Assembly (NCBI RefSeq): GCF_000236685.1
Contig: NC_016633.1
Location: 2,976,001 to 3,040,000, forward strand
DNA: 64,000 nt
Direction of reading: 5' to 3'
Source of the DNA: Sphaerochaeta pleomorpha str. Grapes
GTDB taxonomy: Bacteria > Spirochaetota > Spirochaetia > Sphaerochaetales > Sphaerochaetaceae
The translations under genes were made by a program, and so were the position numbers. This document shows, one piece after another, positions 1-64,000 of this stretch. The notes beneath the pieces are model-generated. The model saw only the letters and a list, made by a program, of their open reading frames with translations. It did not search any database and was not told where the DNA came from. The first letter of the stretch is position 1, and the number at the start of each line of letters is the position of its first letter.

Positions 1-89
1 GCTACGAAGATATTATTGCCAGCTATACCGGGACTGGAATTACCTTGAGCGGAGGCCACGCAGAAGAGATAGTGCAGGATTATTCATAA
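1..89 (+). CDS. C-terminal end of a small exported protein, paralogue of the next gene (cut by window edge)
   Basis: The frame opening at base 3 runs 28 codons to a TAA at 87-89. Its end (YTGTGITLSGGHAEEI) aligns with the end of the protein at 325-747 (YTGTEITLSGSNAKKV), so this is the 3' end of a tandem paralogue. The start lies outside the window, so signal peptide and length cannot be judged. Function unknown; by analogy with its neighbour it is probably a lipoprotein of the cell envelope. The open frame plus clear paralogy makes it a real coding end rather than chance. Confidence 0.75.
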   Translation, partial: YEDIIASYTGTGITLSGGHAEEIVQDYS

Positions 90-324
90 TCAATTCTGTT
101 GTTATTAAGTGATTTGGGTACAGATTTTCTTGGTTCCTGCAATCCCAAACATTAGTTCTTTCAAGGCAGGATTGCAACAACACCTTGAAGATTTTGTTTG
201 GTAATATGGCCATTTTTTACCTGTGTATGAACCAGATACGTTTCTTCTATGACCTTTTTTAATTTCGATTATGTACTAGTCTTTGGTTGATCAATTGCAG
301 AGAGATTGGAAAACAGGGGGTGTT

Positions 325-747
325 ATGAAACATAGAATATATGAAGGTCTATTGGTACTGGCTTGCTGTCTGTTGCTGGTTTCGGTTTTCTCAGGGTGCA
401 ATGACAATCCCCGTTGCAAAGCTTTGGTTATCATAAACGAAAGTGACAATGCCATTGAGGATGTAGGAATCAGACAGTATGTATCTAAACCCAAGCTAGA
501 CGAGCCCTTCTCTGGTGATGAAGTAACCATTGCAGCTGGTGCCAGCAAGACATTCTACCTGGCCCCCTATTCGGCCGATTCTGTAATCCTGAGTTTCTAT
601 GATGGTGTGGAAGTTTCTGAAGGCGGTATAGAGTTCACGTATGAGTATCTTGTCAATGGCAAGAATGAAACGATTACCGCCCTATACACGGGAACTGAGA
701 TTACTTTGAGTGGAAGCAATGCAAAAAAGGTTGGGCATTTCATCTAA
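325..747 (+). CDS. Small lipoprotein of unknown function
   Basis: A 140-aa protein. The ATG at 325 is preferred over an in-frame start at 283 because it follows a GGGGG ribosome site and places a standard lipoprotein signal at the N-terminus: charged MKHR, a hydrophobic stretch, then a lipobox FSGC at about residues 23-26. The mature part is beta-rich and ends in the YTGTEITLSG motif shared with the truncated gene at 1-89, so the two form a tandem duplicated family. I do not recognise a named domain. Likely anchored in the outer leaflet or periplasm; role unknown. Confidence 0.75.
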   Translation: MKHRIYEGLLVLACCLLLVSVFSGCNDNPRCKALVIINESDNAIEDVGIRQYVSKPKLDEPFSGDEVTIAAGASKTFYLAPYSADSVILSFYDGVEVSEGGIEFTYEYLVNGKNETITALYTGTEITLSGSNAKKVGHFI

Positions 748-1043
748 GTAGTCCCCTTGCCGCTTGGTTTTTCTCTCATGATAATAGATACCACTTCATC
801 AAGATGGGTACACGATCCTATCATGAAGCAATTGCTTGGAAAAAAGCAGTGCCTTGTTCCTGAAGGCAACTACCTCACAAAAAGAAGGGTTCCTTGTTCC
901 TGCCAGCTTGCATACTTTCTTGATAATTGACGGGGAGGAGCCACACATTGTAGCCTTTTGCTGGCAGCAACTGGCAGGAAGCAAACCCGATGTTCAAGGT
1001 TGCTCCTGTTACCAATATGTTTCATCCAATTGGATAGTTCATC
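748..1043. other. Gene-free gap between the lipoprotein and mscL
   Basis: Nearly 300 bases between convergent genes. Short frames on both strands have no ribosome site and no protein-like composition. The stretch contains a repeated CCTTGTTCCTG (near 852 and 891) and a local CTGGCAG direct repeat near 960-976. No convincing terminator was found. Confidence 0.5.
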
Positions 1044-1484
1044 CTACTTCTGCTTTTTCAGAAGATCTCGAATTTCCGTAAGCAATACAACGTCTGCAGG
1101 AACCACCGGTTTTGGTGCAGGTTTTGCAGCTTCCTCGGCTTTTTTCTGGGCTTCGCCCTTTTCACGAAGCTTGTTTATCATTTTGACAATCATGAAGACA
1201 ACTAAAGCAATGATCAAAAAGTCTATGATTCTCTGGATGAAGTTACCATATGTCAGAGCTACCTCGGCAGTATCTGCGGTAGCTGCAGTAATGACAACTT
1301 TCAGGTCCGTGAAACTGACTCCCCCAAGAATCAGGCCTACGAACGGCATTATTATGTCCTTTACCAGTGAATTGACAATTGCGGTGAAGGCTGTTCCAAT
1401 GATTATCCCGACAGCCAGATCCATGACGTTTCCACGCGAAATGAATTGCTTGAACTCATTCAAAAATCCGCTTTTCTTTGCCAT
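1044..1484 (-). CDS. mscL: Large-conductance mechanosensitive channel MscL
   Basis: A 146-aa inner-membrane channel that opens under membrane tension and releases solutes in hypo-osmotic shock. The start [15 protein letters not shown] with an amphipathic N-terminal helix, followed by [16 protein letters not shown] (first pore helix), is diagnostic of MscL. A periplasmic loop and second membrane helix (around residues 80-100) follow, then a charged, Ala/Pro-rich C-terminal bundle helix ending in LLKKQK. The ATG at 1484 is chosen over an upstream TTG because a GGAGG lies just before it. Monocistronic; a TATAAT box (1513-1518) sits upstream but its -35 is poor. Confidence 0.95.
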
Positions 1485-1676
1485 TCTCTTTACCTCCAAG
1501 ATTTTACTTCCGATTATAACATGGTATTGGCTGGAGTCCTATATTGGCAAGGCGGTGGAAAACGATAATGAGAGTCATATGAGTACTGTTCGGGGTCGCA
1601 AGAATTGCCAAATCCTCTAAAAATGGGAAAAATAACAATTTCAAGTCATTTTGTTTTTATTTATATTGTTTGAATG

Positions 1677-1705
1677 TTGCATAAATATACTTGTTAATGT
1701 ATAAA
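1677..1705 (+). promoter_or_regulatory. Candidate sigma-70-type promoter for livJ
   Basis: TTGCAT (1677-1682), a 17-base spacer and TATAAA (1700-1705) in a very AT-rich stretch, 64 bases before the livJ start. The untranslated leader would be about 55 bases and ends in a GGAGG ribosome site. Confidence 0.55.
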
Positions 1706-1769
1706 GAATCTTATACTTTACCAGGAAGTCCATTCCTGCTGTTTTTGTACAATTTGGAGGTACCGAAGT

Positions 1770-2957
1770 ATGAAGAAACGCCTGTTTGTAGTTTTGGCTC
1801 TGGTTGCTTTGTTCGCATTAGTAGCCGCACCGGTGTTTGCCCAAGGTGGCGCTGAGAAATCAGTTGCCGGCCCTAAAATCGGTTTCATGGGACCTATGAC
1901 TGGTGACTACGCCAACTATGGTGTCCTTTGCAATAACTCAGTAAAACTTGCCGTTGATCAATTCAATGCCAAGGGTGGTATTGCAGGAAAGCTTCCTGTA
2001 ACCCTTATCACCGAAGATACCGAAGGTAGCGTTGAGAAAGGTCTCTCCTCAATCGAGAAGCTTTCTTCCTCAGACAAAATCGTTGCCCTCGTTGGTCCTG
2101 TCTTCACCGGCGTTTCGTTCGCAGTTGGCGAGCGCGTCCAGAATGAAGGCATTGTCATGATCACCCCATCTGCCACCCACGCAGATATCACCAGCATTGG
2201 TGACTATGTATTCCGTACCGTCGTTTCCGATGGTCTCCAAGGTGAGGTAGCCGGTCGCTATTTCTTCGAGAAACTTGGTTACAAAACCATTGGTGTTCTC
2301 TATGCAAAGAACGATTACAGCCAGGGTTTGTATGAAGGCATGACTGCAAGCTTCGAAGCTGCTGGCGGAAAAGTCACCATTGCAGAAGCCTGCCAGGTTG
2401 GCGACAAAGATTTCAAAACCCAGTTGACCAAGATCAAGACCGCCAATCCCGATGCAATCTACATTCCTGATTATACTGCAGAGATGGCACAGATTCTTGA
2501 GCAGGCACGCCAGCTTGGAATCTCCACTCCGTTCGTATCCTGTGATGGTTTCTCAAACCCTGAAATCTACAATCTCGCTGGTGAATTCACTGACGGTGTT
2601 GTATACGTCGGTCCTGCCAAAGTTGCAGAGAGTAAAGCCTATGCAACCTTCGTTGCTGACTACACTGCAAAATACGGCATCGGTCCTGACTCCTTCGCCA
2701 CCAACGCCTTCGACGGAACCAACCTGGTTCTTGCCGCTTTGGAGAAGGTTTACAAGGAAACCGGAAAGTTCGACCGCAAGGCAGTACGTGATGCAATTGC
2801 AGCTACCAAAGACTATCAAGGCGTAACCGGAACGGTAAACTTTGCTGAGAATGGTGACTTGGTTGCTTACCAGGGCCTTTACAAAGTCAACAAGACCACC
2901 CCTGAATACCTCGGGACGTATACTGTTGTCGATGGAAAGCTCGTAGAAGTCAAATAA
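1770..2957 (+). CDS. livJ: Branched-chain amino acid ABC transporter, periplasmic binding protein
   Basis: A 395-aa type-I periplasmic binding protein that delivers leucine, isoleucine, valine or a related amino acid to the LivHM permease. The N-terminus is a clear signal peptide (MKKRLFVVLALVALFALVAAPVFA-QG). The mature protein begins KIGFMGPMTGDYANYG, the usual LivJ ligand-lobe opening, and continues with the ALVGPVFTG and ATKDYQGVTG motifs. Length is normal for LivJ. It is first in a livJHMGF operon and separated from livH by a 111-base gap with a strong hairpin, which fits higher expression of the binding protein. Substrate within the polar/branched amino acid group cannot be fixed from sequence. 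Confidence 0.93.
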   Translation: MKKRLFVVLALVALFALVAAPVFAQGGAEKSVAGPKIGFMGPMTGDYANYGVLCNNSVKLAVDQFNAKGGIAGKLPVTLITEDTEGSVEKGLSSIEKLSSSDKIVALVGPVFTGVSFAVGERVQNEGIVMITPSATHADITSIGDYVFRTVVSDGLQGEVAGRYFFEKLGYKTIGVLYAKNDYSQGLYEGMTASFEAAGGKVTIAEACQVGDKDFKTQLTKIKTANPDAIYIPDYTAEMAQILEQARQLGISTPFVSCDGFSNPEIYNLAGEFTDGVVYVGPAKVAESKAYATFVADYTAKYGIGPDSFATNAFDGTNLVLAALEKVYKETGKFDRKAVRDAIAATKDYQGVTGTVNFAENGDLVAYQGLYKVNKTTPEYLGTYTVVDGKLVEVK

Positions 2958-2992
2958 CCCGTTCAATTCCTTCTTTGCTAGGGAAAAAAGGG

Positions 2993-3023
2993 GAAGGACC
3001 GGTGTTGTTTACACCGGTCCTTC
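2993..3023 (+). terminator. Intercistronic hairpin between livJ and livH (attenuator or 3' stabiliser)
   Basis: A 13-bp perfect stem (GAAGGACCGGTGT pairing with ACACCGGTCCTTC) closed by a short TGTTT loop. The following bases are only mildly T-rich, so it probably gives partial termination or protects the livJ message rather than blocking downstream genes. Confidence 0.7.
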
Positions 3024-3068
3024 TATGTTATCGTACTATCCAGAATTGTATGTAAGGAGTGCCTCATC

Positions 3069-3986
3069 GTGGGAATCGCTGAATTTTTCCAACATCTGAT
3101 GAATGGCCTGACACTTGGTGGCATCTATGCCCTTATCGCACTAGGTTACACTATGGTGTATGGCATTCTCAAATTCATTAACTTCGCCCATGGTGATATT
3201 CTCATGGTTGGAGCCTACATCGGGCTTTTTGTATTCGATGGGCTCAGGGGAAGTGCCCCGTTAGGGACATGGACCTTCGTTTCTTTCTTCATAGCCATGC
3301 TCGTCAGTATGGCAAGTTGCGCTTTGCTCGGAATGGCAATTGAGCGTATAGCCTACAAACCCCTGAGAAAAGCAACCAGATTGGCTCCGCTTCTCAGCGC
3401 AATCGGTGTTTCGTTCATCCTTTCAAACAGTGCAGCCTGGATGTTCGGTACCCAGTCACGGAAACTGAACTATCCGTTTGACAATACTCCCATTGATATT
3501 CACGGGGTTGTAATAACTCCTCACCAGATATTGATACTTGTAGTTTCCCTCGTCATGATGATTGCCCTGAAAATGTTTGTAGACAGGTCGAGGATGGGAA
3601 AAGCCATGAGGGCTACCAGTCTTGACCAGGATACTGCGATGCTCATGGGTATCAACGTAAACCAGGTAATCAGTTTGACCTTCGCCATCGGAAGCGCCTT
3701 GGCGGCAACAGGCGGAATGCTTATCGCCCTGGACTACAAAGTCTACCCGACCATGGGAACCATGATTGGTTTGAAAGCGTTTGTCGCCGCAGTACTCGGA
3801 GGTATCGGAAATATTTCAGGGGCTATGTTCGGTGGAATTCTCCTGGGCCTTTTGGAAACGTTCGGGGTAGCAGTTTTCGGAATTCCTACCGGATTGAAAG
3901 ACACGATCGCCTTTGGCGTACTCATCATAATACTGCTGGTCAAACCCGAAGGTCTGTTCGGCAAAGTTGAAAAGGAGAAGGTATAA
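3069..3986 (+). CDS. livH: Branched-chain amino acid ABC transporter permease LivH
   Basis: A 305-aa membrane permease with about eight hydrophobic segments. The motifs NGLTLGGIYALIALGYTMVYG at the start and FAHGDILMVGAY soon after are typical of LivH, as is KAFVAAVLGGIGNISGAMFGG near the end. It pairs with LivM to form the transmembrane channel. Translation starts at GTG, eight or nine bases after AAGGAG. The livM start follows one base after its stop, indicating tight coupling. Confidence 0.93.
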   Translation: MGIAEFFQHLMNGLTLGGIYALIALGYTMVYGILKFINFAHGDILMVGAYIGLFVFDGLRGSAPLGTWTFVSFFIAMLVSMASCALLGMAIERIAYKPLRKATRLAPLLSAIGVSFILSNSAAWMFGTQSRKLNYPFDNTPIDIHGVVITPHQILILVVSLVMMIALKMFVDRSRMGKAMRATSLDQDTAMLMGINVNQVISLTFAIGSALAATGGMLIALDYKVYPTMGTMIGLKAFVAAVLGGIGNISGAMFGGILLGLLETFGVAVFGIPTGLKDTIAFGVLIIILLVKPEGLFGKVEKEKV

Positions 3987-3987
3987 T

Positions 3988-4902
3988 ATGCTTAACTTTT
4001 TCCTGTTAATACTCATTTACTCAGGAATCTATGCCCTTATGGCTATTGGGCAGAACGTAATAACCGGTTATGGGGGGATGCTTGCCCTTTGCCAGGCAGG
4101 TTTCTTTGCAATCGGAAGTTATGCCACCGCTATTCTTTCGGCCAATTACGGTTGGTCCTTCTGGGCTACATTGCCTGTTGCAGCCTTGATCAGCGCTTTC
4201 TTTGGCTTGCTGATCGGATTGCCGACTTTACGCCTGAAAGGTGACTATCTTGCCATCGCTACCCTTGGGTTTGGTGAAATCGTAAGAAACGTGCTGAATA
4301 ACTGGGATTCGCTCACTAACGGACCGATGGGAATCCAAAAAATCCCCATGCCTACCATTTTTGGATTTACGATTAATCCCTATAAGAAATGGGCTTTCCT
4401 GTTGATGGTTATCATCTTTGTAGCCATTGCATCCTTTCTTTTCCAAAGACTCGCCCGTTCCCGTATGGGACGTGCTTTGACCGCCGTACGTGAAGACGAG
4501 ATCGCAGCCCAGTCGATGGGCATAAACATTACCAAGTACAAGGTCTATGCCTTCGTACTCGGGGCTTCCGTAGCAGGTATTGCCGGTTCGCTCCAGGCTG
4601 TCTTTTCCCTTTCGGTTACACCGGGGACCTATACATTCATGGTTTCGGTCATGGTCCTGTGTATGGTCGTACTTGGGGGAATGGGTAATTTCAAGGCGGC
4701 TATCATTGGGGCTTTCATTATCCAGATGATCAGTTATTTCCCGCAGCTCACAGGGCTTTCGGGTGTTATTCCCCCACAGTTCAAGCAGATTCTTTTCGGC
4801 TTGATTCTTGTCGTCATGATGATATGGCGTCCGCAGGGTATCCTTGGAAGGGAGGAACACTCCTATGGAAGGGGACATGGCCATAAGGGAGGTTCCAAAT
4901 GA
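3988..4902 (+). CDS. livM: Branched-chain amino acid ABC transporter permease LivM
   Basis: A 304-aa permease, partner of LivH. Family motifs include GYGGMLALCQAGFFAIGSYA near the N-terminus, the cytoplasmic coupling region ALTAVREDEIAAQSMGIN and VMVLGGMGNFKAAIIGAF. The ATG at 3988 is chosen because an AAAAGGAGAAGG ribosome site precedes it; the longer frame from a TTG at 3967 would run through that site. The C-terminal tail is Gly/His-rich (YGRGHGHKGG). Its stop overlaps the livG start (ATGA). Confidence 0.93.
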   Translation: MLNFFLLILIYSGIYALMAIGQNVITGYGGMLALCQAGFFAIGSYATAILSANYGWSFWATLPVAALISAFFGLLIGLPTLRLKGDYLAIATLGFGEIVRNVLNNWDSLTNGPMGIQKIPMPTIFGFTINPYKKWAFLLMVIIFVAIASFLFQRLARSRMGRALTAVREDEIAAQSMGINITKYKVYAFVLGASVAGIAGSLQAVFSLSVTPGTYTFMVSVMVLCMVVLGGMGNFKAAIIGAFIIQMISYFPQLTGLSGVIPPQFKQILFGLILVVMMIWRPQGILGREEHSYGRGHGHKGGSK

Positions 4903-5678
4903 CGATTTTGGAAACTGAAGGACTCACAAGGGAATATGGCGGAGTCATTGCCGTAAGCAAAGTCGACTTTCAGGTAGAATCAGGTCTGATTACCGGGCTC
5001 ATAGGACCTAATGGCGCTGGAAAAACCACCCTGTTCAATAACATGACAGGTCTGGATACTCCTACTGCCGGTAAAGTATTCTTCAACAACAAAGATATAA
5101 CCGGGTATCCTGCCCATAAGATCTGTCGCATGGGAATTGCCCGTACTTTTCAGAATATCCGTCTTTTCAAAGAATTGTCAGTAATCGAGAATGTTATGAT
5201 CGGACGACACTTCAAGACAGGAAAAGATGCTAACAAGGGTAGGTTTCTCAATTCTTTAAAAAGCTATGTCTACTTGAGACAAGAAGAAGAGGAAATCTAC
5301 GAAAAGGCCGATTCCTGGCTCGATTTCTTTGATATGGGTTCCTTGAAAAACGAACTGGCAAAGAATCTTCCCTATGGGCATCAGCGGGAACTGGAAATAG
5401 CAAGGGCATTGGCTACCGAGCCGAAACTGTTGTTTCTTGATGAGCCGGCTGCAGGGATGAACCCACAGGAAACTGACCATTTGATGAACACGATCCGTAA
5501 AATCCGTGACCTTGGGATTACTATAGTACTCATTGAACATGACATGAAACTCGTTATGAATATCTGTGATACCATTACCGTTCTCAACTACGGTCAGAAG
5601 CTTGCCCAGGGGACACCTATGCAGATCAAGCATGATCCGGGAGTAATCGAGGCCTATCTCGGAAAGGAAGAAGAATGA
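4899..5678 (+). CDS. livG: Branched-chain amino acid ABC transporter ATPase LivG
   Basis: A 259-aa cytoplasmic ATPase. Walker A is GPNGAGKTT (residues 36-44), Walker B is LLFLDEPAAGM, and the LivG-specific IARTFQNIRLF and the C-terminal HDPGVIEAYLG are present. The signature region reads LPYGHQRELEIARAL, where LivG proteins usually have a YGQQ sequence, so one conservative change is seen. Start and stop overlap livM and livF by four bases each, a fully coupled operon. Confidence 0.95.
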   Translation: MTILETEGLTREYGGVIAVSKVDFQVESGLITGLIGPNGAGKTTLFNNMTGLDTPTAGKVFFNNKDITGYPAHKICRMGIARTFQNIRLFKELSVIENVMIGRHFKTGKDANKGRFLNSLKSYVYLRQEEEEIYEKADSWLDFFDMGSLKNELAKNLPYGHQRELEIARALATEPKLLFLDEPAAGMNPQETDHLMNTIRKIRDLGITIVLIEHDMKLVMNICDTITVLNYGQKLAQGTPMQIKHDPGVIEAYLGKEEE

Positions 5679-6430
5679 GTGAATTGCTGAACATCAATGA
5701 CATATCTGTTTCATATGGAAATATCAAAGCCTTGCAGAATGTGAGCATGCATGTAAACCAAGGTGATATCGTTTGTCTCATCGGCGCCAATGGAAGTGGG
5801 AAAAGTACCCTTTTGAAGGCAATTGTTGGACAGGAACCGTTGGATACAGGATCTATTACGTTCGATGGCGAAGAGATTTGCCAGGCAAAGTATCCTTTGG
5901 AAGGAAAGAAAAAACACAAAGCCCTTACTACAGACATCATAGTTTCCAGGGGTATCGCACTGGTTCCTGAAGGCCGAAGGGTTTTCGCCGATATGACAGT
6001 AGAGGAAAATCTCGACATGGGTGCTTTTATGGTTCGCGACGATAAGCTTATCGCCGAACGCAAGGAATCTATGTACGATTTCTTTCCTATCCTTGGGGCT
6101 CGCAGAAGGCAGAAGACCCGCTCCCTCTCTGGTGGTGAACAGCAGATGATGGCCATTGCCCGCGCCTTGATGAGTGCCCCCCGCATGATTTTGCTTGATG
6201 AGCCGGGTCTCGGCCTTGCACCCCTGGTCATTGCCGATATCTTTGGTAAAATCGAATTTATCAACAAACAGGACAATGTGACTGTTTTCCTCGTTGAGCA
6301 GAATGCAAGGATGGCTCTCAAAGCCTCCACCGAGGGATATGTCATGGAGAATGGACGAATTGTACTCAGTGACAAATCCTCCGCTTTGCTCGCAAACGAA
6401 AAGGTCAGGGCAGCCTATCTTGGCGAATAA
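5675..6430 (+). CDS. livF: Branched-chain amino acid ABC transporter ATPase LivF
   Basis: A 251-aa ATPase, the second motor subunit with LivG. Walker A GANGSGKST (residues 34-42), ABC signature LSGGEQQMMAIARAL and Walker B MILLDEPGLGL are intact, as is the LivF phrase VPEGRRVFADMTVEENL. An insertion around residues 70-90 (YPLEGKKKHKALTT) is somewhat longer than usual. Last transporter gene; 59 bases separate it from the CBS-ACT gene. Confidence 0.94.
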   Translation: MSELLNINDISVSYGNIKALQNVSMHVNQGDIVCLIGANGSGKSTLLKAIVGQEPLDTGSITFDGEEICQAKYPLEGKKKHKALTTDIIVSRGIALVPEGRRVFADMTVEENLDMGAFMVRDDKLIAERKESMYDFFPILGARRRQKTRSLSGGEQQMMAIARALMSAPRMILLDEPGLGLAPLVIADIFGKIEFINKQDNVTVFLVEQNARMALKASTEGYVMENGRIVLSDKSSALLANEKVRAAYLGE

Positions 6431-6489
6431 TTACTGGAAATAAGGCTTTTATTGCAGTATAGTATAGTTGTTGAAGTTAGGAGATTCAT

Positions 6490-7134
6490 ATGATTATCGA
6501 AAGAAGAATGACTCGCAACCCTGTTACAGCTACTCCGGATATGTCTGTAGCCGAAGCTTCTGCCTTGATGAAACGGGAAAAAGTCCATCGGTTGCCTGTC
6601 CTTGATAAGGATAAAAAACTCGTGGGCATTATTACCGAGAAGGATATTCTCTATGCTTCTCCTTCCCCTGCAACAAGTCTTTCCATTCATGAGATGGCCT
6701 ATCTTCTTAGCAAGCTTACGGTCAAGAAATTGATGAGCAAGAATGTCGTTACCATAACTAAAGATACAACCGTGGAGGAGGCTGCCCGAATGATGGTTGA
6801 CCAGGACCTCTCCTGTCTACCGGTCATGGAAGGCGACAGCCTTATAGGTATTGTCAGCAAGAGCGATATGTTCAAGATATTGCTTGAATTGTTCGGTGCA
6901 CGTCATTTTGGGGTCAGACTCTCATTTTTGGTCCAGGATAAACCTGGGACTATTGCCAAGATTTCCCAGGCGCTCAGTGAGCAAGGCATAGATATCATTA
7001 CGTTCGGCACCTTTATGGGGACCGATCCTACCAACGCCATATGTACGATTAAAGTCCAGGGAGCTCCGATGAGCAAAGTCGTTGAAATCGTAAAACCCTT
7101 TGTTTCTCAACTTCTGGATGTCAGGGAGGTCTAA
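6490..7134 (+). CDS. CBS-ACT domain protein (AcuB-like regulatory protein)
   Basis: A 214-aa cytoplasmic protein with two CBS domains (about residues 7-56 and 80-133) followed by an ACT domain (about 142-205, opening VQDKPGTIAKISQALSEQGI). CBS pairs bind adenine nucleotides and ACT domains bind amino acids, so the layout suggests a sensor that reads both. It follows the liv importer, which makes branched-chain amino acids a natural candidate ligand, but that is inference. Start ATG follows TTAGGAG. It touches the next gene directly (TAA then ATG), so the two are cotranscribed. Confidence 0.85.
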   Translation: MIIERRMTRNPVTATPDMSVAEASALMKREKVHRLPVLDKDKKLVGIITEKDILYASPSPATSLSIHEMAYLLSKLTVKKLMSKNVVTITKDTTVEEAARMMVDQDLSCLPVMEGDSLIGIVSKSDMFKILLELFGARHFGVRLSFLVQDKPGTIAKISQALSEQGIDIITFGTFMGTDPTNAICTIKVQGAPMSKVVEIVKPFVSQLLDVREV

Positions 7135-8100
7135 ATGGCCAAAAAAAAGAAAATAGTTGTCCTAAAAAAGACGGCTGGTGACAGCCGTCTTCCTGTCGAT
7201 AACGATGCCTTCCTTCCTTTTGAAGGGATTAAAAAGGTAGTCCCGGAGAAAATCAAACAACCGGAAAAGAAAAAAGTGGTAGTCGAGCGCAAGGAACCCG
7301 CGGTCGTAGGATATGATCCCCACGCCAATTTTGGGGATATCCTTTCGGCGTGGGAATCGACAGGGGAACTCTCAGGTGTCACCAAGCGCATGAAAAGCGA
7401 TAGCAAAATCATTGGCAATAAGCCTTTCTCAGAAATATTTGCAGAATGGGAAGGCGAGAAAACCGTTGCTAAAGAGAAAAAGGTGGAACCCATCAAAAAA
7501 AGCAAAGCCTATGTCCCTGCAAAGTCTTTCTCGGATATCCTTGACCAGTACGAAGGGGGGAAGCCGAAGAAAGTCAAACCTGTCGAGGTGAAGCCTGAAG
7601 TGAAACCTGCCCCTGATAAAGTAGCTGTGAGTACAGAGATTATTAAACAGGCCCTGGAAGACAAACTGGAATCTGATAGCGAAAAGCAAAGCATCGTTTC
7701 CTGGTCTTTTGCCGATACCTACCGCAAATGGAATGAAGTTTCCGATGAGCAGAAAGCACTGGAAAAATCCAAAAAGGAAAAGCATGGGACAAAACCTGTA
7801 ATTGATGGGATATCGAATCTGCGGGCCATGGAACCCCAGGCAACTTTGGATTTGCATGGCATGAAAGTGACCGAGGCAGAGACTGCCTGTGCGAATTTTC
7901 TCAAGGAAAGTGCGGAGAAACACCTCCAGAAAATCAGCATCATTCCCGGAAAAGGTTTGCATAATGGAAATGGCGTATCCTTGTTAAAAGACGTGGCATT
8001 GTCCCAGATTCGCCTCAGTGGGGTAGTGAGGGAAGCCTACAGCCCTAAGGCCTGTTATGGTGGAAGCGGTGCTATCTGGATAATCCTGAAGGGAAAATAG
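7135..8100 (+). CDS. Smr-domain protein with four repeated acidic-aromatic motifs
   Basis: A 321-aa protein. The C-terminal Smr domain (about residues 235-320) has the LDLHG motif and a GKGLHNGNG loop; Smr domains are small nucleases or nucleic-acid binders related to the MutS2 tail. The N-terminal 230 residues are lysine-rich and low in complexity, but carry four copies of a degenerate motif F-[GSA]-[DE]-x-[LFY]-x-x-[WY]-[EN] at about residues 66-74, 98-106, 132-140 and 192-200. These look like linear docking motifs spaced by flexible linkers. Starts immediately after the CBS-ACT stop. A related Smr family in spirochaetes is likely, but the substrate is unknown. Confidence 0.85.
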   Translation: MAKKKKIVVLKKTAGDSRLPVDNDAFLPFEGIKKVVPEKIKQPEKKKVVVERKEPAVVGYDPHANFGDILSAWESTGELSGVTKRMKSDSKIIGNKPFSEIFAEWEGEKTVAKEKKVEPIKKSKAYVPAKSFSDILDQYEGGKPKKVKPVEVKPEVKPAPDKVAVSTEIIKQALEDKLESDSEKQSIVSWSFADTYRKWNEVSDEQKALEKSKKEKHGTKPVIDGISNLRAMEPQATLDLHGMKVTEAETACANFLKESAEKHLQKISIIPGKGLHNGNGVSLLKDVALSQIRLSGVVREAYSPKACYGGSGAIWIILKGK

Positions 8101-8168
8101 AGAAGTTTCCCGTGGAGTTGGGGTAAACCCAGCGTGAATTCAATTGGAGAAATCCAGATAACATAAGA

Positions 8169-8193
8169 AAGGCCAACCCGGAAGGTTGGCCTT
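8169..8193. terminator. Bidirectional hairpin between the Smr gene and infA
   Basis: AAGGCCAACC and GGTTGGCCTT form a 10-bp stem with a five-base loop, between convergent genes. Short T-rich flank on the plus side (TTGTCTT). Confidence 0.75.
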
Positions 8194-8206
8194 GTCTTCG
8201 TGGTGC

Positions 8207-8425
8207 TTACCGTTCCCTGTAAATGATACGGCCTTTGGTAAGATCGTACGGGGAAAGAGCTACACGCACGGTATCACCAGGGACAATCCTGATATAGTGT
8301 TTGCGCATTTTGCCCGAGAGATGGGCAAGGATTACATGTTGGTTCTGAAGTTCCACACGGAACATCGTATTGGGAAGGGCTTCGCGTACGACACCTTCCA
8401 CTTCTATCGCTTCTTCTTTGGCCAC
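8207..8425 (-). CDS. infA: Translation initiation factor IF-1
   Basis: A 72-aa S1/OB-fold protein that binds the 30S A site during initiation. The sequence [20 protein letters not shown] and [15 protein letters not shown], and the end [11 protein letters not shown], are nearly canonical IF-1. The GTG at 8425 is chosen because it gives the family's usual 72 residues ([12 protein letters not shown]) and sits just after GGAGG; a longer frame from TTG would translate through that site. Preceded by a consensus promoter (8460-8488), in keeping with a highly expressed gene. Confidence 0.96.
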
Positions 8426-8459
8426 AAAGCCCTCCAAATATCTGCTCGAAAGCTAACAA

Positions 8460-8488
8460 ATTATATGAACTTGTTTCGTCTCTGTCAA
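8460..8488 (-). promoter_or_regulatory. Consensus sigma-70 promoter of infA
   Basis: On the minus strand TTGACA (8488-8483), a 17-base spacer and TATAAT (8465-8460) are both perfect consensus hexamers, 35 bases before the infA GTG. Confidence 0.85.
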
Positions 8489-8495
8489 CACGAGC

Positions 8496-9872
8496 CTACC
8501 TTACAAATATATCCCAATATCCTTTGGTAAACAAGACAAGGATGAGTGCAGGCAAAATCCATTGGAAATAGAATTTCAAGACTTTCGGGAATTTCAACCC
8601 GCTTCCTGCGTCGGCTTCACTGATAAAATTATTCCAACCCCAACCATACCTGGTGCAACAAAAGATGGTGAAAATCAAAGAACCCAAGGGAAGCAGGGTT
8701 GAGCTCACGATGAAGTCCTCTAAGTCTAGGATTCCAGACCCAGGCCCAAAGGGCTGAAAGCCGGCTAGTACATTGAACCCAAGGATGCAGGGAAGTGATA
8801 GGGCTGCAATTACAATGCCGTTATATAAGCAAGCTTTTTTCCTTTCAACATGGTGTACATCTATCCAGTAACTGACAATGTTTTCAAATACCGCAATCAG
8901 AGTACTCAAAGCTGCAAAGCTCATGAAGGCAAAGAACAAGGATCCCCAGACCCTTCCCCCGGCCATCTGGTTGAAAATATTGGGCAAGGTTATGAATATC
9001 AAGGAGGGTCCTGCATTCGGTTCAACTGCAAAAGCAGAACAGGCGGGGAAAATGATGAGGCCGCTGCAGAGTGCCACAAAGGTGTCCAGTGCAATAACCC
9101 GAACAGATTCACCGGTGAGGGTTTTATCACGCCCAATGTATGAGCCGAAGATTGAAATGGAACCAATACCAATACTTAGGGTAAAGAAAGCCTGTCCCAT
9201 GGCTGCATATATTGCAGAGAAGAGCCCTGTTTCCGTCATACGCTTGAAGTCGGGAAGCAGATAGAATCTCAACCCTTGTGAACCGCCTTTCAAGGTAAGG
9301 CTGTTGATGGCAAGCAGGAGTATCAAAGCCAGCAAACCTGACATTATCCACTTGGATATCTTTTCGACTCCGTTCTGCAATCCTTTGGCAACAGGAAGGA
9401 ACCCAAGCAGCGTTGCCAAGACCATCCAGAAGATCATTTTCCAAGGGGACTGCAGCAACGTGGTGAAAACTTGTCCGACCCCTGCTGTATCAAGTCCTGA
9501 GAAATCGCCTCTGAGTGAGTAGAAGAAGTAGGAAATAAGCCACCCGGAGATAGTCGTATAGAATATCATCAAAACATAATTTCCGATAATAGCAATCGGA
9601 CCATAGATATGCCATTTTGTATGCTTTGGTTCCAAGGTTTTGAGAGCCAAGCCGATATTCTGTTTGCTTGCCCTGCCGATTGAGAATTCCATGACCATAA
9701 TCGGCAAACCCATAATGATAAGGAACAACAGATAGATCAAGACAAAAGCTGCTCCGCCGTAGCGTCCTGTTATGTAGGGAAATCTCCAGACATTTCCCAA
9801 CCCAATCGCACATCCTGCTGACAACAGGATGAATCCGAGTCTGCTTTTCAGCGTTTCTCTTTTCCTTTCCAT
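8496..9872 (-). CDS. Sodium-dependent amino acid/neurotransmitter symporter family (NSS) transporter
   Basis: A 458-aa inner-membrane protein with about eleven or twelve hydrophobic helices. The first helix SRLGFILLSAGCAIGLGNVWRFPY carries the unwound Gly-rich sodium and substrate site of LeuT/MhsT-type transporters, and IGLGNVWRFPY is nearly invariant in the family. Family members import amino acids with sodium. The exact substrate is not readable. It is divergent from glyA, and amino acids such as serine, glycine, threonine or a hydrophobic amino acid are possible cargoes by context only. Start ATG follows GGTGG. Confidence 0.9.
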   Translation of the reverse strand: MERKRETLKSRLGFILLSAGCAIGLGNVWRFPYITGRYGGAAFVLIYLLFLIIMGLPIMVMEFSIGRASKQNIGLALKTLEPKHTKWHIYGPIAIIGNYVLMIFYTTISGWLISYFFYSLRGDFSGLDTAGVGQVFTTLLQSPWKMIFWMVLATLLGFLPVAKGLQNGVEKISKWIMSGLLALILLLAINSLTLKGGSQGLRFYLLPDFKRMTETGLFSAIYAAMGQAFFTLSIGIGSISIFGSYIGRDKTLTGESVRVIALDTFVALCSGLIIFPACSAFAVEPNAGPSLIFITLPNIFNQMAGGRVWGSLFFAFMSFAALSTLIAVFENIVSYWIDVHHVERKKACLYNGIVIAALSLPCILGFNVLAGFQPFGPGSGILDLEDFIVSSTLLPLGSLIFTIFCCTRYGWGWNNFISEADAGSGLKFPKVLKFYFQWILPALILVLFTKGYWDIFVR

Positions 9873-9958
9873 AAAACCACCGTTTCCTTTTTTCTTTCAG
9901 CCGAAGTATTCTAAGGTTGATAGATGTAAAATGCAACAATAAAGTTGCAAAAAAAGGT

Positions 9959-10012
9959 CCTCTCTGGCTTCTTGACGTTGACAGAGGTGGCCCAGAAAGG
10001 CAAGATATGCCT
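9959..10012 (+). promoter_or_regulatory. Possible structured leader upstream of glyA
   Basis: Several short complementary segments occur between the divergent symporter and glyA: CCTCTCTGG (9959-9967) can pair with CCAGAAAGG (9992-10000, one mismatch) or, alternatively, CCTCT with AGAGG (9983-9987); AGGCA and TGCCT (9998-10012) form another small hairpin. A weak promoter-like TTGATA-N17-TAAAGT lies at 9917-9945. The pairings are partly exclusive, as in leader switches, but match no riboswitch class I know. Confidence 0.3.
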
Positions 10013-10039
10013 ATCGATATATACAGCAAGGGGTGAATA

Positions 10040-11563
10040 ATGGCCAAGAAATCTGCTCTGGAATCGTATTTGGAACAATCCAAAAAGATTGATGCAGGGA
10101 TGGTAGCATATGTTGCTTCTCTCCAGGAAGTATCACAGGTTGCACCAGCGGTAGCAAGTCGAATCGTTCATGAACTGGCAGACCAGAGAACTCATTTGAA
10201 GTTGATTGCCAGTGAGAACTTTTCATCCTTGAATACTCAGCTGGCTATGGGAAATCTACTTACTGATAAATATAGTGAAGGGTATCCCTATCATAGGTTT
10301 TATGCAGGTTGCGATAACGTAGACTCCATCGAAGCCCTTGCTTGTGAGAAGGCATGTGAACTTTTTGGTGCGGATCATGCCTATGTACAACCCCATAGCG
10401 GAGCCGATGCGAACCTTTGTGCCTATTGGGCCATCCTCAACGCAAAGATTCAGGTTCCAGCTCTCGAGGAAATCGGAATTACCAACCCCAGCGACCTGAG
10501 TCGTGTCCAATGGGACTCTGTACGTGCAAAACTAGGCAACCAGAGGATTCTTGGCCTCGATTACTACAGCGGCGGACATCTTACCCATGGGTATCGCCAG
10601 AATGTATCGGCCCAGATGTTTGATGCCTATAGCTATTCGGTAGACAAAGAAACCGGCCTTCTTGACTATGATGCCATCGAAAAACAGGCTGAGGAAGTCA
10701 AACCCTTGATTCTCCTTGCCGGTTATAGCGCTTATCCACGAAAAATCAATTTCAAGAGAATGTCTGAAATCGCCCATAAAGTTGGGGCTGTCTTCATGGT
10801 GGATATGGCCCATTTTGCAGGCCTTGTTGCAGGTAAAGTATTTACCGGGGAGTTCGAGCCGGTATATTGGGCCGATGTCGTGACGACAACTACCCACAAA
10901 ACCCTCCGCGGTCCACGTGGTGGCATGATTCTCTGTAAGGAAGCCTATAGCGAAAGTGTTGACAAGGGTTGTCCCTTGGTAATCGGAGGACCTCTTCCCC
11001 ATGTAATGGCTGCAAAAGCCGTTGCCTTCTGCGAAGCCCTTGATGATTCTTTCAAACTGTATGCCCAGAAAATTGTAGAGAATTCCAAGGCTTTGGCTGA
11101 AGCCTGCCTTGCAGAAGGAATTCCTGTAGCAACCGGTGGGTCGGATAACCACCTGATGCTTCTCGATGTTACCAGTTTCGGCCTTAACGGAAGGCAGGCT
11201 GAGTCTGCTTTGCGGGAATGTGGTGTTACCCTCAACAGGAATGCCTTGCCCTTCGACCCCAACGGGCCTTGGTACACCAGTGGTTTGCGTATAGGGACCC
11301 CTGCGGTAACTACCTTGGGTATGGGCAAAGAGGAAATGAAGGAAATCGCTTCGATCATTGCTCTTGTACTGAAAAATACCCGGCCAGCCAGGATAACCAA
11401 GGGTGAAAAGGCTGGACAGGCAAGTAAGGCTAAGACTGTCACTGATCCTGCTGTGATCAAAGAAGCCGGGGAAAGGGTAGTTGCCCTCCTCGAGACCTTT
11501 AAGCTGTATCCCCAGTTGGATTTGGAATTCCTTCAGGAATTTTTTCCTCTCGACAACAAGTAA
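10040..11563 (+). CDS. glyA: Serine hydroxymethyltransferase (long spirochaete/chlamydia-type)
   Basis: A 507-aa PLP enzyme that interconverts serine plus tetrahydrofolate with glycine plus 5,10-methylene-tetrahydrofolate. LIASENFSS, QPHSGADAN, VDMAHFAGLVAG and TTTTHKTLRGPRGG are diagnostic; the PLP lysine is K287. It is about 90 residues longer than the E. coli enzyme because of an N-terminal extension (about 40 residues) and an insertion near residues 133-175, a form known in spirochaetes and chlamydiae. Ribosome site AAGGGGTG. First gene of a cluster with the glycine cleavage genes, with which it shares glycine and methylene-THF. Confidence 0.95.
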   Translation: MAKKSALESYLEQSKKIDAGMVAYVASLQEVSQVAPAVASRIVHELADQRTHLKLIASENFSSLNTQLAMGNLLTDKYSEGYPYHRFYAGCDNVDSIEALACEKACELFGADHAYVQPHSGADANLCAYWAILNAKIQVPALEEIGITNPSDLSRVQWDSVRAKLGNQRILGLDYYSGGHLTHGYRQNVSAQMFDAYSYSVDKETGLLDYDAIEKQAEEVKPLILLAGYSAYPRKINFKRMSEIAHKVGAVFMVDMAHFAGLVAGKVFTGEFEPVYWADVVTTTTHKTLRGPRGGMILCKEAYSESVDKGCPLVIGGPLPHVMAAKAVAFCEALDDSFKLYAQKIVENSKALAEACLAEGIPVATGGSDNHLMLLDVTSFGLNGRQAESALRECGVTLNRNALPFDPNGPWYTSGLRIGTPAVTTLGMGKEEMKEIASIIALVLKNTRPARITKGEKAGQASKAKTVTDPAVIKEAGERVVALLETFKLYPQLDLEFLQEFFPLDNK

Positions 11564-11600
11564 TAGTGGTGTTAGCATGAACGGTGCCTGGAGGTACTAA

Positions 11601-11984
11601 ATGAGTAAGATTCCTCAAGAATTACGTTACAGTAAAGACCATGAGTGGGTTCGCATTGAAGGCGAAAAGGCTTATGTCGGTATTACCGACCATGCCCAGG
11701 AAGCCTTGGGTGAGATAGTTTTTGTGGAGTTGCCTCCACTGCATGAACATTACGACCAAGGGGAAGAGATTTCCAACGTCGAGAGTGTAAAGGCGGCTTC
11801 GGCAATCATCAACCCCTTAGGTGGTGAGGTCATATCTGTCAATGACAGTCTTGACGGCTCCCCTGAACTGGTCAACGAAGACTGCTATACGCATTACCTG
11901 TATGTCCTTGGATCTTATTCCAAGGCCGATTACGATGGATTGCTGACAAGCAAAGAGTATGGTTCGTTTCTCGAATCACTGTAA
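11601..11984 (+). CDS. gcvH: Glycine cleavage system H protein
   Basis: A 127-aa lipoyl carrier that shuttles the aminomethyl group between the P, T and L proteins. The lipoylation loop NVESVKAAS places the acceptor lysine at K64; the opening LRYSKDHEWVRIEGEKAYVGITDHAQEALG is typical. GGAGG precedes ATG. It follows glyA by 37 bases and precedes a hairpin. Confidence 0.95.
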   Translation: MSKIPQELRYSKDHEWVRIEGEKAYVGITDHAQEALGEIVFVELPPLHEHYDQGEEISNVESVKAASAIINPLGGEVISVNDSLDGSPELVNEDCYTHYLYVLGSYSKADYDGLLTSKEYGSFLESL

Positions 11985-11999
11985 GCAAAAAACTTTAGA

Positions 12000-12027
12000 C
12001 GCCGCCTGAACCGGGCGGCGTTGTTTT
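12000..12027 (+). terminator. Intrinsic-terminator-like hairpin between gcvH and gcvPA
   Basis: CGCCGCC (12000-12006) pairs with GGCGGCG (12014-12020) and is followed by TTGTTTT. It lies only 23 bases before gcvPA, so it probably sets relative expression of glyA-gcvH and gcvPAB. Confidence 0.7.
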
Positions 12028-12049
12028 GCCCACTCATAAGGAGGCAGGC

Positions 12050-13405
12050 ATGATATATCCGTATATTCCACACACCGACGAAGATCGAAAGCAAATGCTC
12101 GATGCAATCGGGATGGATTCCTTTGATGATCTTTACAAAGATCTTAGTGAAGATTTGTTGCTAGGTGAATCAGTTCCGATCAGCCAGGGAAGGACAGAGG
12201 ATGAAGTTATCAGGATGATAACTTCCATCGCACAGCGAAATGTGAAAGGAATTCCCTTTTTGGGTTGTGGTTGTTACGATCATATCATTCCTTCAACGGT
12301 TGAGGCGATTGCTAGTCTTCCTTCCTTTGTTACAGCCTATACTCCCTACCAGGCTGAGATGAGCCAGGGCATTCTGCAAGCCATTTATGAATTCCAGAGC
12401 ATGGTATGTGAGATTACCGGTATGGATGTTTCCAATGCCTCACTCTATGACGGGGCAAATGCCATTGTCGAGGCAGCCTCGACTTCCCTGTCTGCGAAAC
12501 GGCGTTCAACGACTATTCTCGTTTCACCGACCATTCACCCCTTTTCCTTGCAGGTCTTGCATACCTGGGCAATGGGAACCAATCGTACCATTACCTTGCT
12601 TCCCGAAAAAAACGGCTTGTGTGATTTCAGCTCCTTGGAAGACTATCTGAACGACGACGTTGGGTCCTTGATTGTCCAGACCCCCAATAGGTATGGGTTC
12701 CTTGAAGATTACACTGCAATTGCAGATCTTGTGCATGCCAAGGGTGCCTTGTTTGCCATCAGTAGTGATTTGCTTTCTTTGGGAATGCAGAAAAGCCCTG
12801 CTGAATGGGGAGCTGACATTGCAGTGGGGGACACCCAGTCACTGGGTCTTCCCCTTGCTTTCGGAGGCCCTGCCTGTGGCTATATGGCTGTTACCAAAGA
12901 GTTGATGCGCAAGATTCCAGGAAGGATTGTCGGGGCCTCTGTCGACGGACAGGGCAGAAGAGGCTATACCCTTACCCTCCAGGCACGGGAACAACATATC
13001 AAGCGTGAACATGCTACAAGCAATGTCTGCTCAAACCAAGCACTTTCCGCTCTTATGACTACAGTCCACCTTTCATCCCTCGGATGGTCTGGAATGGAAG
13101 AAGCTACGAAGCAGAGCTATATCAAGGCACATTACCTTGCCTATCATCTTGCCCAGTTGCCAGGGGTGACCCTGCTGTGGGATTCCCCCTTCTGGTGTGA
13201 ATTCCCCTTGGTTTTCTCCGACCAGAAGAAAATGAGGAAATTTATCCAGGAACTCAGGAATGAGGGCATCTTTGCCGGGGTAAGGCTGGGGGCTCTTACA
13301 AGGGACAGCAAGGACGAAATGGTTCTTCTGGTTGCCGTGACTGAGAAAAGGAGCCGTGAGGAACTTGAACTGTATCTCGCTGCGGCAAGGAGGGTAATGA
13401 ATTGA
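12050..13405 (+). CDS. gcvPA: Glycine dehydrogenase (decarboxylating) subunit 1
   Basis: A 451-aa first half of the split P protein, which with GcvPB decarboxylates glycine and loads the aminomethyl group on GcvH. Motifs include YIPHTDEDRKQML at the start, GCGCYDHIIPS, FVTAYTPYQAEMSQG and the DGANAIVEAA stretch. The split form (two genes of about 450-490 aa) is common in spirochaetes, Firmicutes and Thermotogae. The ATG at 12050 follows AAGGAGG; the upstream TTG at 12026 lies in the preceding hairpin and is rejected. Stop overlaps gcvPB. Confidence 0.94.
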   Translation: MIYPYIPHTDEDRKQMLDAIGMDSFDDLYKDLSEDLLLGESVPISQGRTEDEVIRMITSIAQRNVKGIPFLGCGCYDHIIPSTVEAIASLPSFVTAYTPYQAEMSQGILQAIYEFQSMVCEITGMDVSNASLYDGANAIVEAASTSLSAKRRSTTILVSPTIHPFSLQVLHTWAMGTNRTITLLPEKNGLCDFSSLEDYLNDDVGSLIVQTPNRYGFLEDYTAIADLVHAKGALFAISSDLLSLGMQKSPAEWGADIAVGDTQSLGLPLAFGGPACGYMAVTKELMRKIPGRIVGASVDGQGRRGYTLTLQAREQHIKREHATSNVCSNQALSALMTTVHLSSLGWSGMEEATKQSYIKAHYLAYHLAQLPGVTLLWDSPFWCEFPLVFSDQKKMRKFIQELRNEGIFAGVRLGALTRDSKDEMVLLVAVTEKRSREELELYLAAARRVMN

Positions 13406-14853
13406 GTGAACCATTGTTGATTGAACTATCAAAAAAGGGACGTAAGGCATACTGTTTTCCAGCCTTGGACCTTCCCAGGGGCTTCGAGAGTGCGCTTCCC
13501 TCCTTACCTTCTTCCTTGCTCAGGCAAACGAAGGCCCGATTGCCCGAGGTTTCGGAACTCGATGTCGTGAGACATTTCACCAGGCTTTCCACCCTGTCTT
13601 TCGGGGTTGATAACGGGTGTTATCCACTCGGCTCCTGCACAATGAAATACAATCCGAAAATCAGCGAAAAACTAGCTATGCTGGAAGATTTTACGACTAT
13701 TCATCCATTGCAGGATAGTTCAACTGTCCAGGGTTGCCTTTCTGTCATGTACAACCTTCTCGAAGATCTTTCCTCAATTACGGGGATGAGCTGGGGAACC
13801 CTCCAGCCCTGTGCGGGTGCCCATGGCGAATATACGGGCCTGAAAATGGTGCGGGCTTATTTTTTGAAAAAGGGAGAGGCCAGACGAAATAAGGTCTTAG
13901 TCCCTGTAAGTGCGCATGGGACCAACCCCGCCAGTGCTGCACTCAATGGATTTACCATTGTCACCGTCGCCTCTGACGATGAGGGCCTGGTTGATATTGA
14001 TGACCTGAAATCGAAGCTTGACGATTCTGTAGCGGCTTTCATGTTAACCAATCCCAATACGCTCGGCCTGTTCGAAAAGAACATTCTCCTTATATCCTCT
14101 CTAGTGCATGAGGCCGGTGGGTTGCTGTACTATGATGGCGCCAACCTCAATGCCATCATGGGCAATGCCACTCCTTCGGATATGGGATTCGATTTGCTTC
14201 ATTTGAATCTCCATAAAACCTTTGCAACCCCACATGGAGGTGGTGGCCCCGGTAGCGGACCTGTCATGGTCAAATCCTTTCTCCGACCGTTTTTGCCAGG
14301 TCCCGACATCGAGCTGACCGATAGCGGGTATACCTATAATTGGCTAGCTTCTGACTCTATCGGGAAGGTCAGCATGTTCTGGGGAAATTTCCTGGTTCTG
14401 GTCAAAGCCTATATCTACATCTTGAGAATGGGGTCGGAAGGCCTGCGTGCTGCTTCCTCCCATGCGGTTCTGAATGCGAATTATATGTTACACCGGCTGA
14501 AAGGGACCTTTGAAATCCCCTATGGTGATACCTGTATGCATGAGTTTGTCATCAGTTGCCAGAATTTCAAGCAAGAGTATGGCGTAAGTGCGGAGGATAT
14601 CGCAAAAGGCCTGATCGACAGCGGTTATCACCCCCCTACGATGTATTTCCCCTCACTGGTCCATGAAGCCTTGATGATAGAGCCTACCGAGAGCGAGAGT
14701 AAAGAAACCCTGGATGAGTTCACCGATACACTGATCGGGATAGCCGAAAGAGCAAAGAAGGATCCCCAGTGGATTCACGGTTGCCCGTGGACAACCCCTG
14801 TCGGTCGACTTGATACTGCAAAGGCAGTGAAGGAACCTGATTTGCATTATTGA
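13402..14853 (+). CDS. gcvPB: Glycine dehydrogenase (decarboxylating) subunit 2
   Basis: A 483-aa catalytic half of the P protein. The PLP lysine is K272 in LNLHKTFATPHGGGGPGSGP; GSCTMKYNPK, PCAGAHGEYTG and AHGTNPASA are also present. It starts at TTG overlapping the gcvPA stop (TTGA), with GGAGG just upstream, so the two subunits are translationally coupled in equal amounts. No gcvT or lipoamide dehydrogenase gene follows, unlike many glycine cleavage operons. Confidence 0.94.
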   Translation: MSEPLLIELSKKGRKAYCFPALDLPRGFESALPSLPSSLLRQTKARLPEVSELDVVRHFTRLSTLSFGVDNGCYPLGSCTMKYNPKISEKLAMLEDFTTIHPLQDSSTVQGCLSVMYNLLEDLSSITGMSWGTLQPCAGAHGEYTGLKMVRAYFLKKGEARRNKVLVPVSAHGTNPASAALNGFTIVTVASDDEGLVDIDDLKSKLDDSVAAFMLTNPNTLGLFEKNILLISSLVHEAGGLLYYDGANLNAIMGNATPSDMGFDLLHLNLHKTFATPHGGGGPGSGPVMVKSFLRPFLPGPDIELTDSGYTYNWLASDSIGKVSMFWGNFLVLVKAYIYILRMGSEGLRAASSHAVLNANYMLHRLKGTFEIPYGDTCMHEFVISCQNFKQEYGVSAEDIAKGLIDSGYHPPTMYFPSLVHEALMIEPTESESKETLDEFTDTLIGIAERAKKDPQWIHGCPWTTPVGRLDTAKAVKEPDLHY

Positions 14854-14871
14854 GCAGTTGCTATTTTTGCT

Positions 14872-14900
14872 TTGCATACACAAAAAAACTGAGGTATCCT
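14872..14900 (+). promoter_or_regulatory. Promoter placing hydA on a leaderless transcript
   Basis: TTGCAT (14872-14877), a 17-base spacer and TATCCT (14895-14900), then six bases to the hydA ATG. The predicted transcription start coincides with the A of ATG. A GAGG inside the promoter would not be in the message. Confidence 0.5.
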
Positions 14901-14906
14901 AGAAGT

Positions 14907-16307
14907 ATGAATACAATATTGATACAAAATGGCTTGCTTGTTGATACAGAGTGGGTCCGCCATGCAGATATTTTGGTGGAAGGATCAAAGATTGCACATA
15001 TTGCAGCAAAAATCAGTGAGGATGAGGTTCCTGAGGGAACAGAGATCGTACATGCCGATGGTCTTTGTATTCTTCCGGGTCTTATTGATGCCCATACCCA
15101 TTACCACCTTGTCAGCAGGGGGACTGTCACTGCCGACTCCTTTGCAGAGGGGAGTAGATGTGCAGCCCATGGCGGGGTGACTACCGTTGTCGATTTTGCA
15201 GATGATGACAAGAAAGGACATCTGTCTCTTTGCAGCGAAAACCGTATCAAAGAAATGGGCGAGGGGATGGCCATCGATTTTTCCCTGCATCAGGGCATCT
15301 ACGGCTATCGTGATACCATCTCCCAAGAGTTGAAAGAACTCAAGGAAAAGGGAGTCAGGGTTGTGAAAATGTTCACCACCTACCGCAATGTCGGGTATCT
15401 GGTGGAGAAAAGGGAAGAACTGAAGGCTATTTTTGCAGAGTGCAAGAAACTCGATATAATGGTCTGTGTCCATTGTGAGGATGATTCCCTGATTGAAAAA
15501 ATCAACAAGGAATACAAAGGTCCTTATACGCCAATGGCCCATGCAGACCTTCGTCCGAGTGAAGCGGAGGCCAGGGGGATCAGGACTGTCGGGGAAATCG
15601 CCGGTGAATTGGATATGAGCCTGTACGTAGTGCATCTTTCCAGTGCTGCCGGGTTGGAAACCGTCAGGGACCTACGGGCAAAGGGTGTGCATATCATCGT
15701 GGAGACTACCCCCCATTACCTGTTCCTTGACCGGTCGAAGCTTGAAGGCGATGACGGCCCCCTGTATGTGATGACTCCTCCCTTGCGAACGGCTACTGAC
15801 AACAAGGCTTTGCAGGAAGCTGTGCTCAATGGGGAAATCCAGGTAGTGGCCACCGATCACTGTTCGTTTACAAGGGAGCAGAAACTTGCAAGTAACGATT
15901 GCAGGACTATATTCCCGGGAATCCCTGGAACCGAGGAGATGCTTCCTTTGCTGTATACTTTTGCAGTCAATAGCGGAAGAATTGGGGTACAGCAGATAGT
16001 AAATCTCATGAGTACCGGCCCCGCAAAGGCTTTTGGGCTGTATCCCCAGAAGGGTTCGATACGGGTTGGCAGTGATGCAGACCTGGTGCTTTTCGATACC
16101 GATGCTGCCTGGACCCTCACTAGTGAGACAACCCACTCCGGTAGTGGCTACACACCGTATGAAGGGTTTGAGGTAATCGGGAAGGCAAAGATGACCTATT
16201 TGAGGGGGCATCTGATAATGGGGGATGATATTTATCTTGGGATCGAAGGGCATGGCCAATTTGTCAAGCAAGGTGTTCCCGGAAAGGGAAAGACAATCAT
16301 GCATTGA
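14907..16307 (+). CDS. hydA: Dihydropyrimidinase / D-hydantoinase
   Basis: A 466-aa cyclic amidohydrolase that opens dihydrouracil, dihydrothymine or hydantoin rings. The metal-binding DAHTHYH (H63, H65) follows the usual GLID, and VRVVKMFTTYR supplies the carbamylated lysine (K154). HYLFL, YVMTPPLR and the ATDHCSF metal aspartate are also present. The ATG at 14907 gives a normal amidohydrolase N-terminus; a longer frame from 14850 overlaps gcvPB and is unlikely. Next to a cytidine deaminase fusion, which suggests pyrimidine salvage or breakdown. No dihydropyrimidine dehydrogenase or ureidopropionase is in the window. Confidence 0.88.
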   Translation: MNTILIQNGLLVDTEWVRHADILVEGSKIAHIAAKISEDEVPEGTEIVHADGLCILPGLIDAHTHYHLVSRGTVTADSFAEGSRCAAHGGVTTVVDFADDDKKGHLSLCSENRIKEMGEGMAIDFSLHQGIYGYRDTISQELKELKEKGVRVVKMFTTYRNVGYLVEKREELKAIFAECKKLDIMVCVHCEDDSLIEKINKEYKGPYTPMAHADLRPSEAEARGIRTVGEIAGELDMSLYVVHLSSAAGLETVRDLRAKGVHIIVETTPHYLFLDRSKLEGDDGPLYVMTPPLRTATDNKALQEAVLNGEIQVVATDHCSFTREQKLASNDCRTIFPGIPGTEEMLPLLYTFAVNSGRIGVQQIVNLMSTGPAKAFGLYPQKGSIRVGSDADLVLFDTDAAWTLTSETTHSGSGYTPYEGFEVIGKAKMTYLRGHLIMGDDIYLGIEGHGQFVKQGVPGKGKTIMH

Positions 16308-16326
16308 TTTTCCTTGTATCGGTCTG

Positions 16327-16359
16327 TACGGCAGCAGAAATGCTGCCGTATTGCATTTT
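16327..16359 (+). terminator. Intrinsic terminator of hydA
   Basis: Perfect 10-bp stem TACGGCAGCA / TGCTGCCGTA with a GAAA tetraloop, followed by TTGCATTTT, 20 bases after the hydA stop. Confidence 0.85.
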
Positions 16360-16401
16360 ATACAACAATTTTTCTTTCTTGGTGTTCCTTTTACATATTT
16401 C

Positions 16402-16430
16402 TTGTCATTGAGAGATAAAAACAATACTAT
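16402..16430 (+). promoter_or_regulatory. Promoter of the HAD-cytidine deaminase operon
   Basis: TTGTCA (16402-16407), 17-base spacer, TACTAT (16425-16430), then a short leader with AAGGAG before the ATG at 16449. Confidence 0.65.
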
Positions 16431-16448
16431 TACCTGTAAGGAGTATAT

Positions 16449-17621
16449 ATGATTACCGGAATTTTGTTCGATATGGATGGTGTCTTGATTGATTCCGAAC
16501 CCATTATCCTACAGGCGGCGATTGCCTATTTCGATTCAATTGGTATCGTAGTCAAACCAGAGGATTTTACTCCTTTTATTGGTGCCGGAGAAAGGCAATT
16601 TCTCTGTGGTGTTGCTGAGAAATATCATGAAACCATTGACTTTGAAAAAGCCCGTAAGGCACTTTTTTCCCTCTACGGTGAGCTTGCAGCAGAGGCTGGA
16701 CCCCTTGAAGGCGTTTCCAGATTTCTTCGCAACGGGCATAACGCCGGTTTGAAGATGGCAGTAGCCTCGAGTGCATCCAGGGAAAAGGTACTGATGAATC
16801 TTGTAAGCATTGGGTGCAAGGAAACCGATTTTGACCTGGTTGTAAGCGGCGATATGATCAGCAGAAATAAACCGGAACCGGATATATATCAGCTAGCCGC
16901 GCTCTCGATGGGACTTGCCACCCAAGATTGCCTGGTAATGGAAGATGCCTTAAATGGTATTGTCTCTGCAAAAAGGGCTAAATGCACAGTGTGTGGCCTT
17001 ACCACAACGTTTACGGTGAACCAGTTGTTTGAAGCTGGGGCTGACCTCGTTGTCTCTTCCCTGGATAGTTTTGAAGACTTTTCTTCGATTGAGGAATTCA
17101 ATGGGTTGTTGCAGTCCATGACTTCTCCGCAGGATGATGGAATCGTATATGGGGCAGTCAAAATCATACCGGCTGCAAGCCTGCAGGACAAAGATCAGTT
17201 GCTTTCCCTTGCAATGCGCGAAGCGTATGCAAAACGTAAAAAGGCTTATACCCCCTATTCCGGTTACAAGGTTGGGGCTTCGGTTATAAGTGCCGCTACC
17301 AACAGGGTATACAGTGGATGCAATGTAGAGAACTCCAGTTATGGTGCAACTATCTGTGCTGAACGCAATGCAATTTTGCAGGCAATTTCAAGTGAAGGAA
17401 AGGTGGGTGTTTCCCTCTTGGTTGTAGTTAGTGAAGATACCCCCCCTGCTCCTCCCTGTGCCCAGTGCCTGCAAGTCCTTGCCGAATTTTCCCGCCCTGA
17501 AACGGAAATCCATCTTGTGGATACTGCTTTTATCGAGAAGAATGGGAACGGAACCCATGTTATCTATTCCTTTAGCGATTTACTTCCCCACCCCTTTATT
17601 TTCCCATCTATGAGGCAATGA
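16449..17621 (+). CDS. HAD-family phosphatase fused to cytidine deaminase
   Basis: A 390-aa two-domain cytoplasmic protein. Residues 1-225 are a beta-phosphoglucomutase-like HAD hydrolase: nucleophile motif FDMDGVL (D8, D10), motif II ASSAS (about 106-110), lysine of motif III K141, and acidic motif IV MEDALNG (E165, D166). Residues about 245-385 are a homotetrameric-type cytidine deaminase: AYTPYSGYKVGAS, NVENSSYGATICAERNA (zinc ligand C303, catalytic E305) and PPCAQC (C337, C340). All catalytic residues of both domains are present. Deaminase turns cytidine into uridine; a plausible but unproven role of the phosphatase is to release the nucleoside from a nucleotide. Follows hydA and its own promoter; overlaps the next gene start. 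Confidence 0.9.
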   Translation: MITGILFDMDGVLIDSEPIILQAAIAYFDSIGIVVKPEDFTPFIGAGERQFLCGVAEKYHETIDFEKARKALFSLYGELAAEAGPLEGVSRFLRNGHNAGLKMAVASSASREKVLMNLVSIGCKETDFDLVVSGDMISRNKPEPDIYQLAALSMGLATQDCLVMEDALNGIVSAKRAKCTVCGLTTTFTVNQLFEAGADLVVSSLDSFEDFSSIEEFNGLLQSMTSPQDDGIVYGAVKIIPAASLQDKDQLLSLAMREAYAKRKKAYTPYSGYKVGASVISAATNRVYSGCNVENSSYGATICAERNAILQAISSEGKVGVSLLVVVSEDTPPAPPCAQCLQVLAEFSRPETEIHLVDTAFIEKNGNGTHVIYSFSDLLPHPFIFPSMRQ

Positions 17622-18898
17622 TGAAACGTTCTTTTTTACGAGTATTGACCTGTTTTGTTCTCAGTTTTTTCTTGCTTGGTTGTTCAACTACAAAAAATAT
17701 GGTCTCTGGTCCTTCGGTGGACCCTGCATTGAATTTTGAGCAAAAGATGGCAGCCTATGATGTGCCAAAAGTCTCTGTTACCATTCCTGTTGTCTATAAT
17801 GATGGACAACAGTGGAGGGACCGGGTAATTGAATTGGTAAATAATGCTCAGGATTATGTAATTTTGGCATCCTTTCTTGCTTCAAGCTCCGAGGAACTTG
17901 AAGAACTCTATGCTACTATCACTCGTAAGGCAGAGGAAGGGGTTCGCATCTATTTCATCGTAGATGGTACCGGAACCTTCGATATGACAGAGACGCGTTA
18001 TCATCTGATACCCCTCAATTTTCTTGTTGACAGCGGAGTACACCTGCTGGAATTCAGCCCGATGTCAGCTCCCCGGTTAGTCAGCGGCTTGAATCTTGCC
18101 TACAGGGACCACCGCAAATACGTTATCATCGATGGGAAAACCCTTGCAATAGGGGGCATGAACCTTAACTATATTTCTGTGGGTGCAGATAATGCCAATT
18201 TGCAGCGTGATAGTATGTACGAGTTTGCTTCCCCTTCGCTTTGCAAGGTTATGCTTGACGCTTTTGTTCCCTGGTGGAACGAACAGACCTGGGATACCAT
18301 AAAGCGGGAAGATTTTTCGGTTGACGAATCTTTTGGGGCCGATGAACAACAGTATGATGCTTGGTTTGCCCAACAGTACCCGAAAACTGGCAAACTCAGC
18401 GGATTCTATGGTTCTTTGCTTAGCGAGGCAAAGCACTCTGTGAAGACCCTTCCGTTCCTCCCTTACATGGATAACAATATGCTTAAAGCTTTGAGCCAGA
18501 CCGTAGACCGGGGTGTCCATGTTTCCATGATCATTCCCTTTGACCGCCGTGAGGCTAATCGAAGGGGTATCGAATATATGATTACCTATCTTTTGGATAC
18601 CAATATCGATCTTCGCCATGAGCTTTCAAGCGAGGTCTCCCAGCAGTTCCTCCATGAAAAACTCATGATTGTCGATAGCCGGTATGTGGTAATCGGTTCC
18701 TCGAACTTGAATTACCGGACCATGAACCTCGCATATGATATTTCTTTGGTAATCGATAGTCCCGAATTTGCGAGTCAAATAGAAAAACACTACCAGATAC
18801 TGTATGATCAGACGCTCCCTATTACCAAAGAAGAAGCCAAACAGTGGCATAGCTTGCTTCATTTCCCACAGTTTGTCTTTGGATTCTTTGGAGGTTGA
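17618..18898 (+). CDS. Phospholipase D / cardiolipin synthase-like lipoprotein
   Basis: A 426-aa exported protein. The signal peptide ends in LLGC (C22), a lipobox, so it is anchored on the outside of the inner membrane or in the outer membrane. Two HKD motifs are complete: HRKYVIIDGKTLAIGGMN (H165, K167, D172) and HEKLMIVDSRYVVIGSSN (H346, K348, D353), as in bacterial cardiolipin synthases and other PLD enzymes. It lacks the N-terminal membrane helices of ClsA. Likely role is phospholipid transfer or hydrolysis at the envelope. Start ATG overlaps the previous stop; an ATG three bases later is equally possible. Confidence 0.88.
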   Translation: MMKRSFLRVLTCFVLSFFLLGCSTTKNMVSGPSVDPALNFEQKMAAYDVPKVSVTIPVVYNDGQQWRDRVIELVNNAQDYVILASFLASSSEELEELYATITRKAEEGVRIYFIVDGTGTFDMTETRYHLIPLNFLVDSGVHLLEFSPMSAPRLVSGLNLAYRDHRKYVIIDGKTLAIGGMNLNYISVGADNANLQRDSMYEFASPSLCKVMLDAFVPWWNEQTWDTIKREDFSVDESFGADEQQYDAWFAQQYPKTGKLSGFYGSLLSEAKHSVKTLPFLPYMDNNMLKALSQTVDRGVHVSMIIPFDRREANRRGIEYMITYLLDTNIDLRHELSSEVSQQFLHEKLMIVDSRYVVIGSSNLNYRTMNLAYDISLVIDSPEFASQIEKHYQILYDQTLPITKEEAKQWHSLLHFPQFVFGFFGG

Positions 18899-18900
18899 TG

Positions 18901-19422
18901 ATGAAAAAAATTCCCTTGATAGTACTTCTTCTTTTCCTTTTTATGCCGCTTTCGGCCAGAACCCTAGCCTACGGCCTGGGATACTATGCCCAGACGGTTA
19001 CAGAGGACGAACAGAGAACCAATAGCGGATTGGAAGTATCCTTTGTTTACGAACCCTTCCTGTTTACGGTCTGCAACCCAGCCTTGGTCGTTTCTGCTGC
19101 CTATGGAAAAAATATTAATGGCAATCGTGGCGTGCCTTATATTCAGGCAGCTCTTTCAATTGATATATTCAGGACCCTGCATCATCCGTTTTCTTTGATA
19201 GCCCATAATCCGATAGCCTGGGATCCTTCTGTGTCTGTCGGCTACCAGTGGGTTCCTGAAGCTGAACAGCAATTGCTGTATCTGTCGGCAAGCCCATTGA
19301 AAATGAGTCAGAAGGATTTTTGGTATGAGTTTTTCAGTCCTTTCGTTTCCTTGGATGTTTCGACGAAAAAAATCGAGAACTGGGGTTTTAATTTGATTCG
19401 CTATACATATTTTTTTAGGTAG
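18901..19422 (+). CDS. Exported protein of unknown function, possible outer-membrane protein
   Basis: A 173-aa protein with a signal peptide (MKKIPLIVLLLFLFMPLSA-RT). The mature part is rich in aromatic residues with alternating hydrophobicity (YGLGYY, EVSFVYEPFLF, SVSVGYQWV), and ends in RYTYFFR, a terminal aromatic pattern often seen in outer-membrane beta-barrels. No named family is recognised. Three start codons lie in a row (TTG, ATG, ATG); the ATG at 18901 has the best spacing from GGAGG. It overlaps or abuts the PLD gene and precedes a second exported protein, so the three form one envelope operon. Confidence 0.7.
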   Translation: MKKIPLIVLLLFLFMPLSARTLAYGLGYYAQTVTEDEQRTNSGLEVSFVYEPFLFTVCNPALVVSAAYGKNINGNRGVPYIQAALSIDIFRTLHHPFSLIAHNPIAWDPSVSVGYQWVPEAEQQLLYLSASPLKMSQKDFWYEFFSPFVSLDVSTKKIENWGFNLIRYTYFFR

Positions 19423-19428
19423 GCTGGT

Positions 19429-19977
19429 ATGAAAAAACGCATGGCAACCCTTTTGCTTTTGTTTATCTGCATTCCTGCCTTGTTTGCAGGTACTTTCGAC
19501 CTAGGTTTCACCTTGGGTACAAATACACATTTCTATGAGCATAGCTATGACAATGATGCCGTCAAATTTGCATATGGCGCTACCATCGGTATGACCGATA
19601 TCCTGGAGTTGGATTTGCAGGCAAACAGCCAGCTGGTCCCGCGCTTCTTTGCCGATACAAATGTCTTGGTAATGGTCCAGAGAACCTTGCAAGGACAACG
19701 GAATACCGGGAAAAAGATTGCAGGTATAGGGGTGAATACCCTTGTAGGAGCCGGGGTCATGTTCTCGGATTACCACGAGGGGGGGCAGTTTGTTCCTACC
19801 CATCTGCTATTCTCGGTGACCCCGATTACGATAGGGTCACCCTATGCAGGCAAACGTGAGAGGATTCTGTCCTTCACGCTTGCCTACAATATGTATAACA
19901 ATCAGATCAGCTTGGTCATGGACCTGCTGAAAAATGATTTCTATGTTATCGGGACATACCGCGACTGGAGACCCTAG
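19429..19977 (+). CDS. Exported protein of unknown function, probable small beta-barrel
   Basis: A 182-aa protein with a signal peptide ending PALFA-GT. The mature sequence begins TFDLGFTLGTNTHFYEH and shows short strands with alternating residues and Gly/aromatic turns, and ends YVIGTYRDWRP. This resembles small spirochaete outer-membrane or periplasmic barrel proteins, but no specific family is identified. Six bases after the preceding gene, so probably cotranscribed with it and the PLD lipoprotein. Its stop overlaps the end of convergent rpiB by four bases. Confidence 0.7.
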   Translation: MKKRMATLLLLFICIPALFAGTFDLGFTLGTNTHFYEHSYDNDAVKFAYGATIGMTDILELDLQANSQLVPRFFADTNVLVMVQRTLQGQRNTGKKIAGIGVNTLVGAGVMFSDYHEGGQFVPTHLLFSVTPITIGSPYAGKRERILSFTLAYNMYNNQISLVMDLLKNDFYVIGTYRDWRP

Positions 19978-20420
19978 CAGGTCCCTTCGAGCGCCATCAT
20001 CTTGTCTATGCGTCTTTGGTGTCTGTCACCTTCAAAATCAGCATCGATAAAGGCCTCCAGTATTTCGATAGGCTCCTGCGGATATTCGATTCTTCCACCG
20101 AAGGCAATGAAATTCGCATTGTTGTGTTTTTTTGCCATTGAGGCTGCATAGGAATTCTGGGGAAGGGCACATCTGATTCCCTCGATTTTGTTTGCACTGA
20201 TCGAAATTCCGATTCCTGTACCGCAACAGACGATTCCGAATTCATATCCGCCTTTCTTGTATTCCTTGCAGGCCAATTCGGCCATATCTGGATAATCTAC
20301 GGAGTCGTTGCTCGTAACTCCGAGATGATTTACTTCATACCCCTGTTTGTTCAGGTAGTCTACAAAAGACTGAGCCAATTCCACTGCACCGTGGTCGTTG
20401 GCTATCACTATTTTTGCCAT
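19974..20420 (-). CDS. rpiB: Ribose-5-phosphate isomerase B
   Basis: A 148-aa RpiB/LacAB-family sugar-phosphate isomerase of the pentose phosphate pathway. Motifs: IVIANDHGAVELA at the N-terminus, DYPDMAELAC, and CGTGIGISISANK with the catalytic-type cysteine. The C-terminal RHQRRIDKM is typical. Some RpiB relatives act on allose or galactose phosphates, so ribose-5-phosphate is the most likely rather than the proven substrate. GGAGG precedes ATG; single gene. Confidence 0.92.
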   Translation of the reverse strand: MAKIVIANDHGAVELAQSFVDYLNKQGYEVNHLGVTSNDSVDYPDMAELACKEYKKGGYEFGIVCCGTGIGISISANKIEGIRCALPQNSYAASMAKKHNNANFIAFGGRIEYPQEPIEILEAFIDADFEGDRHQRRIDKMMALEGTC

Positions 20421-20480
20421 AGGTTCCTCCGGGTTTGATGGTACATTATTTACCTTTTTCTTGCTAGCTTGGTTTCTCAG

Positions 20481-20509
20481 TTGTCACCGTAGGGGAAGTG
20501 CGGTAGAAT
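20481..20509 (+). promoter_or_regulatory. Promoter of the pyrophosphatase gene
   Basis: TTGTCA (20481-20486), 17-base spacer, TAGAAT (20504-20509), 25 bases before the GTG start, with AGGAG in the short leader. Confidence 0.65.
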
Positions 20510-20533
20510 ACCCCATACCAGTAGGAGAAGCTT

Positions 20534-22168
20534 GTGGCAGAGATTTTTATTACCGGACATCGTAATCCTGACATGGATAGTGTCTGTGCAGCTTATAGCT
20601 ATGCACAGTTGAAGAACAAGGTCGATCCTTCCAATACGTATATTCCGGTCCGATGTGGAAATCTCAATGACTCTACAAAAGCTCAGTTCGAACGGATTGG
20701 CGTTGTCCCACCTGTCTTTATCAAAGATGTAAAGACCAGGGTAAAGAGCGTAATGAGAACTGCAAAGCAAGTTTTGCAGGTGACAGACCCTGTGTACAAT
20801 CTGGTTTCTTTGTACGGTCAATCAGTCCATTCTTCGGTTGTCCCCATCCTCGAGGGAGAAGTGTACAAAGGTCTTCTCAGCGTTGATGAAGTCAATAGCT
20901 TTGTCCTTCGGGAAAATAGCGGTAGCAGGCCGGTTTACCATTTTGTCGTGGAGAATTTCCCCAAGGTCCTGCGTGGTCGTTTCATGAAAATAGGCGAATT
21001 GAAGGAGTTTGATTCTGCAATCGTGGTAGGTGCTATGCGCTATGCGGTATTCTGCAAGCATATCGAAGCCCTGACAGAGAATAAACCGCTTTTGGTCGTT
21101 GGTGACCGCGAGGATCATATCCGCAGGGCAATTGAATTGCAGATACCTGCAATTGTGCTTACGGGACTGGAAAGCGGACTTACCTCAAAGGTTGATTTTG
21201 ATTCTTACCAGGGAACGGTTTTTGTCAGTGAGGCAGATACCGCGGAGACTTTGCGTTTGCTCAGGCTCTCTATCCCCGTAACCCAGCTTATTAGCAAGTG
21301 TCCACCGATAATCCAAGATGATAGTTTTTTCGAAGAAGCCAAGGGAATCCTTGCAGACAGTGAATTCCGGGGACTCCCTGTTTTCAGCGGAGATGTCTGG
21401 AAGGGATTTGTTACCCGACGCTGTTTTCTGGAAAGGCCGAAGACCAAGGTAATCATGGTAGACCATAATGAGACAGAACAGAGTGTCCCGGGAATCGATG
21501 AGGCCGAAGTCGTGGAAATCGTTGACCATCACCGGCTCGGAGCCCCCAAGACGAGAAACCCCATCTATATCTGCTGTGAACCCCTAGGTTCTACCTGTAC
21601 CATTGTTTACAACCTGTTTCTCCGGCATCATGTAACTGTTTCCGAGCAAATCGCGAAGGTTCTGCTCTCCGGTATTGTCAGTGATACGGTTATGCTTAAG
21701 AGCCCTACGACTACCTTCGAGGATTTTACCGCGGTACAGGACCTTTGCCTGATTGCAAAAGTGGATGATATGCGCGTCTTCGGGGAAACCATGTTCTCCA
21801 GCGGAGCCTCGCTGGCAAACGAAAATCCAAGAAGGATGATCGAGGCCGACTTCAAGAAGTATTCCGAGCTTGGGGTTTCCTTCGGGATAGGGCAGTGCGA
21901 AGTGACTACCCTCAGCGATGTGGACGATTACAAGGAACGGTATATTAGCCAGCTCGAAGAAGTCAGGAAAAACTACCGCCTCGATTGGGCTATGTTCCTG
22001 ATCACCGATGTGGTCAAGGAAAACAGTATCTTGTTACTGACCTCTATGCCGATTTTGGAGCGAAAACTCTCCTATGTGAAAGAAAGTGACGGTAAATATT
22101 TCCTTCCCGGTGTGTTGTCGAGAAAGAAGCAGCTTCTCCCGGAAGTACTCCGGGTGCTCGAAGAATAG
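20534..22168 (+). CDS. ppaC: Manganese-dependent (family II) inorganic pyrophosphatase with CBS and DRTGG domains
   Basis: A 544-aa cytoplasmic enzyme that hydrolyses pyrophosphate. The DHH catalytic domain is split by a regulatory insert: the N-terminal metal motif GHRNPDMDS (H9, D13, D15) and the DHH triplet at 331-333 flank two CBS domains (about 70-125 and 250-300) and a DRTGG domain (about 135-240). In known CBS-pyrophosphatases the insert binds adenine nucleotides or diadenosine polyphosphates and tunes activity. The C-terminal DHHA2 domain binds substrate (SRKKQ near the end). GTG start chosen on AGGAG spacing. Convergent with relA/spoT after a three-base gap. Confidence 0.93.
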   Translation: MAEIFITGHRNPDMDSVCAAYSYAQLKNKVDPSNTYIPVRCGNLNDSTKAQFERIGVVPPVFIKDVKTRVKSVMRTAKQVLQVTDPVYNLVSLYGQSVHSSVVPILEGEVYKGLLSVDEVNSFVLRENSGSRPVYHFVVENFPKVLRGRFMKIGELKEFDSAIVVGAMRYAVFCKHIEALTENKPLLVVGDREDHIRRAIELQIPAIVLTGLESGLTSKVDFDSYQGTVFVSEADTAETLRLLRLSIPVTQLISKCPPIIQDDSFFEEAKGILADSEFRGLPVFSGDVWKGFVTRRCFLERPKTKVIMVDHNETEQSVPGIDEAEVVEIVDHHRLGAPKTRNPIYICCEPLGSTCTIVYNLFLRHHVTVSEQIAKVLLSGIVSDTVMLKSPTTTFEDFTAVQDLCLIAKVDDMRVFGETMFSSGASLANENPRRMIEADFKKYSELGVSFGIGQCEVTTLSDVDDYKERYISQLEEVRKNYRLDWAMFLITDVVKENSILLLTSMPILERKLSYVKESDGKYFLPGVLSRKKQLLPEVLRVLEE

Positions 22169-22171
22169 CGT

Positions 22172-24202
22172 TTATTTGATTTCGGTAATGGTGTTGATCG
22201 AGGGTATGGTCTTGAGGTTTTTTATGATCTTCTTGAAATCTTCCTCATGCTCGACTTCCATGGTGAATGTTCCGATCAAACGGCCTTCATCATCGTCGTG
22301 CAACCGGCCTTCGATAAGATGCCCCTTGTACTTGCGTAGCGCACCCTCGATTTCCCCGAAAAGGTCATAGGTCCGTTTACTGGTAACGCTGAAGCGCTTA
22401 GTCAGTTTCGGGGATTCGTTTTCCCATTCAACCTCTACCGACCTATCTACAATTTCACTCATGTTCTTGAGATTGTGGCAGTTCCGCTTATGTACGATTA
22501 CTCCCCGGCCTCTGCTAATATACCCCACAATATCATCACCACGGACAGGGTTGCAGCACTGTGCGATGTGGATCATCATGTTCTTTTCATCACCGACACG
22601 GAATTTCATCTTGGACGTATCGACAACCTGCATGACGATATCATTCTCGTTGATAATGACATTGGGTTGCTGGATCTGGTCGGTCTTGTTTTGCTGCTCA
22701 ACGGTTTTCCGTTTTGCAATAATATCCTTGTCGATAAGGATGTTTTCGTCGTACTTGTTCAGCCAAGCTTTTATTTTCTTTCTTGCGCTTGAAGTCTGGG
22801 CATATCGTAACCACTGCAGATGGGGCTTCGCATTCGGGGAGGTAAGAATCTCAATGACCTGTGTGTTTTTCAGAGGTTCATTGAGTGCTATGATCGACCC
22901 ATCGGCTTTGGCCCCTGTGGTATGGTTTCCTACTTCAGTATGGATCTGGTAGGCGAAGTCCAAAGCAGTGGCTTTCTTCGGTAATTCTACGATATGTCCC
23001 TGTGGGGTAAATACATAGATGGTATCCTTGAGTAATTCGCCCTTGATATCATCCATGAAGGATTCGCTCATTTCGATCTCATTCGACCAGGATTTCAGTT
23101 TTGAAATGATTTTGGAAAACTGTTCGTTGTCGAGCTTGGACCAGGAACCGCTATCACTGCCGGTTTCTGCCTTGTAGGTCCAGTGGGCTGCAACACCATA
23201 TTCGGCGGTGAAATGCATTTCCTTGGTCCTGATTTGGATCTCCAGAAGTTTTCCGTCCAGGGCCATGACGGTAGTGTGCAGGCTCTGGTAATTGTTTGCC
23301 TTCGGCATGGCAATATAATCCTTGAACCGCCCCTCGATAGGGGGCCAGATCCTATGGACTACCCCTAGGATTGTATAGCACTCGGTAACCGTGTTGCAAA
23401 GGATCCTTACGCCTAGGATATCGAAGATTTCATCGATTTCCTTCTTGCGTTTTTTCATTTTCATGTAGACTGAATAGGTATGTTTCGCCCTGCTGGTGAC
23501 AATGACATCGCTCAGGCTGGCTTCCCCGCATGCCCGGTAGATACTTTTCTCAATCCGGTTGAGATAGGCTGTCTGTTCGCCTTTTTTGCTCAACAGATAT
23601 TCCTGGATGTATTGGAAAGTGTCAGGTTTGAGGACTTTCAGCGAGAGGTCTTCCAGTTCGTCCTTCAACCACGAAATACCGAGCCGGTCTGCCAGCGGTG
23701 CAAAGATATCGAGGCATTCGCCTGCGATTTCCTTAGCCCGCTCAGGCTTGAGATGTTGCAGCGTCCTCATGTTATGGAGCTTGTCCGCAAGTTTTATGAT
23801 TATGACGCGGATATCCTTGCTCATGGCAAAGAACATCTTGCGGATGGTTTCGGCCTCTTGGACGCTTTTGTTCATCGCCTTGAGAGCCCCGATCTTGGTT
23901 TCACCCTCGACCATGTCCGCTACAGCCTGTCCGAAAAGGGTTGCGATCTCCTCATAGGTCGTTGCAGTGTCTTCAATGGTATCGTGTAGCAGTCCGGCGC
24001 AGATGGTATCGGCATCCATTTTCAGCTGGATGAGGATTTCCCCAACGGCGAGGGGATGAATGATATAAGGTTCCCCGCTGGCCCTTTTCTGGTTTTCATG
24101 TTTCGAAGCAGAGAAGGTTGCCGCCGCTAGGATTTTCTCCTGGTCGCTCTTGGGGTATTTGAATGCTTTCTGTATGAATCGCTCAATCAGTTGCTCGTAC
24201 AT
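22172..24202 (-). CDS. relA: Bifunctional (p)ppGpp synthetase/hydrolase RelA/SpoT
   Basis: A 676-aa stringent-response enzyme. Order: HD hydrolase domain (H49, HDTIED at 73-78), synthetase domain (FDILGVRIL; then IEGRFKDYIAMPKANNYQSLH), TGS domain (YVFTPQGHIVELPKKATALDFAYQIHTEVG) and C-terminal ACT domain. Both catalytic domains look intact, so it probably makes and degrades (p)ppGpp, as do the single Rel enzymes of most bacteria. The ATG at 24202 is preferred because GGGGGA lies nine bases upstream and it overlaps the prmC stop as TAATG. A start 15 bases further upstream is possible. Confidence 0.94.
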   Translation of the reverse strand: MYEQLIERFIQKAFKYPKSDQEKILAAATFSASKHENQKRASGEPYIIHPLAVGEILIQLKMDADTICAGLLHDTIEDTATTYEEIATLFGQAVADMVEGETKIGALKAMNKSVQEAETIRKMFFAMSKDIRVIIIKLADKLHNMRTLQHLKPERAKEIAGECLDIFAPLADRLGISWLKDELEDLSLKVLKPDTFQYIQEYLLSKKGEQTAYLNRIEKSIYRACGEASLSDVIVTSRAKHTYSVYMKMKKRKKEIDEIFDILGVRILCNTVTECYTILGVVHRIWPPIEGRFKDYIAMPKANNYQSLHTTVMALDGKLLEIQIRTKEMHFTAEYGVAAHWTYKAETGSDSGSWSKLDNEQFSKIISKLKSWSNEIEMSESFMDDIKGELLKDTIYVFTPQGHIVELPKKATALDFAYQIHTEVGNHTTGAKADGSIIALNEPLKNTQVIEILTSPNAKPHLQWLRYAQTSSARKKIKAWLNKYDENILIDKDIIAKRKTVEQQNKTDQIQQPNVIINENDIVMQVVDTSKMKFRVGDEKNMMIHIAQCCNPVRGDDIVGYISRGRGVIVHKRNCHNLKNMSEIVDRSVEVEWENESPKLTKRFSVTSKRTYDLFGEIEGALRKYKGHLIEGRLHDDDEGRLIGTFTMEVEHEEDFKKIIKNLKTIPSINTITEIK

Positions 24203-25050
24203 TAAAGAATCCCCCATATAACCCGTTCTCTGAGTGAGAGGTCTTTTTCCGACCTGATTTCGGTAAATCCCGATTCTCTGAACAATTCAGCTACTTTTGC
24301 AGTCTGTCGATAGTCACATTCAAGCATCAAAGAGCCACCTTTTTCAAGATGGGTAGTACTTTGCTTGATAAGCGTGCGAATGCAATCCAATCCATCGTTG
24401 CCAAATCCCTCCAAAGCAAGGCGCGGTTCTTTCTTTACATCCGCTGCGACTTCCTCACACCAAATTGCGGTAAGGTAAGGGGGGTTGCTGACGATGATAT
24501 CATATTTTTCGTCTGAGGGGCAAAGAAGATTACCTTTTAGCAAAGGAAGGGGATGGCCAAGCAGGGAGCATGCATTCTCATTTGCGACAGAGAGGGCGTC
24601 CTCTGAGATATCGCTCAAAGTTACCGAAGCCGCCAGTTCTGCAGCCAAGGTTATGCCTACACAGCCGCTTCCTGTGCATACATCTATGATTTTGGGGTTC
24701 TTTTTCAGCGTTTTTGCGAACACAATTGCTGTATCCACAAGGGTTTCAGTATCTGGACGGGGAATGAGTACCCGCTTATCAACCTTGAATGTCCGCCCAT
24801 AAAATTCCTTCTCCTGCAGGATATAGGCTATCGGCTCGTTATCGAGCCGAGCCTTCAGGTATCCTTCAAGTAAGGTTGCCTGTTCTTTACCCAAGGGAGA
24901 ATCGTAATGGAGAATCAAATCAATCTGACTAAGTGAAGTCGCCTTTTCCAAAAGAAGTCTGGCATCAAGGTCCGCAGTGTCTGTAATGCCAGCTTCCAAG
25001 AGGGCCTTCCTGCACATTTCTTTTGCCTGGGCGAGGGAAAGGCCTTCCAA
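24202..25050 (-). CDS. prmC: Peptide chain release factor N5-glutamine methyltransferase
   Basis: A 282-aa SAM-dependent methyltransferase that methylates the glutamine of the GGQ motif in release factors. The catalytic NPPY is at residues 189-192, the SAM loop DVCTGSGCVG at 123-132, and the N-terminal helical domain plus RVLIPRPDTE are typical. It starts at TTG one base after the prfA stop and overlaps relA, so substrate and modifying enzyme are made from one message. Confidence 0.94.
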   Translation of the reverse strand: MEGLSLAQAKEMCRKALLEAGITDTADLDARLLLEKATSLSQIDLILHYDSPLGKEQATLLEGYLKARLDNEPIAYILQEKEFYGRTFKVDKRVLIPRPDTETLVDTAIVFAKTLKKNPKIIDVCTGSGCVGITLAAELAASVTLSDISEDALSVANENACSLLGHPLPLLKGNLLCPSDEKYDIIVSNPPYLTAIWCEEVAADVKKEPRLALEGFGNDGLDCIRTLIKQSTTHLEKGGSLMLECDYRQTAKVAELFRESGFTEIRSEKDLSLRERVIWGIL

Positions 25051-25051
25051 A

Positions 25052-26116
25052 TTATGCTTCCTTCAAGGCTGCTTCGCCTGCTGCGACTTTCAGCCCTTCT
25101 ACGACTTCTTCCATCTGGCCTGCCATAATAAGTTCAAGTTTATAGAGCGTCAAATTGATCCTGTGATCGGTCAAACGGTTCTGGGGATAGTTATAGGTGC
25201 GAATGCGTTCGCTCCTGTCCCCTGACCCAACCTGACTCTTGCGGGCTTCTGCCCGTTCTTTGTTTTTCTTATCTTCCTCAAGGTCAAAAAGGCGTGAACG
25301 CAAAACCCTCATGGCTTTTGCCTTGTTTTTGATCTGGCTCTTTTCATCCTGGCAGATGACAACGAGTCCTGTCGGTAGATGGGTCAATCGAACGGCACTG
25401 TCGGTTGTGTTGACACACTGGCCGCCTGGGCCTCCGGCTCGCATGACATCAATACGAAGATCTTCCTGCCGTATCTCGATATCGGTTTCCTCTGCCTCGG
25501 GAAGCACTGCGACAGTAACCGCGGAAGTATGGATTCTTCCCCCGTTTTCGGTCTCGGGAACACGCTGGACCCTGTGTACACCGCTTTCCCATCTGAGAGA
25601 GCCATATACGTCTTTTCCGCTAACTGAGAAGACAAGTTCCTTATACCCCCCGATACCGGTTTCATTCGAGCTGAGGATTTCAATTTTCCAGCCTTTTGTA
25701 TCGGCAAAATGGCTGTACATCCTGAAGAGGTCGGCAGCAAACAAAGCCGCTTCATCGCCACCTGTGCCAGCCCTGATTTCCATGATGATGTTTTTCCCTT
25801 CCATGGGGTCTGGGGGAATGAGCAATACTTTGGTTTTCTGCTCGCTGACTGTGTAGGCTTTTTTTAAAGCAGAAAGTTCCTCTTTTGTCATTTCAAGCAT
25901 TTCTGCGTCGGTTTCCTCATGCAGTAATTGCTCGGCATCGGCAATCTGGTCCTTCAGGCTCTGCATGGTTTTCAATTCATCTACGATCGGGGCGAGATGG
26001 GCACGCTCCATGTTCAGGTTTTTGAATAGTTTCATATCCTGCATGGTTTCTGGTTTGCTCAGGGTAGTATCTATATTTTCAAGCTGCTTTATATACTCGC
26101 TCAGTTTCTCAAGCAT
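25052..26116 (-). CDS. prfA: Peptide chain release factor 1
   Basis: A 354-aa RF1 that reads UAA and UAG stop codons. GGQ is at residues 231-233 ([21 protein letters not shown]); the codon-recognition tripeptide region [10 protein letters not shown] corresponds to the PxT motif of RF1, not the SPF of RF2. Start ATG after AGGAG. First gene of the prfA-prmC-relA operon. Confidence 0.96.
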
Positions 26117-26178
26117 TGTCTTCTCCTGTAAAATCTATAGGGAATTATATAAAACTCGAACAGCTTTGCATAGCGTTG

Positions 26179-27549
26179 CTACACATCCATCTGCTTGAGC
26201 ATTTTCCTGTTTGTCTCGATTGCCTCGGGAGTAAGCTTGTTGAGGGAAACGAATACCAACACACCGAGCAAAAAGAAGGCTGAAGGTATGGCCCCCATAT
26301 GCAAACTGATGCCTTTTTTTGCAAGGGGAGTTACGGATTCTGGGTTGAATCCTGTCAGTTTGTGGGTCAACCAGAACACCACAGCCTGGCTTGCATAGCT
26401 GAAACGCATGAAGAAAGCACGGATTCCCATGAGAACCCCGTCGTCCCTTCTTTTTTGCTTGACCACGATACTGTCGATGACATCGGCCATCGCAGGGCTC
26501 ATGAAAGTCCAAAACCCACCAAAACCAAGTCCCCAGAGAGTCATGCAGATAATAAATCCCAGTTGAGTGGATACAAAAGTAAGCGGGAGAGCAAAGGCAG
26601 CCATACACAAGGCACAGACAACCAGCATTTTCTGGTTGTTTTTCATTTTCTTTGCCACCTGGGTCCAGATCAAAATGGAGAGCAAAGCCCCGACGAGCAT
26701 CCCCGCAAAGATTGGGGTTGACTGGGAGCTTTTTGCCTCCAGGATGTATTTGACCACATAGTTTATGCTACTGGTCATGCACATGCATCCACTCTGGTAG
26801 AGAAAAAGGAACAGTACGAAGGCCAGCAGGTTGTGGTCTTTCAAACCTTGCTTCATCTGGGTGAAGAACGAGGGGCTTTCATTGGACTCATCGCTCTGCT
26901 GTTTTGCAAAGCGATTGATCATTTCTTTCGTCTCATGGACCCCAGGGATTACCAACAGGGTGCAGGTTATACCGACAAGGGCAATTACCAAGGCACAGGT
27001 AGCATAACTGGCACGGTTCCCGTATTGGAAAAACAGGGGAGGAATGATAAAGCCCGAGGCGATTCCCAAAACCCCGATACCTGTGCTGATAGCGGCGGTT
27101 GTGGTTCGTTCCTTGTCCGTACGGAATTTATCCGGATAGACACTCTGGTAGTTTACTTCCCACAGGGAATAGAGCCCGTCAAAGAGGCAGATGCTCAAAA
27201 CCATCCAAAGGAAGACTGGCAAGGGATTTGCCTTTGCATCCCAACCGGTAGGGACGGAAAAAATCAGAAGGAAGGCAAGGCTGCAGAGAACCAAGCCGAT
27301 GACAATCCAAGGGAACCTTCTTCCGAATTTTTTGGAGAACGGGGCAAATGTATTGGTTGCATAGCCGATGATGGGATCGTTGAATGCATTCCAAAGGGAA
27401 TAGATTACCGTCGCGGTCGCTGCATACCCTGCTGCCAGGCCAACCTCGGTCTCATAGAACATGAATACGATCGCCCCAAAGGCGCCGGTAAGGAACTCTG
27501 CGATGAACTTGCCGAAGCCATACGATGCCATGATTCTCTTTGAAAACAT
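26179..27549 (-). CDS. GPH-family sugar:cation symporter (MFS)
   Basis: A 456-aa membrane protein of the glycoside-pentoside-hexuronide:cation symporter group. The start YGFGKFIAEFLTGAFGAIVFMFYETEVGL and the WNAFNDPIIGYATN motif between helices 2 and 3 are typical, as is FGRRFPWI in the first cytoplasmic loop. About twelve hydrophobic helices. Such proteins import disaccharides, xylosides or uronides with Na+ or H+. No glycosidase is adjacent, so the substrate is open. Single gene, with a bidirectional terminator upstream separating it from the regulator at 27705. Confidence 0.88.
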   Translation of the reverse strand: MFSKRIMASYGFGKFIAEFLTGAFGAIVFMFYETEVGLAAGYAATATVIYSLWNAFNDPIIGYATNTFAPFSKKFGRRFPWIVIGLVLCSLAFLLIFSVPTGWDAKANPLPVFLWMVLSICLFDGLYSLWEVNYQSVYPDKFRTDKERTTTAAISTGIGVLGIASGFIIPPLFFQYGNRASYATCALVIALVGITCTLLVIPGVHETKEMINRFAKQQSDESNESPSFFTQMKQGLKDHNLLAFVLFLFLYQSGCMCMTSSINYVVKYILEAKSSQSTPIFAGMLVGALLSILIWTQVAKKMKNNQKMLVVCALCMAAFALPLTFVSTQLGFIICMTLWGLGFGGFWTFMSPAMADVIDSIVVKQKRRDDGVLMGIRAFFMRFSYASQAVVFWLTHKLTGFNPESVTPLAKKGISLHMGAIPSAFFLLGVLVFVSLNKLTPEAIETNRKMLKQMDV

Positions 27550-27650
27550 TTGAACCTTCCTTGATGCGATATTTCGTTATAACAGGGAACTATGGGTTTT
27601 GTCAAAAAGTCTTTGCCCGAGAGGGGGTTTTTCAGCTCTTTTCGGATATA

Positions 27651-27684
27651 AAAAAGCCAGGGAAACAATTACCCCGGCTTTTTT
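27651..27684. terminator. Terminator downstream of the XRE-cupin gene
   Basis: AAAAAGCC plus GGG pairs with CCC plus GGCTTTTTT around a short A/T loop, giving a stem flanked by A-run and T-run; it can act on both strands. It serves the minus-strand regulator gene ending at 27705. Confidence 0.7.
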
Positions 27685-27704
27685 GCAATGGCTGGAAAGA
27701 AAAT

Positions 27705-28277
27705 CTACCGTTTGTCCGGTGTAAACCGTACGACCATATGTACCACTGCCGGCTGGGCCGATTCATTGGTTATGGTGTGGTCGATATCGCAATGGTATAC
27801 GAGGAAATCACCTTTTTTAAGCTCAGCGATATTATCCCCCGCCTGTACCTTGACCGTTCCCTTCACCACGGTAAGAAATTCCTGTGTCCCCGGGTAGTGG
27901 GGTTCGCTGGGAAGCGAGGTATGGGGTTCGAAGGTAAGGAGGTACATTTCAAGCTCCTCTACCATCGTGAGCGGAGAAAGGATACGAATGGAAACCCCAT
28001 GTTCATGGGTCTCCAGTTTCGGGGCGTCATCGCCTGCAGGATTGACAGAAAATACCCGTTTGGGTTCCACTCCTGTCTCGAGCAGGTCATTGAGATCTAC
28101 GTTCAGGCCACGCGCTATTTTCCATACGGTGGCTACAGTTGGGTTTACCTTGTCGGATTCAATCTGGCTGAGCATCGCTTTTGAAACACCTGACCGCTCG
28201 GAAAGCACGTTAAGGGTCAACTTTCTGCTGTTGCGGATCCGCTGGATATTTTTTCCAATCATAGGAGGGTTTTCCAT
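27705..28277 (-). CDS. XRE-family regulator with C-terminal cupin domain
   Basis: A 190-aa transcription factor. Helix-turn-helix at about residues 10-65 (IRNSRKLTLNVLSERSGVSKAMLSQIESDKVNPT) and a cupin sensor at about 110-185 (YPGTQEFLTVVKGTVKV, GDFLVYHCDIDHTI). This architecture controls amino acid, polyamine or sugar-acid metabolism and senses small ligands in the cupin. The ATG at 28277 follows AAGGAG and gives the usual short N-terminus; a 50-residue longer frame crosses the promoter region and is rejected. Divergent from tdh-kbl with a shared 114-base region that carries a probable operator, so control of threonine breakdown and of itself is likely. Confidence 0.9.
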   Translation of the reverse strand: MENPPMIGKNIQRIRNSRKLTLNVLSERSGVSKAMLSQIESDKVNPTVATVWKIARGLNVDLNDLLETGVEPKRVFSVNPAGDDAPKLETHEHGVSIRILSPLTMVEELEMYLLTFEPHTSLPSEPHYPGTQEFLTVVKGTVKVQAGDNIAELKKGDFLVYHCDIDHTITNESAQPAVVHMVVRFTPDKR

Positions 28278-28299
28278 GGGTATTCTCCTTGTATAAAGT

Positions 28300-28328
28300 T
28301 TGACATAGTGAATATTGTTTAATATAAT
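28300..28328 (+). promoter_or_regulatory. Perfect consensus promoter of the tdh-kbl operon
   Basis: TTGACA (28300-28305), 17-base spacer and TATAAT (28323-28328), all consensus, 64 bases before the tdh start. A promoter this strong would need a repressor to be off in the absence of substrate. Confidence 0.85.
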
Positions 28329-28333
28329 AAACA
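28316..28333. promoter_or_regulatory. Inverted-repeat operator overlapping the tdh-kbl -10 box
   Basis: TGTTTA (28316-28321), ATATAA, TAAACA (28328-28333) is a perfect 6-6-6 inverted repeat centred on the -10 hexamer, the natural position for a repressor. The divergent XRE-cupin protein is the obvious candidate to bind it. Confidence 0.65.
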
Positions 28334-28391
28334 TGATAATTGTAAGCTTGCTTTTCTTGGTTGTCAAGGAATGACGCTTTCGGAGGTGTTC

Positions 28392-29342
28392 ATGAAACAT
28401 ATTTTGATCATTGGCTCGCTTGGTCAACTGGGATCTGAGATCGCAATGGAATGCCGTAGGCGTTATGGCTCAGATAATGTTGTGCTTACCGATATTCGTG
28501 ACGATACGAATCTGGAGCTTGTCCATGGGGGTCCCTTTTACAAGGTTGATTGCCGTGACGGAAAGACAATTGCGGAAATCGTGCAGAAACACCATATCGA
28601 TACGATCTATCACCTTGCCGCTATCTTATCGGCAACCGCAGAGAAAAATCCGCTCAATGCCTGGAATATCAACATCGGGGGTCTGGTTACCACACTGGAG
28701 ATTGCCAGGGAAAACGGTTGTGCTGTCTTTACCCCTTCTTCGATCGGGGCTTTCGGTCCTACCACTCCCAAAAAATTCACTCCCCAGGACACGATCCAGA
28801 GACCTACCTCCATCTATGGGGTCAGCAAGGTTGCAGGGGAGTTGCTGTGCGATTATTATAATCATAAGTATGATGTCGATACCCGTGGTGTCCGGTTCCC
28901 TGGGGTTATCAGCAATATGACTCCTCCGGGGGGAGGAACCACCGACTACGCGGTGGAAATTTATTATGAGGCTGTAAGGAAAGAGCATTATACCTGTTTC
29001 CTTCGGGGTGATACCTACCTTGATATGATTTACATGCCTGATGCGATCCAGGCTGCGATCCAGATAATGGAAGCAGACCCTGCCAGACTCAGGCATCGCA
29101 ATGCCTTCAACATTGCCTCCATGAGTTTCTGTCCAGAGGAACAGGCAGCCTATATCAGAAAGCTTATCCCAGGGTTTACAATATCGTATGAGGTCGACCC
29201 TGTCAGGCAGGCAATTGCAGATTCCTGGCCAGATAGCCTTGAGGATTATGCAGCGAGGGTCGAATGGGACTGGAAACCAAAATATGATTTGTTTTCGATG
29301 ACAAAGGATATGATCGATACGATCAAGAGGAGGGAGCTATGA
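28392..29342 (+). CDS. tdh: L-threonine 3-dehydrogenase, extended-SDR (epimerase-like) type
   Basis: A 316-aa NAD-dependent enzyme that oxidises threonine to 2-amino-3-ketobutyrate. It has the Rossmann start IIGSLGQLGSE (G8, G11, G14) and the SDR catalytic pair YxxxK (Y142, K146). PPGGGTTDYAVEIYYEA and the C-terminal DSWPDSLEDYAARVEWDWKPKYDL match SDR-type threonine dehydrogenases rather than sugar epimerases, as known from Flavobacterium, trypanosomes and animals. The partner gene kbl overlaps its stop by four bases, which strongly supports the call. ATG at 28392 follows GGAGG. Confidence 0.88.
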   Translation: MKHILIIGSLGQLGSEIAMECRRRYGSDNVVLTDIRDDTNLELVHGGPFYKVDCRDGKTIAEIVQKHHIDTIYHLAAILSATAEKNPLNAWNINIGGLVTTLEIARENGCAVFTPSSIGAFGPTTPKKFTPQDTIQRPTSIYGVSKVAGELLCDYYNHKYDVDTRGVRFPGVISNMTPPGGGTTDYAVEIYYEAVRKEHYTCFLRGDTYLDMIYMPDAIQAAIQIMEADPARLRHRNAFNIASMSFCPEEQAAYIRKLIPGFTISYEVDPVRQAIADSWPDSLEDYAARVEWDWKPKYDLFSMTKDMIDTIKRREL

Positions 29343-30523
29343 ACGAATATGTCCGTCATGAATTGCAGGAATTCCTCGATGAGCAGGAAAGACAGGGGTT
29401 GTCCAAGAAAGAGCGTATCCTTTCGAGCCCCCAGCGGGCAACCATTACGGTAAATGAAAAGCCGGTCATAAACTTCTGCGCAAACAACTATCTCGGTCTC
29501 GCCGATAACAAAGAGGTAATCCAGGCGGCTAAGGATGCCATGGACCGTTGGGGATTCGGCCTTTCCTCGGTGCGCTTTATCTGTGGTACACAGGAAATCC
29601 ACAAGGAACTGGAAAAAAGGGTCAGTTCGTTTCTCAAGACAGATGATACCATACTGTTCACGTCTTGTTTTGACGCAAATGCAGCAGTGTTTGAACCCCT
29701 GTTGGGCCCTGACGGGGCTATTATCAGTGACGAATTGAACCATGCCTCGATAATTGACGGGGTTAGGCTCTGTAAGGCCCAGCGCTTCAGATACAAGCAC
29801 AGCGACATGAACGAGCTGGAGAACTGTTTGATCGAGGCAAAGGATGCTGACCGCAAGCTCATTGCCACCGACGGGGTGTTCTCCATGGATGGTGATATTG
29901 CAAAGCTTGACAAAATCTGCGCCCTTGCAGAAAAGTACAATGCCTTGGTCATGGTAGATGATTCCCATGCGACTGGGTATATCGGTGATACCGGACGAGG
30001 GACTGCCGAATATCACCATGTACAGGACAAAGTCGATATCATTACCACTACCTTCGGAAAGGCCTGCGGGGGGGCAAGCGGTGGCTGTATCAGTGGAAGG
30101 AAAGAAATCATTGCCCTGTATCGACAGCGTGCAAGGCCCTACCTGTTCTCCAACACAGTCGCCCCTGCTATCTGCGGCGGGACCTTGAAGGTCTTTGACC
30201 TTTTGGAAAAAGGCAACCCTTACCGGGAAAAGACGCTGGAGAATGCGAAGTACTTCAGGGAAAAGATGGATAAGGCCGGTTTCGACCTGGTAAAGGGCGA
30301 CACAGCCATTGTCCCTGTGATGATCTACGATGAGGTGAAGGCCGTAGCCATGGCCGATGCGCTCCTTGAAAAGGGTATCTACGTGATCGGCTTCTGCTAC
30401 CCCGTAGTGCCGAAGGGTAAGGCCAGGATCAGGGTCCAGCTCTCTGCAGTCCACACAAAGAACGACCTCGATGCTGCAATCGAAGCCTTCACTGTGGTTG
30501 GAAAGGAAATGGAACTTATCTAA
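29339..30523 (+). CDS. kbl: Glycine C-acetyltransferase (2-amino-3-ketobutyrate CoA ligase)
   Basis: A 394-aa PLP enzyme of the alpha-oxoamine synthase family. It cleaves 2-amino-3-ketobutyrate with CoA to glycine and acetyl-CoA. Diagnostic features: FCANNYLGLADN, ATDGVFSMDGDIA, VDDSHATGYIG and the PLP lysine K241 in TTTFGKACGGASGG; RPYLFSNTVAP is the usual Kbl signature. Translationally coupled to tdh. The glycine it yields can enter the cleavage system encoded at 11.6-14.9 kb. Confidence 0.95.
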   Translation: MNEYVRHELQEFLDEQERQGLSKKERILSSPQRATITVNEKPVINFCANNYLGLADNKEVIQAAKDAMDRWGFGLSSVRFICGTQEIHKELEKRVSSFLKTDDTILFTSCFDANAAVFEPLLGPDGAIISDELNHASIIDGVRLCKAQRFRYKHSDMNELENCLIEAKDADRKLIATDGVFSMDGDIAKLDKICALAEKYNALVMVDDSHATGYIGDTGRGTAEYHHVQDKVDIITTTFGKACGGASGGCISGRKEIIALYRQRARPYLFSNTVAPAICGGTLKVFDLLEKGNPYREKTLENAKYFREKMDKAGFDLVKGDTAIVPVMIYDEVKAVAMADALLEKGIYVIGFCYPVVPKGKARIRVQLSAVHTKNDLDAAIEAFTVVGKEMELI

Positions 30524-30576
30524 ACAAAGATTTTTAATCTTCTCGTAGATTGCGTGGAGACAAAGGGAAAAACCCT

Positions 30577-30625
30577 AAGGATATATACCTGCTGATTGAG
30601 TCAAAAAGGTATATATCCTTTTTTT
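30577..30625 (+). terminator. Strong terminator of tdh-kbl
   Basis: AAGGATATATACC (30577-30589) pairs perfectly with GGTATATATCCTT (30608-30620), followed by a run of T to 30625. Confidence 0.9.
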
Positions 30626-30703
30626 AATCTTTGGTCTGATGAATTTCATTGTCAGGTCCTTCTGCATCCTGGCAATAAAAACAGAAAATGTAAAACCAAT
30701 ACC

Positions 30704-30732
30704 TTGACGATACAACCCAGACTGCATATGGT
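30704..30732 (+). promoter_or_regulatory. Promoter of the GNAT gene
   Basis: TTGACG (30704-30709), 17-base spacer, TATGGT (30727-30732), 30 bases before the ATG, with GAGG in the leader. Confidence 0.55.
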
Positions 30733-30762
30733 CACACTATGCCAACCTAGAGGAATGCTAGT

Positions 30763-31308
30763 ATGAATATCCAACTTGTACCGTTTACTGAACAGGACTT
30801 TGAGCAACTCATCGAATGGAGCGGAGACCAGGCTTTCCTTATGCAGTGGGCCGGTCCCCTGTTTCAATATCCCCTTTCGCCAGATCAACTATTTGCGTAT
30901 AACAGGGATGCAAATAATGAGGAAACCTCGGTAAAACTGAATTACCGTGTTGTCCTTACCGAGACTCAACAAAGTATCGGCCATATCTCGATCGGGAGCA
31001 TTGACCGGGAAAATGCCTCTGCGAGGATTACCAAAGTCATCATCGGCCTCCCTGATCTCAGAGGGAAGGGGATAGGGAAGGCCATGGTTGAAACTGCCCT
31101 CTCTATTTGCTTTGGCAAGTTGGGGTTGCACAAAGTTTCCCTCGGGGTCTACGATTTCAATATAACGGCAGTGAAAGCCTATGAACGCGTCGGTTTTTCA
31201 ATTGATGGGGTACTCAGGGATGCCAGAAAAGTGGGTGATACCTACTGGAACCTTATCGAAATGAGTATCCTGGAGGATGAATGGAAGGCTTTGCAGTCAG
31301 ATCTGTGA
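30763..31308 (+). CDS. GNAT-family N-acetyltransferase (RimJ/RimL-like)
   Basis: A 181-aa acetyl-CoA-dependent acetyltransferase. The acetyl-CoA loop LRGKGIGKAMVE (motif A) and the C-terminal YDFNITAVKAYERVGFSIDGVLRDA (motif B) are characteristic. The relatives modify ribosomal protein N-termini, polyamines or antibiotics; the acceptor cannot be inferred here. Single gene between two hairpins. Confidence 0.88.
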   Translation: MNIQLVPFTEQDFEQLIEWSGDQAFLMQWAGPLFQYPLSPDQLFAYNRDANNEETSVKLNYRVVLTETQQSIGHISIGSIDRENASARITKVIIGLPDLRGKGIGKAMVETALSICFGKLGLHKVSLGVYDFNITAVKAYERVGFSIDGVLRDARKVGDTYWNLIEMSILEDEWKALQSDL

Positions 31309-31359
31309 GGCTTTCGCCCAAAGAATCATCCAGGGCTTTGACAATCTGATTTCCCTATA

Positions 31360-31395
31360 GCAGAAGGCCTCGCTATTGCTAGCAAGGCCTTCTGC
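31360..31395. terminator. Hairpin between convergent GNAT and sbcB genes
   Basis: GCAGAAGGCCT (31360-31370) and AGGCCTTCTGC (31385-31395) form a perfect 11-bp stem with a 14-base loop. No T-run follows on either strand, so it may work as a transcript end stabiliser or a factor-dependent terminator. Confidence 0.65.
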
Positions 31396-31409
31396 CATAC
31401 TTATGGTAT

Positions 31410-32825
31410 CTAACCGAAAATCACTTTTTCCAGTTCTGAGCCATACTCTTTCAACTTGGCAAGTACAAGCTTCTCTTCTGCTTTCGTTTCGTTGCTCGCA
31501 AGTTTTTCATCTACCTTGCGGCGGTAAAATTCCCAGTTCACCTTGATATTTCCCGGTGGATTGAGGATGCGGTTTGCACAGAAACTTCTCCACTTTTTCA
31601 TAGTGGGTTCGTCCAAAACCTCCACCCAGTTTCGGCAGACATGCCTGAAAAGCAGTTGGGAACTCCTGGGGTCGTCAAAAGCAAGATTGAGGGAAAGCTT
31701 GTCTTTCGGTTCGGCCTTGCGGATAAGTTCGAAACGTTTGTGGTCGCTATCGGGGAAGAAACCGTCATAGAGCAAAAAATCAGCGTCTTTTACCGGTTCG
31801 AAGGTTTCTTTGTATTCTCGTCCGAGTAGCAGTAGTCTTGGTTGGCTGCAGATCTGGTTATAGCGGAACATTGCAAGCTCTTTGTCTATTCCCAGCTTGA
31901 CAGCCAGTTTGTCAGTCAGTACCGACATTTTGCTTACAAACGGACATTTGTTTACGGCAAGGGTAAATATTCCATCGACTTGCATGATGTTTTCGCTGGT
32001 TGCCTGGAAAAGGGGAGCGACATCCTTGCTCAAATCAAAACAGAGTATGCTGTTTCCATTATCAGGTAGCGGGGTCAAGGGGACGATGAGGCGGGAACAT
32101 CCTTCCTTCGTGCTGAAAAAAGATGCGGTATACAGTACCGGTTCGCCAAACGGGGTAGTTACGACTTCCTTTACCTTTGCTTTCTTGCGGAGTCCATAGT
32201 AATAGGCATAGAGTCTGGGTTGCTTTTCCTTGATCAGTCGTGCCATGGAAATGGTTGCCATGACATCGACCAGTGCGTCGTGGGCCCCTTCCTGTTCTAT
32301 TGTATTGGCTTCGGTCAGGGAGGTTAGTTTAAACGTGGGGTTCCCATTCTCGGCTTTTCTGGGTGGCCAGGCGATGCCCTCCGGGCGCAAGTCGTAGGCA
32401 GCCCTGACCAAATCGATGATATCCCACCTGCTGCAATTGTTTTCCCATTCCCGTTTATAGGGGTCGAGGAAATTCCGGTACAGGGCATTTCTGATGAACT
32501 CATCATCGAAGCGGATATTATTAAACCCTGCCACCGTCGTGTTCGGGACAGAGAATTCATCGTTGATACGAAGAATCAAATCGCTTTCGCACATTCCCTT
32601 GCGGTTTACTTCCTGCGGGGTAATCCCGGTAATGAGGCAGGAAAGGGGATCGGGAAGGTAATCGTAGCTCAGCCGGCAATAATAGACGACTGGCTCTCCT
32701 ATTGGATTCAGCTCAAGGTCTGTCCGTTGTCCTGCGAACTGGGCAATTCTATCATAGTGACTGTCCAGTCCGAAAGTTTCCAGATCATACCAGAAGATGG
32801 TGGCTTTTTTGTTTTGGTAATTCAT
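31410..32825 (-). CDS. sbcB: Exodeoxyribonuclease I
   Basis: A 471-aa single-strand-specific 3'-5' exonuclease of the DEDDh group, used in recombination and mismatch repair. The first motif is FWYDLETFGLDSHYDRIAQFA (D and E catalytic), then GFNNIRFDDEFIRNALYRNFLDPY, RPEGIAWPP and HDALVDVMATI (third motif). Length matches the E. coli enzyme (475 aa) and it aligns along its full length by eye, including the C-terminal FNxxHxC-like INKCPF and LYDGFFPDSDHKR segments. No ribosome site before the ATG; a promoter-like box lies six bases upstream. Confidence 0.93.
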   Translation of the reverse strand: MNYQNKKATIFWYDLETFGLDSHYDRIAQFAGQRTDLELNPIGEPVVYYCRLSYDYLPDPLSCLITGITPQEVNRKGMCESDLILRINDEFSVPNTTVAGFNNIRFDDEFIRNALYRNFLDPYKREWENNCSRWDIIDLVRAAYDLRPEGIAWPPRKAENGNPTFKLTSLTEANTIEQEGAHDALVDVMATISMARLIKEKQPRLYAYYYGLRKKAKVKEVVTTPFGEPVLYTASFFSTKEGCSRLIVPLTPLPDNGNSILCFDLSKDVAPLFQATSENIMQVDGIFTLAVNKCPFVSKMSVLTDKLAVKLGIDKELAMFRYNQICSQPRLLLLGREYKETFEPVKDADFLLYDGFFPDSDHKRFELIRKAEPKDKLSLNLAFDDPRSSQLLFRHVCRNWVEVLDEPTMKKWRSFCANRILNPPGNIKVNWEFYRRKVDEKLASNETKAEEKLVLAKLKEYGSELEKVIFG

Positions 32826-32831
32826 GGCATT

Positions 32832-32860
32832 ATAGTACCACAGAACTTCCTTTGTGTCTT
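32832..32860 (-). promoter_or_regulatory. Promoter for a leaderless sbcB transcript
   Basis: On the minus strand AAGACA, 17-base spacer, TACTAT, then six bases to the ATG at 32825. The -10 is preceded by TGTGG, close to an extended -10. Confidence 0.45.
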
Positions 32861-32920
32861 TTTTAGCCTTTGGGTTGTTCTCTTTTCATACGTGTTTTAC
32901 TATGGATAAGGGAGATATAC

Positions 32921-33535
32921 ATGAAGAAGATACTGGTCTTGCTATTGGCAGCCCTGCTCTGCAGTTCTTTGTTTGCAAAACCGACGGCGAATGACGTAAC
33001 TGTAGCCCTGGCAGCGATTACCGATTCGTCGATCTGTGCTGTGGCTGCTTTTTTAAATAATCCGAAGCTTGAATTGCCTGGGTGTCAGCTTTTTCTCAGG
33101 GATGGGGAAACGCTTCCCTATGCCATTTCTTTTTCTGATTCTGATATCGGTACCTACCTCCCGCTTTTCCAGGCAGCAAAAAAACCTGCTGGTACTTCAT
33201 TTCTCGATTCCCTGCTCAATTCTGCAAAAGGGCCTTTGAATGATATTGCCTTGCAATATCTGACCGTGCATGACTGGAAGCTGGGGCATGCTCATCTCGA
33301 TGGTGTTGCTGTTCCATATTTTGGCGAATCGTCGTCGCTCAATGGCTTGATGAGTGCCGTGATGATGGGTGCTCCTCCGACGATAGCCGTGGCCACCGAT
33401 GTCACGATTAAGGGGACAAGGGTTTCGGAACCTGTGAGGGTGGAAGGGGTTTTCCTTATTCATAACGATGAGGATGGCTATTTTGAAGTCAAACCTGTTC
33501 AATTGAAAATCAATGGGGTCCAGAAGGATGTTTGA
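32921..33535 (+). CDS. Exported protein of unknown function
   Basis: A 204-aa protein with a standard signal peptide (MKKILVLLLAALLCSSLFA-KP). The mature part contains a central NDIALQYLTVHDWKLGHAHLDG and a C-terminal segment AVATDVTIKGTRVSEPVRVEGVF that looks like a beta-sandwich; no family is recognised. The ATG at 32921 follows AAGGGAG; the longer frame from 32870 has no ribosome site and would bury the signal peptide. Probably periplasmic. Located between sbcB (divergent) and hexokinase. Confidence 0.75.
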   Translation: MKKILVLLLAALLCSSLFAKPTANDVTVALAAITDSSICAVAAFLNNPKLELPGCQLFLRDGETLPYAISFSDSDIGTYLPLFQAAKKPAGTSFLDSLLNSAKGPLNDIALQYLTVHDWKLGHAHLDGVAVPYFGESSSLNGLMSAVMMGAPPTIAVATDVTIKGTRVSEPVRVEGVFLIHNDEDGYFEVKPVQLKINGVQKDV

Positions 33536-33596
33536 TTTTTTCCATGGCTACATGATAGGATGGTATTCTAAGAAAAGGGATGAATAGGAGGGTGTG

Positions 33597-34907
33597 ATGG
33601 TGGTAATCGATTCTCGAACCGATGCGTTTCTTGCTAAGTGGGGTATGAGTAGCGATAGTGTCGATATGGAAGCCTTGCTCGGTAAGTTTCGCAGGGAAAT
33701 GGAAAGCGGTTTGAAACAAGGTGGAAAAAGTTCCTTGAAGATGATCCCTACCTACACCCAGGTAGAAGATGAGGTGAAAAAGGGGGAACCGGTTATTGTC
33801 ATCGATGCTGGCGGGACCAACCTCAGGACTTGTCTGGTAACCTTTGATGAAAAAGGAACTGCCCATATAGAGGATTTCAAAAAAACCTCGATGCCTGGAG
33901 TAAAGCAAGAGGTTACAGCCGAACAGTTCTTTGCTGTATTTGCCAATGAAGTCGAACGTCTCATCGATAAAAGCGATCGGATAGGTTTCTGCTTTTCCTA
34001 TGCAGCCTCCATCACTTCTGATCATGATGGCATCCCCCTAGTGTTTTCAAAAGAGATTAAAGCTCCCGAGGTTATCGGAAAACCTGTCGGTGCCACGTTG
34101 TTAGCCGAGTTGGCCAAGCGTGGGCATGATGTTTCCAAGAAGCGGGTCTCTGTACTCAATGATACTGTGGCCACTTTGCTTGCCGGTAAGGCAGCTCCTT
34201 CCGATACTCCCTATTCTGGGTATATCGGGTTCATTCTGGGCACAGGCACCAACACAGCCTATGTCGAGTCCAATGCAAACATAGGAACAGTCCCTTCCCT
34301 GCATGAAGGTTCCCAGATCATAAACATCGAATCGGGAAACTTTGACTACTGTCCGGGACGACTCGACGAAGAATTCTTTGCCTCTACCAAGCAACCTGGC
34401 CAGTATCATCTGGAAAAGATGATCAGCGGGGCCTATCTGGGACCCATGAGCAATCTGGTTATCAACAAGGCAATCGAGGAAGGGTTGCTCAGTAAGACTT
34501 TTTCCGAGCGCTTTGCCAAGGTACAACCGATTAATACGACGGTGATGAGCAATTACCTGGAAATGCCTTTCAACAAAGACTATGCCCTGGTTGCCTGTGT
34601 CGATGGTAATGAAGACGATGCAAAGGCACTGTGGATCATCCTCGATTCCATCATTGCCCGGGCAGCCAAGCTTACCGCTGCCAATCTGGCTGCAACAGTG
34701 TTGAAGAGTGGAAAAGGTGATGATCCCAGAAGACCGGTCTGTATCAACGCGGATGGTACTACCTACTACAAGACCGAATACCTAAAAAAATATACCGAAT
34801 ATTACCTGCATACATACCTGCAACTAGGCAAGAAGCGCTATGTAGAGTTTGTCAGGATTGACGACTCCCCCACAATAGGGGCTGCCATTGCAGGCTTGGG
34901 GCTGTAG
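33597..34907 (+). CDS. hxk: Hexokinase (eukaryote-like family)
   Basis: A 436-aa sugar kinase that phosphorylates glucose, mannose or fructose with ATP. Phosphate-binding loop VIDAGGTNLRTCLV (D70), hexokinase signature FCFSYAASIT, catalytic aspartate in VLNDTVATLLAG (D189), and LGTGTNTAY for the second phosphate region. This belongs to the hexokinase family found in eukaryotes and in treponemes and other spirochaetes, not to bacterial ROK kinases. The ATG at 33597 is favoured over GTG three bases earlier because AGGAGGG sits four bases before it. Followed by a hairpin. Confidence 0.9.
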   Translation: MVVIDSRTDAFLAKWGMSSDSVDMEALLGKFRREMESGLKQGGKSSLKMIPTYTQVEDEVKKGEPVIVIDAGGTNLRTCLVTFDEKGTAHIEDFKKTSMPGVKQEVTAEQFFAVFANEVERLIDKSDRIGFCFSYAASITSDHDGIPLVFSKEIKAPEVIGKPVGATLLAELAKRGHDVSKKRVSVLNDTVATLLAGKAAPSDTPYSGYIGFILGTGTNTAYVESNANIGTVPSLHEGSQIINIESGNFDYCPGRLDEEFFASTKQPGQYHLEKMISGAYLGPMSNLVINKAIEEGLLSKTFSERFAKVQPINTTVMSNYLEMPFNKDYALVACVDGNEDDAKALWIILDSIIARAAKLTAANLAATVLKSGKGDDPRRPVCINADGTTYYKTEYLKKYTEYYLHTYLQLGKKRYVEFVRIDDSPTIGAAIAGLGL

Positions 34908-34921
34908 GAAGATTGGATAAG

Positions 34922-34973
34922 GGATCAAGAAGCAAGAAACCTCTGGGTAGCCAGACGTTGGACTTCTTGATCC
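34922..34973 (+). terminator. Hairpin after hexokinase
   Basis: GGATCAAGAAG (34922-34932) pairs perfectly with CTTCTTGATCC (34963-34973) across a 30-base loop, followed by a short TTT. Likely transcription end of hexokinase before the LacI promoter. Confidence 0.6.
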
Positions 34974-35031
34974 TTTGGGTATACTGGATATCTTGTATGG
35001 AAATCTGTTCGAAAAAAATGAAATTATTTTA

Positions 35032-35060
35032 TTGACAGTACAAGAAAAGTGACCTAGGAT
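35032..35060 (+). promoter_or_regulatory. Promoter of the LacI regulator gene
   Basis: TTGACA (35032-35037), 17-base spacer, TAGGAT (35055-35060). The LacI operator begins 16 bases after the -10 box, so bound repressor would block it. Confidence 0.75.
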
Positions 35061-35075
35061 AAAGTGAAAAGAAAC

Positions 35076-35093
35076 TGGAAACGTTTCAACTAT
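35076..35093. promoter_or_regulatory. LacI operator, site 1
   Basis: TGGAAACGTTTCAACTAT, with the palindromic core GAAACGTTTC typical of LacI/CcpA-type sites. The same 18 bases recur at 36103-36120. Position just after the promoter suggests autorepression. Confidence 0.8.
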
Positions 35094-35103
35094 GGAGGTA
35101 CCT

Positions 35104-36093
35104 TTGCCAACAATTAAGGATGTAGCAAAAGATTCTGGGTTAGGTGTAGGTACTATTTCCCGGTATTTAAATGATAAGCCTGTAACGGCTGTTAATAAAC
35201 GAAAAATTGCCCTATCCATAAAGAAACTTGGGTACGAAAGAAATGAATTGGCTCGAGGTCTAAAAACTAGTAGAACCCATGTTATCGGTGTCCTTATCCC
35301 TGATCTTACTGACATATTTGCCACTATGTTGGTGCAAGCTATTGAGCAGTACGCCTACGAAAACGGCTTTAATACCATTACCTGTGATTCTCGCGGAGAT
35401 GATAATTTGGAGCGGGAAAAGATAAGCCTTCTAGTTAGACGGGACGTCGATGGACTGATTGTGTTTCCGGTCAATGAGAAAACAACCTCCGAAGCCTATG
35501 GCCATTTAAACGTACCTTTGATAATGATCAACAGTTCCATTTCAGATTCTCCCTTCGATAGCATCCGAAGTGATGATTTTGATGCAGGAAAACAAGCTGG
35601 ACAATTTTTTTACAACCATGGGCATAAAAAAGTTGCAGTCATTTCGCAGATGTGCAACAGACCTGGCCAATTGAGGGCTGAAGGTTTTTTTTCAGTATTC
35701 GGTCCTTCCCCTGATAGATCATTGCTTTTTGATGGAGATTTCGAAATCGAGGATGGCTATCGTTCGATGCAAGAAATTATGAAAATGCAAGACCGCCCAA
35801 CCGGCGTGTTTACCACAAACTATTATACTACGATAGGTGTCTTACGATATTGCCGGGAGAACCATCTGGAATTTCCGAGAGATATGTCATTTATTGGGTT
35901 TGACAATATTGGGGCAATCCCTGTCCTGGGACCTCCCTTGACCATTATTGAACAACCAATAATTCAAATCGGAAGGCAGGCAGTCCATCTCTTGTTGCAA
36001 CGGATTGAACATGCTCTGGTGGAAGGCGAAAACCCTGTGGAAATGTTGCTGAAGACCCGATTGCTTACCGCAGATTCAGTAAAAAATGTTTAA
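35104..36093 (+). CDS. LacI-family transcriptional regulator
   Basis: A 329-aa repressor: DNA-binding domain at residues 1-56 (MPTIKDVAKDSGLGVGTISRYLN with the hinge helix ELARGLKTSRT) and a periplasmic-binding-like sugar domain (IGVLIPDLTDIFATMLVQAIE, FIGFDNIGAIPVLGPPLT). Translation most likely starts at TTG 35104, because GGAGG lies five bases before it and the family normally opens MPTIKDVA; an ATG at 35092 would overlap that site. Flanked by two identical operators, it should control itself and the transport operon downstream. Base composition is lower in GC than the genes to its left. Confidence 0.93.
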   Translation: MPTIKDVAKDSGLGVGTISRYLNDKPVTAVNKRKIALSIKKLGYERNELARGLKTSRTHVIGVLIPDLTDIFATMLVQAIEQYAYENGFNTITCDSRGDDNLEREKISLLVRRDVDGLIVFPVNEKTTSEAYGHLNVPLIMINSSISDSPFDSIRSDDFDAGKQAGQFFYNHGHKKVAVISQMCNRPGQLRAEGFFSVFGPSPDRSLLFDGDFEIEDGYRSMQEIMKMQDRPTGVFTTNYYTTIGVLRYCRENHLEFPRDMSFIGFDNIGAIPVLGPPLTIIEQPIIQIGRQAVHLLLQRIEHALVEGENPVEMLLKTRLLTADSVKNV

Positions 36094-36102
36094 TTGATTA
36101 AG

Positions 36103-36120
36103 TGGAAACGTTTCAACTAT
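36103..36120. promoter_or_regulatory. LacI operator, site 2, before the transport operon
   Basis: An exact second copy of the 18-bp site at 35076, located 14 bases before the first permease start in the 40-base gap after lacI. Two copies about 1 kb apart could allow looping or act as a roadblock. Confidence 0.8.
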
Positions 36121-36133
36121 TAGGATGGTGTGC

Positions 36134-37048
36134 ATGGCCGATTTAAGGAAAAAGAACCGTTTGATACTTCAGCACTGGCAGTTATATTTGTTATTGGTTT
36201 TTCCTCTGGTGAACCTGATTATTTTCAAATATTTACCTATTTTGGGACTCCAGATGGCTTTTAAAGATTTTCGTGTAAGCAAGGGTCTCTGGGGTAGCCC
36301 TTGGGTTGGGCTGAAACATTTTCGAAATTTCTTTGTTTCACCCAGTTTCTGGGCGATTATAGGAAATACAATTATTATAAGCCTTTATTCCATTATTGCA
36401 TCGTTTCCCTTAGCAATCATGCTTGCGATTGGAATGAATGAATTATCAAGTGTTTTTGCCCGTAAGACTGTTCAGTTTTTTACGTATGCTCCTTATTTTA
36501 TTTCAACGGTTGTTCTCGTATCTATGATGATGCAGCTTTTTGATCCTAGGATTGGACTGCTCATGAAATTGTTGAAGACGCTTGGGTATAGTGGCGACAA
36601 TATATTCGGTTCCCCGACGGCTTTCCGCCATCTGTATGTATGGTCGGGAATTTGGCAGCAGACAGGCTACAATGCCATCATGTACCTAGCAGCGCTTTCT
36701 GCAATAGATATCCAACTATATGATGCAGCCAAGGTGGACGGCTGTTCCAAATGGCAACGCATCTGGCATATCGATCTGCCAGGTATTCAACCTACCATTA
36801 TAATTTTATTGATTCTCAACATGGGTTACATCATGAGTGTTGGTTTTGAGAAAGTCTACCTGATGCAGAACCCTATGAACCTAGGAACGTCTGAGATAAT
36901 TGCAACCTATGTGTATCGAGTGGGATTGATCAACAGTAATTTTGGTTTTTCTACAGCTGTCGGTTTTTTTAATTCGGTGGTCAATTTGATTCTGATGCTA
37001 TCAGTTAACAAGGTTGCCCAGAAAGTAGGGGAGACCAGTCTATGGTAA
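36134..37048 (+). CDS. Carbohydrate ABC transporter permease, LplB-like
   Basis: A 304-aa membrane permease with about six helices. LYLLLVFPLVNLIIFKYLPILGLQMAFKDF near the N-terminus and the ATPase-docking loop DAAKVDGCSKWQRIWHIDLPGI (EAA motif) identify the LplB/YteP group that imports complex or unusual oligosaccharides. The ATG at 36134 has better spacing from AGGATGG than the one at 36125. The stop overlaps the next permease start. No ATPase gene is in the operon. Confidence 0.9.
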   Translation: MADLRKKNRLILQHWQLYLLLVFPLVNLIIFKYLPILGLQMAFKDFRVSKGLWGSPWVGLKHFRNFFVSPSFWAIIGNTIIISLYSIIASFPLAIMLAIGMNELSSVFARKTVQFFTYAPYFISTVVLVSMMMQLFDPRIGLLMKLLKTLGYSGDNIFGSPTAFRHLYVWSGIWQQTGYNAIMYLAALSAIDIQLYDAAKVDGCSKWQRIWHIDLPGIQPTIIILLILNMGYIMSVGFEKVYLMQNPMNLGTSEIIATYVYRVGLINSNFGFSTAVGFFNSVVNLILMLSVNKVAQKVGETSLW

Positions 37049-37929
37049 ATCATGATTCCTTTTCAGACAGAGTATTTGATATAGTCAATAAACTATGTAT
37101 GCTTTTCTGCACAATCATTGTCGTATACCCGGTAATCTATATTGTCAGTAGTTCTTTCAGTAGTAGCAGTGCAATTATCTCAGGGCGTGTATGGTTTTTC
37201 CCAGTTGAGCCCAACCTTCAAGCATATAGTGCAGTACTAAGAAATAAACAAGTAGCTTCAGGGTATATGAATTCAATTTTTTATACAGCTGGAGGGACTT
37301 GTATAAGTGTTTTTTTAACTATAGCCGCCGCATATCCGCTTTCAAGAAAAATATTTATTGGACGTAGATTCTTTACCAGTATGTTTGTCTTCACGATGCT
37401 GTTTTCCGGTGGTCTTATACCGACTTATTTTGTAGTGCGGAACATGCATATGATTGATACTCGCTGGGCGATAGTTCTTCCGAATGCTTTGAGTGTATGG
37501 AACCTTATGGTAACTCTAACCTTCTTTAAAACTTCCCTGTCAGAGGAATTGTTTGAAGCTGCTGAATTGGAAGGAGCTAGCGACCTTCGGATTCTCTGGT
37601 CAGTGGTACTTCCCCTCTCTCAGGCAATTATTGCAGTCATCGCGCTCTACTATGCAATAGGGATCTGGAATTCCTATTTTGATGCCCTTATTTATCTTAA
37701 AACAAGTAGTAAGTTTCCCTTACAGATTATTCTTCGAAACATTCTAATTAGCAACCAGATGGATCTTTCAATGGGTGGCGATTTAGTTGCTATGGCCAGG
37801 AGACAAGGAATGGCAGATGTTATGAAATATGCACTTATTGTCGTTTCCTCAGCTCCCTTGTTACTGATTTATCCCTTTGTCCAGAAGTTCTTCATAAAGG
37901 GAGTAATGCTCGGTTCCATCAAAGGATAA
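37042..37929 (+). CDS. Carbohydrate ABC transporter permease, YtcP-like
   Basis: A 295-aa second permease, partner of the LplB-like protein. FSDRVFDIVNKLCMLFCTIIVVYPVIYIVSSSFS and the EAA loop EAAELEGASDLRILWSVVLPLSQ are typical of YtcP/AraQ proteins. About six membrane helices. Starts within the last codons of the first permease, so the pair is translationally coupled. Confidence 0.9.
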   Translation: MVNHDSFSDRVFDIVNKLCMLFCTIIVVYPVIYIVSSSFSSSSAIISGRVWFFPVEPNLQAYSAVLRNKQVASGYMNSIFYTAGGTCISVFLTIAAAYPLSRKIFIGRRFFTSMFVFTMLFSGGLIPTYFVVRNMHMIDTRWAIVLPNALSVWNLMVTLTFFKTSLSEELFEAAELEGASDLRILWSVVLPLSQAIIAVIALYYAIGIWNSYFDALIYLKTSSKFPLQIILRNILISNQMDLSMGGDLVAMARRQGMADVMKYALIVVSSAPLLLIYPFVQKFFIKGVMLGSIKG

Positions 37930-37966
37930 CTGTAGTTATCCTCGAAATAAAGTTAGGAGGAACTGT

Positions 37967-39679
37967 ATGAACAGAATGAAAAAAGGTGGTGTTTGGATTC
38001 TATGCCTGATTGTCTTAGCCTCGGCAAGTCTCTGGGCACAAGGAAAAACTGAGGCTGCGGCAGGCCAGGGTACGGTGGTTGTTACACCTGTAGGTACCTA
38101 TCCCGTTGTCACCAAGCCTGTATCATTGTCATTTTTAACAATGCAACCGGTTTATATCGAGGATTTCACCACGAACCGGTTTGCTCAGTACTTGGAAGAT
38201 AAGACTGGTGTTGATATCAAGTGGGAAACCATTCCTCGTGATGCAGTAAAGGAAAAACTCAATATCATTCTTGCATCCGGTGATTATCCTGATGTTTTTT
38301 TTGGCCTCGGCCGTCAGGAACAGGGGATTGGAGCGTCTCAGGAAATGACCTATGGAGTGCAGGAAGGCATGTTTCTCCCTCTCAATGATCTCATCGATAC
38401 CTATATGCCCAATCTTTCAAAGTTGCTCGATGAACGTCCCGGAATCAGACAATTTCTTACATCTCCCGATGGAAATATCTATAGTCTTCCAGATTTCAAT
38501 GAATGTTATCATTGTACGGTTTCCCAGAAAGTCTGGGTTTATCAACCTTGGTTGGATGCCCTTGGGTTAAAGATGCCGACAACAACTGATGAATTTTACC
38601 AGATGTTGGTTGCTTTCAGAGACAAGGATCCTAACGGAAACGGAAAAAAAGATGAGATTCCGTACGCTGGGGCAATCTCGGGTTGGAATAATACCCCTGA
38701 AACCTTTTTACTCAATTCCTTTATTTATTCCAACTTGGTAGCTTCTTTGGATGCTAGCCCTTCAAGTGCCATTGGGTTCTATCGGGATGGTAATACCATT
38801 AGGACAATGGTCAATACTCCTGAATATCGTGATTCCTTGAGTTATATGGCAAAGTTATATAGGGAAGGATTGATTTATGCTGCTTCTTACACACAGAACT
38901 CGGATCAATTGACCCAACTTGTCGAAGGACCAAAAGAGCCAATCGTTGGTGTTGTTGCCGGTGGGTATGGTGGTATGTTCTCTATTGTCGGAGGGGAACG
39001 CTATCAAAATTTCCGCCTCCTTGCTCCACTCAAAGGACCAAGCGGTGCTCAATATGCACGTTTTTTCACTCAGGAACCGGTAATCGGAAATGTTGTTATT
39101 TCAAAGACCTGTAAAAATCCCGAAGTCGTCGCTCGTTTGGTTGATTATCTTTATTCCGATGAAGGTACTTTGATGTCAAACTATGGATTTGAAGGTGAAG
39201 GTTGGGAATGGGCAAAAGATGGCGATGTCGGTTTGGATGGGAAAAAAGCTATCTATAAGTTGCTAAAAGCCTGGAATGATATGGATCCCCAGAATGATTG
39301 TTTTGTAATGCTCGGTGTCCGTGAAAATACCTCAACAATCAGAAATGGAGAGGCTGTCAATCCCGATGTCAATCTGTATAGCTCCGAGGGTCTTGAGGCT
39401 TTGCTGTATCAGAAATCAGCTGAACTGTATAGTCCTTATGCACATCCAGAATTGGAAATTCCGACACTTAGGTTTCTTGATGACGAAGAAACTGCTTTTG
39501 CTTCCAAGAAAGTTGCTTATGCGAATTATGTACGGCAGTCCCTTGTGAAATTTGTCACAGGAGCATGGTCGGTCGATTCAGATTGGAATCAGTATATCCA
39601 GGGATTGGATAAACTTGATCTGAATGGGATTCTTGGAATAAACCAAAAGGCGTATAATCGCCAGAATGGTAGCAATTAG
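37967..39679 (+). CDS. Extracellular solute-binding protein, LplA-like
   Basis: A 570-aa exported binding protein, long as usual for the LplA/YtcQ group that feeds LplB/YtcP permeases. Signal peptide ends ASLWA-QG, with no lipobox cysteine, so it is free in the periplasm unlike the lipoprotein forms of Gram-positives. Family features: TNRFAQYLEDKTGVDIKWETIP, LASGDYPDVFFG and RDKDPNGNGKKDEIPY (a Ca-binding-like loop). Third gene of the operon, followed by a hairpin that may raise its level over the downstream genes. Confidence 0.9.
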   Translation: MNRMKKGGVWILCLIVLASASLWAQGKTEAAAGQGTVVVTPVGTYPVVTKPVSLSFLTMQPVYIEDFTTNRFAQYLEDKTGVDIKWETIPRDAVKEKLNIILASGDYPDVFFGLGRQEQGIGASQEMTYGVQEGMFLPLNDLIDTYMPNLSKLLDERPGIRQFLTSPDGNIYSLPDFNECYHCTVSQKVWVYQPWLDALGLKMPTTTDEFYQMLVAFRDKDPNGNGKKDEIPYAGAISGWNNTPETFLLNSFIYSNLVASLDASPSSAIGFYRDGNTIRTMVNTPEYRDSLSYMAKLYREGLIYAASYTQNSDQLTQLVEGPKEPIVGVVAGGYGGMFSIVGGERYQNFRLLAPLKGPSGAQYARFFTQEPVIGNVVISKTCKNPEVVARLVDYLYSDEGTLMSNYGFEGEGWEWAKDGDVGLDGKKAIYKLLKAWNDMDPQNDCFVMLGVRENTSTIRNGEAVNPDVNLYSSEGLEALLYQKSAELYSPYAHPELEIPTLRFLDDEETAFASKKVAYANYVRQSLVKFVTGAWSVDSDWNQYIQGLDKLDLNGILGINQKAYNRQNGSN

Positions 39680-39703
39680 TCTACGTAATGCACAAACTCT
39701 CTA

Positions 39704-39725
39704 GGAAGGGGTTTACACCCCTTCC
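39704..39725 (+). terminator. Intercistronic hairpin after the binding-protein gene
   Basis: GGAAGGGG and CCCCTTCC form a perfect 8-bp stem with a TTTACA loop. No T-run. Probably stabilises the upstream message or partly terminates. Confidence 0.6.
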
Positions 39726-39747
39726 TAATACTCATTAGGAATATTAC

Positions 39748-41739
39748 ATGTATACAATTCCCTATAGACATATTCATCTGGATTTCCATACATCAGGGGT
39801 AATTGATGGAATTGGAAAAGATTTTTCTAGATTAGAGTTCCAACAGGCTCTTATTGACGGATGTGTCGACTCAATAACCATTTGTGCCAAGTGCCATCAT
39901 GGTTGGATGTATTATCCTTCACGAACATTTTCTGCCCATCCCCATCTCACCTGTGATTTATTTGGTGAGATGCTCTCTGCTGCCCACGAAATTGGCTTGA
40001 CAGTTGAAGCCTATATTTCTGTTGGGTACGATGAAGACATTGCATTGCTCCATAGTGATTGGCTCATAAGGAATGCAGACCAGAGTCTTGATTCTACTGC
40101 TGACTTCCTTTCTCCCGGATATCATCAATTTTGTCTTAACAGTCCCTATCTTGATAGGGTATGTGCCCAAGTGGATGATTTGCTTTCTTCTTACAAGGTA
40201 GACGGAATTTTTCTTGATATCGTCGGGGAACGGGAATGTTATTGTGCATATTGTATGCGAGAATCACAGATATTAGGTATTGATCCCAAGGATACAAAGG
40301 CCATGGGAAAAATCTGGAAAAGAACCTATGCTGAGTATGTTAGACGAATACAGGAAGTTGTTGATAGGGTTCAACCGGGAATTGAAGTATTTCATAACAG
40401 TGGGCATGTAAACCGTGGGAGGATTGACCTGATGAAAGTTAATTCCCATCTGGAACTTGAGTCGCTTCCCACTGGTGGTTGGGGGTATGACCATTTTCTT
40501 TTGTCTTCAAGGTTTGTGCAACCTCTAGGTATACCCTTTCTCGGGATGACCGGACGATTCCAATATGGATGGGGTGATTTCGGTGGTTTCAAGCATCCCA
40601 ATGGGTTGCGATATGAGACTTCCCGTTTTCTTGCCAATGGCGCAGGATGTTCTATTGGAGATCAGATGCACCCGTACGGGAAACTTGATCCTTTTCTGTA
40701 TCAAATGATAGGAAATGTCTATAGGGAAGTTAAGCAAGTTCAAAAATGGTGTGAGGATGTAGTTCCTGTCTCAGAAATCGGCATTTTATCGACTGAAATA
40801 TCTGGAAACTATGTTGTTCAGGGTGTCGAAGATTCTCTGCGGAAGGGGAGTTCAGATATTGGCGTTGTGAGGATATTGCAAGAAGGGCATTATCTTTTCG
40901 ATGTAATTGGCCCGGATACCGAATTCTCGTGTTACAAGGTAATCATCCTACCTGATTGTATTGTTGGGGATGCTGAGTTACAGGAAAAAATACTGACTTT
41001 TATCACCAATGGGGGAAAGGTCCTTGCTACAGGGACCAGCGGTATTGGAATAAACGGTGGAATGGACTTGCAGCTCGGAGTGACTTGGACAGGCAAGGAT
41101 CCCTACCAGCCAAACTATATCCATCCTTCATTCACTCTTGGTGATTTAAAAAGTGACTCCTTTGTCATGTATCTGGGTTGCCAGCTATGTGAAGTCTCCC
41201 CTGAGAGTAAAACACTTGCCCGGATACAAGAACCATTTTTCAATCGTAGTCTTGAACACTTTTCTTCGCATTATCATACTGCCAGTACACTAATTGATTC
41301 TGGTGCTGGGGTAGTTGCTTCAAATCGAGGGATTTACTGTACCTGGAACCTTTTTGCAGAATATGCACTGAAGGCAAATCTTGCAGCAAAGTATATAGTC
41401 TTGAATCTGCTTGAGATGTTGCTTCCTTTGCGTCTCGTGAGATGTGAGTATCCTTCACAGGTTGAGATTTCATTGATGCACCAGGTATCGTTTAAGCGCT
41501 TGGTTCTTCATGTAGTCAATGGCTCCCGTGTTAATCATGGATTGCAAATGGAAGTTGTGGAAGATTTTATTCCACTTCTTCCTACGCCTGTGCATTTGAG
41601 GATTTCTCAAAAAATTATCAGAATATACCTTGTTCCCCAGGAAAGTGACCTGACTTTTACCCAAACAGATGGTTTGATTGACTTTACCGTTCCGACTTTT
41701 TCATGTCATCAACTGGTGGCAATCGAGTACGAAAACTGA
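39748..41739 (+). CDS. Glycoside hydrolase-like protein (GHL6/GH151-like barrel with trimerisation-like domain)
   Basis: A 663-aa cytoplasmic protein (no signal peptide). The N-terminal (beta/alpha)8 region opens IHLDFHTSGVIDGIG and contains ITICAKCHHGWMYYPS, VDGIFLDIVGE and FHNSGHV; the C-terminal half (from about residue 370) resembles the glutamine-amidotransferase-like trimerisation domain of beta-galactosidases. This is the layout of the hypothetical glycosyl hydrolase 6 group and of GH151, some members of which are alpha-L-fucosidases. The aspartate in GIFLDIVG is a candidate nucleophile. Substrate is not certain. In a LacI-controlled uptake operon, it likely cleaves the imported sugar inside the cell. 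Confidence 0.7.
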   Translation: MYTIPYRHIHLDFHTSGVIDGIGKDFSRLEFQQALIDGCVDSITICAKCHHGWMYYPSRTFSAHPHLTCDLFGEMLSAAHEIGLTVEAYISVGYDEDIALLHSDWLIRNADQSLDSTADFLSPGYHQFCLNSPYLDRVCAQVDDLLSSYKVDGIFLDIVGERECYCAYCMRESQILGIDPKDTKAMGKIWKRTYAEYVRRIQEVVDRVQPGIEVFHNSGHVNRGRIDLMKVNSHLELESLPTGGWGYDHFLLSSRFVQPLGIPFLGMTGRFQYGWGDFGGFKHPNGLRYETSRFLANGAGCSIGDQMHPYGKLDPFLYQMIGNVYREVKQVQKWCEDVVPVSEIGILSTEISGNYVVQGVEDSLRKGSSDIGVVRILQEGHYLFDVIGPDTEFSCYKVIILPDCIVGDAELQEKILTFITNGGKVLATGTSGIGINGGMDLQLGVTWTGKDPYQPNYIHPSFTLGDLKSDSFVMYLGCQLCEVSPESKTLARIQEPFFNRSLEHFSSHYHTASTLIDSGAGVVASNRGIYCTWNLFAEYALKANLAAKYIVLNLLEMLLPLRLVRCEYPSQVEISLMHQVSFKRLVLHVVNGSRVNHGLQMEVVEDFIPLLPTPVHLRISQKIIRIYLVPQESDLTFTQTDGLIDFTVPTFSCHQLVAIEYEN

Positions 41740-41757
41740 AAAGGAGTGCAATTATTC

Positions 41758-42498
41758 ATGAGTAAAATCCAAATAGAAATCTGTCTTGAGGACGTACAAT
41801 CAGTTATCAATGCTGAAAAAGGCGGTGCTGACAGAGTTGAGCTGTGTAGTGATTTGTTCGAAGGAGGGCTTACGCCCACTCTGGGAACGTTCCTTGTAGC
41901 TCAGCAGAATTCAAAAATTCCTATGCAGGTTATGATTCGTCCCCGCGGGGGTGATTTCTGTTATAGTGATATCGAATTCAGTGTTATGTTAAAAGATATT
42001 GATATATTTAAATCCCATGGGGCCACGGGAATTGTCTTTGGTATTTTGAAAGCCGATGGTGAAATTGATATGGAACGTTCTCGAGAGGTTGTTGAAAGAG
42101 CGAAACCTCTTTCCATAACATTTCACCGTGCTTTTGATATGACTAAGGATGGATCTTCTTCTTTGGAAAAACTCATTGAACTTGGTATCGATAGAGTTCT
42201 TACCTCAGGATTGGAACCTACTGTCCCAGAGGGTGTAGATATGCTCAGCCTTTTAGTCGAGCAGGCAGGGAATCGAATCATTGTTATGCCGGGTTGTGGG
42301 TTACATGAGCGGAATTTTACAAAGATGCACCAAAAAATTGGAGCCAAGGAATATCATCTCATGCTTCCTGAGTATCAAAATTCTTTAATGCAACATCGAA
42401 GTGATGATATTCTCATGGGTGGAGTACTCAGACAAAGCGAATATTTGATTGCCCATACAGGGTTGGATAGGGTGAAAGGTGTCTGCAAAATGGTTTAG
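41758..42498 (+). CDS. cutC: CutC family protein
   Basis: A 246-aa TIM-barrel protein. IEICLEDVQSVINAEKGGADRVELCSDLFEGGLTP, MIRPRGGDFCYSD and ITFHRAFDM are diagnostic of CutC. The family was named for copper homeostasis, but the biochemical role is unsettled and many bacterial members sit in carbohydrate operons, as here. A role in sugar metabolism is suggested by context only. The ATG at 41758 follows AAGGAG; an upstream GTG at 41746 would overlap that site. It follows the glycosidase-like gene by 18 bases. Confidence 0.88.
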   Translation: MSKIQIEICLEDVQSVINAEKGGADRVELCSDLFEGGLTPTLGTFLVAQQNSKIPMQVMIRPRGGDFCYSDIEFSVMLKDIDIFKSHGATGIVFGILKADGEIDMERSREVVERAKPLSITFHRAFDMTKDGSSSLEKLIELGIDRVLTSGLEPTVPEGVDMLSLLVEQAGNRIIVMPGCGLHERNFTKMHQKIGAKEYHLMLPEYQNSLMQHRSDDILMGGVLRQSEYLIAHTGLDRVKGVCKMV

Positions 42499-42516
42499 AA
42501 AGGGGAAGCTTGGTAA

Positions 42517-43077
42517 ATGAAAAGATTTGCTTATATTTGTATTTTGATTCTGCTTGTATCAGTAAGCTCTTGTTCCAAAATCTATGCGTTGCAATCAAAG
42601 AATTATTTCTCCACTGTGCTGGATGGGGCTTGCTATGATATTTCAGGTAGTCCAGTGAAGGTCTCCTGTGATTATTACCTGATTTATTATGCTGCAGATT
42701 GGTGCCCTTATTGCAAAGAATATTCCGAAGATTTGAAACAGACTTATTCCAGACTGAAACGGATGTATGGAAATGTTGAGATTATATTTGCAGGTCACGA
42801 ACGGGATACCTCAAACACTGATTTGGAATCATTTCTTCGACAGGGGAACTATTCATTCCCCTATGTTAAATATGAGTATCGGGAGAAGACTAATATTATG
42901 CATCTGGTTGATGTACCCAAATTCTGGATCCCCGGATTTGTTCTACTGGACAACTCCGGTCAGGTTCTAGCCTCTTCGAATGGACAGGATAAGGATGCGT
43001 ATTGCCGTGATGCCCCGCTTACGTATTATGAAGCAATTCAGCAATGTGATTGCATACTTGACCTACCAAAATTGTAA
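42517..43077 (+). CDS. Thioredoxin-like lipoprotein
   Basis: A 186-aa exported protein with a probable lipoprotein signal (LLVSVSSC, C19) and a thioredoxin fold holding a CPYC redox motif (C63-C66) in YYAADWCPYCKEYSEDL. The cis-proline region VPKFWIPGFVLLDNSG is present. CPYC is the glutaredoxin-type motif, placed here in a thioredoxin-like exported frame. Likely reduces or forms disulfides in envelope proteins. It is 18 bases after cutC and so the last gene of the LacI-controlled operon; what it does for sugar uptake is unclear. Confidence 0.8.
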   Translation: MKRFAYICILILLVSVSSCSKIYALQSKNYFSTVLDGACYDISGSPVKVSCDYYLIYYAADWCPYCKEYSEDLKQTYSRLKRMYGNVEIIFAGHERDTSNTDLESFLRQGNYSFPYVKYEYREKTNIMHLVDVPKFWIPGFVLLDNSGQVLASSNGQDKDAYCRDAPLTYYEAIQQCDCILDLPKL

Positions 43078-43145
43078 TAGTAGATGATCCTTTGTATCTG
43101 AAAAGGCGCAAGTTCCTGGATGCTTATCGGACTCATTTGCTTGGC

Positions 43146-43174
43146 TTTCCAGCTTGTCTTCCGTGTGCTATCTT
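43146..43174 (+). promoter_or_regulatory. Possible promoter for a leaderless vsr transcript
   Basis: TTTCCA, 17-base spacer and TATCTT (43169-43174), then six bases to the ATG at 43181. No Shine-Dalgarno lies before that ATG. Confidence 0.4.
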
Positions 43175-43180
43175 TTACCT

Positions 43181-43606
43181 ATGAGTGATTTCTGCCTTCC
43201 TGCAAAGAGAAGCAAGATAATGGCCTCTATCAGGGGCAAGGACACCAAGGGGGAACTTTTGGTGCGCCGCTATCTTTTCAGGAAGGGGTTCCGGTTCCGG
43301 GTGAATGACAAACGCCTGATAGGGAAACCTGATATTGTCCTTGCCAAATACCGGACCGTAGTCTTTGTAAATGGCTGTTTCTGGCATGGTCATGAGCTCT
43401 GTCCCGATTTTGTCAGGCCAAAGACAAATACTGCTTTCTGGGATACTAAGATCGAGACAAACAGAAAACGTGATGAGCGGGTAATAAAGGCCCTTACCGA
43501 ACAAGGCTGGCATGTAATCGTAGTCTGGGAATGTGAACTCAAAGGCAAGGAAAAGCGTGAGGCCACGCTTTTGGGCCTTGCCAATGAAATCTGGGATGTG
43601 CTTTAG
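43181..43606 (+). CDS. vsr: Very short patch repair (Vsr) DNA mismatch endonuclease
   Basis: A 141-aa nuclease that nicks next to T:G mismatches created by deamination of 5-methylcytosine. RSKIMASIRGKDTKGELLVRRYLFRKGFRFR, GKPDIV (D51) and VFVNGCFWHGHELC (H69, zinc ligands C66, H71) match the Vsr fold with residues at almost the same numbers as in E. coli Vsr. Normally found beside a cytosine-5 methyltransferase, but none is adjacent here. The ATG at 43181 fits the family N-terminus; the upstream ATG at 43154 has no ribosome site. The 3' end overlaps the convergent mutase gene by four bases. Confidence 0.9.
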   Translation: MSDFCLPAKRSKIMASIRGKDTKGELLVRRYLFRKGFRFRVNDKRLIGKPDIVLAKYRTVVFVNGCFWHGHELCPDFVRPKTNTAFWDTKIETNRKRDERVIKALTEQGWHVIVVWECELKGKEKREATLLGLANEIWDVL

Positions 43607-45525
43607 TTTCTTGTCCTTGCCAGCTGGTCGGCCTTGGCAATCATATCCCGCTGCCATGCAAGCAAATAATCATGCCGCTTTTGGCTAGAGCCTTCGCAGT
43701 CTGCCATCACCCTGAACACCGGCTCTGTCCCACTTCCCCGCATCCAGATAAAATCGGTACATAAACCATCTTTATCAAGGAAAACGATTTTGTGTCCGCC
43801 TTTGTAAGGCGGAGTACGGAACGTTTCGCCGAGACCTTCTGTACATACCGTCCCTTCCATTTGGTAGGCCACATAGTCTTCGATACCCATGGCAAGCAAC
43901 TCGCTCTTTCGTTCTTCCCATTGGAGGAGGAAGATCTCTTCATAGGCATTTTTCAGGTCTTTTTGTGAAACCGTTACCTGCATCTTTGCCTGGGTTGAAA
44001 AAGCTCCAGTCGAGGTAAAGGAGGGAAGGCTGTTTATAATATTCTCATAGGTCATGCTTTTTGGCAGGTCTTTGCCGTTGGTCCGACACCAGCATCTGAA
44101 GATGTTTTTGTCTGAAATCAATTTAATAAGACTCATGAGGGTATTCATGGGATCCCTAACCTTTGCAGGATAGGTAATATTCCCTCCGTTTGAACCTTCT
44201 CCGAAAATATTTACTATATAGCCATCGCTTCTCAGCCTTGTTGCCAATTCCACCACATTTGCCTCGCCGACTTCAGAGCGAAAGACTTCGACATTGAGTT
44301 TTTTGGCAATCCTGTCAATTCTCATCGAAGTCGGGCCATTTACGGCAATGGCAATCTTTGCCTTGGGGTTGTCCAGTCTTGCCTGACAGAGTTCGACCAG
44401 CACTACCAGGGCAAACACCTCCTGGGCTTCCATGATTACTGCTTTCTGGTTGCTATCCTTGATGTAGACAAGGTTTCCCCGGTCCCCGTCATTATCGGGG
44501 ACATAGCCGAGTTTATAGCAGGAGTCTCTCTTGTATTGGTCTTCAAGGGTTCTCCTGCAAAGTTCCAGGTTTTCGCCTTCAGGCACGATTGCATGTACGA
44601 TTTTCCCAGGTTGGTTGTTCAGCATATATACCCTGATGCCAAGGGAATTGAACAGGGAATAATCGATACTCACCGAACGGGCACTTCCGTTCAGTTCCGC
44701 TACGATACCGATTGGGTTGGTTTCGGTTCCCTCAAGGATAGCGCGGGAGAATGTCCTGATTTTATCATTTACAAAGCTTTTGCAGGCGGTGCCGAGCACG
44801 AAGGTCTCATACCGTTCCAAGCTCTGTTGTTTTTGGTAGCGGGTATCGGAAAGTACCTGATGGTAGGTTTCTTCATCTAATAGAGAGGAGAGCTTCTGTA
44901 CATAGCGTGCCGCTTCAGGATTGGCTACCAGGGAACGGAATGTATTTGCCAACAGCGCCGACTCTTGCCCTGTATAGACACCACCTTGTTTTCCGAATTT
45001 AATCCCGTTGTGTCCTACTGGGTTATGACTCGCTGAAATATATAGGAATGCGTCGGCTTCTTCACTGAAGAGGTTGCAGTCGGCCATAATCTCTGGGGCT
45101 GCACAGATAAACAGGTACCTGACTTTTACCCCAAGGGCGGTAAGGGTCCTGCAGACTATATCGCCGAGTATCTGGCCGGTAGGTCTGGAGTCGAGTCCGA
45201 CCAACACGGTTTTTTGCGCATCGCCGATTTCGGGAAGCCTTGTGATGGTACTGTCTATGGATGATTCTTGAGCCTTCTTGACTCCCAGATGCCTAGCCAA
45301 TGAGAGTGCGGCAAAAGCAGCGAGGATGGAATCGGGATCAGATATGGAAGAGGTATTGTCTTCTTCATTGCCGCTGACAGCGAATACTTTTCTCCAGCCG
45401 GAAGCTGAGAGAATCATCCCCTCAAGGGCCTTGTTGAGTTGTTCTTGTGAAGGGGTCGTGAAATCCAAGGGATCAAGCTGGTCATCAGCTATTGGCAGGT
45501 GACTGAGATAATCATAGATGAGCAT
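43603..45525 (-). CDS. Phosphoglucomutase/phosphomannomutase (alpha-D-phosphohexomutase)
   Basis: A 640-aa enzyme that moves phosphate between C1 and C6 of hexoses. Active-site phosphoserine S166 in YISASHNPVGHNGIKFG, magnesium loop DNDGDRGN (344-351), sugar-binding GEGSNGG and C-terminal phosphate-binding RGSGTEPVFRV are all present. It is about 100 residues longer than typical bacterial mutases, with a long N-terminal extension. The ATG at 45525 follows AAGGAGG; the longer frame from 45618 is rejected. Head-to-head with the pyridoxal kinase gene. Confidence 0.92.
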   Translation of the reverse strand: MLIYDYLSHLPIADDQLDPLDFTTPSQEQLNKALEGMILSASGWRKVFAVSGNEEDNTSSISDPDSILAAFAALSLARHLGVKKAQESSIDSTITRLPEIGDAQKTVLVGLDSRPTGQILGDIVCRTLTALGVKVRYLFICAAPEIMADCNLFSEEADAFLYISASHNPVGHNGIKFGKQGGVYTGQESALLANTFRSLVANPEAARYVQKLSSLLDEETYHQVLSDTRYQKQQSLERYETFVLGTACKSFVNDKIRTFSRAILEGTETNPIGIVAELNGSARSVSIDYSLFNSLGIRVYMLNNQPGKIVHAIVPEGENLELCRRTLEDQYKRDSCYKLGYVPDNDGDRGNLVYIKDSNQKAVIMEAQEVFALVVLVELCQARLDNPKAKIAIAVNGPTSMRIDRIAKKLNVEVFRSEVGEANVVELATRLRSDGYIVNIFGEGSNGGNITYPAKVRDPMNTLMSLIKLISDKNIFRCWCRTNGKDLPKSMTYENIINSLPSFTSTGAFSTQAKMQVTVSQKDLKNAYEEIFLLQWEERKSELLAMGIEDYVAYQMEGTVCTEGLGETFRTPPYKGGHKIVFLDKDGLCTDFIWMRGSGTEPVFRVMADCEGSSQKRHDYLLAWQRDMIAKADQLARTRN

Positions 45526-45555
45526 AAGGCCTCCTTGGTGCGAGTATATCATATA

Positions 45556-45584
45556 TTGCGTAGTTTGAAGATGTACTGTAGTGT
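45556..45584 (+). promoter_or_regulatory. Promoter for a leaderless pyridoxal kinase transcript
   Basis: TTGCGT (45556-45561), 17-base spacer, TAGTGT (45579-45584), then seven bases to the ATG at 45592. Confidence 0.4.
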
Positions 45585-45591
45585 AGAATGT

Positions 45592-46434
45592 ATGGTACCT
45601 TCCTGTGTTGCAATCCACGACCTTTGCTGCTATGCAAAGAGCTCCCTTACTGTTGTTATTCCTACGCTGGAAGCGCTTCTTGTTGAGGCTTGCCCGCTTC
45701 CGACCGCTTTGTTGTCTTCCCAGACCGATGGTTTCGATTCCTACTACTGTGAGGACAAAACAGAGGCCATGGAGAAGGTGCTTGCTGCCTGGGATTCCCT
45801 GGGGCTTTCTTTCGATGCAATCTATTCAGGGTTTCTGGGTTCTTTTAGACAAGTAAGGCTTGTGAAAAACCTTATTGCCAGGGAAAAACTGAGACACAAG
45901 ACGCTTGTGGTGGTAGATCCCGTGCTGGGGGATGACGGTATTCTCTATGGTCCTGTCGATACCGAGCTGGTAGACCAGATGCGTTCCCTCATTTGCCATG
46001 GTGATGTAATTACCCCCAATACCACAGAAGCCTCCCTGTTGCTCGACAAACCCTATCAAACAATATTTACCGAAGAGGAAATTTTCAGCTGGGCACAGGC
46101 CTTGCATCATCTCGGTCCCGAGTACGTAGTCATTACCAGTGTAAGGCTTCACGACACAATGGCTGTTGCCTATTGTGACAGGGGCCGCTGTGCCTTGGTC
46201 CCCTACCAGAGCGTGGAGGCAACCTACCCGGGTAGCGGCGATTTGTTTGCAAGCATCCTTACCGCTTTACTGCTTCATAAGGTTGGCTTGCAAACTGCCG
46301 TTGAAGATGCTGTTTCCCTGTGTACGCTCGCCTTGCAACGCACTTTGCAAGCTGGGTATCAGCGCAGGCATGGAGTAGCACCGCTTCTTATAATTGATGA
46401 GCTGGTAAAGAAAAGGAAACAGCATGAGTGTTGA
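45592..46434 (+). CDS. pdxK: Pyridoxal/pyridoxine kinase family protein
   Basis: A 280-aa ribokinase-fold kinase that phosphorylates B6 vitamers. VAIHDLCCYAKSSLTVVIPTLEALLVEACPLPTALLSSQT is the family N-terminus, VVDPVLGDDGILYG and ITPNTTEA follow, and the anion-hole plus catalytic aspartate is YPGSGDLFAS (D217). The start at 45592 begins right at the conserved first strand; a longer frame from 45499 would overlap the mutase gene and its ribosome site. It overlaps the next gene by 11 bases. Hydroxymethylpyrimidine kinase activity is a possible alternative. Confidence 0.85.
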   Translation: MVPSCVAIHDLCCYAKSSLTVVIPTLEALLVEACPLPTALLSSQTDGFDSYYCEDKTEAMEKVLAAWDSLGLSFDAIYSGFLGSFRQVRLVKNLIAREKLRHKTLVVVDPVLGDDGILYGPVDTELVDQMRSLICHGDVITPNTTEASLLLDKPYQTIFTEEEIFSWAQALHHLGPEYVVITSVRLHDTMAVAYCDRGRCALVPYQSVEATYPGSGDLFASILTALLLHKVGLQTAVEDAVSLCTLALQRTLQAGYQRRHGVAPLLIIDELVKKRKQHEC

Positions 46435-47071
46435 TTATCTGGTTGTTGCCTCCAGTCAGTTGGAATTGGAAGGATTCCAAACAAACCTCGATGAGGTCCA
46501 ACAAAGGAATGGGGGCACCTTTGTCCTGGTCTGTGTTGGGGTTGGCAAGGTGCAGAGTGCGGTCCTGACACTCAAGGCAATCGTGCAATATCAACCAAAA
46601 GCTGTCCTTTGCATTGGGTATGCCGGAGCTGTCGATCCTTTCTATAAAATCGGAGACTGTGTCCTGGCTTCCTCTGTGGTGCAGTACGATATCGACCTGC
46701 GCTCTTTTCATCTTGGCCGGGGCGAGGTTCCCTCCGCTTTACAAGGGGAAACAGTAGGGGCTTTGCAATTGGACTGTCCCTCGATCGAGGGAACTTTTGC
46801 GGGTGTCTGTGGTACTGCCGACAGGTTCCTGTTACGCCCTTACAGGGAAGCGAACCCGTGGCTTTCAAATGAATTGCACCTGGGCTTTGCCGATATGGAA
46901 AGCTATGCCGTTGCGTTTGCCTGTTCTGCCATGCAATGCCGTTGCACTGTCTGCAGGGTAATCAGTGATGACGAACAGGGCCATAGGCCCAAACATTTCA
47001 AAGAATTCAGTAACCAGGCAAACAGGCAGTTTGTAAGGGTGCTCGGTATACTGTTAGACAGAACCGAGTGA
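46424..47071 (+). CDS. Nucleoside phosphorylase-fold nucleosidase (MTA/SAH nucleosidase-like)
   Basis: A 215-aa protein of the PNP/UDP phosphorylase superfamily. GVGKVQSAVLTLKAIVQY, CIGYAGAVDPFYKIGDCVLASSVVQYDID, FADMESYAVAFAC and RVISDDEQ correspond to the purine and ribose sites of 5'-methylthioadenosine/S-adenosylhomocysteine nucleosidases, with the catalytic Asp in ISD. It diverges from classical Pfs (for instance the cap sequence), so futalosine hydrolase or another nucleosidase is possible. It overlaps the pyridoxal kinase gene by 11 bases and is preceded by AAGGA within that gene. Confidence 0.8.
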   Translation: MSVDYLVVASSQLELEGFQTNLDEVQQRNGGTFVLVCVGVGKVQSAVLTLKAIVQYQPKAVLCIGYAGAVDPFYKIGDCVLASSVVQYDIDLRSFHLGRGEVPSALQGETVGALQLDCPSIEGTFAGVCGTADRFLLRPYREANPWLSNELHLGFADMESYAVAFACSAMQCRCTVCRVISDDEQGHRPKHFKEFSNQANRQFVRVLGILLDRTE

Positions 47072-47455
47072 AAAATCACCGATCAACTTATAGACCTCGC
47101 CATCTTTCACCACTGAGATTTTCCGGTCTGGAAACCTGGCAGGGATACGTGTCTTGAGGTGCTCGATAGCAGCTTCCTCAATTTCTGCCATACTGTCAGA
47201 AGGAACCTTTTCCAAGGTTCTCACTTCAATACTAATCACATAGCCCCTGCCATAGATACTTCCATAGCCGAGAGTGAATTGAGTCCCTGTCGAGAACAAC
47301 CCGTCATAAGCTACGCTTGCCGCTTTTCCCCTTTCTAGCCGGTTCGGGTGCCGTTTGAATCTGGAGCCAAACCGGTCTTCGAGAAATGTATCAAGGTCAT
47401 CACAAAGCAAGCGGAGACTATTCTCCAGTTTTTCCTGCTTGGGATGCGTACTCAT
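47054..47455 (-). CDS. Conserved-looking protein of unknown function, coupled to patatin
   Basis: A 133-aa soluble protein, charged, with a predicted alpha/beta pattern (GSRFKRHPNRLERGKAASVAYDGL, GYVISIEVRTLEKVPSD, IPARFPDRKISVVKDGEVYKLIG). No domain recognised and no signal peptide. Its ATG overlaps the stop of the patatin gene by four bases, so it is the second gene of that operon and translationally coupled. Its 3' end overlaps the convergent nucleosidase gene by 18 bases. A partner or modulator of the phospholipase is a guess from coupling only. Confidence 0.7.
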   Translation of the reverse strand: MSTHPKQEKLENSLRLLCDDLDTFLEDRFGSRFKRHPNRLERGKAASVAYDGLFSTGTQFTLGYGSIYGRGYVISIEVRTLEKVPSDSMAEIEEAAIEHLKTRIPARFPDRKISVVKDGEVYKLIGDFSLGSV

Positions 47456-48744
47456 ACCGTTGCCCCTTCATTGGAATCATCTGTTATTCCATAGCGATTC
47501 AGGAAGGAATAGTAGGGGGAAAGAGAAGGGGAAACCTCCTCGTTCAAAGAGACTTCTTCGATGATTGGCTCAACCTTTGTCATGATTGGCTCAACTTCCT
47601 TGGGGCCTAATTTCAACTGGTCGAATTCGACCCGTTTTGTCAGCAATGTTGCGAACGAACGGATCTTATCTTCATTTTCCCTGTAGATTCCCAAGGCCCC
47701 CTCCCTCATCATAGCGATTGCATTGGGAGAGGTTGCATCGAGTTTGACTTGTTCCCCGAGGGTGCCGTGGATACGGGTATAGAGAAGGCCGGGAATATCC
47801 TGGGCCAACACATCGGTTGTCTGTACCTGTGCGTTTGCATAGATTTTTTGGATCGGGGCCCCTTTTGCTGGGTCAATCCATCCGATGACCCCTGTTCCTG
47901 AGCCGCTTATCTTGAAATTAAAGTCACTGGAGGCTGTCGAGAGCGAAAGAATATGAAACTTTTTTGCATTCGGATAGAGTTTTTTTGCCTCACTGTAGGC
48001 AAAGAGGGCTGGGTTGTTGGCGACCATTCCCCCATCTATCAAGGTTTGCATTGTTTGCTCGCTCCGGTCGAACAGAAAAGCCGGTTTGAAGTAAGTTGGG
48101 GCAGCACTGGTAGCCCTTCCGGCTTCCCAGAAAAGGAATCCATGGCTATCGCGGCTGGAGATAGGAAATGGTCTCCCGTTTGCAGCATCATAGGTCATAA
48201 CCATGACAGGTACTTGTGCTTCGCTGAGGGGAATTTCCCTAAATACCCTTTTTAAATACTTCTCAAGAGGTTCGGAGTCATATTTATCGGTAAAAATCTG
48301 CGAAAAGATTCTTCCCTGGCTTTTGGGGAAGATGTCCTTTCCATGGATTGCATACAACGATTCCAATTCGTTTGTCTTGACCCCGAATGGCAGGGTTCCC
48401 GACAATTGTTCTGAACCGCGGATCCTTTTCAGTTTCTGACTAAGGGTCTGGGGGAGTTGTTCATAGATGTAACTGACATATCGCGTATCAGCGGGAAGTT
48501 CGGATTTCTGCACGGGGACAGTAAGCGCAAGTGCAAGCAAACCTCCGGTTGAGGTTCCACTGATCAGATCAAAGTGAGAATAAAAAGGTCTGTTGTCTCC
48601 CATTTCTTCCATGAGAGTAGCCATTTTGTCAAGGATGATAGCTGGAATGATACCTCTCATCCCCCCTCCGTCTATAGAGAGGATATATCGTTCTTCTTCG
48701 ATATCTCCTTGTTTGTTTCGTTTGAAAAAATCCTTGATTGCCAT
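47452..48744 (-). CDS. Patatin-like phospholipase
   Basis: A 430-aa cytoplasmic lipid acyl hydrolase with the Ser-Asp dyad. Oxyanion loop SIDGGGMRGIIPA, nucleophile elbow GTSTGG (GxSxG) and DGGMVANNP (catalytic Asp) are all present; ISSRDSHGFLFWEAGRATSAAPTYFKP is the usual middle section. It belongs to the patatin/CapV-like group rather than to secreted type III effectors, but no nucleotide cyclase is nearby that would make this a CBASS locus. The C-terminus has an imperfect repeat (EVEPIMTKVEPIIEEVS). ATG at 48744 fits the fold; longer frame rejected. Followed by the coupled 133-aa gene. Confidence 0.88.
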   Translation of the reverse strand: MAIKDFFKRNKQGDIEEERYILSIDGGGMRGIIPAIILDKMATLMEEMGDNRPFYSHFDLISGTSTGGLLALALTVPVQKSELPADTRYVSYIYEQLPQTLSQKLKRIRGSEQLSGTLPFGVKTNELESLYAIHGKDIFPKSQGRIFSQIFTDKYDSEPLEKYLKRVFREIPLSEAQVPVMVMTYDAANGRPFPISSRDSHGFLFWEAGRATSAAPTYFKPAFLFDRSEQTMQTLIDGGMVANNPALFAYSEAKKLYPNAKKFHILSLSTASSDFNFKISGSGTGVIGWIDPAKGAPIQKIYANAQVQTTDVLAQDIPGLLYTRIHGTLGEQVKLDATSPNAIAMMREGALGIYRENEDKIRSFATLLTKRVEFDQLKLGPKEVEPIMTKVEPIIEEVSLNEEVSPSLSPYYSFLNRYGITDDSNEGATV

Positions 48745-48859
48745 AATTCTTAGAGTGGTATATTTACTTCGAAGGGTCAAGCACTCCTTGAACGGTACCA
48801 AAAAAAACAGCGTGGCCAAAAATAAAAGCCGAGGGAAATTTTATATAAAACCTTTATAC

Positions 48860-48877
48860 TATTCCTACTTAGGAATA
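48860..48877. promoter_or_regulatory. Perfect 18-bp palindrome between patatin and pflX-like genes
   Basis: TATTCCTA-CT-TAGGAATA, an exact 8-2-8 palindrome that begins at the last base of a TATACT box (48855-48860). Placement in a 244-base divergent region suggests an operator for an unknown dimeric regulator, perhaps acting on the radical SAM gene at 48989. Confidence 0.55.
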
Positions 48878-48988
48878 AAAGAAGTTACTATTAAAGAACT
48901 AGCATCGAGATTTATGTTCTTCATGGATTCTCGCTACTGGAGGAGAACAGGGTCTTTGACTACACTGAACTTGGAGGAAGTGCATACG

Positions 48989-49981
48989 ATGAGTGAATTT
49001 CAAAAAGGTCTGGAGGCATATACCTATTGTACCTTATGCCCCAATTACTGCAGGGTAGACAGGACTGCAGGTGATATAGGCAGATGTGGTGAAACCGATT
49101 CGGTACGTGTAGCTTGGTCAGGCCTCCATAGGGGGGAAGAACCACCGGTAACAGGGGAAAAAGGATCAGGAATGATCTTTTTCTGCGGTTGTCCTCTCCA
49201 TTGTGCCTTTTGCCAGAATCATCAGATTTCCGCTGGGCTTACAGGTGGTGACAGTTCTGTGGGCATTACTGTTTCGATTGAAGAACTAGCCTCTATGATG
49301 ATTGCACTGCAAAAGATGGGGGCAACCAACATTAATCTGGTAACAGGGACGCATTTCATTCCCTCCATAATCGAAGCTATAAAAAGAGCCCGCAATCAAG
49401 GCTTGGTCTTACAGATTGTTTGGAATAGTTCAGGCTATGAATCCATCGAAGGCCTTACCCTGATAGATCCCTATGTAGATTTGTACCTGATAGATGTGAA
49501 GACCTTGGATGCAGAGGTAGCGCAACGTTTCTGTGCACTTGCCAAGTATAGTGAAATTATTCGACCTGTGATGGATTTTCTGGTTGCAAGGCACAGCGAG
49601 GTAACCTTCGACGAGAAAGGAAACATGCAGGGGTTGTTGGTCCGTCACCTTTTGTTTCCGCTTACGTTGCCTGCAACAAAAGAGTTTTTGCACTATTTTG
49701 CAAAAACACTGAAAAATCATGCCTGGCTTTCCTTGATGGTTCAGTTTGTTCCTCCCAAAGGTGACGTTACCTTTCCCGAAATTACTGAAAAGGAATATGA
49801 CAGCCTCATAGACCTGATGGAAGAACTGGAGATCGAAGAAGGTTTCGTACAGGAATTGGCAGATAATATTCCCTGGATCCCAGACTTCAACAGGGATGTT
49901 CCGTTTCCCTCTTCCTTTGCGGAGGTGTCACCATATTTTCTTGCATTGAAGCAGAAGGCAATGCACCAAGAAACCAGGTAA
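48989..49981 (+). CDS. Radical SAM protein, PflX-like (COG1313 type)
   Basis: A 330-aa iron-sulfur protein. The radical SAM cluster motif CxxxCxxC is C68-C72-C75 in FCGCPLHCAFCQN; an N-terminal Cys-rich segment (YCTLCPNYCRVDRTAGDIGRCG) gives extra Fe-S ligands, as in the PflX group of putative pyruvate formate-lyase-activating proteins. The target is unknown for the group. The ATG at 48989 follows GGAGG; upstream frame through the palindrome is rejected. No glycyl radical enzyme gene is next to it. Confidence 0.85.
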   Translation: MSEFQKGLEAYTYCTLCPNYCRVDRTAGDIGRCGETDSVRVAWSGLHRGEEPPVTGEKGSGMIFFCGCPLHCAFCQNHQISAGLTGGDSSVGITVSIEELASMMIALQKMGATNINLVTGTHFIPSIIEAIKRARNQGLVLQIVWNSSGYESIEGLTLIDPYVDLYLIDVKTLDAEVAQRFCALAKYSEIIRPVMDFLVARHSEVTFDEKGNMQGLLVRHLLFPLTLPATKEFLHYFAKTLKNHAWLSLMVQFVPPKGDVTFPEITEKEYDSLIDLMEELEIEEGFVQELADNIPWIPDFNRDVPFPSSFAEVSPYFLALKQKAMHQETR

Positions 49982-49996
49982 GAATAGTTTTACATG

Positions 49997-50027
49997 ATTG
50001 TTTGGTTTCCTAACAAACAGTATTTTC
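49997..50027 (+). terminator. Weak terminator-like hairpin after the radical SAM gene
   Basis: ATTGTTTG (49997-50004) pairs with CAAACAGT (50014-50021, one mismatch), followed by ATTTTC. Confidence 0.35.
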
Positions 50028-50130
50028 CCAAGATGCATAATCTATGATAGACTATATAGGTTATTCTTTTATAAAGAGTTGCAAGTTAGTTAGGAGTGCT
50101 GTCTCAGAACAGAAACCGGAGATTGAAAAT

Positions 50131-50568
50131 ATGAGTACATTGTTTGTAAGTGCAAAAGAGGATGGTAATACATTCAAGGTTCTTTCTGCCGTTTCCCTTG
50201 CCTTGGGTTCAGATTTTGTCACGGCTGCCGACCCGATATTTCCCCAATTAAAAAAGTATGACACAATTGTGTTGGGTTCGGGGGTCTACGCCAACAGAGT
50301 CCACAGGAACCTGCTTTCCTGGCTGGATATTCTTTGTGCGGAGGATTTCAAAGAAGGTAGCAAGGTATACCTGTTTATGACCTGGATAGGCAGGGGCAGT
50401 TCCAATAAGGCTACCTTCAATTCACTCGCGTCCTACCTTGCAGAAAAGAACATCGATTTGCAACCATCCTGGATGGAGTGCTATGGCAATATGAAGAAAC
50501 TGATCTGGCCTAGCCATCCTAACGAACAGGATATTCTCAAAGTCATTGACTGGGCAAAAGGATTATAA
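50131..50568 (+). CDS. Flavodoxin-like protein
   Basis: A 145-aa FMN-binding flavodoxin fold. The phosphate-binding loop FVSAKEDGNTFKVLSAV resembles the S/TxTGNT loop, and KYDTIVLGSGVYANRVHRNLLSWLD and YLFMTWIGRGSSNKATF are the following strands with glycine-rich turns. The ATG at 50131 follows CGGAG and starts at the first beta strand; the longer frame from 50044 has no ribosome site. It may serve as an electron carrier; the radical SAM protein upstream would be a sensible client but this is inference. Confidence 0.75.
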   Translation: MSTLFVSAKEDGNTFKVLSAVSLALGSDFVTAADPIFPQLKKYDTIVLGSGVYANRVHRNLLSWLDILCAEDFKEGSKVYLFMTWIGRGSSNKATFNSLASYLAEKNIDLQPSWMECYGNMKKLIWPSHPNEQDILKVIDWAKGL

Positions 50569-50569
50569 A

Positions 50570-50600
50570 AAACTCCCAGGAATGTGAAATCTGGGAGTTT
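50570..50600. terminator. Bidirectional terminator between flavodoxin and UMP kinase genes
   Basis: AAACTCCCAG (50570-50579) and CTGGGAGTTT (50591-50600) form a perfect 10-bp stem with an 11-base loop, ending in T-rich on the plus strand and on the minus strand. Confidence 0.8.
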
Positions 50601-50616
50601 GGTACTAAAAACGAAC

Positions 50617-51306
50617 TTAGCCGATGACTGTCCCTACGAACTCTTCCCCGCGGAGAATGGCCATGGTGTTTTCGATATTCCGTCCATCTGCACATACGAC
50701 TTTCATTTTCAGGTCGCTTGCACGTTTTGACGCAATGGGGTCGAAAGGTGTGTTTTTACCAGGAGTCCAAGTGTTGCCAACCATTGCCTTGAATTGATCC
50801 CAGCTGATGGTATCCAGCGGTTTTGCATCAGGGTTTTTCTTTGGGTCGTCGGTATAGACTTTGGCTATGTTCGAAAGGTTGATAATCAATTTTCCTCCGA
50901 ACCGTTCCGAAAGGATTACTGCATCATTATCAGTTGAGAATCCTGGTTTCCACCCGGCGGCTACCAAAATCTGTCCCTTGAAATTGATATGCCCGGTAGG
51001 GTCGGTGATCAGGTTGTCAGTACACAGGTCGCTGAAAATTGCTTTAAGCAATTGCCCATTGAGGTGGGTTGCACGGATGCCGAGCCAATCCTGTTCCTCG
51101 CTGTCCGCATTCTCGACAATGTTTCGCAAAGCTTCTTGGTAGACTCTGGCAGGTGCTCCACCGCCACAGACCAATATAATTTTCCTTGTCTTGTCTTCTT
51201 TAAGATATTTCCTCAGGTTTTCGTTCAACTGCTTGAGAAAGGTATAATCTACCTTATCAGGAGCGATGATCGAGCCCCCTAGTGATAAAACTGCCAACTT
51301 GTTCAT
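50617..51306 (-). CDS. pyrH: UMP kinase, archaeal-type amino acid kinase family
   Basis: A 229-aa amino acid kinase-fold enzyme. LSLGGSIIAPDKVDY at the N-terminus, ILVCGGGAPARVYQEA, GWKPGFSTDNDAVILSERFGGKLIINLSNIAKVYTDDPKKNPDAKP and FDPIASKRASDLKMKVVCADG resemble the archaeal-type uridylate kinase subgroup (TIGR02076-like) rather than bacterial PyrH. It makes UDP from UMP with ATP. ATG at 51306 follows AAGGAGG. Whether a bacterial-type pyrH also exists cannot be told from this window. Confidence 0.82.
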   Translation of the reverse strand: MNKLAVLSLGGSIIAPDKVDYTFLKQLNENLRKYLKEDKTRKIILVCGGGAPARVYQEALRNIVENADSEEQDWLGIRATHLNGQLLKAIFSDLCTDNLITDPTGHINFKGQILVAAGWKPGFSTDNDAVILSERFGGKLIINLSNIAKVYTDDPKKNPDAKPLDTISWDQFKAMVGNTWTPGKNTPFDPIASKRASDLKMKVVCADGRNIENTMAILRGEEFVGTVIG

Positions 51307-51677
51307 AAAGTCCTCCTTGAGCATGGTACCAAATATAATGTCCTATCTCAATCGTTGAAGCGATAGAAGCGCTTCATTCCCTTAGGAATTTGTAAAGTCA
51401 TGGTGAAGCTGGTAAAAGGGAAGCTTTGCTGCTGCGGTAAAACGACCTTGCGGCACAAAAAATCATGCATATTCTCAATTCGGTTTTACGTGAGGGCAAT
51501 CAGCTACATAAGCGAAAAAGGTTCTTGTAAGGGGAAACGGAAGTGTACTGGTACGGTTTTCCATTAGGGTGAACTGTTTTTTAAAGAAAGCTAACGTTTT
51601 TACAGTTGAGAAAGTTAGCTGTGCTGTCTGCAAAAGGATAGGGGTTGGATGTAAAAACATTACCCTCTGAGTAGCAC
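51307..51677. other. Gene-free gap before padR
   Basis: AT-rich, about 370 bases. A minus-strand open frame of 84 codons (51475-51729) crosses the padR promoter and has no ribosome site, so it is not called. A GCTAAC/GTTAGC inverted pair at about 51590-51618 could form a small hairpin. Nothing else seen. Confidence 0.5.
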
Positions 51678-51730
51678 TTGACGAAGAAACATGCTTTAGC
51701 CTATTATAACGCAGTGCGATGTATTGCATC
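51678..51730 (+). promoter_or_regulatory. padR promoter with candidate operator
   Basis: TTGACG (51678-51683), 18-base spacer, TATTAT (51702-51707). An inverted repeat GATG-TATTG-CATC (51718-51730) lies at the expected transcription start, where PadR proteins commonly bind to repress their own gene. Confidence 0.55.
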
Positions 51731-51748
51731 TCGATATAAGGTGGTTGT

Positions 51749-52063
51749 ATGGATGCCCATATCAGGAAAGTCTATGTCCCGATGACTGAGACCGGTTTCT
51801 ACATTCTTTTGTGCCTGCAGCAAGAAATGCACGGCTACAGCATAGTACAAAAGGTGAAGGAGTTGACCGGTTCAGAGATTCTGCTCAGCCCAGGGACCAT
51901 GTATGGCAGCCTTTCCAAAATGGAAAAGGATGGATTGATCCGCTTTGTGAGGGAAGAGGAAAAGCGAAAAATCTACCACATCACCAGTCTTGGGCTCGAA
52001 GTACTCAACAAGGAACAAGAGCGCATTGCTCGCCTGTATCGGACGATGAAGGAGGCTCTGTAA
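51749..52063 (+). CDS. PadR-family transcriptional regulator
   Basis: A 104-aa winged-helix protein. TETGFYILLCLQQEMHGYSIVQKVKEL and LSPGTMYGSLSKMEKDGLIRFV are diagnostic for PadR; it is the short form that ends after the dimerisation helix. PadR proteins repress envelope or efflux genes and respond to drugs or membrane stress. The stop overlaps the next start (TAATG), forming a regulator-effector pair with the DUF2812 protein. Start ATG follows AAGGTGG. Confidence 0.92.
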   Translation: MDAHIRKVYVPMTETGFYILLCLQQEMHGYSIVQKVKELTGSEILLSPGTMYGSLSKMEKDGLIRFVREEEKRKIYHITSLGLEVLNKEQERIARLYRTMKEAL

Positions 52064-52608
52064 TGTCAAGTCAGAAGCGGGAATTCAAGATTTTTACTAT
52101 TGTCGAGTATGAAAGGGAGCAGGAGTACCTGCGTTCCCAGCACAAGAAAGGGTGGAAACTGGTACATCTTACCTTTCCAGGCATCTACCTCTTCGAAGCC
52201 TGTGAAAGCGAGGACGTGGTCTACCAACTTGATTACCACAAGGAGGGTTTGGGATCCCAAGACTCTTACGTGCAAATATTCAAGGACTGTGGATGGGAGT
52301 ATCTATTCGACTTTATGGGCTACAGCTATGTCAGGAAAAGTATTGCACACATGCAGGGCAATGAGGAGATTTTTTGTGATGAGGCTTCCCGTATAGACTT
52401 CATCGAGCGGGTCTTCAAAGGCCGTATGCTTCCTCTGGTATTCCTGTTTTTCTTGACTATTATCCCTCAAACCATTCTGCAGGCCAGCTATCTGCAATCG
52501 GAACCGCACCGGACGTTGTTTTATATCTATCTGATGCTCTTTGTCTTCTACCTGTATATTTTCATCCGGTTTGCACTGCAATACCGAAAACTGAAGCAAC
52601 GTCACTAG
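52063..52608 (+). CDS. DUF2812 membrane protein
   Basis: A 181-aa protein. The N-terminal soluble part (EREQEYLRSQHKKGWKLVHL, YQLDYHKEG, YVQIFKDCGWEYLFDFMGYSYVRK) is typical of DUF2812, and two hydrophobic helices follow (about residues 120-145 and 152-172), ending in a basic tail. Together with PadR it forms a frequent two-gene unit in Firmicutes, where the effector is thought to act at the membrane; function unproven. ATG overlaps the padR stop as TAATG and follows AAGGAGG. Confidence 0.85.
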   Translation: MSSQKREFKIFTIVEYEREQEYLRSQHKKGWKLVHLTFPGIYLFEACESEDVVYQLDYHKEGLGSQDSYVQIFKDCGWEYLFDFMGYSYVRKSIAHMQGNEEIFCDEASRIDFIERVFKGRMLPLVFLFFLTIIPQTILQASYLQSEPHRTLFYIYLMLFVFYLYIFIRFALQYRKLKQRH

Positions 52609-52779
52609 CATAGAGACTCTTTGAAGAGCGAATAGCATTGAATTCTTGTTGTTGTTTGCAGGGAAATAATGCGTTGCGTACAGGAAGTCTTGCAAAATGT
52701 CCGAGGATCCAGAATGATGAAAGCAAGCTGGTTATCAGCATAGTCGTCAATTTTCAAGATGCACCAATAGGAGTTGGAA

Positions 52780-53148
52780 ATGAGACAGGCTCTTGGATCT
52801 ACAACGCTCAAGCATAGATACCATTTCATTGGGTATTCCTTGTACTGTCTGGTTGCTTCCTATTTCTTTTTCGTCTCATTCCATCATACGGATAGCAGTA
52901 TATTGGGAAGTCTCCTTGGGATATTTATCTCAATTGGCACAGCTATATTGATTTCATCAAAACTACACTACAAGACGAATAGGATAGCCTGTATTTTCGA
53001 AATTTTGGGATTCTTAATGCTCCCGTTTATTGACGTTTTTCAGATTGCCATTTTTCAAATCCGGTTTTCTCTTGAAGCAATCCTATTCTATTGTTTGTTC
53101 ATCAAGCTGTTGAGTCTTTCGGTTGAGAAAAGTCACACTGCTCAGTAG
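52780..53148 (+). CDS. Small membrane protein of unknown function
   Basis: A 122-aa protein with about four hydrophobic helices (YSLYCLVASYFFFVSF, LGSLLGIFISIGTAILI, IFEILGFLMLPFIDVF, AILFYCLFIKLLSL) and basic loops. No family recognised. The ATG at 52780 has AGGAG with good spacing. It lies 171 bases after the DUF2812 gene and has no obvious partner. Confidence 0.6.
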   Translation: MRQALGSTTLKHRYHFIGYSLYCLVASYFFFVSFHHTDSSILGSLLGIFISIGTAILISSKLHYKTNRIACIFEILGFLMLPFIDVFQIAIFQIRFSLEAILFYCLFIKLLSLSVEKSHTAQ

Positions 53149-53689
53149 TTCCAATCGATTGCAGAGAAAATCTGGAACCATTAAAAAATAATGGAGGACA
53201 GGCAGGTCTTGGTGTCATCTGGCTTTTTTTCTGATTTGCTTGGACACAAAAAATCCCCCCAACCCTTGGTATGAACCAATAAGTCGGGGGATTTCAAATA
53301 AGTTACCATTCGTGAATCTCAAATTTTTCACAGTAGAAGGACTTTTTGAAGGATTCAAATTGTCTATCAATTCAATCCCCTGCCAGGTTCCCTTCTCTCG
53401 GGTTTCGGCAACCAAATTGATCATCGGCACCAGCCCTTCAAAGCGATTGATCTCATCCCAATACCGCATACAGACATTGCTATTTGTTATCGGTAAAAAC
53501 CTGCAATTTATCGCCTGGAAAAGAAATGATTTAGAGGTTTTTGTTGGCTAACGTTTTTTCGGCCTATATTACAGGCGTTGTTGCAAAGGGTTGCATTCGG
53601 CTTTCAATGAATTTTGGATGCTGAAATAATTTCGGCATACATTTTCTATTTAATAGTAACCACAGTAAGTTTGAGTAATTTTTTTTCAT
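53149..53689. other. Gene-free, AT-rich stretch with one hairpin
   Basis: Open frames on both strands (53215-53469 minus, 53240-53551 plus) overlap each other, lack ribosome sites, and are not called. A hairpin with stem AAATCCCCC (53251-53259) and GGGGGATTT (53286-53294) encloses an inner TTGGT-ATGA-ACCAA pair; it could end transcription of the gene at 52780. The rest looks like decayed sequence. Confidence 0.5.
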
Positions 53690-54451
53690 TTACAACCACA
53701 CAGCCCAGTCTCCATATTCACAAATACCGGTACCATGCTTTAGCTTTCCCTCTTCATTCAGTTCTTGGAACGCATTACGCATCCTTATCAGGATTTCAGG
53801 CCGGATATCGAGTGAATGGTGAGCTGGGAATACTCGCGCGACCGGTAAAACAGCAATCCTCTCAAGGGAGGAAAGATAGGCTTGGGGGTCGGTAGAAGGA
53901 TAGTATGCAAAGAGGGTATCCTTATAGACTAGGTCGCCAGTGAACAGATATCTACGATTCTTTTCCCAGAAACACATGTGCCCAGGAGAGTGTCCGGGGG
54001 TATGCAATACCTTGATAATTCGACCACCTAGGTCGATTTCATCATTATCGTCAAGAATCCGTGTAGGGGTACCCTGGAAGAACTCATACGTATTAACATC
54101 ATAACCGACAGGAATGTCACAGCGGTCGATTACCATTGCTTTGATTTGGTCAAGGGAGAGGGGGAATTCGCCGTTTAGCCAGTGCAATTCATCCTTGTGG
54201 GCATAGAAGTCTGGGAAAAACCTATGCCCACCGATATGGTCCCAATGAATATGTGTAGCGGCTGCGATTACTGGCTTTTGGGTGAATTTCAAAACCTGTT
54301 CCCGTATATCGCAAATGCCCAGCCCGGTATCGATGAGCAGGTTGGTTTTAGATCCCAGCAAGAGGTAAGCATGGGTTTCTTCCCAATGCCGGTACTCACT
54401 GAGTATGAAAGTATCTTCATCAATCCTGTCTATTGTAAACCATTCGTTCAT
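53690..54451 (-). CDS. Metallo-beta-lactamase-fold hydrolase
   Basis: A 253-aa cytoplasmic enzyme. Zinc ligands: HIHWDH (H67, H69, D71, H72), a histidine in HTPGHSPGH, the bridging aspartate in LFTGDLVY, and a histidine in FPAHH. The family includes glyoxalase II-like thioesterases, quorum-quenching lactonases and phosphodiesterases; no substrate can be assigned. ATG follows GGAGG. Single gene. Confidence 0.88.
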   Translation of the reverse strand: MNEWFTIDRIDEDTFILSEYRHWEETHAYLLLGSKTNLLIDTGLGICDIREQVLKFTQKPVIAAATHIHWDHIGGHRFFPDFYAHKDELHWLNGEFPLSLDQIKAMVIDRCDIPVGYDVNTYEFFQGTPTRILDDNDEIDLGGRIIKVLHTPGHSPGHMCFWEKNRRYLFTGDLVYKDTLFAYYPSTDPQAYLSSLERIAVLPVARVFPAHHSLDIRPEILIRMRNAFQELNEEGKLKHGTGICEYGDWAVWL

Positions 54452-54572
54452 GGAAAGCCTCCAATAGGGAAAGCAATAGTGGAGTGTAACGTTACAGCCT
54501 GGCGAAATTAATTTTGTAAAATCAGTAGGAACGGTACAGGACCATCAAACGTTGTGAAGCAAAGGAAATCAC

Positions 54573-55196
54573 TCAGGCTGTTTCTTTGTCTCTTACAGAT
54601 ATCCTAGGTAACAGTAATTCCTTCCGAAGTAGCAACACTCCATAAATACCACATACCAGGAGGATCATATCTTCATAAGCGTCAAAGAATATTGCCTTCA
54701 CTCCTGTCAAACCCCAGACAGTAAGGAGCAAGAGGAGAACCTTATTTTTTCTAGGATACAGAGCGTAGGCGGATAGTCCCAAACAGACCACAGGACAAGG
54801 CATGCTGTAGGTAACAATGTGTGGGAATCTATGGCCGAGCATGTAGGAACAGGCTGGGTAGAGGGCGTAAAGACTGAGGAGTACAATCTGGAAGAAGTTT
54901 GGTTTTCTGGGTTTATCATCGTGATTGCTTATTGCCTCATAGAAAAACAATATACCACAAGAGATGAAAAGTGGGAGAGCAAAGAATTTCTGAATAGGTT
55001 CTGTTCCAAAGATCCCAAAAAATACAATACCGATAAAGAGATGGAAAAGCCCCAGAGCGCATTTTATCGCAAAATGTATTTTCGTTGTATAGGAAATCAA
55101 CAGAGCTGCAAGAAGGAGCGTGAGAAAAGCAAAAGAGGCCCACCATGTCGCACTATTGTAGGCTCCAATTACTTCCCAAAATGCTTGTGCTTCCAT
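54573..55196 (-). CDS. Multi-helix membrane protein, DUF6064-like
   Basis: A 207-aa protein with about six or seven hydrophobic helices. The opening FWEVIGAYNSATWWASF and the middle CLGLSAYALYPRKNK resemble DUF6064 proteins, whose function is unknown. ATG after GGGGAG. It lies 121 bases upstream of the metallo-hydrolase gene on the same strand and may share its transcript. Confidence 0.65.
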   Translation of the reverse strand: MEAQAFWEVIGAYNSATWWASFAFLTLLLAALLISYTTKIHFAIKCALGLFHLFIGIVFFGIFGTEPIQKFFALPLFISCGILFFYEAISNHDDKPRKPNFFQIVLLSLYALYPACSYMLGHRFPHIVTYSMPCPVVCLGLSAYALYPRKNKVLLLLLTVWGLTGVKAIFFDAYEDMILLVCGIYGVLLLRKELLLPRISVRDKETA

Positions 55197-55527
55197 GCAT
55201 TGCTCCCCGTTTGATTTCTCGTTGCCAAGGGTAGAAACTTGAGATGGTAAGACTGACAGTCAGCGTATTGTAAAGACATTTGAATGTATGGTCTAGTTGA
55301 TAGATCTTCAATTCGAGTGATCAGATTCTCATGCATCTGGGAAACCTGTTGCGCTTTGCAAACGAATGTCTTAAGGGTTTGTTACAGTTACAGCTCTCAT
55401 CAATCAATCTGACCTTTTTCTTGCTGTAAAGGAGCTGGAACGATGTTCGCAAGTATAGGTTCGTCCTGTTCCTTCCCCCAATGTGAGAAATTTGGTCTGA
55501 ACTTTTTTTATGAATGATGTCCTTGTC
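55197..55527. other. Gene-free gap
   Basis: About 330 bases between two minus-strand genes. A small GACTG-A-CAGTC inverted repeat near 55249-55259 is the only structure noticed. No credible frame or terminator seen. Confidence 0.5.
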
Positions 55528-56931
55528 TCACGATTTGATTTCATGAGGACAAGGTGAGGCAAATGGCTTTGAATGTCTAGACTGGCAATAATTATATACA
55601 TGTCGGAATTTATGAAGCAAGATAAGCGAGGCTAGAAGGGAAGCAAACTCTGAGAATGGTACTGCCAGCCAGACTCCTGTTTCCTGCCAGATCCGAGGAA
55701 ATAGCATCAATGCGATTACCAAACAAATGAAAGAGCGTAGACACGATATGATTGCTGATCGCTTCCAGTCAGAAAATGCTGTAAATGTTGCTGAAGCAAA
55801 GATGGTAAAACCACTGCAAAGAAAGCTGGAGGAGAATATGCGGAACCCGGTAGAAGCCAAGTGATATACGGGTGAGGTAGTATCGGTGAAGAATGAAACC
55901 AATACTGGTCCATACAGCTGGGAGCAGATGAATAGGATTCCCGAAAAGATACCGATAATCCAAAATGAATAGCTGAAAATACGTGTAAGCCGGGGTGAAT
56001 TGTGGCTTCCATAATTAAAACTCAATATTGGCGAGACGCCCATTGAGAATCCAATATAGATTGATGTAACCAAAAATTGGGCATAGATCATGATTGTTAT
56101 TGCCGCGACTCCTGTTTCACCTGCCAATTTCATCATAGTTATGTTGAATAGAAAAGTAGTTACTGCCATTGCACTTTGACTGACCAGCTCCGAAAAACCA
56201 TTTTTACAGCTCTTAATTATCACGTGAAAGTCAATAATAGGCCGGCAAAATGTTAAAACAGCATCCTTTTGAATGAAAACAGCGATTCCAACAAGTGAGG
56301 GAAATGTATAAGCAAGTCCAGTTCCGAGAGCTGCTCCTGCTATTCCCATTTTGTATTCTACGATGAAAAGGATATCTAGCAGAATGTTCAGAATTCCAGC
56401 ACCTACTGATACCATCAGGCCTACTCCAGGCTTACCTGCAGTCACCAACAGGTGTTGGAAAAGTATTTGCATGATGGCTGCGGGGGTGAAAAACAGTAGT
56501 ACTGATAGATATGAATTGCAATAGGGGAACAATACCTTGTTTGATCCAAGTGTTTGGATGAGTGAGGTTTTCCATAGAGTGCCGGCTATTGCAATGCCTA
56601 TACCGGCCACTATCGCTGTAATTACGAGCAGAGAAAAGTCTTGTGAAGCCCTATTGGTATTTCCTTCTCCTAATTCTCTAGCAACTATTGCATTTGTGCC
56701 TGTGGCAAACATCCCCCCAAATCCTACAATCAAATTGATGACCGGTGTTATGATATTGAGCGCTGACAATCCGTCCGTGCCAATAAAACGGGATATGAGT
56801 ATTGAATCTACCATGGTATAGAGCCCCATAAACAGCATCATGGTTACCGTAGGCAGAGTAAAGCGTAGCAAGGATTTCAAAGTAAAGTTTGCAGCGATTG
56901 TGTTATGTATTGTATTGATATGTGTTTCCAT
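55528..56931 (-). CDS. MATE-family multidrug efflux pump (MepA-like)
   Basis: A 467-aa inner-membrane protein with about twelve helices. SLLRFTLPTVTMMLFMGLYTMVDSILISRFIGTDGLSALNIITPV and FGGMFATGTNAIVARELGEG in the N-half match MATE proteins of the MepA branch, which extrude cationic drugs in exchange for sodium or protons. The ATG is six bases after the AraC-GNAT stop, with only a weak ribosome site, so it is probably coupled to it. Composition is AT-rich. Confidence 0.9.
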   Translation of the reverse strand: METHINTIHNTIAANFTLKSLLRFTLPTVTMMLFMGLYTMVDSILISRFIGTDGLSALNIITPVINLIVGFGGMFATGTNAIVARELGEGNTNRASQDFSLLVITAIVAGIGIAIAGTLWKTSLIQTLGSNKVLFPYCNSYLSVLLFFTPAAIMQILFQHLLVTAGKPGVGLMVSVGAGILNILLDILFIVEYKMGIAGAALGTGLAYTFPSLVGIAVFIQKDAVLTFCRPIIDFHVIIKSCKNGFSELVSQSAMAVTTFLFNITMMKLAGETGVAAITIMIYAQFLVTSIYIGFSMGVSPILSFNYGSHNSPRLTRIFSYSFWIIGIFSGILFICSQLYGPVLVSFFTDTTSPVYHLASTGFRIFSSSFLCSGFTIFASATFTAFSDWKRSAIISCLRSFICLVIALMLFPRIWQETGVWLAVPFSEFASLLASLILLHKFRHVYNYCQSRHSKPFASPCPHEIKS

Positions 56932-56937
56932 GGAAGG

Positions 56938-57789
56938 TTATTGTCCTAATAGCTGGATTTTTGGAATCTCAAATGACTGGGTAGGGTATCCGTATTCAAC
57001 GAGGAATCTGGATTCTTTGAATCCTAGGTTCTTCAGCATAGTTCTGTAACCAGTATCTGCTTTGTCTCTATCTCGATAGGTTGTGAGGCTTAGCTTCTCT
57101 GCCCTAGGACTTTCTTGTGCAGCCCAGATAAAAAAGGCTTTATAGACACCTTTCTGTTTGAATTGGGGGTGTATTCCTAGAAAAGGAATTTTACCAGTCT
57201 CTGGATCCAAGATTATCGCACCGATTATTACATCCTCCTCCTGGATACTAAATAACTGGTCATTATCAATTGCCTTTTTAAGTTCGAATAAACAATTTTC
57301 TTCTTCTAAATATGGGAACCCATCAATGATCAAAGGAAGGAAGGATCTCCAACAAGACATTTCCTGCATAGTTGCCGATGTGATCTCTTGTACCCAATTG
57401 ATGCCTGAAAAGGTGTTTTTTGAGAATGCATGGAGGCTGTATGGCAATTGCAAAGGATAAAATTGCTGATCCTGACGAAATGTATTTGGTGTTTTCTTGT
57501 ATAAAGCCTTGAACATAGTTGAGAATGCTTGTTGGCTTTCATATCCGATCATCAAAGCGATGTCCAGGATCGGGATTTCTGATTGTGTGAGCATGCTGGC
57601 CGCCTCGGTGAGTTGGCGACGTTTCAAATAGGTGAAAAGTGGCATCCCAACGGTTTCACTGAAAACTCTGTGGATATGGAACTTTGAATAGGATACTTCT
57701 TTGGCAATCGACTCAAGATTCATTTTCTCATCCAAATGATTCTCGATGTAGTCAATGATGGTTGTTGCCAGTGATATCTGATTATCCAT
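56938..57789 (-). CDS. AraC-family regulator fused to a GNAT acetyltransferase-like domain
   Basis: A 283-aa protein with the AraC DNA-binding domain at the N-terminus (about residues 1-105: TIIDYIENHLDEKMNLESIAKEVSYSKFHIHRVFSETVGMPLFTYLKRRQL, then IALMIGYESQQAFSTMFKALYKKTPNTFRQ). The C-terminal half (about 160-270) looks like a GNAT fold (VIIGAIILDPETGKIPFLGIHPQFKQKGVYKAFF, then GYRTMLKNLGF). AraC regulators with drug-binding GyrI-like domains are common next to pumps; a GNAT domain instead is unusual. It shares an operon with the MATE pump and probably controls it. Clear GGAG before ATG. Confidence 0.85.
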   Translation of the reverse strand: MDNQISLATTIIDYIENHLDEKMNLESIAKEVSYSKFHIHRVFSETVGMPLFTYLKRRQLTEAASMLTQSEIPILDIALMIGYESQQAFSTMFKALYKKTPNTFRQDQQFYPLQLPYSLHAFSKNTFSGINWVQEITSATMQEMSCWRSFLPLIIDGFPYLEEENCLFELKKAIDNDQLFSIQEEDVIIGAIILDPETGKIPFLGIHPQFKQKGVYKAFFIWAAQESPRAEKLSLTTYRDRDKADTGYRTMLKNLGFKESRFLVEYGYPTQSFEIPKIQLLGQ

Positions 57790-57950
57790 ATCTAAGCTCC
57801 AGATCGAAGAAGATGATACTAAGCGTATAGTAAAACTTGTATTCTTGTTTAATCAATCTTGGCATTTTTCATATGATTTTGGAGAAATCCTGTATCTTCA
57901 GAAAGTTTCTATTTCACGTAAGAATTACTTCCACAAAGAATCTGTCGTAA

Positions 57951-58196
57951 CACTTCGATACCCACTGGTCAAGAAACCCTCGCACCATAGCCATTCACGA
58001 ACGTCGCTTCAAGCGGGTACAGAGACGGAAGGCGAAGCGCTCCAACATCAAGATCGGCGAACGCGGGAACCAGGTTCGTAAAACCCCGGCACTGTACGAA
58101 AAAGACTGTGAAATGGGTGAAGAAGGTCCCAAAACCCCGAACCTGTTAGGTATAAAATCCAACGCAGAAACCGTAAGAGTTGCTGTACGGAAATAG
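57951..58196 (+). pseudogene. C-terminal remnant of an unidentified gene
   Basis: An 81-codon frame, open from a stop at 57948 to TAG at 58194-58196, without a start codon until residue 52 or so. The translation is basic and protein-like (FKRVQRRKAKRSNIKIGER, then LYEKDCEMGEEGPKTPNLLG) and its GC content is clearly higher than the flanks, so it looks like a leftover of imported coding DNA, possibly a mobile-element or phage protein. Identity unknown. Confidence 0.4.
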
Positions 58197-58383
58197 AGTA
58201 GCTTTTAAAGAAATTGCATAGTCAAAATTATCGGAAAAATTTGAACAGTTCTTACATAAATTTTATGAAAATGTAACTCATTCGGCTATCTTGTCGATAA
58301 TGATGAAATCGTGCTTGATATGGTCTAGCCAAAGAAGCTGGCTCAATTTGTCACAGTACCCTGAAATATTTGGATTCTTATTT

Positions 58384-59613
58384 TCATCTGTCATCTTTTG
58401 CGAGTACTACCAAGAAGAATCTCCCTTTTCCAATCTTTATAATATTGTTTCCGGTAGACAATGAAATTGTTTTTACATCAAAAACTTTCTCATTATTGAT
58501 GGACACAGCACCTTGAGAAAATAATCTGCGTAGCTCACTTTTTGAAGTATACTTACCCGCAATCATTAGCTCTTCAAGTAAGGTGTTTTGTACGTTCTCA
58601 CAAACATCGGGTGAAATAGCAATTACAGGTGCATCATCAGGGAGTCTCCCCTGTTGAAATGCGGATCTGAAATAATTTTCAGCACTGGCTGTTTCCTCAT
58701 GAGAATGATAAAGAGAGACTATTTCTCGGGCTAGCTCAATTTTGATATCCCGTGGATTTTCGCCCCCAGCCAGTCTGTTTCTAATTGTCTCAACCTCATT
58801 TGGATGCATGTCAGTACAGAGGTTGAAATACTTGAGTATCAATCCATCAGGTATTTTCATAATCTTCTCAAACATGATGTTCGCATCCTCATCAATGCCT
58901 ATGTAATTTCCTAGGCTCTTGCTCATTTTTTCAACTCCGTCTACACCTTCCAACAAAGGCATGAACAAAGTGATCTGAGGGTCTTGGGAATAATCTTTTT
59001 GAATGTTTCTCCCCATTAAGATATTAAAAATCTGATCTGTCCCTCCCAGTTCAACATCTGCCTCGATCGCAACAGAATCATAAGCTTGCATCAACGGGTA
59101 GAAAAACTCGTGAACGGCTATCGGTTCATGCTTGGTAAACCGTTTCGTAAAATCATCTCTTTCAAGCATCCTGGCTACCGTACATTTTGAAGCTAATGTA
59201 ATTACATCGGAGAATGTAAGTTTGTTGAGCCATGAACTATTGAAATGGATTTCGGTCTGTTCTTTTACTAAGATTCTAAATATCTGTTTTTCATAGGTCC
59301 TAGCATTAACCAGGACTTCGTCTTTCGTTAACGGTTTTCGAGTTTTTGACTTTCCGGTAGGATCACCGATCATTCCTGTGAAATCACCGATTATGATTAT
59401 CGCCGTATGGCCTTGTTCTTGAAGCTGCCGCAGTTTTCTTAAAACCACGGCATGTCCAAGATGTATATCTGGAGCTGAAGGATCAAGTCCTAATTTAACC
59501 CTGAGGGGACGATTCTCTTTTTTGACCTTATCAAGTTTGGTTTTAATTTCCTCTTCCGCGGAATGCTCCACGACACCCTTGATCATAATCTGGATCGTAT
59601 CCCTGTCACTCAT
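58384..59613 (-). CDS. tyrS: Tyrosyl-tRNA synthetase (TyrZ-like)
   Basis: A 409-aa class I synthetase. HIGH-type motif HLGH (H51, H54), KMSKS at 229-233, and tyrosine-pocket segments LGLDPSAPDIHLGH and QAYDSVAIEADVELGGTDQIFNILMGR; an S4 RNA-binding domain lies at the C-terminus (from about 345). The IGDFTGMIGDPTGKS stretch fits the TyrZ branch. AAGGGG before ATG. It stands alone in an AT-rich, gene-poor stretch next to a gene remnant; either the housekeeping copy moved here or this is a second, acquired copy. Confidence 0.92.
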   Translation of the reverse strand: MSDRDTIQIMIKGVVEHSAEEEIKTKLDKVKKENRPLRVKLGLDPSAPDIHLGHAVVLRKLRQLQEQGHTAIIIIGDFTGMIGDPTGKSKTRKPLTKDEVLVNARTYEKQIFRILVKEQTEIHFNSSWLNKLTFSDVITLASKCTVARMLERDDFTKRFTKHEPIAVHEFFYPLMQAYDSVAIEADVELGGTDQIFNILMGRNIQKDYSQDPQITLFMPLLEGVDGVEKMSKSLGNYIGIDEDANIMFEKIMKIPDGLILKYFNLCTDMHPNEVETIRNRLAGGENPRDIKIELAREIVSLYHSHEETASAENYFRSAFQQGRLPDDAPVIAISPDVCENVQNTLLEELMIAGKYTSKSELRRLFSQGAVSINNEKVFDVKTISLSTGNNIIKIGKGRFFLVVLAKDDR

Positions 59614-60131
59614 ACTAGCAAACCCCTTAATCTAAAACCTTAAATACCAGAATTTTATTCTAACTATCATATTTTATGGAGGACCGAAAGTCAAACTTTC
59701 AATCGGAAATATTCAATTCTAAAACTCGATCCATACGGTGGAAACAGACTTGTAGGTTGGAACTTTCAAACCTCTACAATACAATCTGTGATATAAGTGA
59801 CAATTCATGTCCGAGAATAGACCAGAACCATTTGGACACATCGTCCTTTTAAAGCTCAAACGGATAGCTTTGTTTTTTCGTGTGAGCCCTGAAGCTACGT
59901 TCTCAAGAGTTCCCATTGCAGTGAAAGAAAACCTCTTGACGAGTTGGTGTACAATCAAGTCGCATCAAGGTTCTTTGGTGTAGATGTTATCAATTTTGTA
60001 AACAGCATATTGACCGGGTTACCTTGTCAGCCTATCATTCACTAATGAGGTGCATGCATTATTAAGAATAATGACTAATTTTTAACAAGGAGCTTGGATG
60101 TTCAGTACATTGGATTCGGTTCGTTATGCAT
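59614..60131. other. Gene-free stretch upstream of tyrS and the CD3324-like gene
   Basis: AT-rich, about 520 bases. A 79-codon minus-strand frame (59719-59958) has no ribosome site and an unprotein-like composition. No T-box-like leader was recognised before tyrS. Nothing else seen. Confidence 0.5.
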
Positions 60132-60180
60132 AGCAAGGGCTATTGCATACTACAATAAGGCATAGGCAATAGCTCTTGCT
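60132..60180 (+). promoter_or_regulatory. Long hairpin upstream of the CD3324-like gene
   Basis: AGCAAGGGCTATTGC (60132-60146) pairs with GCAATAGCTCTTGCT (60166-60180) over 15 bp with one G-U wobble, around a 19-base loop, 31 bases before the ATG. Could be a leader regulator, a terminator of an upstream transcript, or an operator arranged as an inverted repeat. Confidence 0.6.
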
Positions 60181-60211
60181 CAATCCTGACACAAACGTAG
60201 GGGGGAGCATA

Positions 60212-60484
60212 ATGGGCTACAAAAAAGCAAACGATGTATTACCGCAGCATTTATTGAGTGCGGTTCAACAGTATATAGACGGCGAGTATATGTACATTCC
60301 ACGTAAAGAGGACAGCAAGTTGCCGTGGGGTGCAAACACAGATACTAGGAATATTGTAAAGGCCAGGAACAGGGAAATTCTGGACAAACGTCTGGCAGGT
60401 TGTTCTGTTGGCGACTTGGCTGAAGAATATTTCTTGTCAGAAAAAGCTATATACAAAATTATCAACGCCTGTAAAAATGGCTGA
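60212..60484 (+). CDS. CD3324-family helix-turn-helix protein
   Basis: A 90-aa protein. MGYKKANDVLPQHLLSAVQQYIDGEYMYIPRK, LPWGANTDTRNIVKARN and the C-terminal helix-turn-helix LAEEYFLSEKAIYKIINAC match the CD3324 family, related to Mor-type activators of mobile elements. DNA binding is likely; target unknown. ATG at 60212 follows AGGGGGGAG; the longer frame from 60176 lies in the hairpin and is rejected. A terminator follows directly. Confidence 0.8.
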   Translation: MGYKKANDVLPQHLLSAVQQYIDGEYMYIPRKEDSKLPWGANTDTRNIVKARNREILDKRLAGCSVGDLAEEYFLSEKAIYKIINACKNG

Positions 60485-60489
60485 AATCA

Positions 60490-60520
60490 AAGCGCCCCGA
60501 CTTCGCTTGGGGCGCTTTTT
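60490..60520 (+). terminator. Terminator of the CD3324-like gene
   Basis: AAGCGCCCC (60490-60498) and GGGGCGCTT (60509-60517), then TTTTT: textbook intrinsic terminator. Confidence 0.9.
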
Positions 60521-60605
60521 CCTTTCTGAAACAAGAAGTGGGATGCATTTGGAAGCTGCATAACGTAGAATGTTGATAAACATTTTAGATATAAGGAAAA
60601 TGACA

Positions 60606-61316
60606 ATGAGAACTTCTTTTACTGATAAGTATGACAGAGCTTTTCTTCTGGATACCATGATGGGTCCGAATGCCATGCGCATTACAGAAGAAATGGCGAG
60701 TTTTCTCCCGATTTCTCCAGGTATGCGTATTCTTGACCTAGGTTGCGGAACGGGAATTTCTTCGATTCTGCTTGCCAAAAAATATGATGTGACCGTGTTT
60801 GCAGCCGATTTGTGGATTTCCCCCAGTGAAAACGCAAAACGCTTCACAAGCCTGGGCCTTGATTCGAAGATATTTCCCTTCCTGGTTGATGCAACCAAAG
60901 AGATACCGTTTGCCCATGAGTATTTCGACATGATCATAAGCGTGGATTCCTATCAGTACTTTGGAAATAATGAGAGCATGTTGCCAAAGCTACTGCCTTT
61001 TGTGAAAAAAGGGGGTTATGTGGCTGTTGCCGTACCTGGATTCATACAAGATTTCCCTGAAGGGCAGTTGCCAAAGGAAGTGCAACCCTTCTGGACACCT
61101 GAATGGTATTTTTATTCCTGTTCTTGGTGGCGGGCGTTATGGGAAAAAGAATCGGGCATCACCATTACCATGCAGCGAGAAATGGACTCATGCAAACAGG
61201 CCTGGGATGAATGGCTGCAATCTCCCAACCCCTATGCACAGCAAGATCTCGTGATGATGGAAGCAGGAGCCGGTAAGTATTTCAATATCATCCAAATGGT
61301 AGGTAGAAAAATATAA
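60606..61316 (+). CDS. SAM-dependent methyltransferase
   Basis: A 236-aa class I methyltransferase. SAM-binding motif ILDLGCGTG (about residues 42-50), motif II region VFAADLW and motif IV-like FDMIISVDSYQYF. The WxPEWYFYSCSWWRALWEKE C-terminal region suggests a small-molecule methyltransferase of the cyclopropane/UbiE-like group. Substrate unknown. The ATG at 60606 is preferred over 60570 and 60600 on AAGGA spacing. Confidence 0.82.
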   Translation: MRTSFTDKYDRAFLLDTMMGPNAMRITEEMASFLPISPGMRILDLGCGTGISSILLAKKYDVTVFAADLWISPSENAKRFTSLGLDSKIFPFLVDATKEIPFAHEYFDMIISVDSYQYFGNNESMLPKLLPFVKKGGYVAVAVPGFIQDFPEGQLPKEVQPFWTPEWYFYSCSWWRALWEKESGITITMQREMDSCKQAWDEWLQSPNPYAQQDLVMMEAGAGKYFNIIQMVGRKI

Positions 61317-61492
61317 CCGGGATTCGAAGGGGAAGCATGTTCGCTTTATATCCAAATTGCTTTGTACTGTGTCCCAAAGAGGAACCATCTGTTCGTTTCC
61401 TCTTTGGTGAAACTGCAAAGCCCTTTCAAATGGCATTGCGTTGTGCATATTCCCCCAACCGAGGTTCTTTCCCCGGTAGCCTAATCGATGCA

Positions 61493-62011
61493 TCAATGAT
61501 GTCTGCTACAACGATCAACCGGGAGTTTTGCTGTGATGGATTTCCACACCTTGTCTCTGTCTTCAAGCAACGCACAAGGGAGCAAAAATGCCCTGTCCTT
61601 CGTGATGAACAGGTAGATGCTTTCATCTTCGTAATATGCATGAAATACATCCTGCCATCGGTAGCTTGCCAGTTCTTTGTCGTTGGAAATTTTCAGTACT
61701 TCCGAATCCTCTGAGAACTGCAAGGTATAGACGAGGCGAGGAGGGTCTAGGTTTTGCAACCGAACCTGTTTTTTCAACGAGAAGAAGACGGACGCAAAAT
61801 AAACCATCGGCATTCCCAGGCCTGTCACAAGCAGTATGGTGCCCAGTAGGACTGCACCCTCAACCTGGTACATCAGAAAGCAAATAATCGCAGATACGGT
61901 GAGGATGGACGCAAAGATAACTGGACGAATATACAGCTTCAGGTGCTTGAGGAAGTTGAAGATGAGAAACTGCCAAAAGTGGCTTTCGTTCAAATACACT
62001 TGAATGGTCAT
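61493..62011 (-). CDS. YcxB-like membrane protein
   Basis: A 172-aa protein with two adjacent membrane helices (about residues 28-47 and 53-72) and a C-terminal soluble part (DSEVLKISNDKELASYRWQDVFHAYYEDESIYLFITKDRAFLLP) that resembles the YcxB-like C-terminal domain. Function unknown. There is no Shine-Dalgarno before the ATG, but a TATAGT box lies six bases upstream (62018-62023 on the minus strand), so the message may be leaderless. Divergent from the histidine kinase gene with a 77-base gap. Confidence 0.75.
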   Translation of the reverse strand: MTIQVYLNESHFWQFLIFNFLKHLKLYIRPVIFASILTVSAIICFLMYQVEGAVLLGTILLVTGLGMPMVYFASVFFSLKKQVRLQNLDPPRLVYTLQFSEDSEVLKISNDKELASYRWQDVFHAYYEDESIYLFITKDRAFLLPCALLEDRDKVWKSITAKLPVDRCSRHH

Positions 62012-62017
62012 AGGGCG

Positions 62018-62046
62018 ACTATATCATATATGTGATTTCATTTCAT
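62018..62046 (-). promoter_or_regulatory. Promoter for a leaderless ycxB-like transcript
   Basis: On the minus strand ATGAAA, 17-base spacer, TATAGT (62023-62018), six bases before the ATG at 62011. The -35 is weak. Confidence 0.35.
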
Positions 62047-62088
62047 TCTCATTTTGCATATTGAATGCTAATATGGATGCAAATACCC

Positions 62089-63621
62089 ATGGAAACACAT
62101 AAGGAAAAAGGCCTGCGCCTGAATCTTTTTCGCAGAATATTTCTCTTTCTCATTGTCTTCTCCCTCTTCATATTCCTCCAGCTGGGAATGTCGATGTATC
62201 GGGAACGATTCATCATGTATCCGATACAGAAGAGTTCCGGCAATGTCCAGAAAATCAGCCTGCTGCTCAACTCTTTGGGGCAGACACGGGAGGAGCTCTC
62301 CTCCTATCGTTGGGATTTCGGGGATATTGCATCCCTTCTTTCCGAATTGAGGCGGGAAAATGAACTCTCTGAGAAAATTCTCGGAACCATTGATGCAAAT
62401 ATGGAGAACATTGGGATTGAGCAATATCTTCTTGTGCAGGCAGTGGCTACTACCTACAAAAATTATCGTGGTTATCTTGATTATATGCAGGACTTGCTTA
62501 TCAACAATTCCGTAAATGAAGCCTCCGAAGTGTATTACTCCGATCTCGAACCTTGCCTCCACTACCTCCATCTCTATGTCCAGCAGCTTATCGAGCGGGC
62601 AATCATGGATAACCAATCTACCTACGACCGGTTGATGGGGCTTAACGATGATTTGGATTTCCTATACTCCCTGACGATTTTGGTTATGATCCTATTCGGG
62701 TTCGCCGCCCTCAGGGAAGTCATACGGATCCTTTCCATTGTGCAGGAGATGGCAAGGTCTTCCAAAGCAATTGCGGCAGGAGACTATGACAGGCCTGAGA
62801 TTTCTGTGCATCGAAAGGATGAAATTGGTGACATGGCGCACGCGTTCAATGAAATGAAGCAGGCGATGAGGAATCAGGTGAGGTTGCTCACTGCGAACAA
62901 TGAGATGGAGAAAGAGATTCATAGAAAGAATACGGAGGCCTTGGCAATGCAGAACCTGCTCGAACGCGAGAAACTACAGTTGCTTCGAAGCCAGATAAAT
63001 CCTCATTTTCTCTTCAATACCATCAATGTGATTAAATACACGGCACAGGAGGAGCATGCAGCAGAAACCGATGCCCTGCTTTCTTCTCTTGCTCGTTTGT
63101 TCCGCTATGTTTTGGCTGATAATGAGGTGATGGTTCCTCTCTCCCGTGAGATTCGGATTGTGGATGAGTACTACAGCCTCTACAAGGCACGATTCAAGGA
63201 AAAAGTATCACTTTTCTGGGATGTCTCGCCTTCTCTTATATTGACCGAGACATTGGTTCCTTCCTTCTTTCTCCAGCCATTGGTGGAAAATGCATTCAAG
63301 CATGGACTTGGACCGAAAGAACTTTCGGGGAGTGTCTGGCTCACTTTGAAGGAGCTGGACGGATTGCTGTGTATTCGGGTCGAGGACGATGGGGTGGGAA
63401 TGGAGGTTCAACAGCTTCAGATACTGCAGAGCCGGCTACTCAATCCACCGGTTACCGGAGAGCATATAGGACTCTATTCTGTAGCAGCACGATTGAAGTT
63501 GCTCGATTCCCGTTGCCGCTTGGAGGTGGATTCAAGGAAGAGCGAAGGCACGGTAATTCGAGTTGAAATGCCATTGTTGGAAAAGAAAGGAGAAGAAGAT
63601 GATCAAACTGTTGATAGCTGA
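62089..63621 (+). CDS. Sensor histidine kinase, YesM/LytS type
   Basis: A 510-aa membrane kinase. First membrane helix at residues 12-36, a periplasmic sensor loop of about 150 residues, second helix at about 190-208, HAMP domain 209-262, then the His_kinase region with phospho-acceptor H306 in RSQINPHFLFNTI, and an ATPase domain (LVENAFKHGL, VEDDGVGM, GLYSVAARL). YesM-type kinases pair with AraC-type YesN regulators and control sugar uptake or cell-wall genes. Start ambiguous among ATGs at 62065, 62080 and 62089, none with a good ribosome site; 62089 places the basic stretch right before helix 1. Overlaps the regulator by 23 bases. Confidence 0.85.
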   Translation: METHKEKGLRLNLFRRIFLFLIVFSLFIFLQLGMSMYRERFIMYPIQKSSGNVQKISLLLNSLGQTREELSSYRWDFGDIASLLSELRRENELSEKILGTIDANMENIGIEQYLLVQAVATTYKNYRGYLDYMQDLLINNSVNEASEVYYSDLEPCLHYLHLYVQQLIERAIMDNQSTYDRLMGLNDDLDFLYSLTILVMILFGFAALREVIRILSIVQEMARSSKAIAAGDYDRPEISVHRKDEIGDMAHAFNEMKQAMRNQVRLLTANNEMEKEIHRKNTEALAMQNLLEREKLQLLRSQINPHFLFNTINVIKYTAQEEHAAETDALLSSLARLFRYVLADNEVMVPLSREIRIVDEYYSLYKARFKEKVSLFWDVSPSLILTETLVPSFFLQPLVENAFKHGLGPKELSGSVWLTLKELDGLLCIRVEDDGVGMEVQQLQILQSRLLNPPVTGEHIGLYSVAARLKLLDSRCRLEVDSRKSEGTVIRVEMPLLEKKGEEDDQTVDS

Positions 63622-64000
63622 TGATGAGAGCATTGAACGAGAGATTTTATGCACATTCCTCTCCCCCAATCCTCTTTTGGAAATCTATCAAGCGGAAAAT
63701 GGGCGGTTGGCCGTTACCTATGCATCGTTGTATGATGTGGATGTGGTGCTCATGGATATCGAGATGCCCTCACTCAATGGATTGGAAGCTTCCCAGAGGA
63801 TCCTGAAGGATAAACCTTCCACCCGAATAATTTTCATTACTGCCTATAGTGTATTCTCCTATGCCCGTGAAGCTGTCAAACTAGGAGTTCTCGATTACAT
63901 CCTGAAGCCGGTGGATAAGGAGGATGTTTTGAGGACCGTCAAGCGCGCGGTCAGTCAGGTCGAGGCTGAACGACAGCTGTTGGCTGTGCAATCATCGGAC
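63599..64000 (+). CDS. Response regulator, receiver domain (YesN-like, cut by window edge)
   Basis: The first 134 residues of a two-component regulator. LLIADDESIEREI (acidic pocket D8, D9), phosphorylation site D53 in LMDIEMPSLNG, TAYS switch and K103 in ILKPVDKED are complete. AAGAAAGGAGAAG lies just upstream. Following the receiver the protein continues beyond base 64000; pairing with a YesM-type kinase predicts a C-terminal AraC DNA-binding domain. Start lies inside the kinase gene. Confidence 0.9.
   Translation, partial: MIKLLIADDESIEREILCTFLSPNPLLEIYQAENGRLAVTYASLYDVDVVLMDIEMPSLNGLEASQRILKDKPSTRIIFITAYSVFSYAREAVKLGVLDYILKPVDKEDVLRTVKRAVSQVEAERQLLAVQSSD

What the first reader, a model, noticed from the sequence alone, without database searches (positions are those of the whole stretch)
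28300..28333. Perfect consensus promoter with an operator-like inverted repeat on its -10 box, between an XRE-cupin regulator and tdh-kbl
TTGACA-N17-TATAAT is exact and a perfect 6-6-6 inverted repeat (TGTTTA...TAAACA) covers the -10. The divergent XRE-cupin gene is next to it. This predicts that the cupin protein represses SDR-type threonine dehydrogenase and Kbl until a ligand (threonine or a product) binds, a simple switch for threonine use that I do not know as described.
Basis: partly seen in the sequence, partly recalled or inferred. Interest (0 to 1): 0.65.

Follow-up and report, generated by a model that had tools for sequence, protein, structure and literature searches.

The report
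Conserved switch controlling threonine breakdown genes
A DNA-binding sensor protein and its palindromic docking site, placed on the start signal of the threonine-breakdown genes, have stayed together across many spirochaetes and some distant relatives, so this is very probably a real on/off switch of a known general type applied to a pathway for which I found no described dedicated regulator.

Summary
TTGACA-N17-TATAAT is exact at 28300-28328, and a perfect inverted repeat (28316-28333) covers its -10 box. It is far more than chance. The motif GTTYAnTATAnTRAAC occurs once in this genome and once in 23 of 25 genomes of the genus (reversed-pattern control 0), in the xre-cupin | tdh-kbl intergenic region. 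Of 43 distinct xre|tdh intergenic regions, 37 hold an exact copy; none of 8,600 shuffles does. In four spirochaete genomes where the regulator gene is elsewhere, the site stayed with tdh. In a halophile clade the dyad sits on the regulator's -10 box instead of tdh's, so the dyad itself is conserved, not just a promoter. In Lentisphaeria the same regulator faces an unrelated zinc-type threonine dehydrogenase, pointing to threonine catabolism as the sensed pathway. Repression fits XRE-cupin precedents (PMC7901475). Binding, sign of regulation and ligand are untested. New regulon of a known regulator kind.

The parts
28300..28328 (+). tdh-kbl promoter: TTGACA (28300-28305), N17, TATAAT (28323-28328); predicted start near 28335
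   Evidence: sequence; same -35, spacing 17 and TATAAT/TATACT in most Sphaerochaetaceae intergenic regions
28316..28333 (.). operator O2: dyad TGTTTA-ATATAA-TAAACA on the tdh -10 box; 16-base core 28317-28332 matches GTTYAnTATAnTRAAC exactly
28298..28313 (.). probable second, weaker operator O1 (GTTTGACATAGTGAAT) on the tdh -35 box, 19 bp upstream of O2; 3 mismatches to the motif here, 2-4 in most Sphaerochaetaceae, and a better dyad (GTTTGATATAATGAAC) in an unlinked tdh promoter
28339..28367 (-). opposing promoter of the xre-cupin gene: TTGACA (28367-28362), N17, TACAAT (28344-28339); predicted start near 28332, at the edge of O2
   Evidence: sequence; conserved in nearly all Sphaerochaetaceae regions
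27705..28277 (-). XRE-cupin regulator, 190 aa: HTH (res. 8-66), cupin barrel (res. 89-184) with invariant H127, E133, H167
28392..29342 (+). tdh, SDR-type L-threonine 3-dehydrogenase, 316 aa (start corrected from the longer ORF)
29339..30523 (+). kbl, glycine C-acetyltransferase (2-amino-3-ketobutyrate CoA ligase), 394 aa, overlaps tdh by 4 bases

Best explanation
The repeat is the operator of the adjacent XRE-cupin protein. A dimer binds O2 on the tdh -10 box (and probably a second dimer binds O1 on the -35 box, one 19-bp step away), keeping RNA polymerase off the tdh-kbl promoter. Because the regulator's own promoter runs the other way and starts at the edge of O2, the same binding limits the regulator's own transcription. 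When threonine or a product of the pathway binds in the cupin pocket, the dimer leaves DNA and tdh-kbl are expressed, converting threonine to glycine and acetyl-CoA. Shown by sequence: promoters, operator, its conservation, its pairing with this regulator and with threonine dehydrogenase genes. Inferred: binding, repression, autoregulation, ligand.
For: Motif once per genome in 23/25 genus members, control 0; the two without it also lack a detected xre gene, one of them because its contig ends 53 bp upstream of tdh. 37/43 distinct regions exact against 0/8,600 shuffles. Both arms of the dyad outside the -10 hexamer are conserved (about 0.4-0.95 bits per column) against roughly 0 in the flanks. 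Four genomes with xre unlinked keep the double site upstream of tdh; none of the six unlinked xre genes has it in 149 bp upstream. In a halophile clade the exact dyad lies on the xre -10 and at about +2 to +17 of tdh. Lentisphaeria: same regulator divergent to zinc-type tdh (with kbl in L072) with near-matching dyads between them. Motif-first search of 148 class genomes: 13 of 22 loci lie beside an xre homologue, 12 of them also beside a tdh homologue. E. coli PuuR, a relative (26% identity, E 6e-15), has AAAATATAATGAACA in its target region, sharing the half-site TATAATGAAC. XRE-cupin proteins of P. aeruginosa are local repressors that bind palindromes in core promoters next to their own genes (PMC7901475).
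Against: No binding or expression data. Activation cannot be excluded from sequence alone, although a site on the -10 box argues for repression. Two genomes (G063, G064) have the regulator but no detectable SDR tdh. Some distant relatives (G059, one of three copies in G112) sit beside other genes, and in G059 the sites are degenerate. O1 overlaps the -35 consensus, so part of its conservation is promoter conservation. The ligand is unknown.
Confidence: 0.78

Rival explanations
1. The conserved sequence is only a strong sigma-70 promoter whose dyad arms are incidental; xre and tdh are simply neighbours.
For: TTGACA and TATAAT are themselves conserved, and a single inverted repeat on a -10 box is not very improbable (about 2.5%).
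Against: The arms outside the -10 hexamer are conserved; the exact dyad is kept where it no longer coincides with the tdh -10; it occurs once per genome in the genus.
Confidence: 0.04
2. The XRE-cupin protein uses the site but as an activator, or changes sign with ligand, rather than being a simple ligand-released repressor.
For: Not excluded by sequence; an XRE family regulator in Neisseria (NceR) activates ompA (PMC10470515, title).
Against: The dyad overlaps the -10 (and O1 the -35) of a consensus promoter that needs no activator; the P. aeruginosa XRE-cupin regulons determined are all repressed (PMC7901475); in the halophile clade the site lies over the tdh start region.
Confidence: 0.08
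3. The protein represses mainly its own gene, and tdh-kbl control is secondary; the true signal is not threonine-related.
For: Victivallales loci keep similar dyads upstream of xre without tdh alongside, one facing an NAAT-family transporter gene; G059 and one copy in G112 face an RNA-methyltransferase-like gene.
Against: Where genes are separated the site follows tdh, not xre; two non-homologous threonine dehydrogenases, and in one genome kbl alone, are the divergent partners.
Confidence: 0.1

Closest known systems
XRE-cupin local repressors of Pseudomonas aeruginosa (PsdR, PauR, ErfA, PA0535 and others; PMC7901475)
   Same: HTH-XRE plus cupin; palindromic site in a core promoter beside the regulator's own gene; small local metabolic regulon; suspected autoregulation in some
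   Different: None of the described regulons is tdh-kbl (the nearest is PA1359, controlling a putative RhtA-like threonine exporter); here the motif is GTTYAnTATAnTRAAC and the operator is shared by two opposing promoters
PuuR of E. coli (putrescine utilisation repressor)
   Same: Same architecture, 26% identity; its target region contains AAAATATAATGAACA, which shares TATAATGAAC with this motif; released by its substrate (putrescine, cited in PMC7901475)
   Different: 54 bits against a 211-bit equivalog cut-off; different pathway; the site is not a full palindrome of this type
Vibrio cholerae XRE-cupin protein, PDB 1Y9Q
   Same: Closest full-length solved relative (about 30% identity); PMC7901475 states that D-methionine is bound in its cupin pocket, so an amino-acid ligand has a precedent
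   Different: Target genes and ligand role not established in what I read
Lrp control of tdh-kbl in E. coli (own knowledge)
   Same: Regulates the same two-step threonine pathway
   Different: Global leucine-responsive regulator, unrelated protein, zinc-type Tdh

Membership tests
XRE-cupin transcription factor | N-terminal XRE/HTH_3 domain | tested here: met
   PF01381 E 3e-14, above gathering cut-off
XRE-cupin transcription factor | C-terminal cupin domain | tested here: met
   PF07883 E 3e-11; model matches an XRE-regulator cupin domain 6b8w Z 16.1, rmsd 1.8 over 95 residues
XRE-cupin transcription factor | palindromic operator in the core promoter next to its own gene | tested here: met
   (sequence evidence; binding not shown)
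XRE-cupin transcription factor | represses its targets | not testable with these tools
   needs expression data
PuuR (putrescine repressor) | NCBIfam equivalog score at or above cut-off | tested here: not met
   54.1 bits against 211
PuuR (putrescine repressor) | linked to puu polyamine genes | tested here: not met
   neighbours are tdh-kbl
SDR-type L-threonine 3-dehydrogenase | homology to characterised SDR threonine dehydrogenases across full length | tested here: met
   2yy7, 7ol1, 3wmw and others, E 1e-124 to 1e-65 over about 310 residues; other epimerases 1e-16 or weaker
SDR-type L-threonine 3-dehydrogenase | SDR catalytic Y-x3-K | tested here: met
   YGVSK in the translation
Glycine C-acetyltransferase (Kbl) | NCBIfam equivalog cut-off | tested here: met
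   617.9 against 460, 605.9 against 493
Threonine-responsive repressor | threonine or a pathway metabolite releases it from DNA | not testable with these tools
   needs binding assay

The most novel reading that the evidence does not exclude
A dedicated threonine-catabolism repressor, shared by spirochaetes and Lentisphaeria, that responds to threonine or a product, controls two evolutionarily unrelated threonine dehydrogenases in different lineages, and uses one operator to close two overlapping opposing promoters, with the operator sitting on either gene's -10 box depending on the clade.
Probability: 0.55. Interest if true: 0.5.

Novelty: new member of a known kind. Interest (0 to 1): 0.42.

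Why it matters
It gives a concrete, easily tested regulator-operator-target assignment for a whole family of otherwise unnamed XRE-cupin proteins, and a candidate threonine (or glycine/aminoketobutyrate) sensor. That the same regulator accompanies two non-homologous threonine dehydrogenases suggests the regulatory link outlasted replacement of the enzyme.

Tried and rejected
1) Larger regulon in this genome: the four one-mismatch sites lie in coding sequence or beside unrelated genes, about the number of the reversed control; rejected. 2) Promoter-only reading: rejected by the halophile-clade shift and arm conservation. 4) Filing the protein as PuuR: score far below cut-off. 5) Literature: searches for TdhR, threonine-catabolism regulons, XRE + threonine dehydrogenase and Sphaerochaeta found no described XRE-cupin control of tdh-kbl; most subscription papers and databases such as RegPrecise were not searchable, and the PuuR paper itself is not held. 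6) The fold of the model outside the cupin is barely tested by the structure list; the absence of other families there means nothing. 7) Perfect motif hits in the AT-rich unlinked genomes G060, G061 and G064 are background; the real tdh sites there are one or more mismatches away.

Full report
WHAT IS THERE. The window lies in a 3.59-Mb genome whose nearest named relatives are Sphaerochaeta. Between a minus-strand XRE-cupin gene (27705-28277) and plus-strand tdh (28392-29342) and kbl (29339-30523) there are 114 bases. They also contain an opposing promoter for the regulator, TTGACA-N17-TACAAT (28367-28339), whose predicted start (about 28332) falls at the edge of the same dyad, and a weaker copy of the dyad, GTTTGACATAGTGAAT, on the tdh -35 box, exactly 19 bases upstream.

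IS IT CHANCE. Within one genome the coincidence is only suggestive: an exact promoter is expected 0.1 times per window and a dyad of this quality on a given -10 box about 2.5% of the time. Across genomes it is decisive. The core motif GTTYAnTATAnTRAAC is present exactly once in this genome and once in each of 23 of 25 genus members, with no hit for the reversed control. Its positions match the xre-cupin | tdh intergenic regions found separately. The two genomes without it are the two in which no xre gene was found; in one of them tdh is present but the contig ends 53 bases upstream. Of 43 distinct xre|tdh intergenic regions with regulator identities from 100% down to 53%, 37 have an exact motif, 4 one mismatch and 2 two; none of 8,600 Markov shuffles has an exact one. 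These regions are related by descent, so the counts are not independent, but the regions are diverged outside the conserved elements. A motif-first search of 148 genomes of the class gave 22 loci; 13 lie beside an xre homologue (12 also beside a tdh homologue) and 9 look like background.

IS IT AN OPERATOR OR JUST A PROMOTER. Three results separate the two. First, in a non-redundant set the arms outside the -10 hexamer are conserved while the flanks are near zero bits. Second, in a halophile clade (L062, L065, L067, L068, L078, L082) the exact dyad lies on the -10 box of the regulator's promoter and, where the tdh promoter could be placed, at about +2 to +17 of tdh, the mirror of the Sphaerochaeta arrangement. 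Third, in four genomes where the regulator gene is not divergent to tdh (those of L046, L048, L050, L054), the double site is still upstream of tdh, while the 149 bases upstream of the separated regulator genes have none. The one intact xre-less tdh found (G058) has no site. In several more distant relatives (L028, L030, L059, L077) further dyads follow at the same 19-base step, which suggests side-by-side, possibly cooperative, dimers.

WHAT IT IS FOR. tdh is an SDR-type L-threonine 3-dehydrogenase by its solved relatives and kbl is above both equivalog cut-offs; together they turn threonine into glycine and acetyl-CoA (established pathway). In three Lentisphaeria contigs (L069, L071, L072) the same regulator (53-54% identical) is divergent to the zinc-type, non-homologous L-threonine 3-dehydrogenase (in L072 NF003808 575.5 against 380; TIGR00692 495.5 against 458), followed in L072 by kbl. 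Near-matching dyads lie between them. In G093 the regulator is divergent to kbl alone, and in G039 it forms a co-directional unit with tdh with an exact site in front. The common factor is the threonine pathway, not one gene family.

HOW IT MOST LIKELY WORKS. The protein has an HTH with an almost invariant recognition region (SKAMLSQIESDKVNPT) and a cupin barrel with invariant H127, E133 and H167, modelled with high confidence in the barrel and matching a solved XRE-regulator cupin. XRE-cupin proteins of Pseudomonas bind palindromes in core promoters beside their own genes and repress (PMC7901475); PuuR is released by its pathway substrate, and the Vibrio relative 1Y9Q holds D-methionine in the cupin (both as reported in PMC7901475). 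By analogy the protein represses tdh-kbl and itself and is released by threonine or a product. Binding, sign and ligand were not tested.

WHAT REMAINS OPEN. G063 and G064 have the regulator but no detected SDR tdh. Some distant homologues face other genes. I could not search RegPrecise or subscription literature, so 'undescribed' means not found in ten searches of open papers.

Noticed in passing
window 8460-8488, minus strand: A second exact TTGACA-N17-TATAAT promoter (TTGACAGAGACGAAACAAGTTCATATAAT) in the window.
   Followed up: no
L141 1400-1670: A diverged regulator (41% identity) and SDR dehydrogenase (43%) share a region with one exact and two near-exact dyads (GTTCAATATATTGGAC, GTCCAATATATTGAAC, GTTCAATATATTAAAC): a likely parallel system with multiple operators.
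   Followed up: partly
L076 3223-3873 and similar Victivallales-type loci L074, L075, L080, L081: More distant regulators (45-48%) with similar dyads upstream; in L076 the divergent gene is an NAAT-family (MarC-type) transporter, possibly an amino-acid transporter under a related switch.
   Followed up: partly
L135 and L166: Regulator homologues between a FabV-like reductase gene and an RNA-methyltransferase-like gene, not beside tdh; genome G112 has three regulator copies, two of them on the contig that also carries tdh-kbl.
   Followed up: partly
L037 1881-2937: The gene after tdh is only about 40% identical to Kbl, unlike close relatives (about 75%): possible replacement of kbl by another acyltransferase paralogue.
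   Followed up: no
window 26179-27549 and L050 4577-5989: A GPH-family symporter gene follows the regulator here (with a terminator-like hairpin between, seen by eye at about 27650-27686) and lies only 6 bases behind it in L050, where tdh is elsewhere; a functional link is possible.
   Followed up: no
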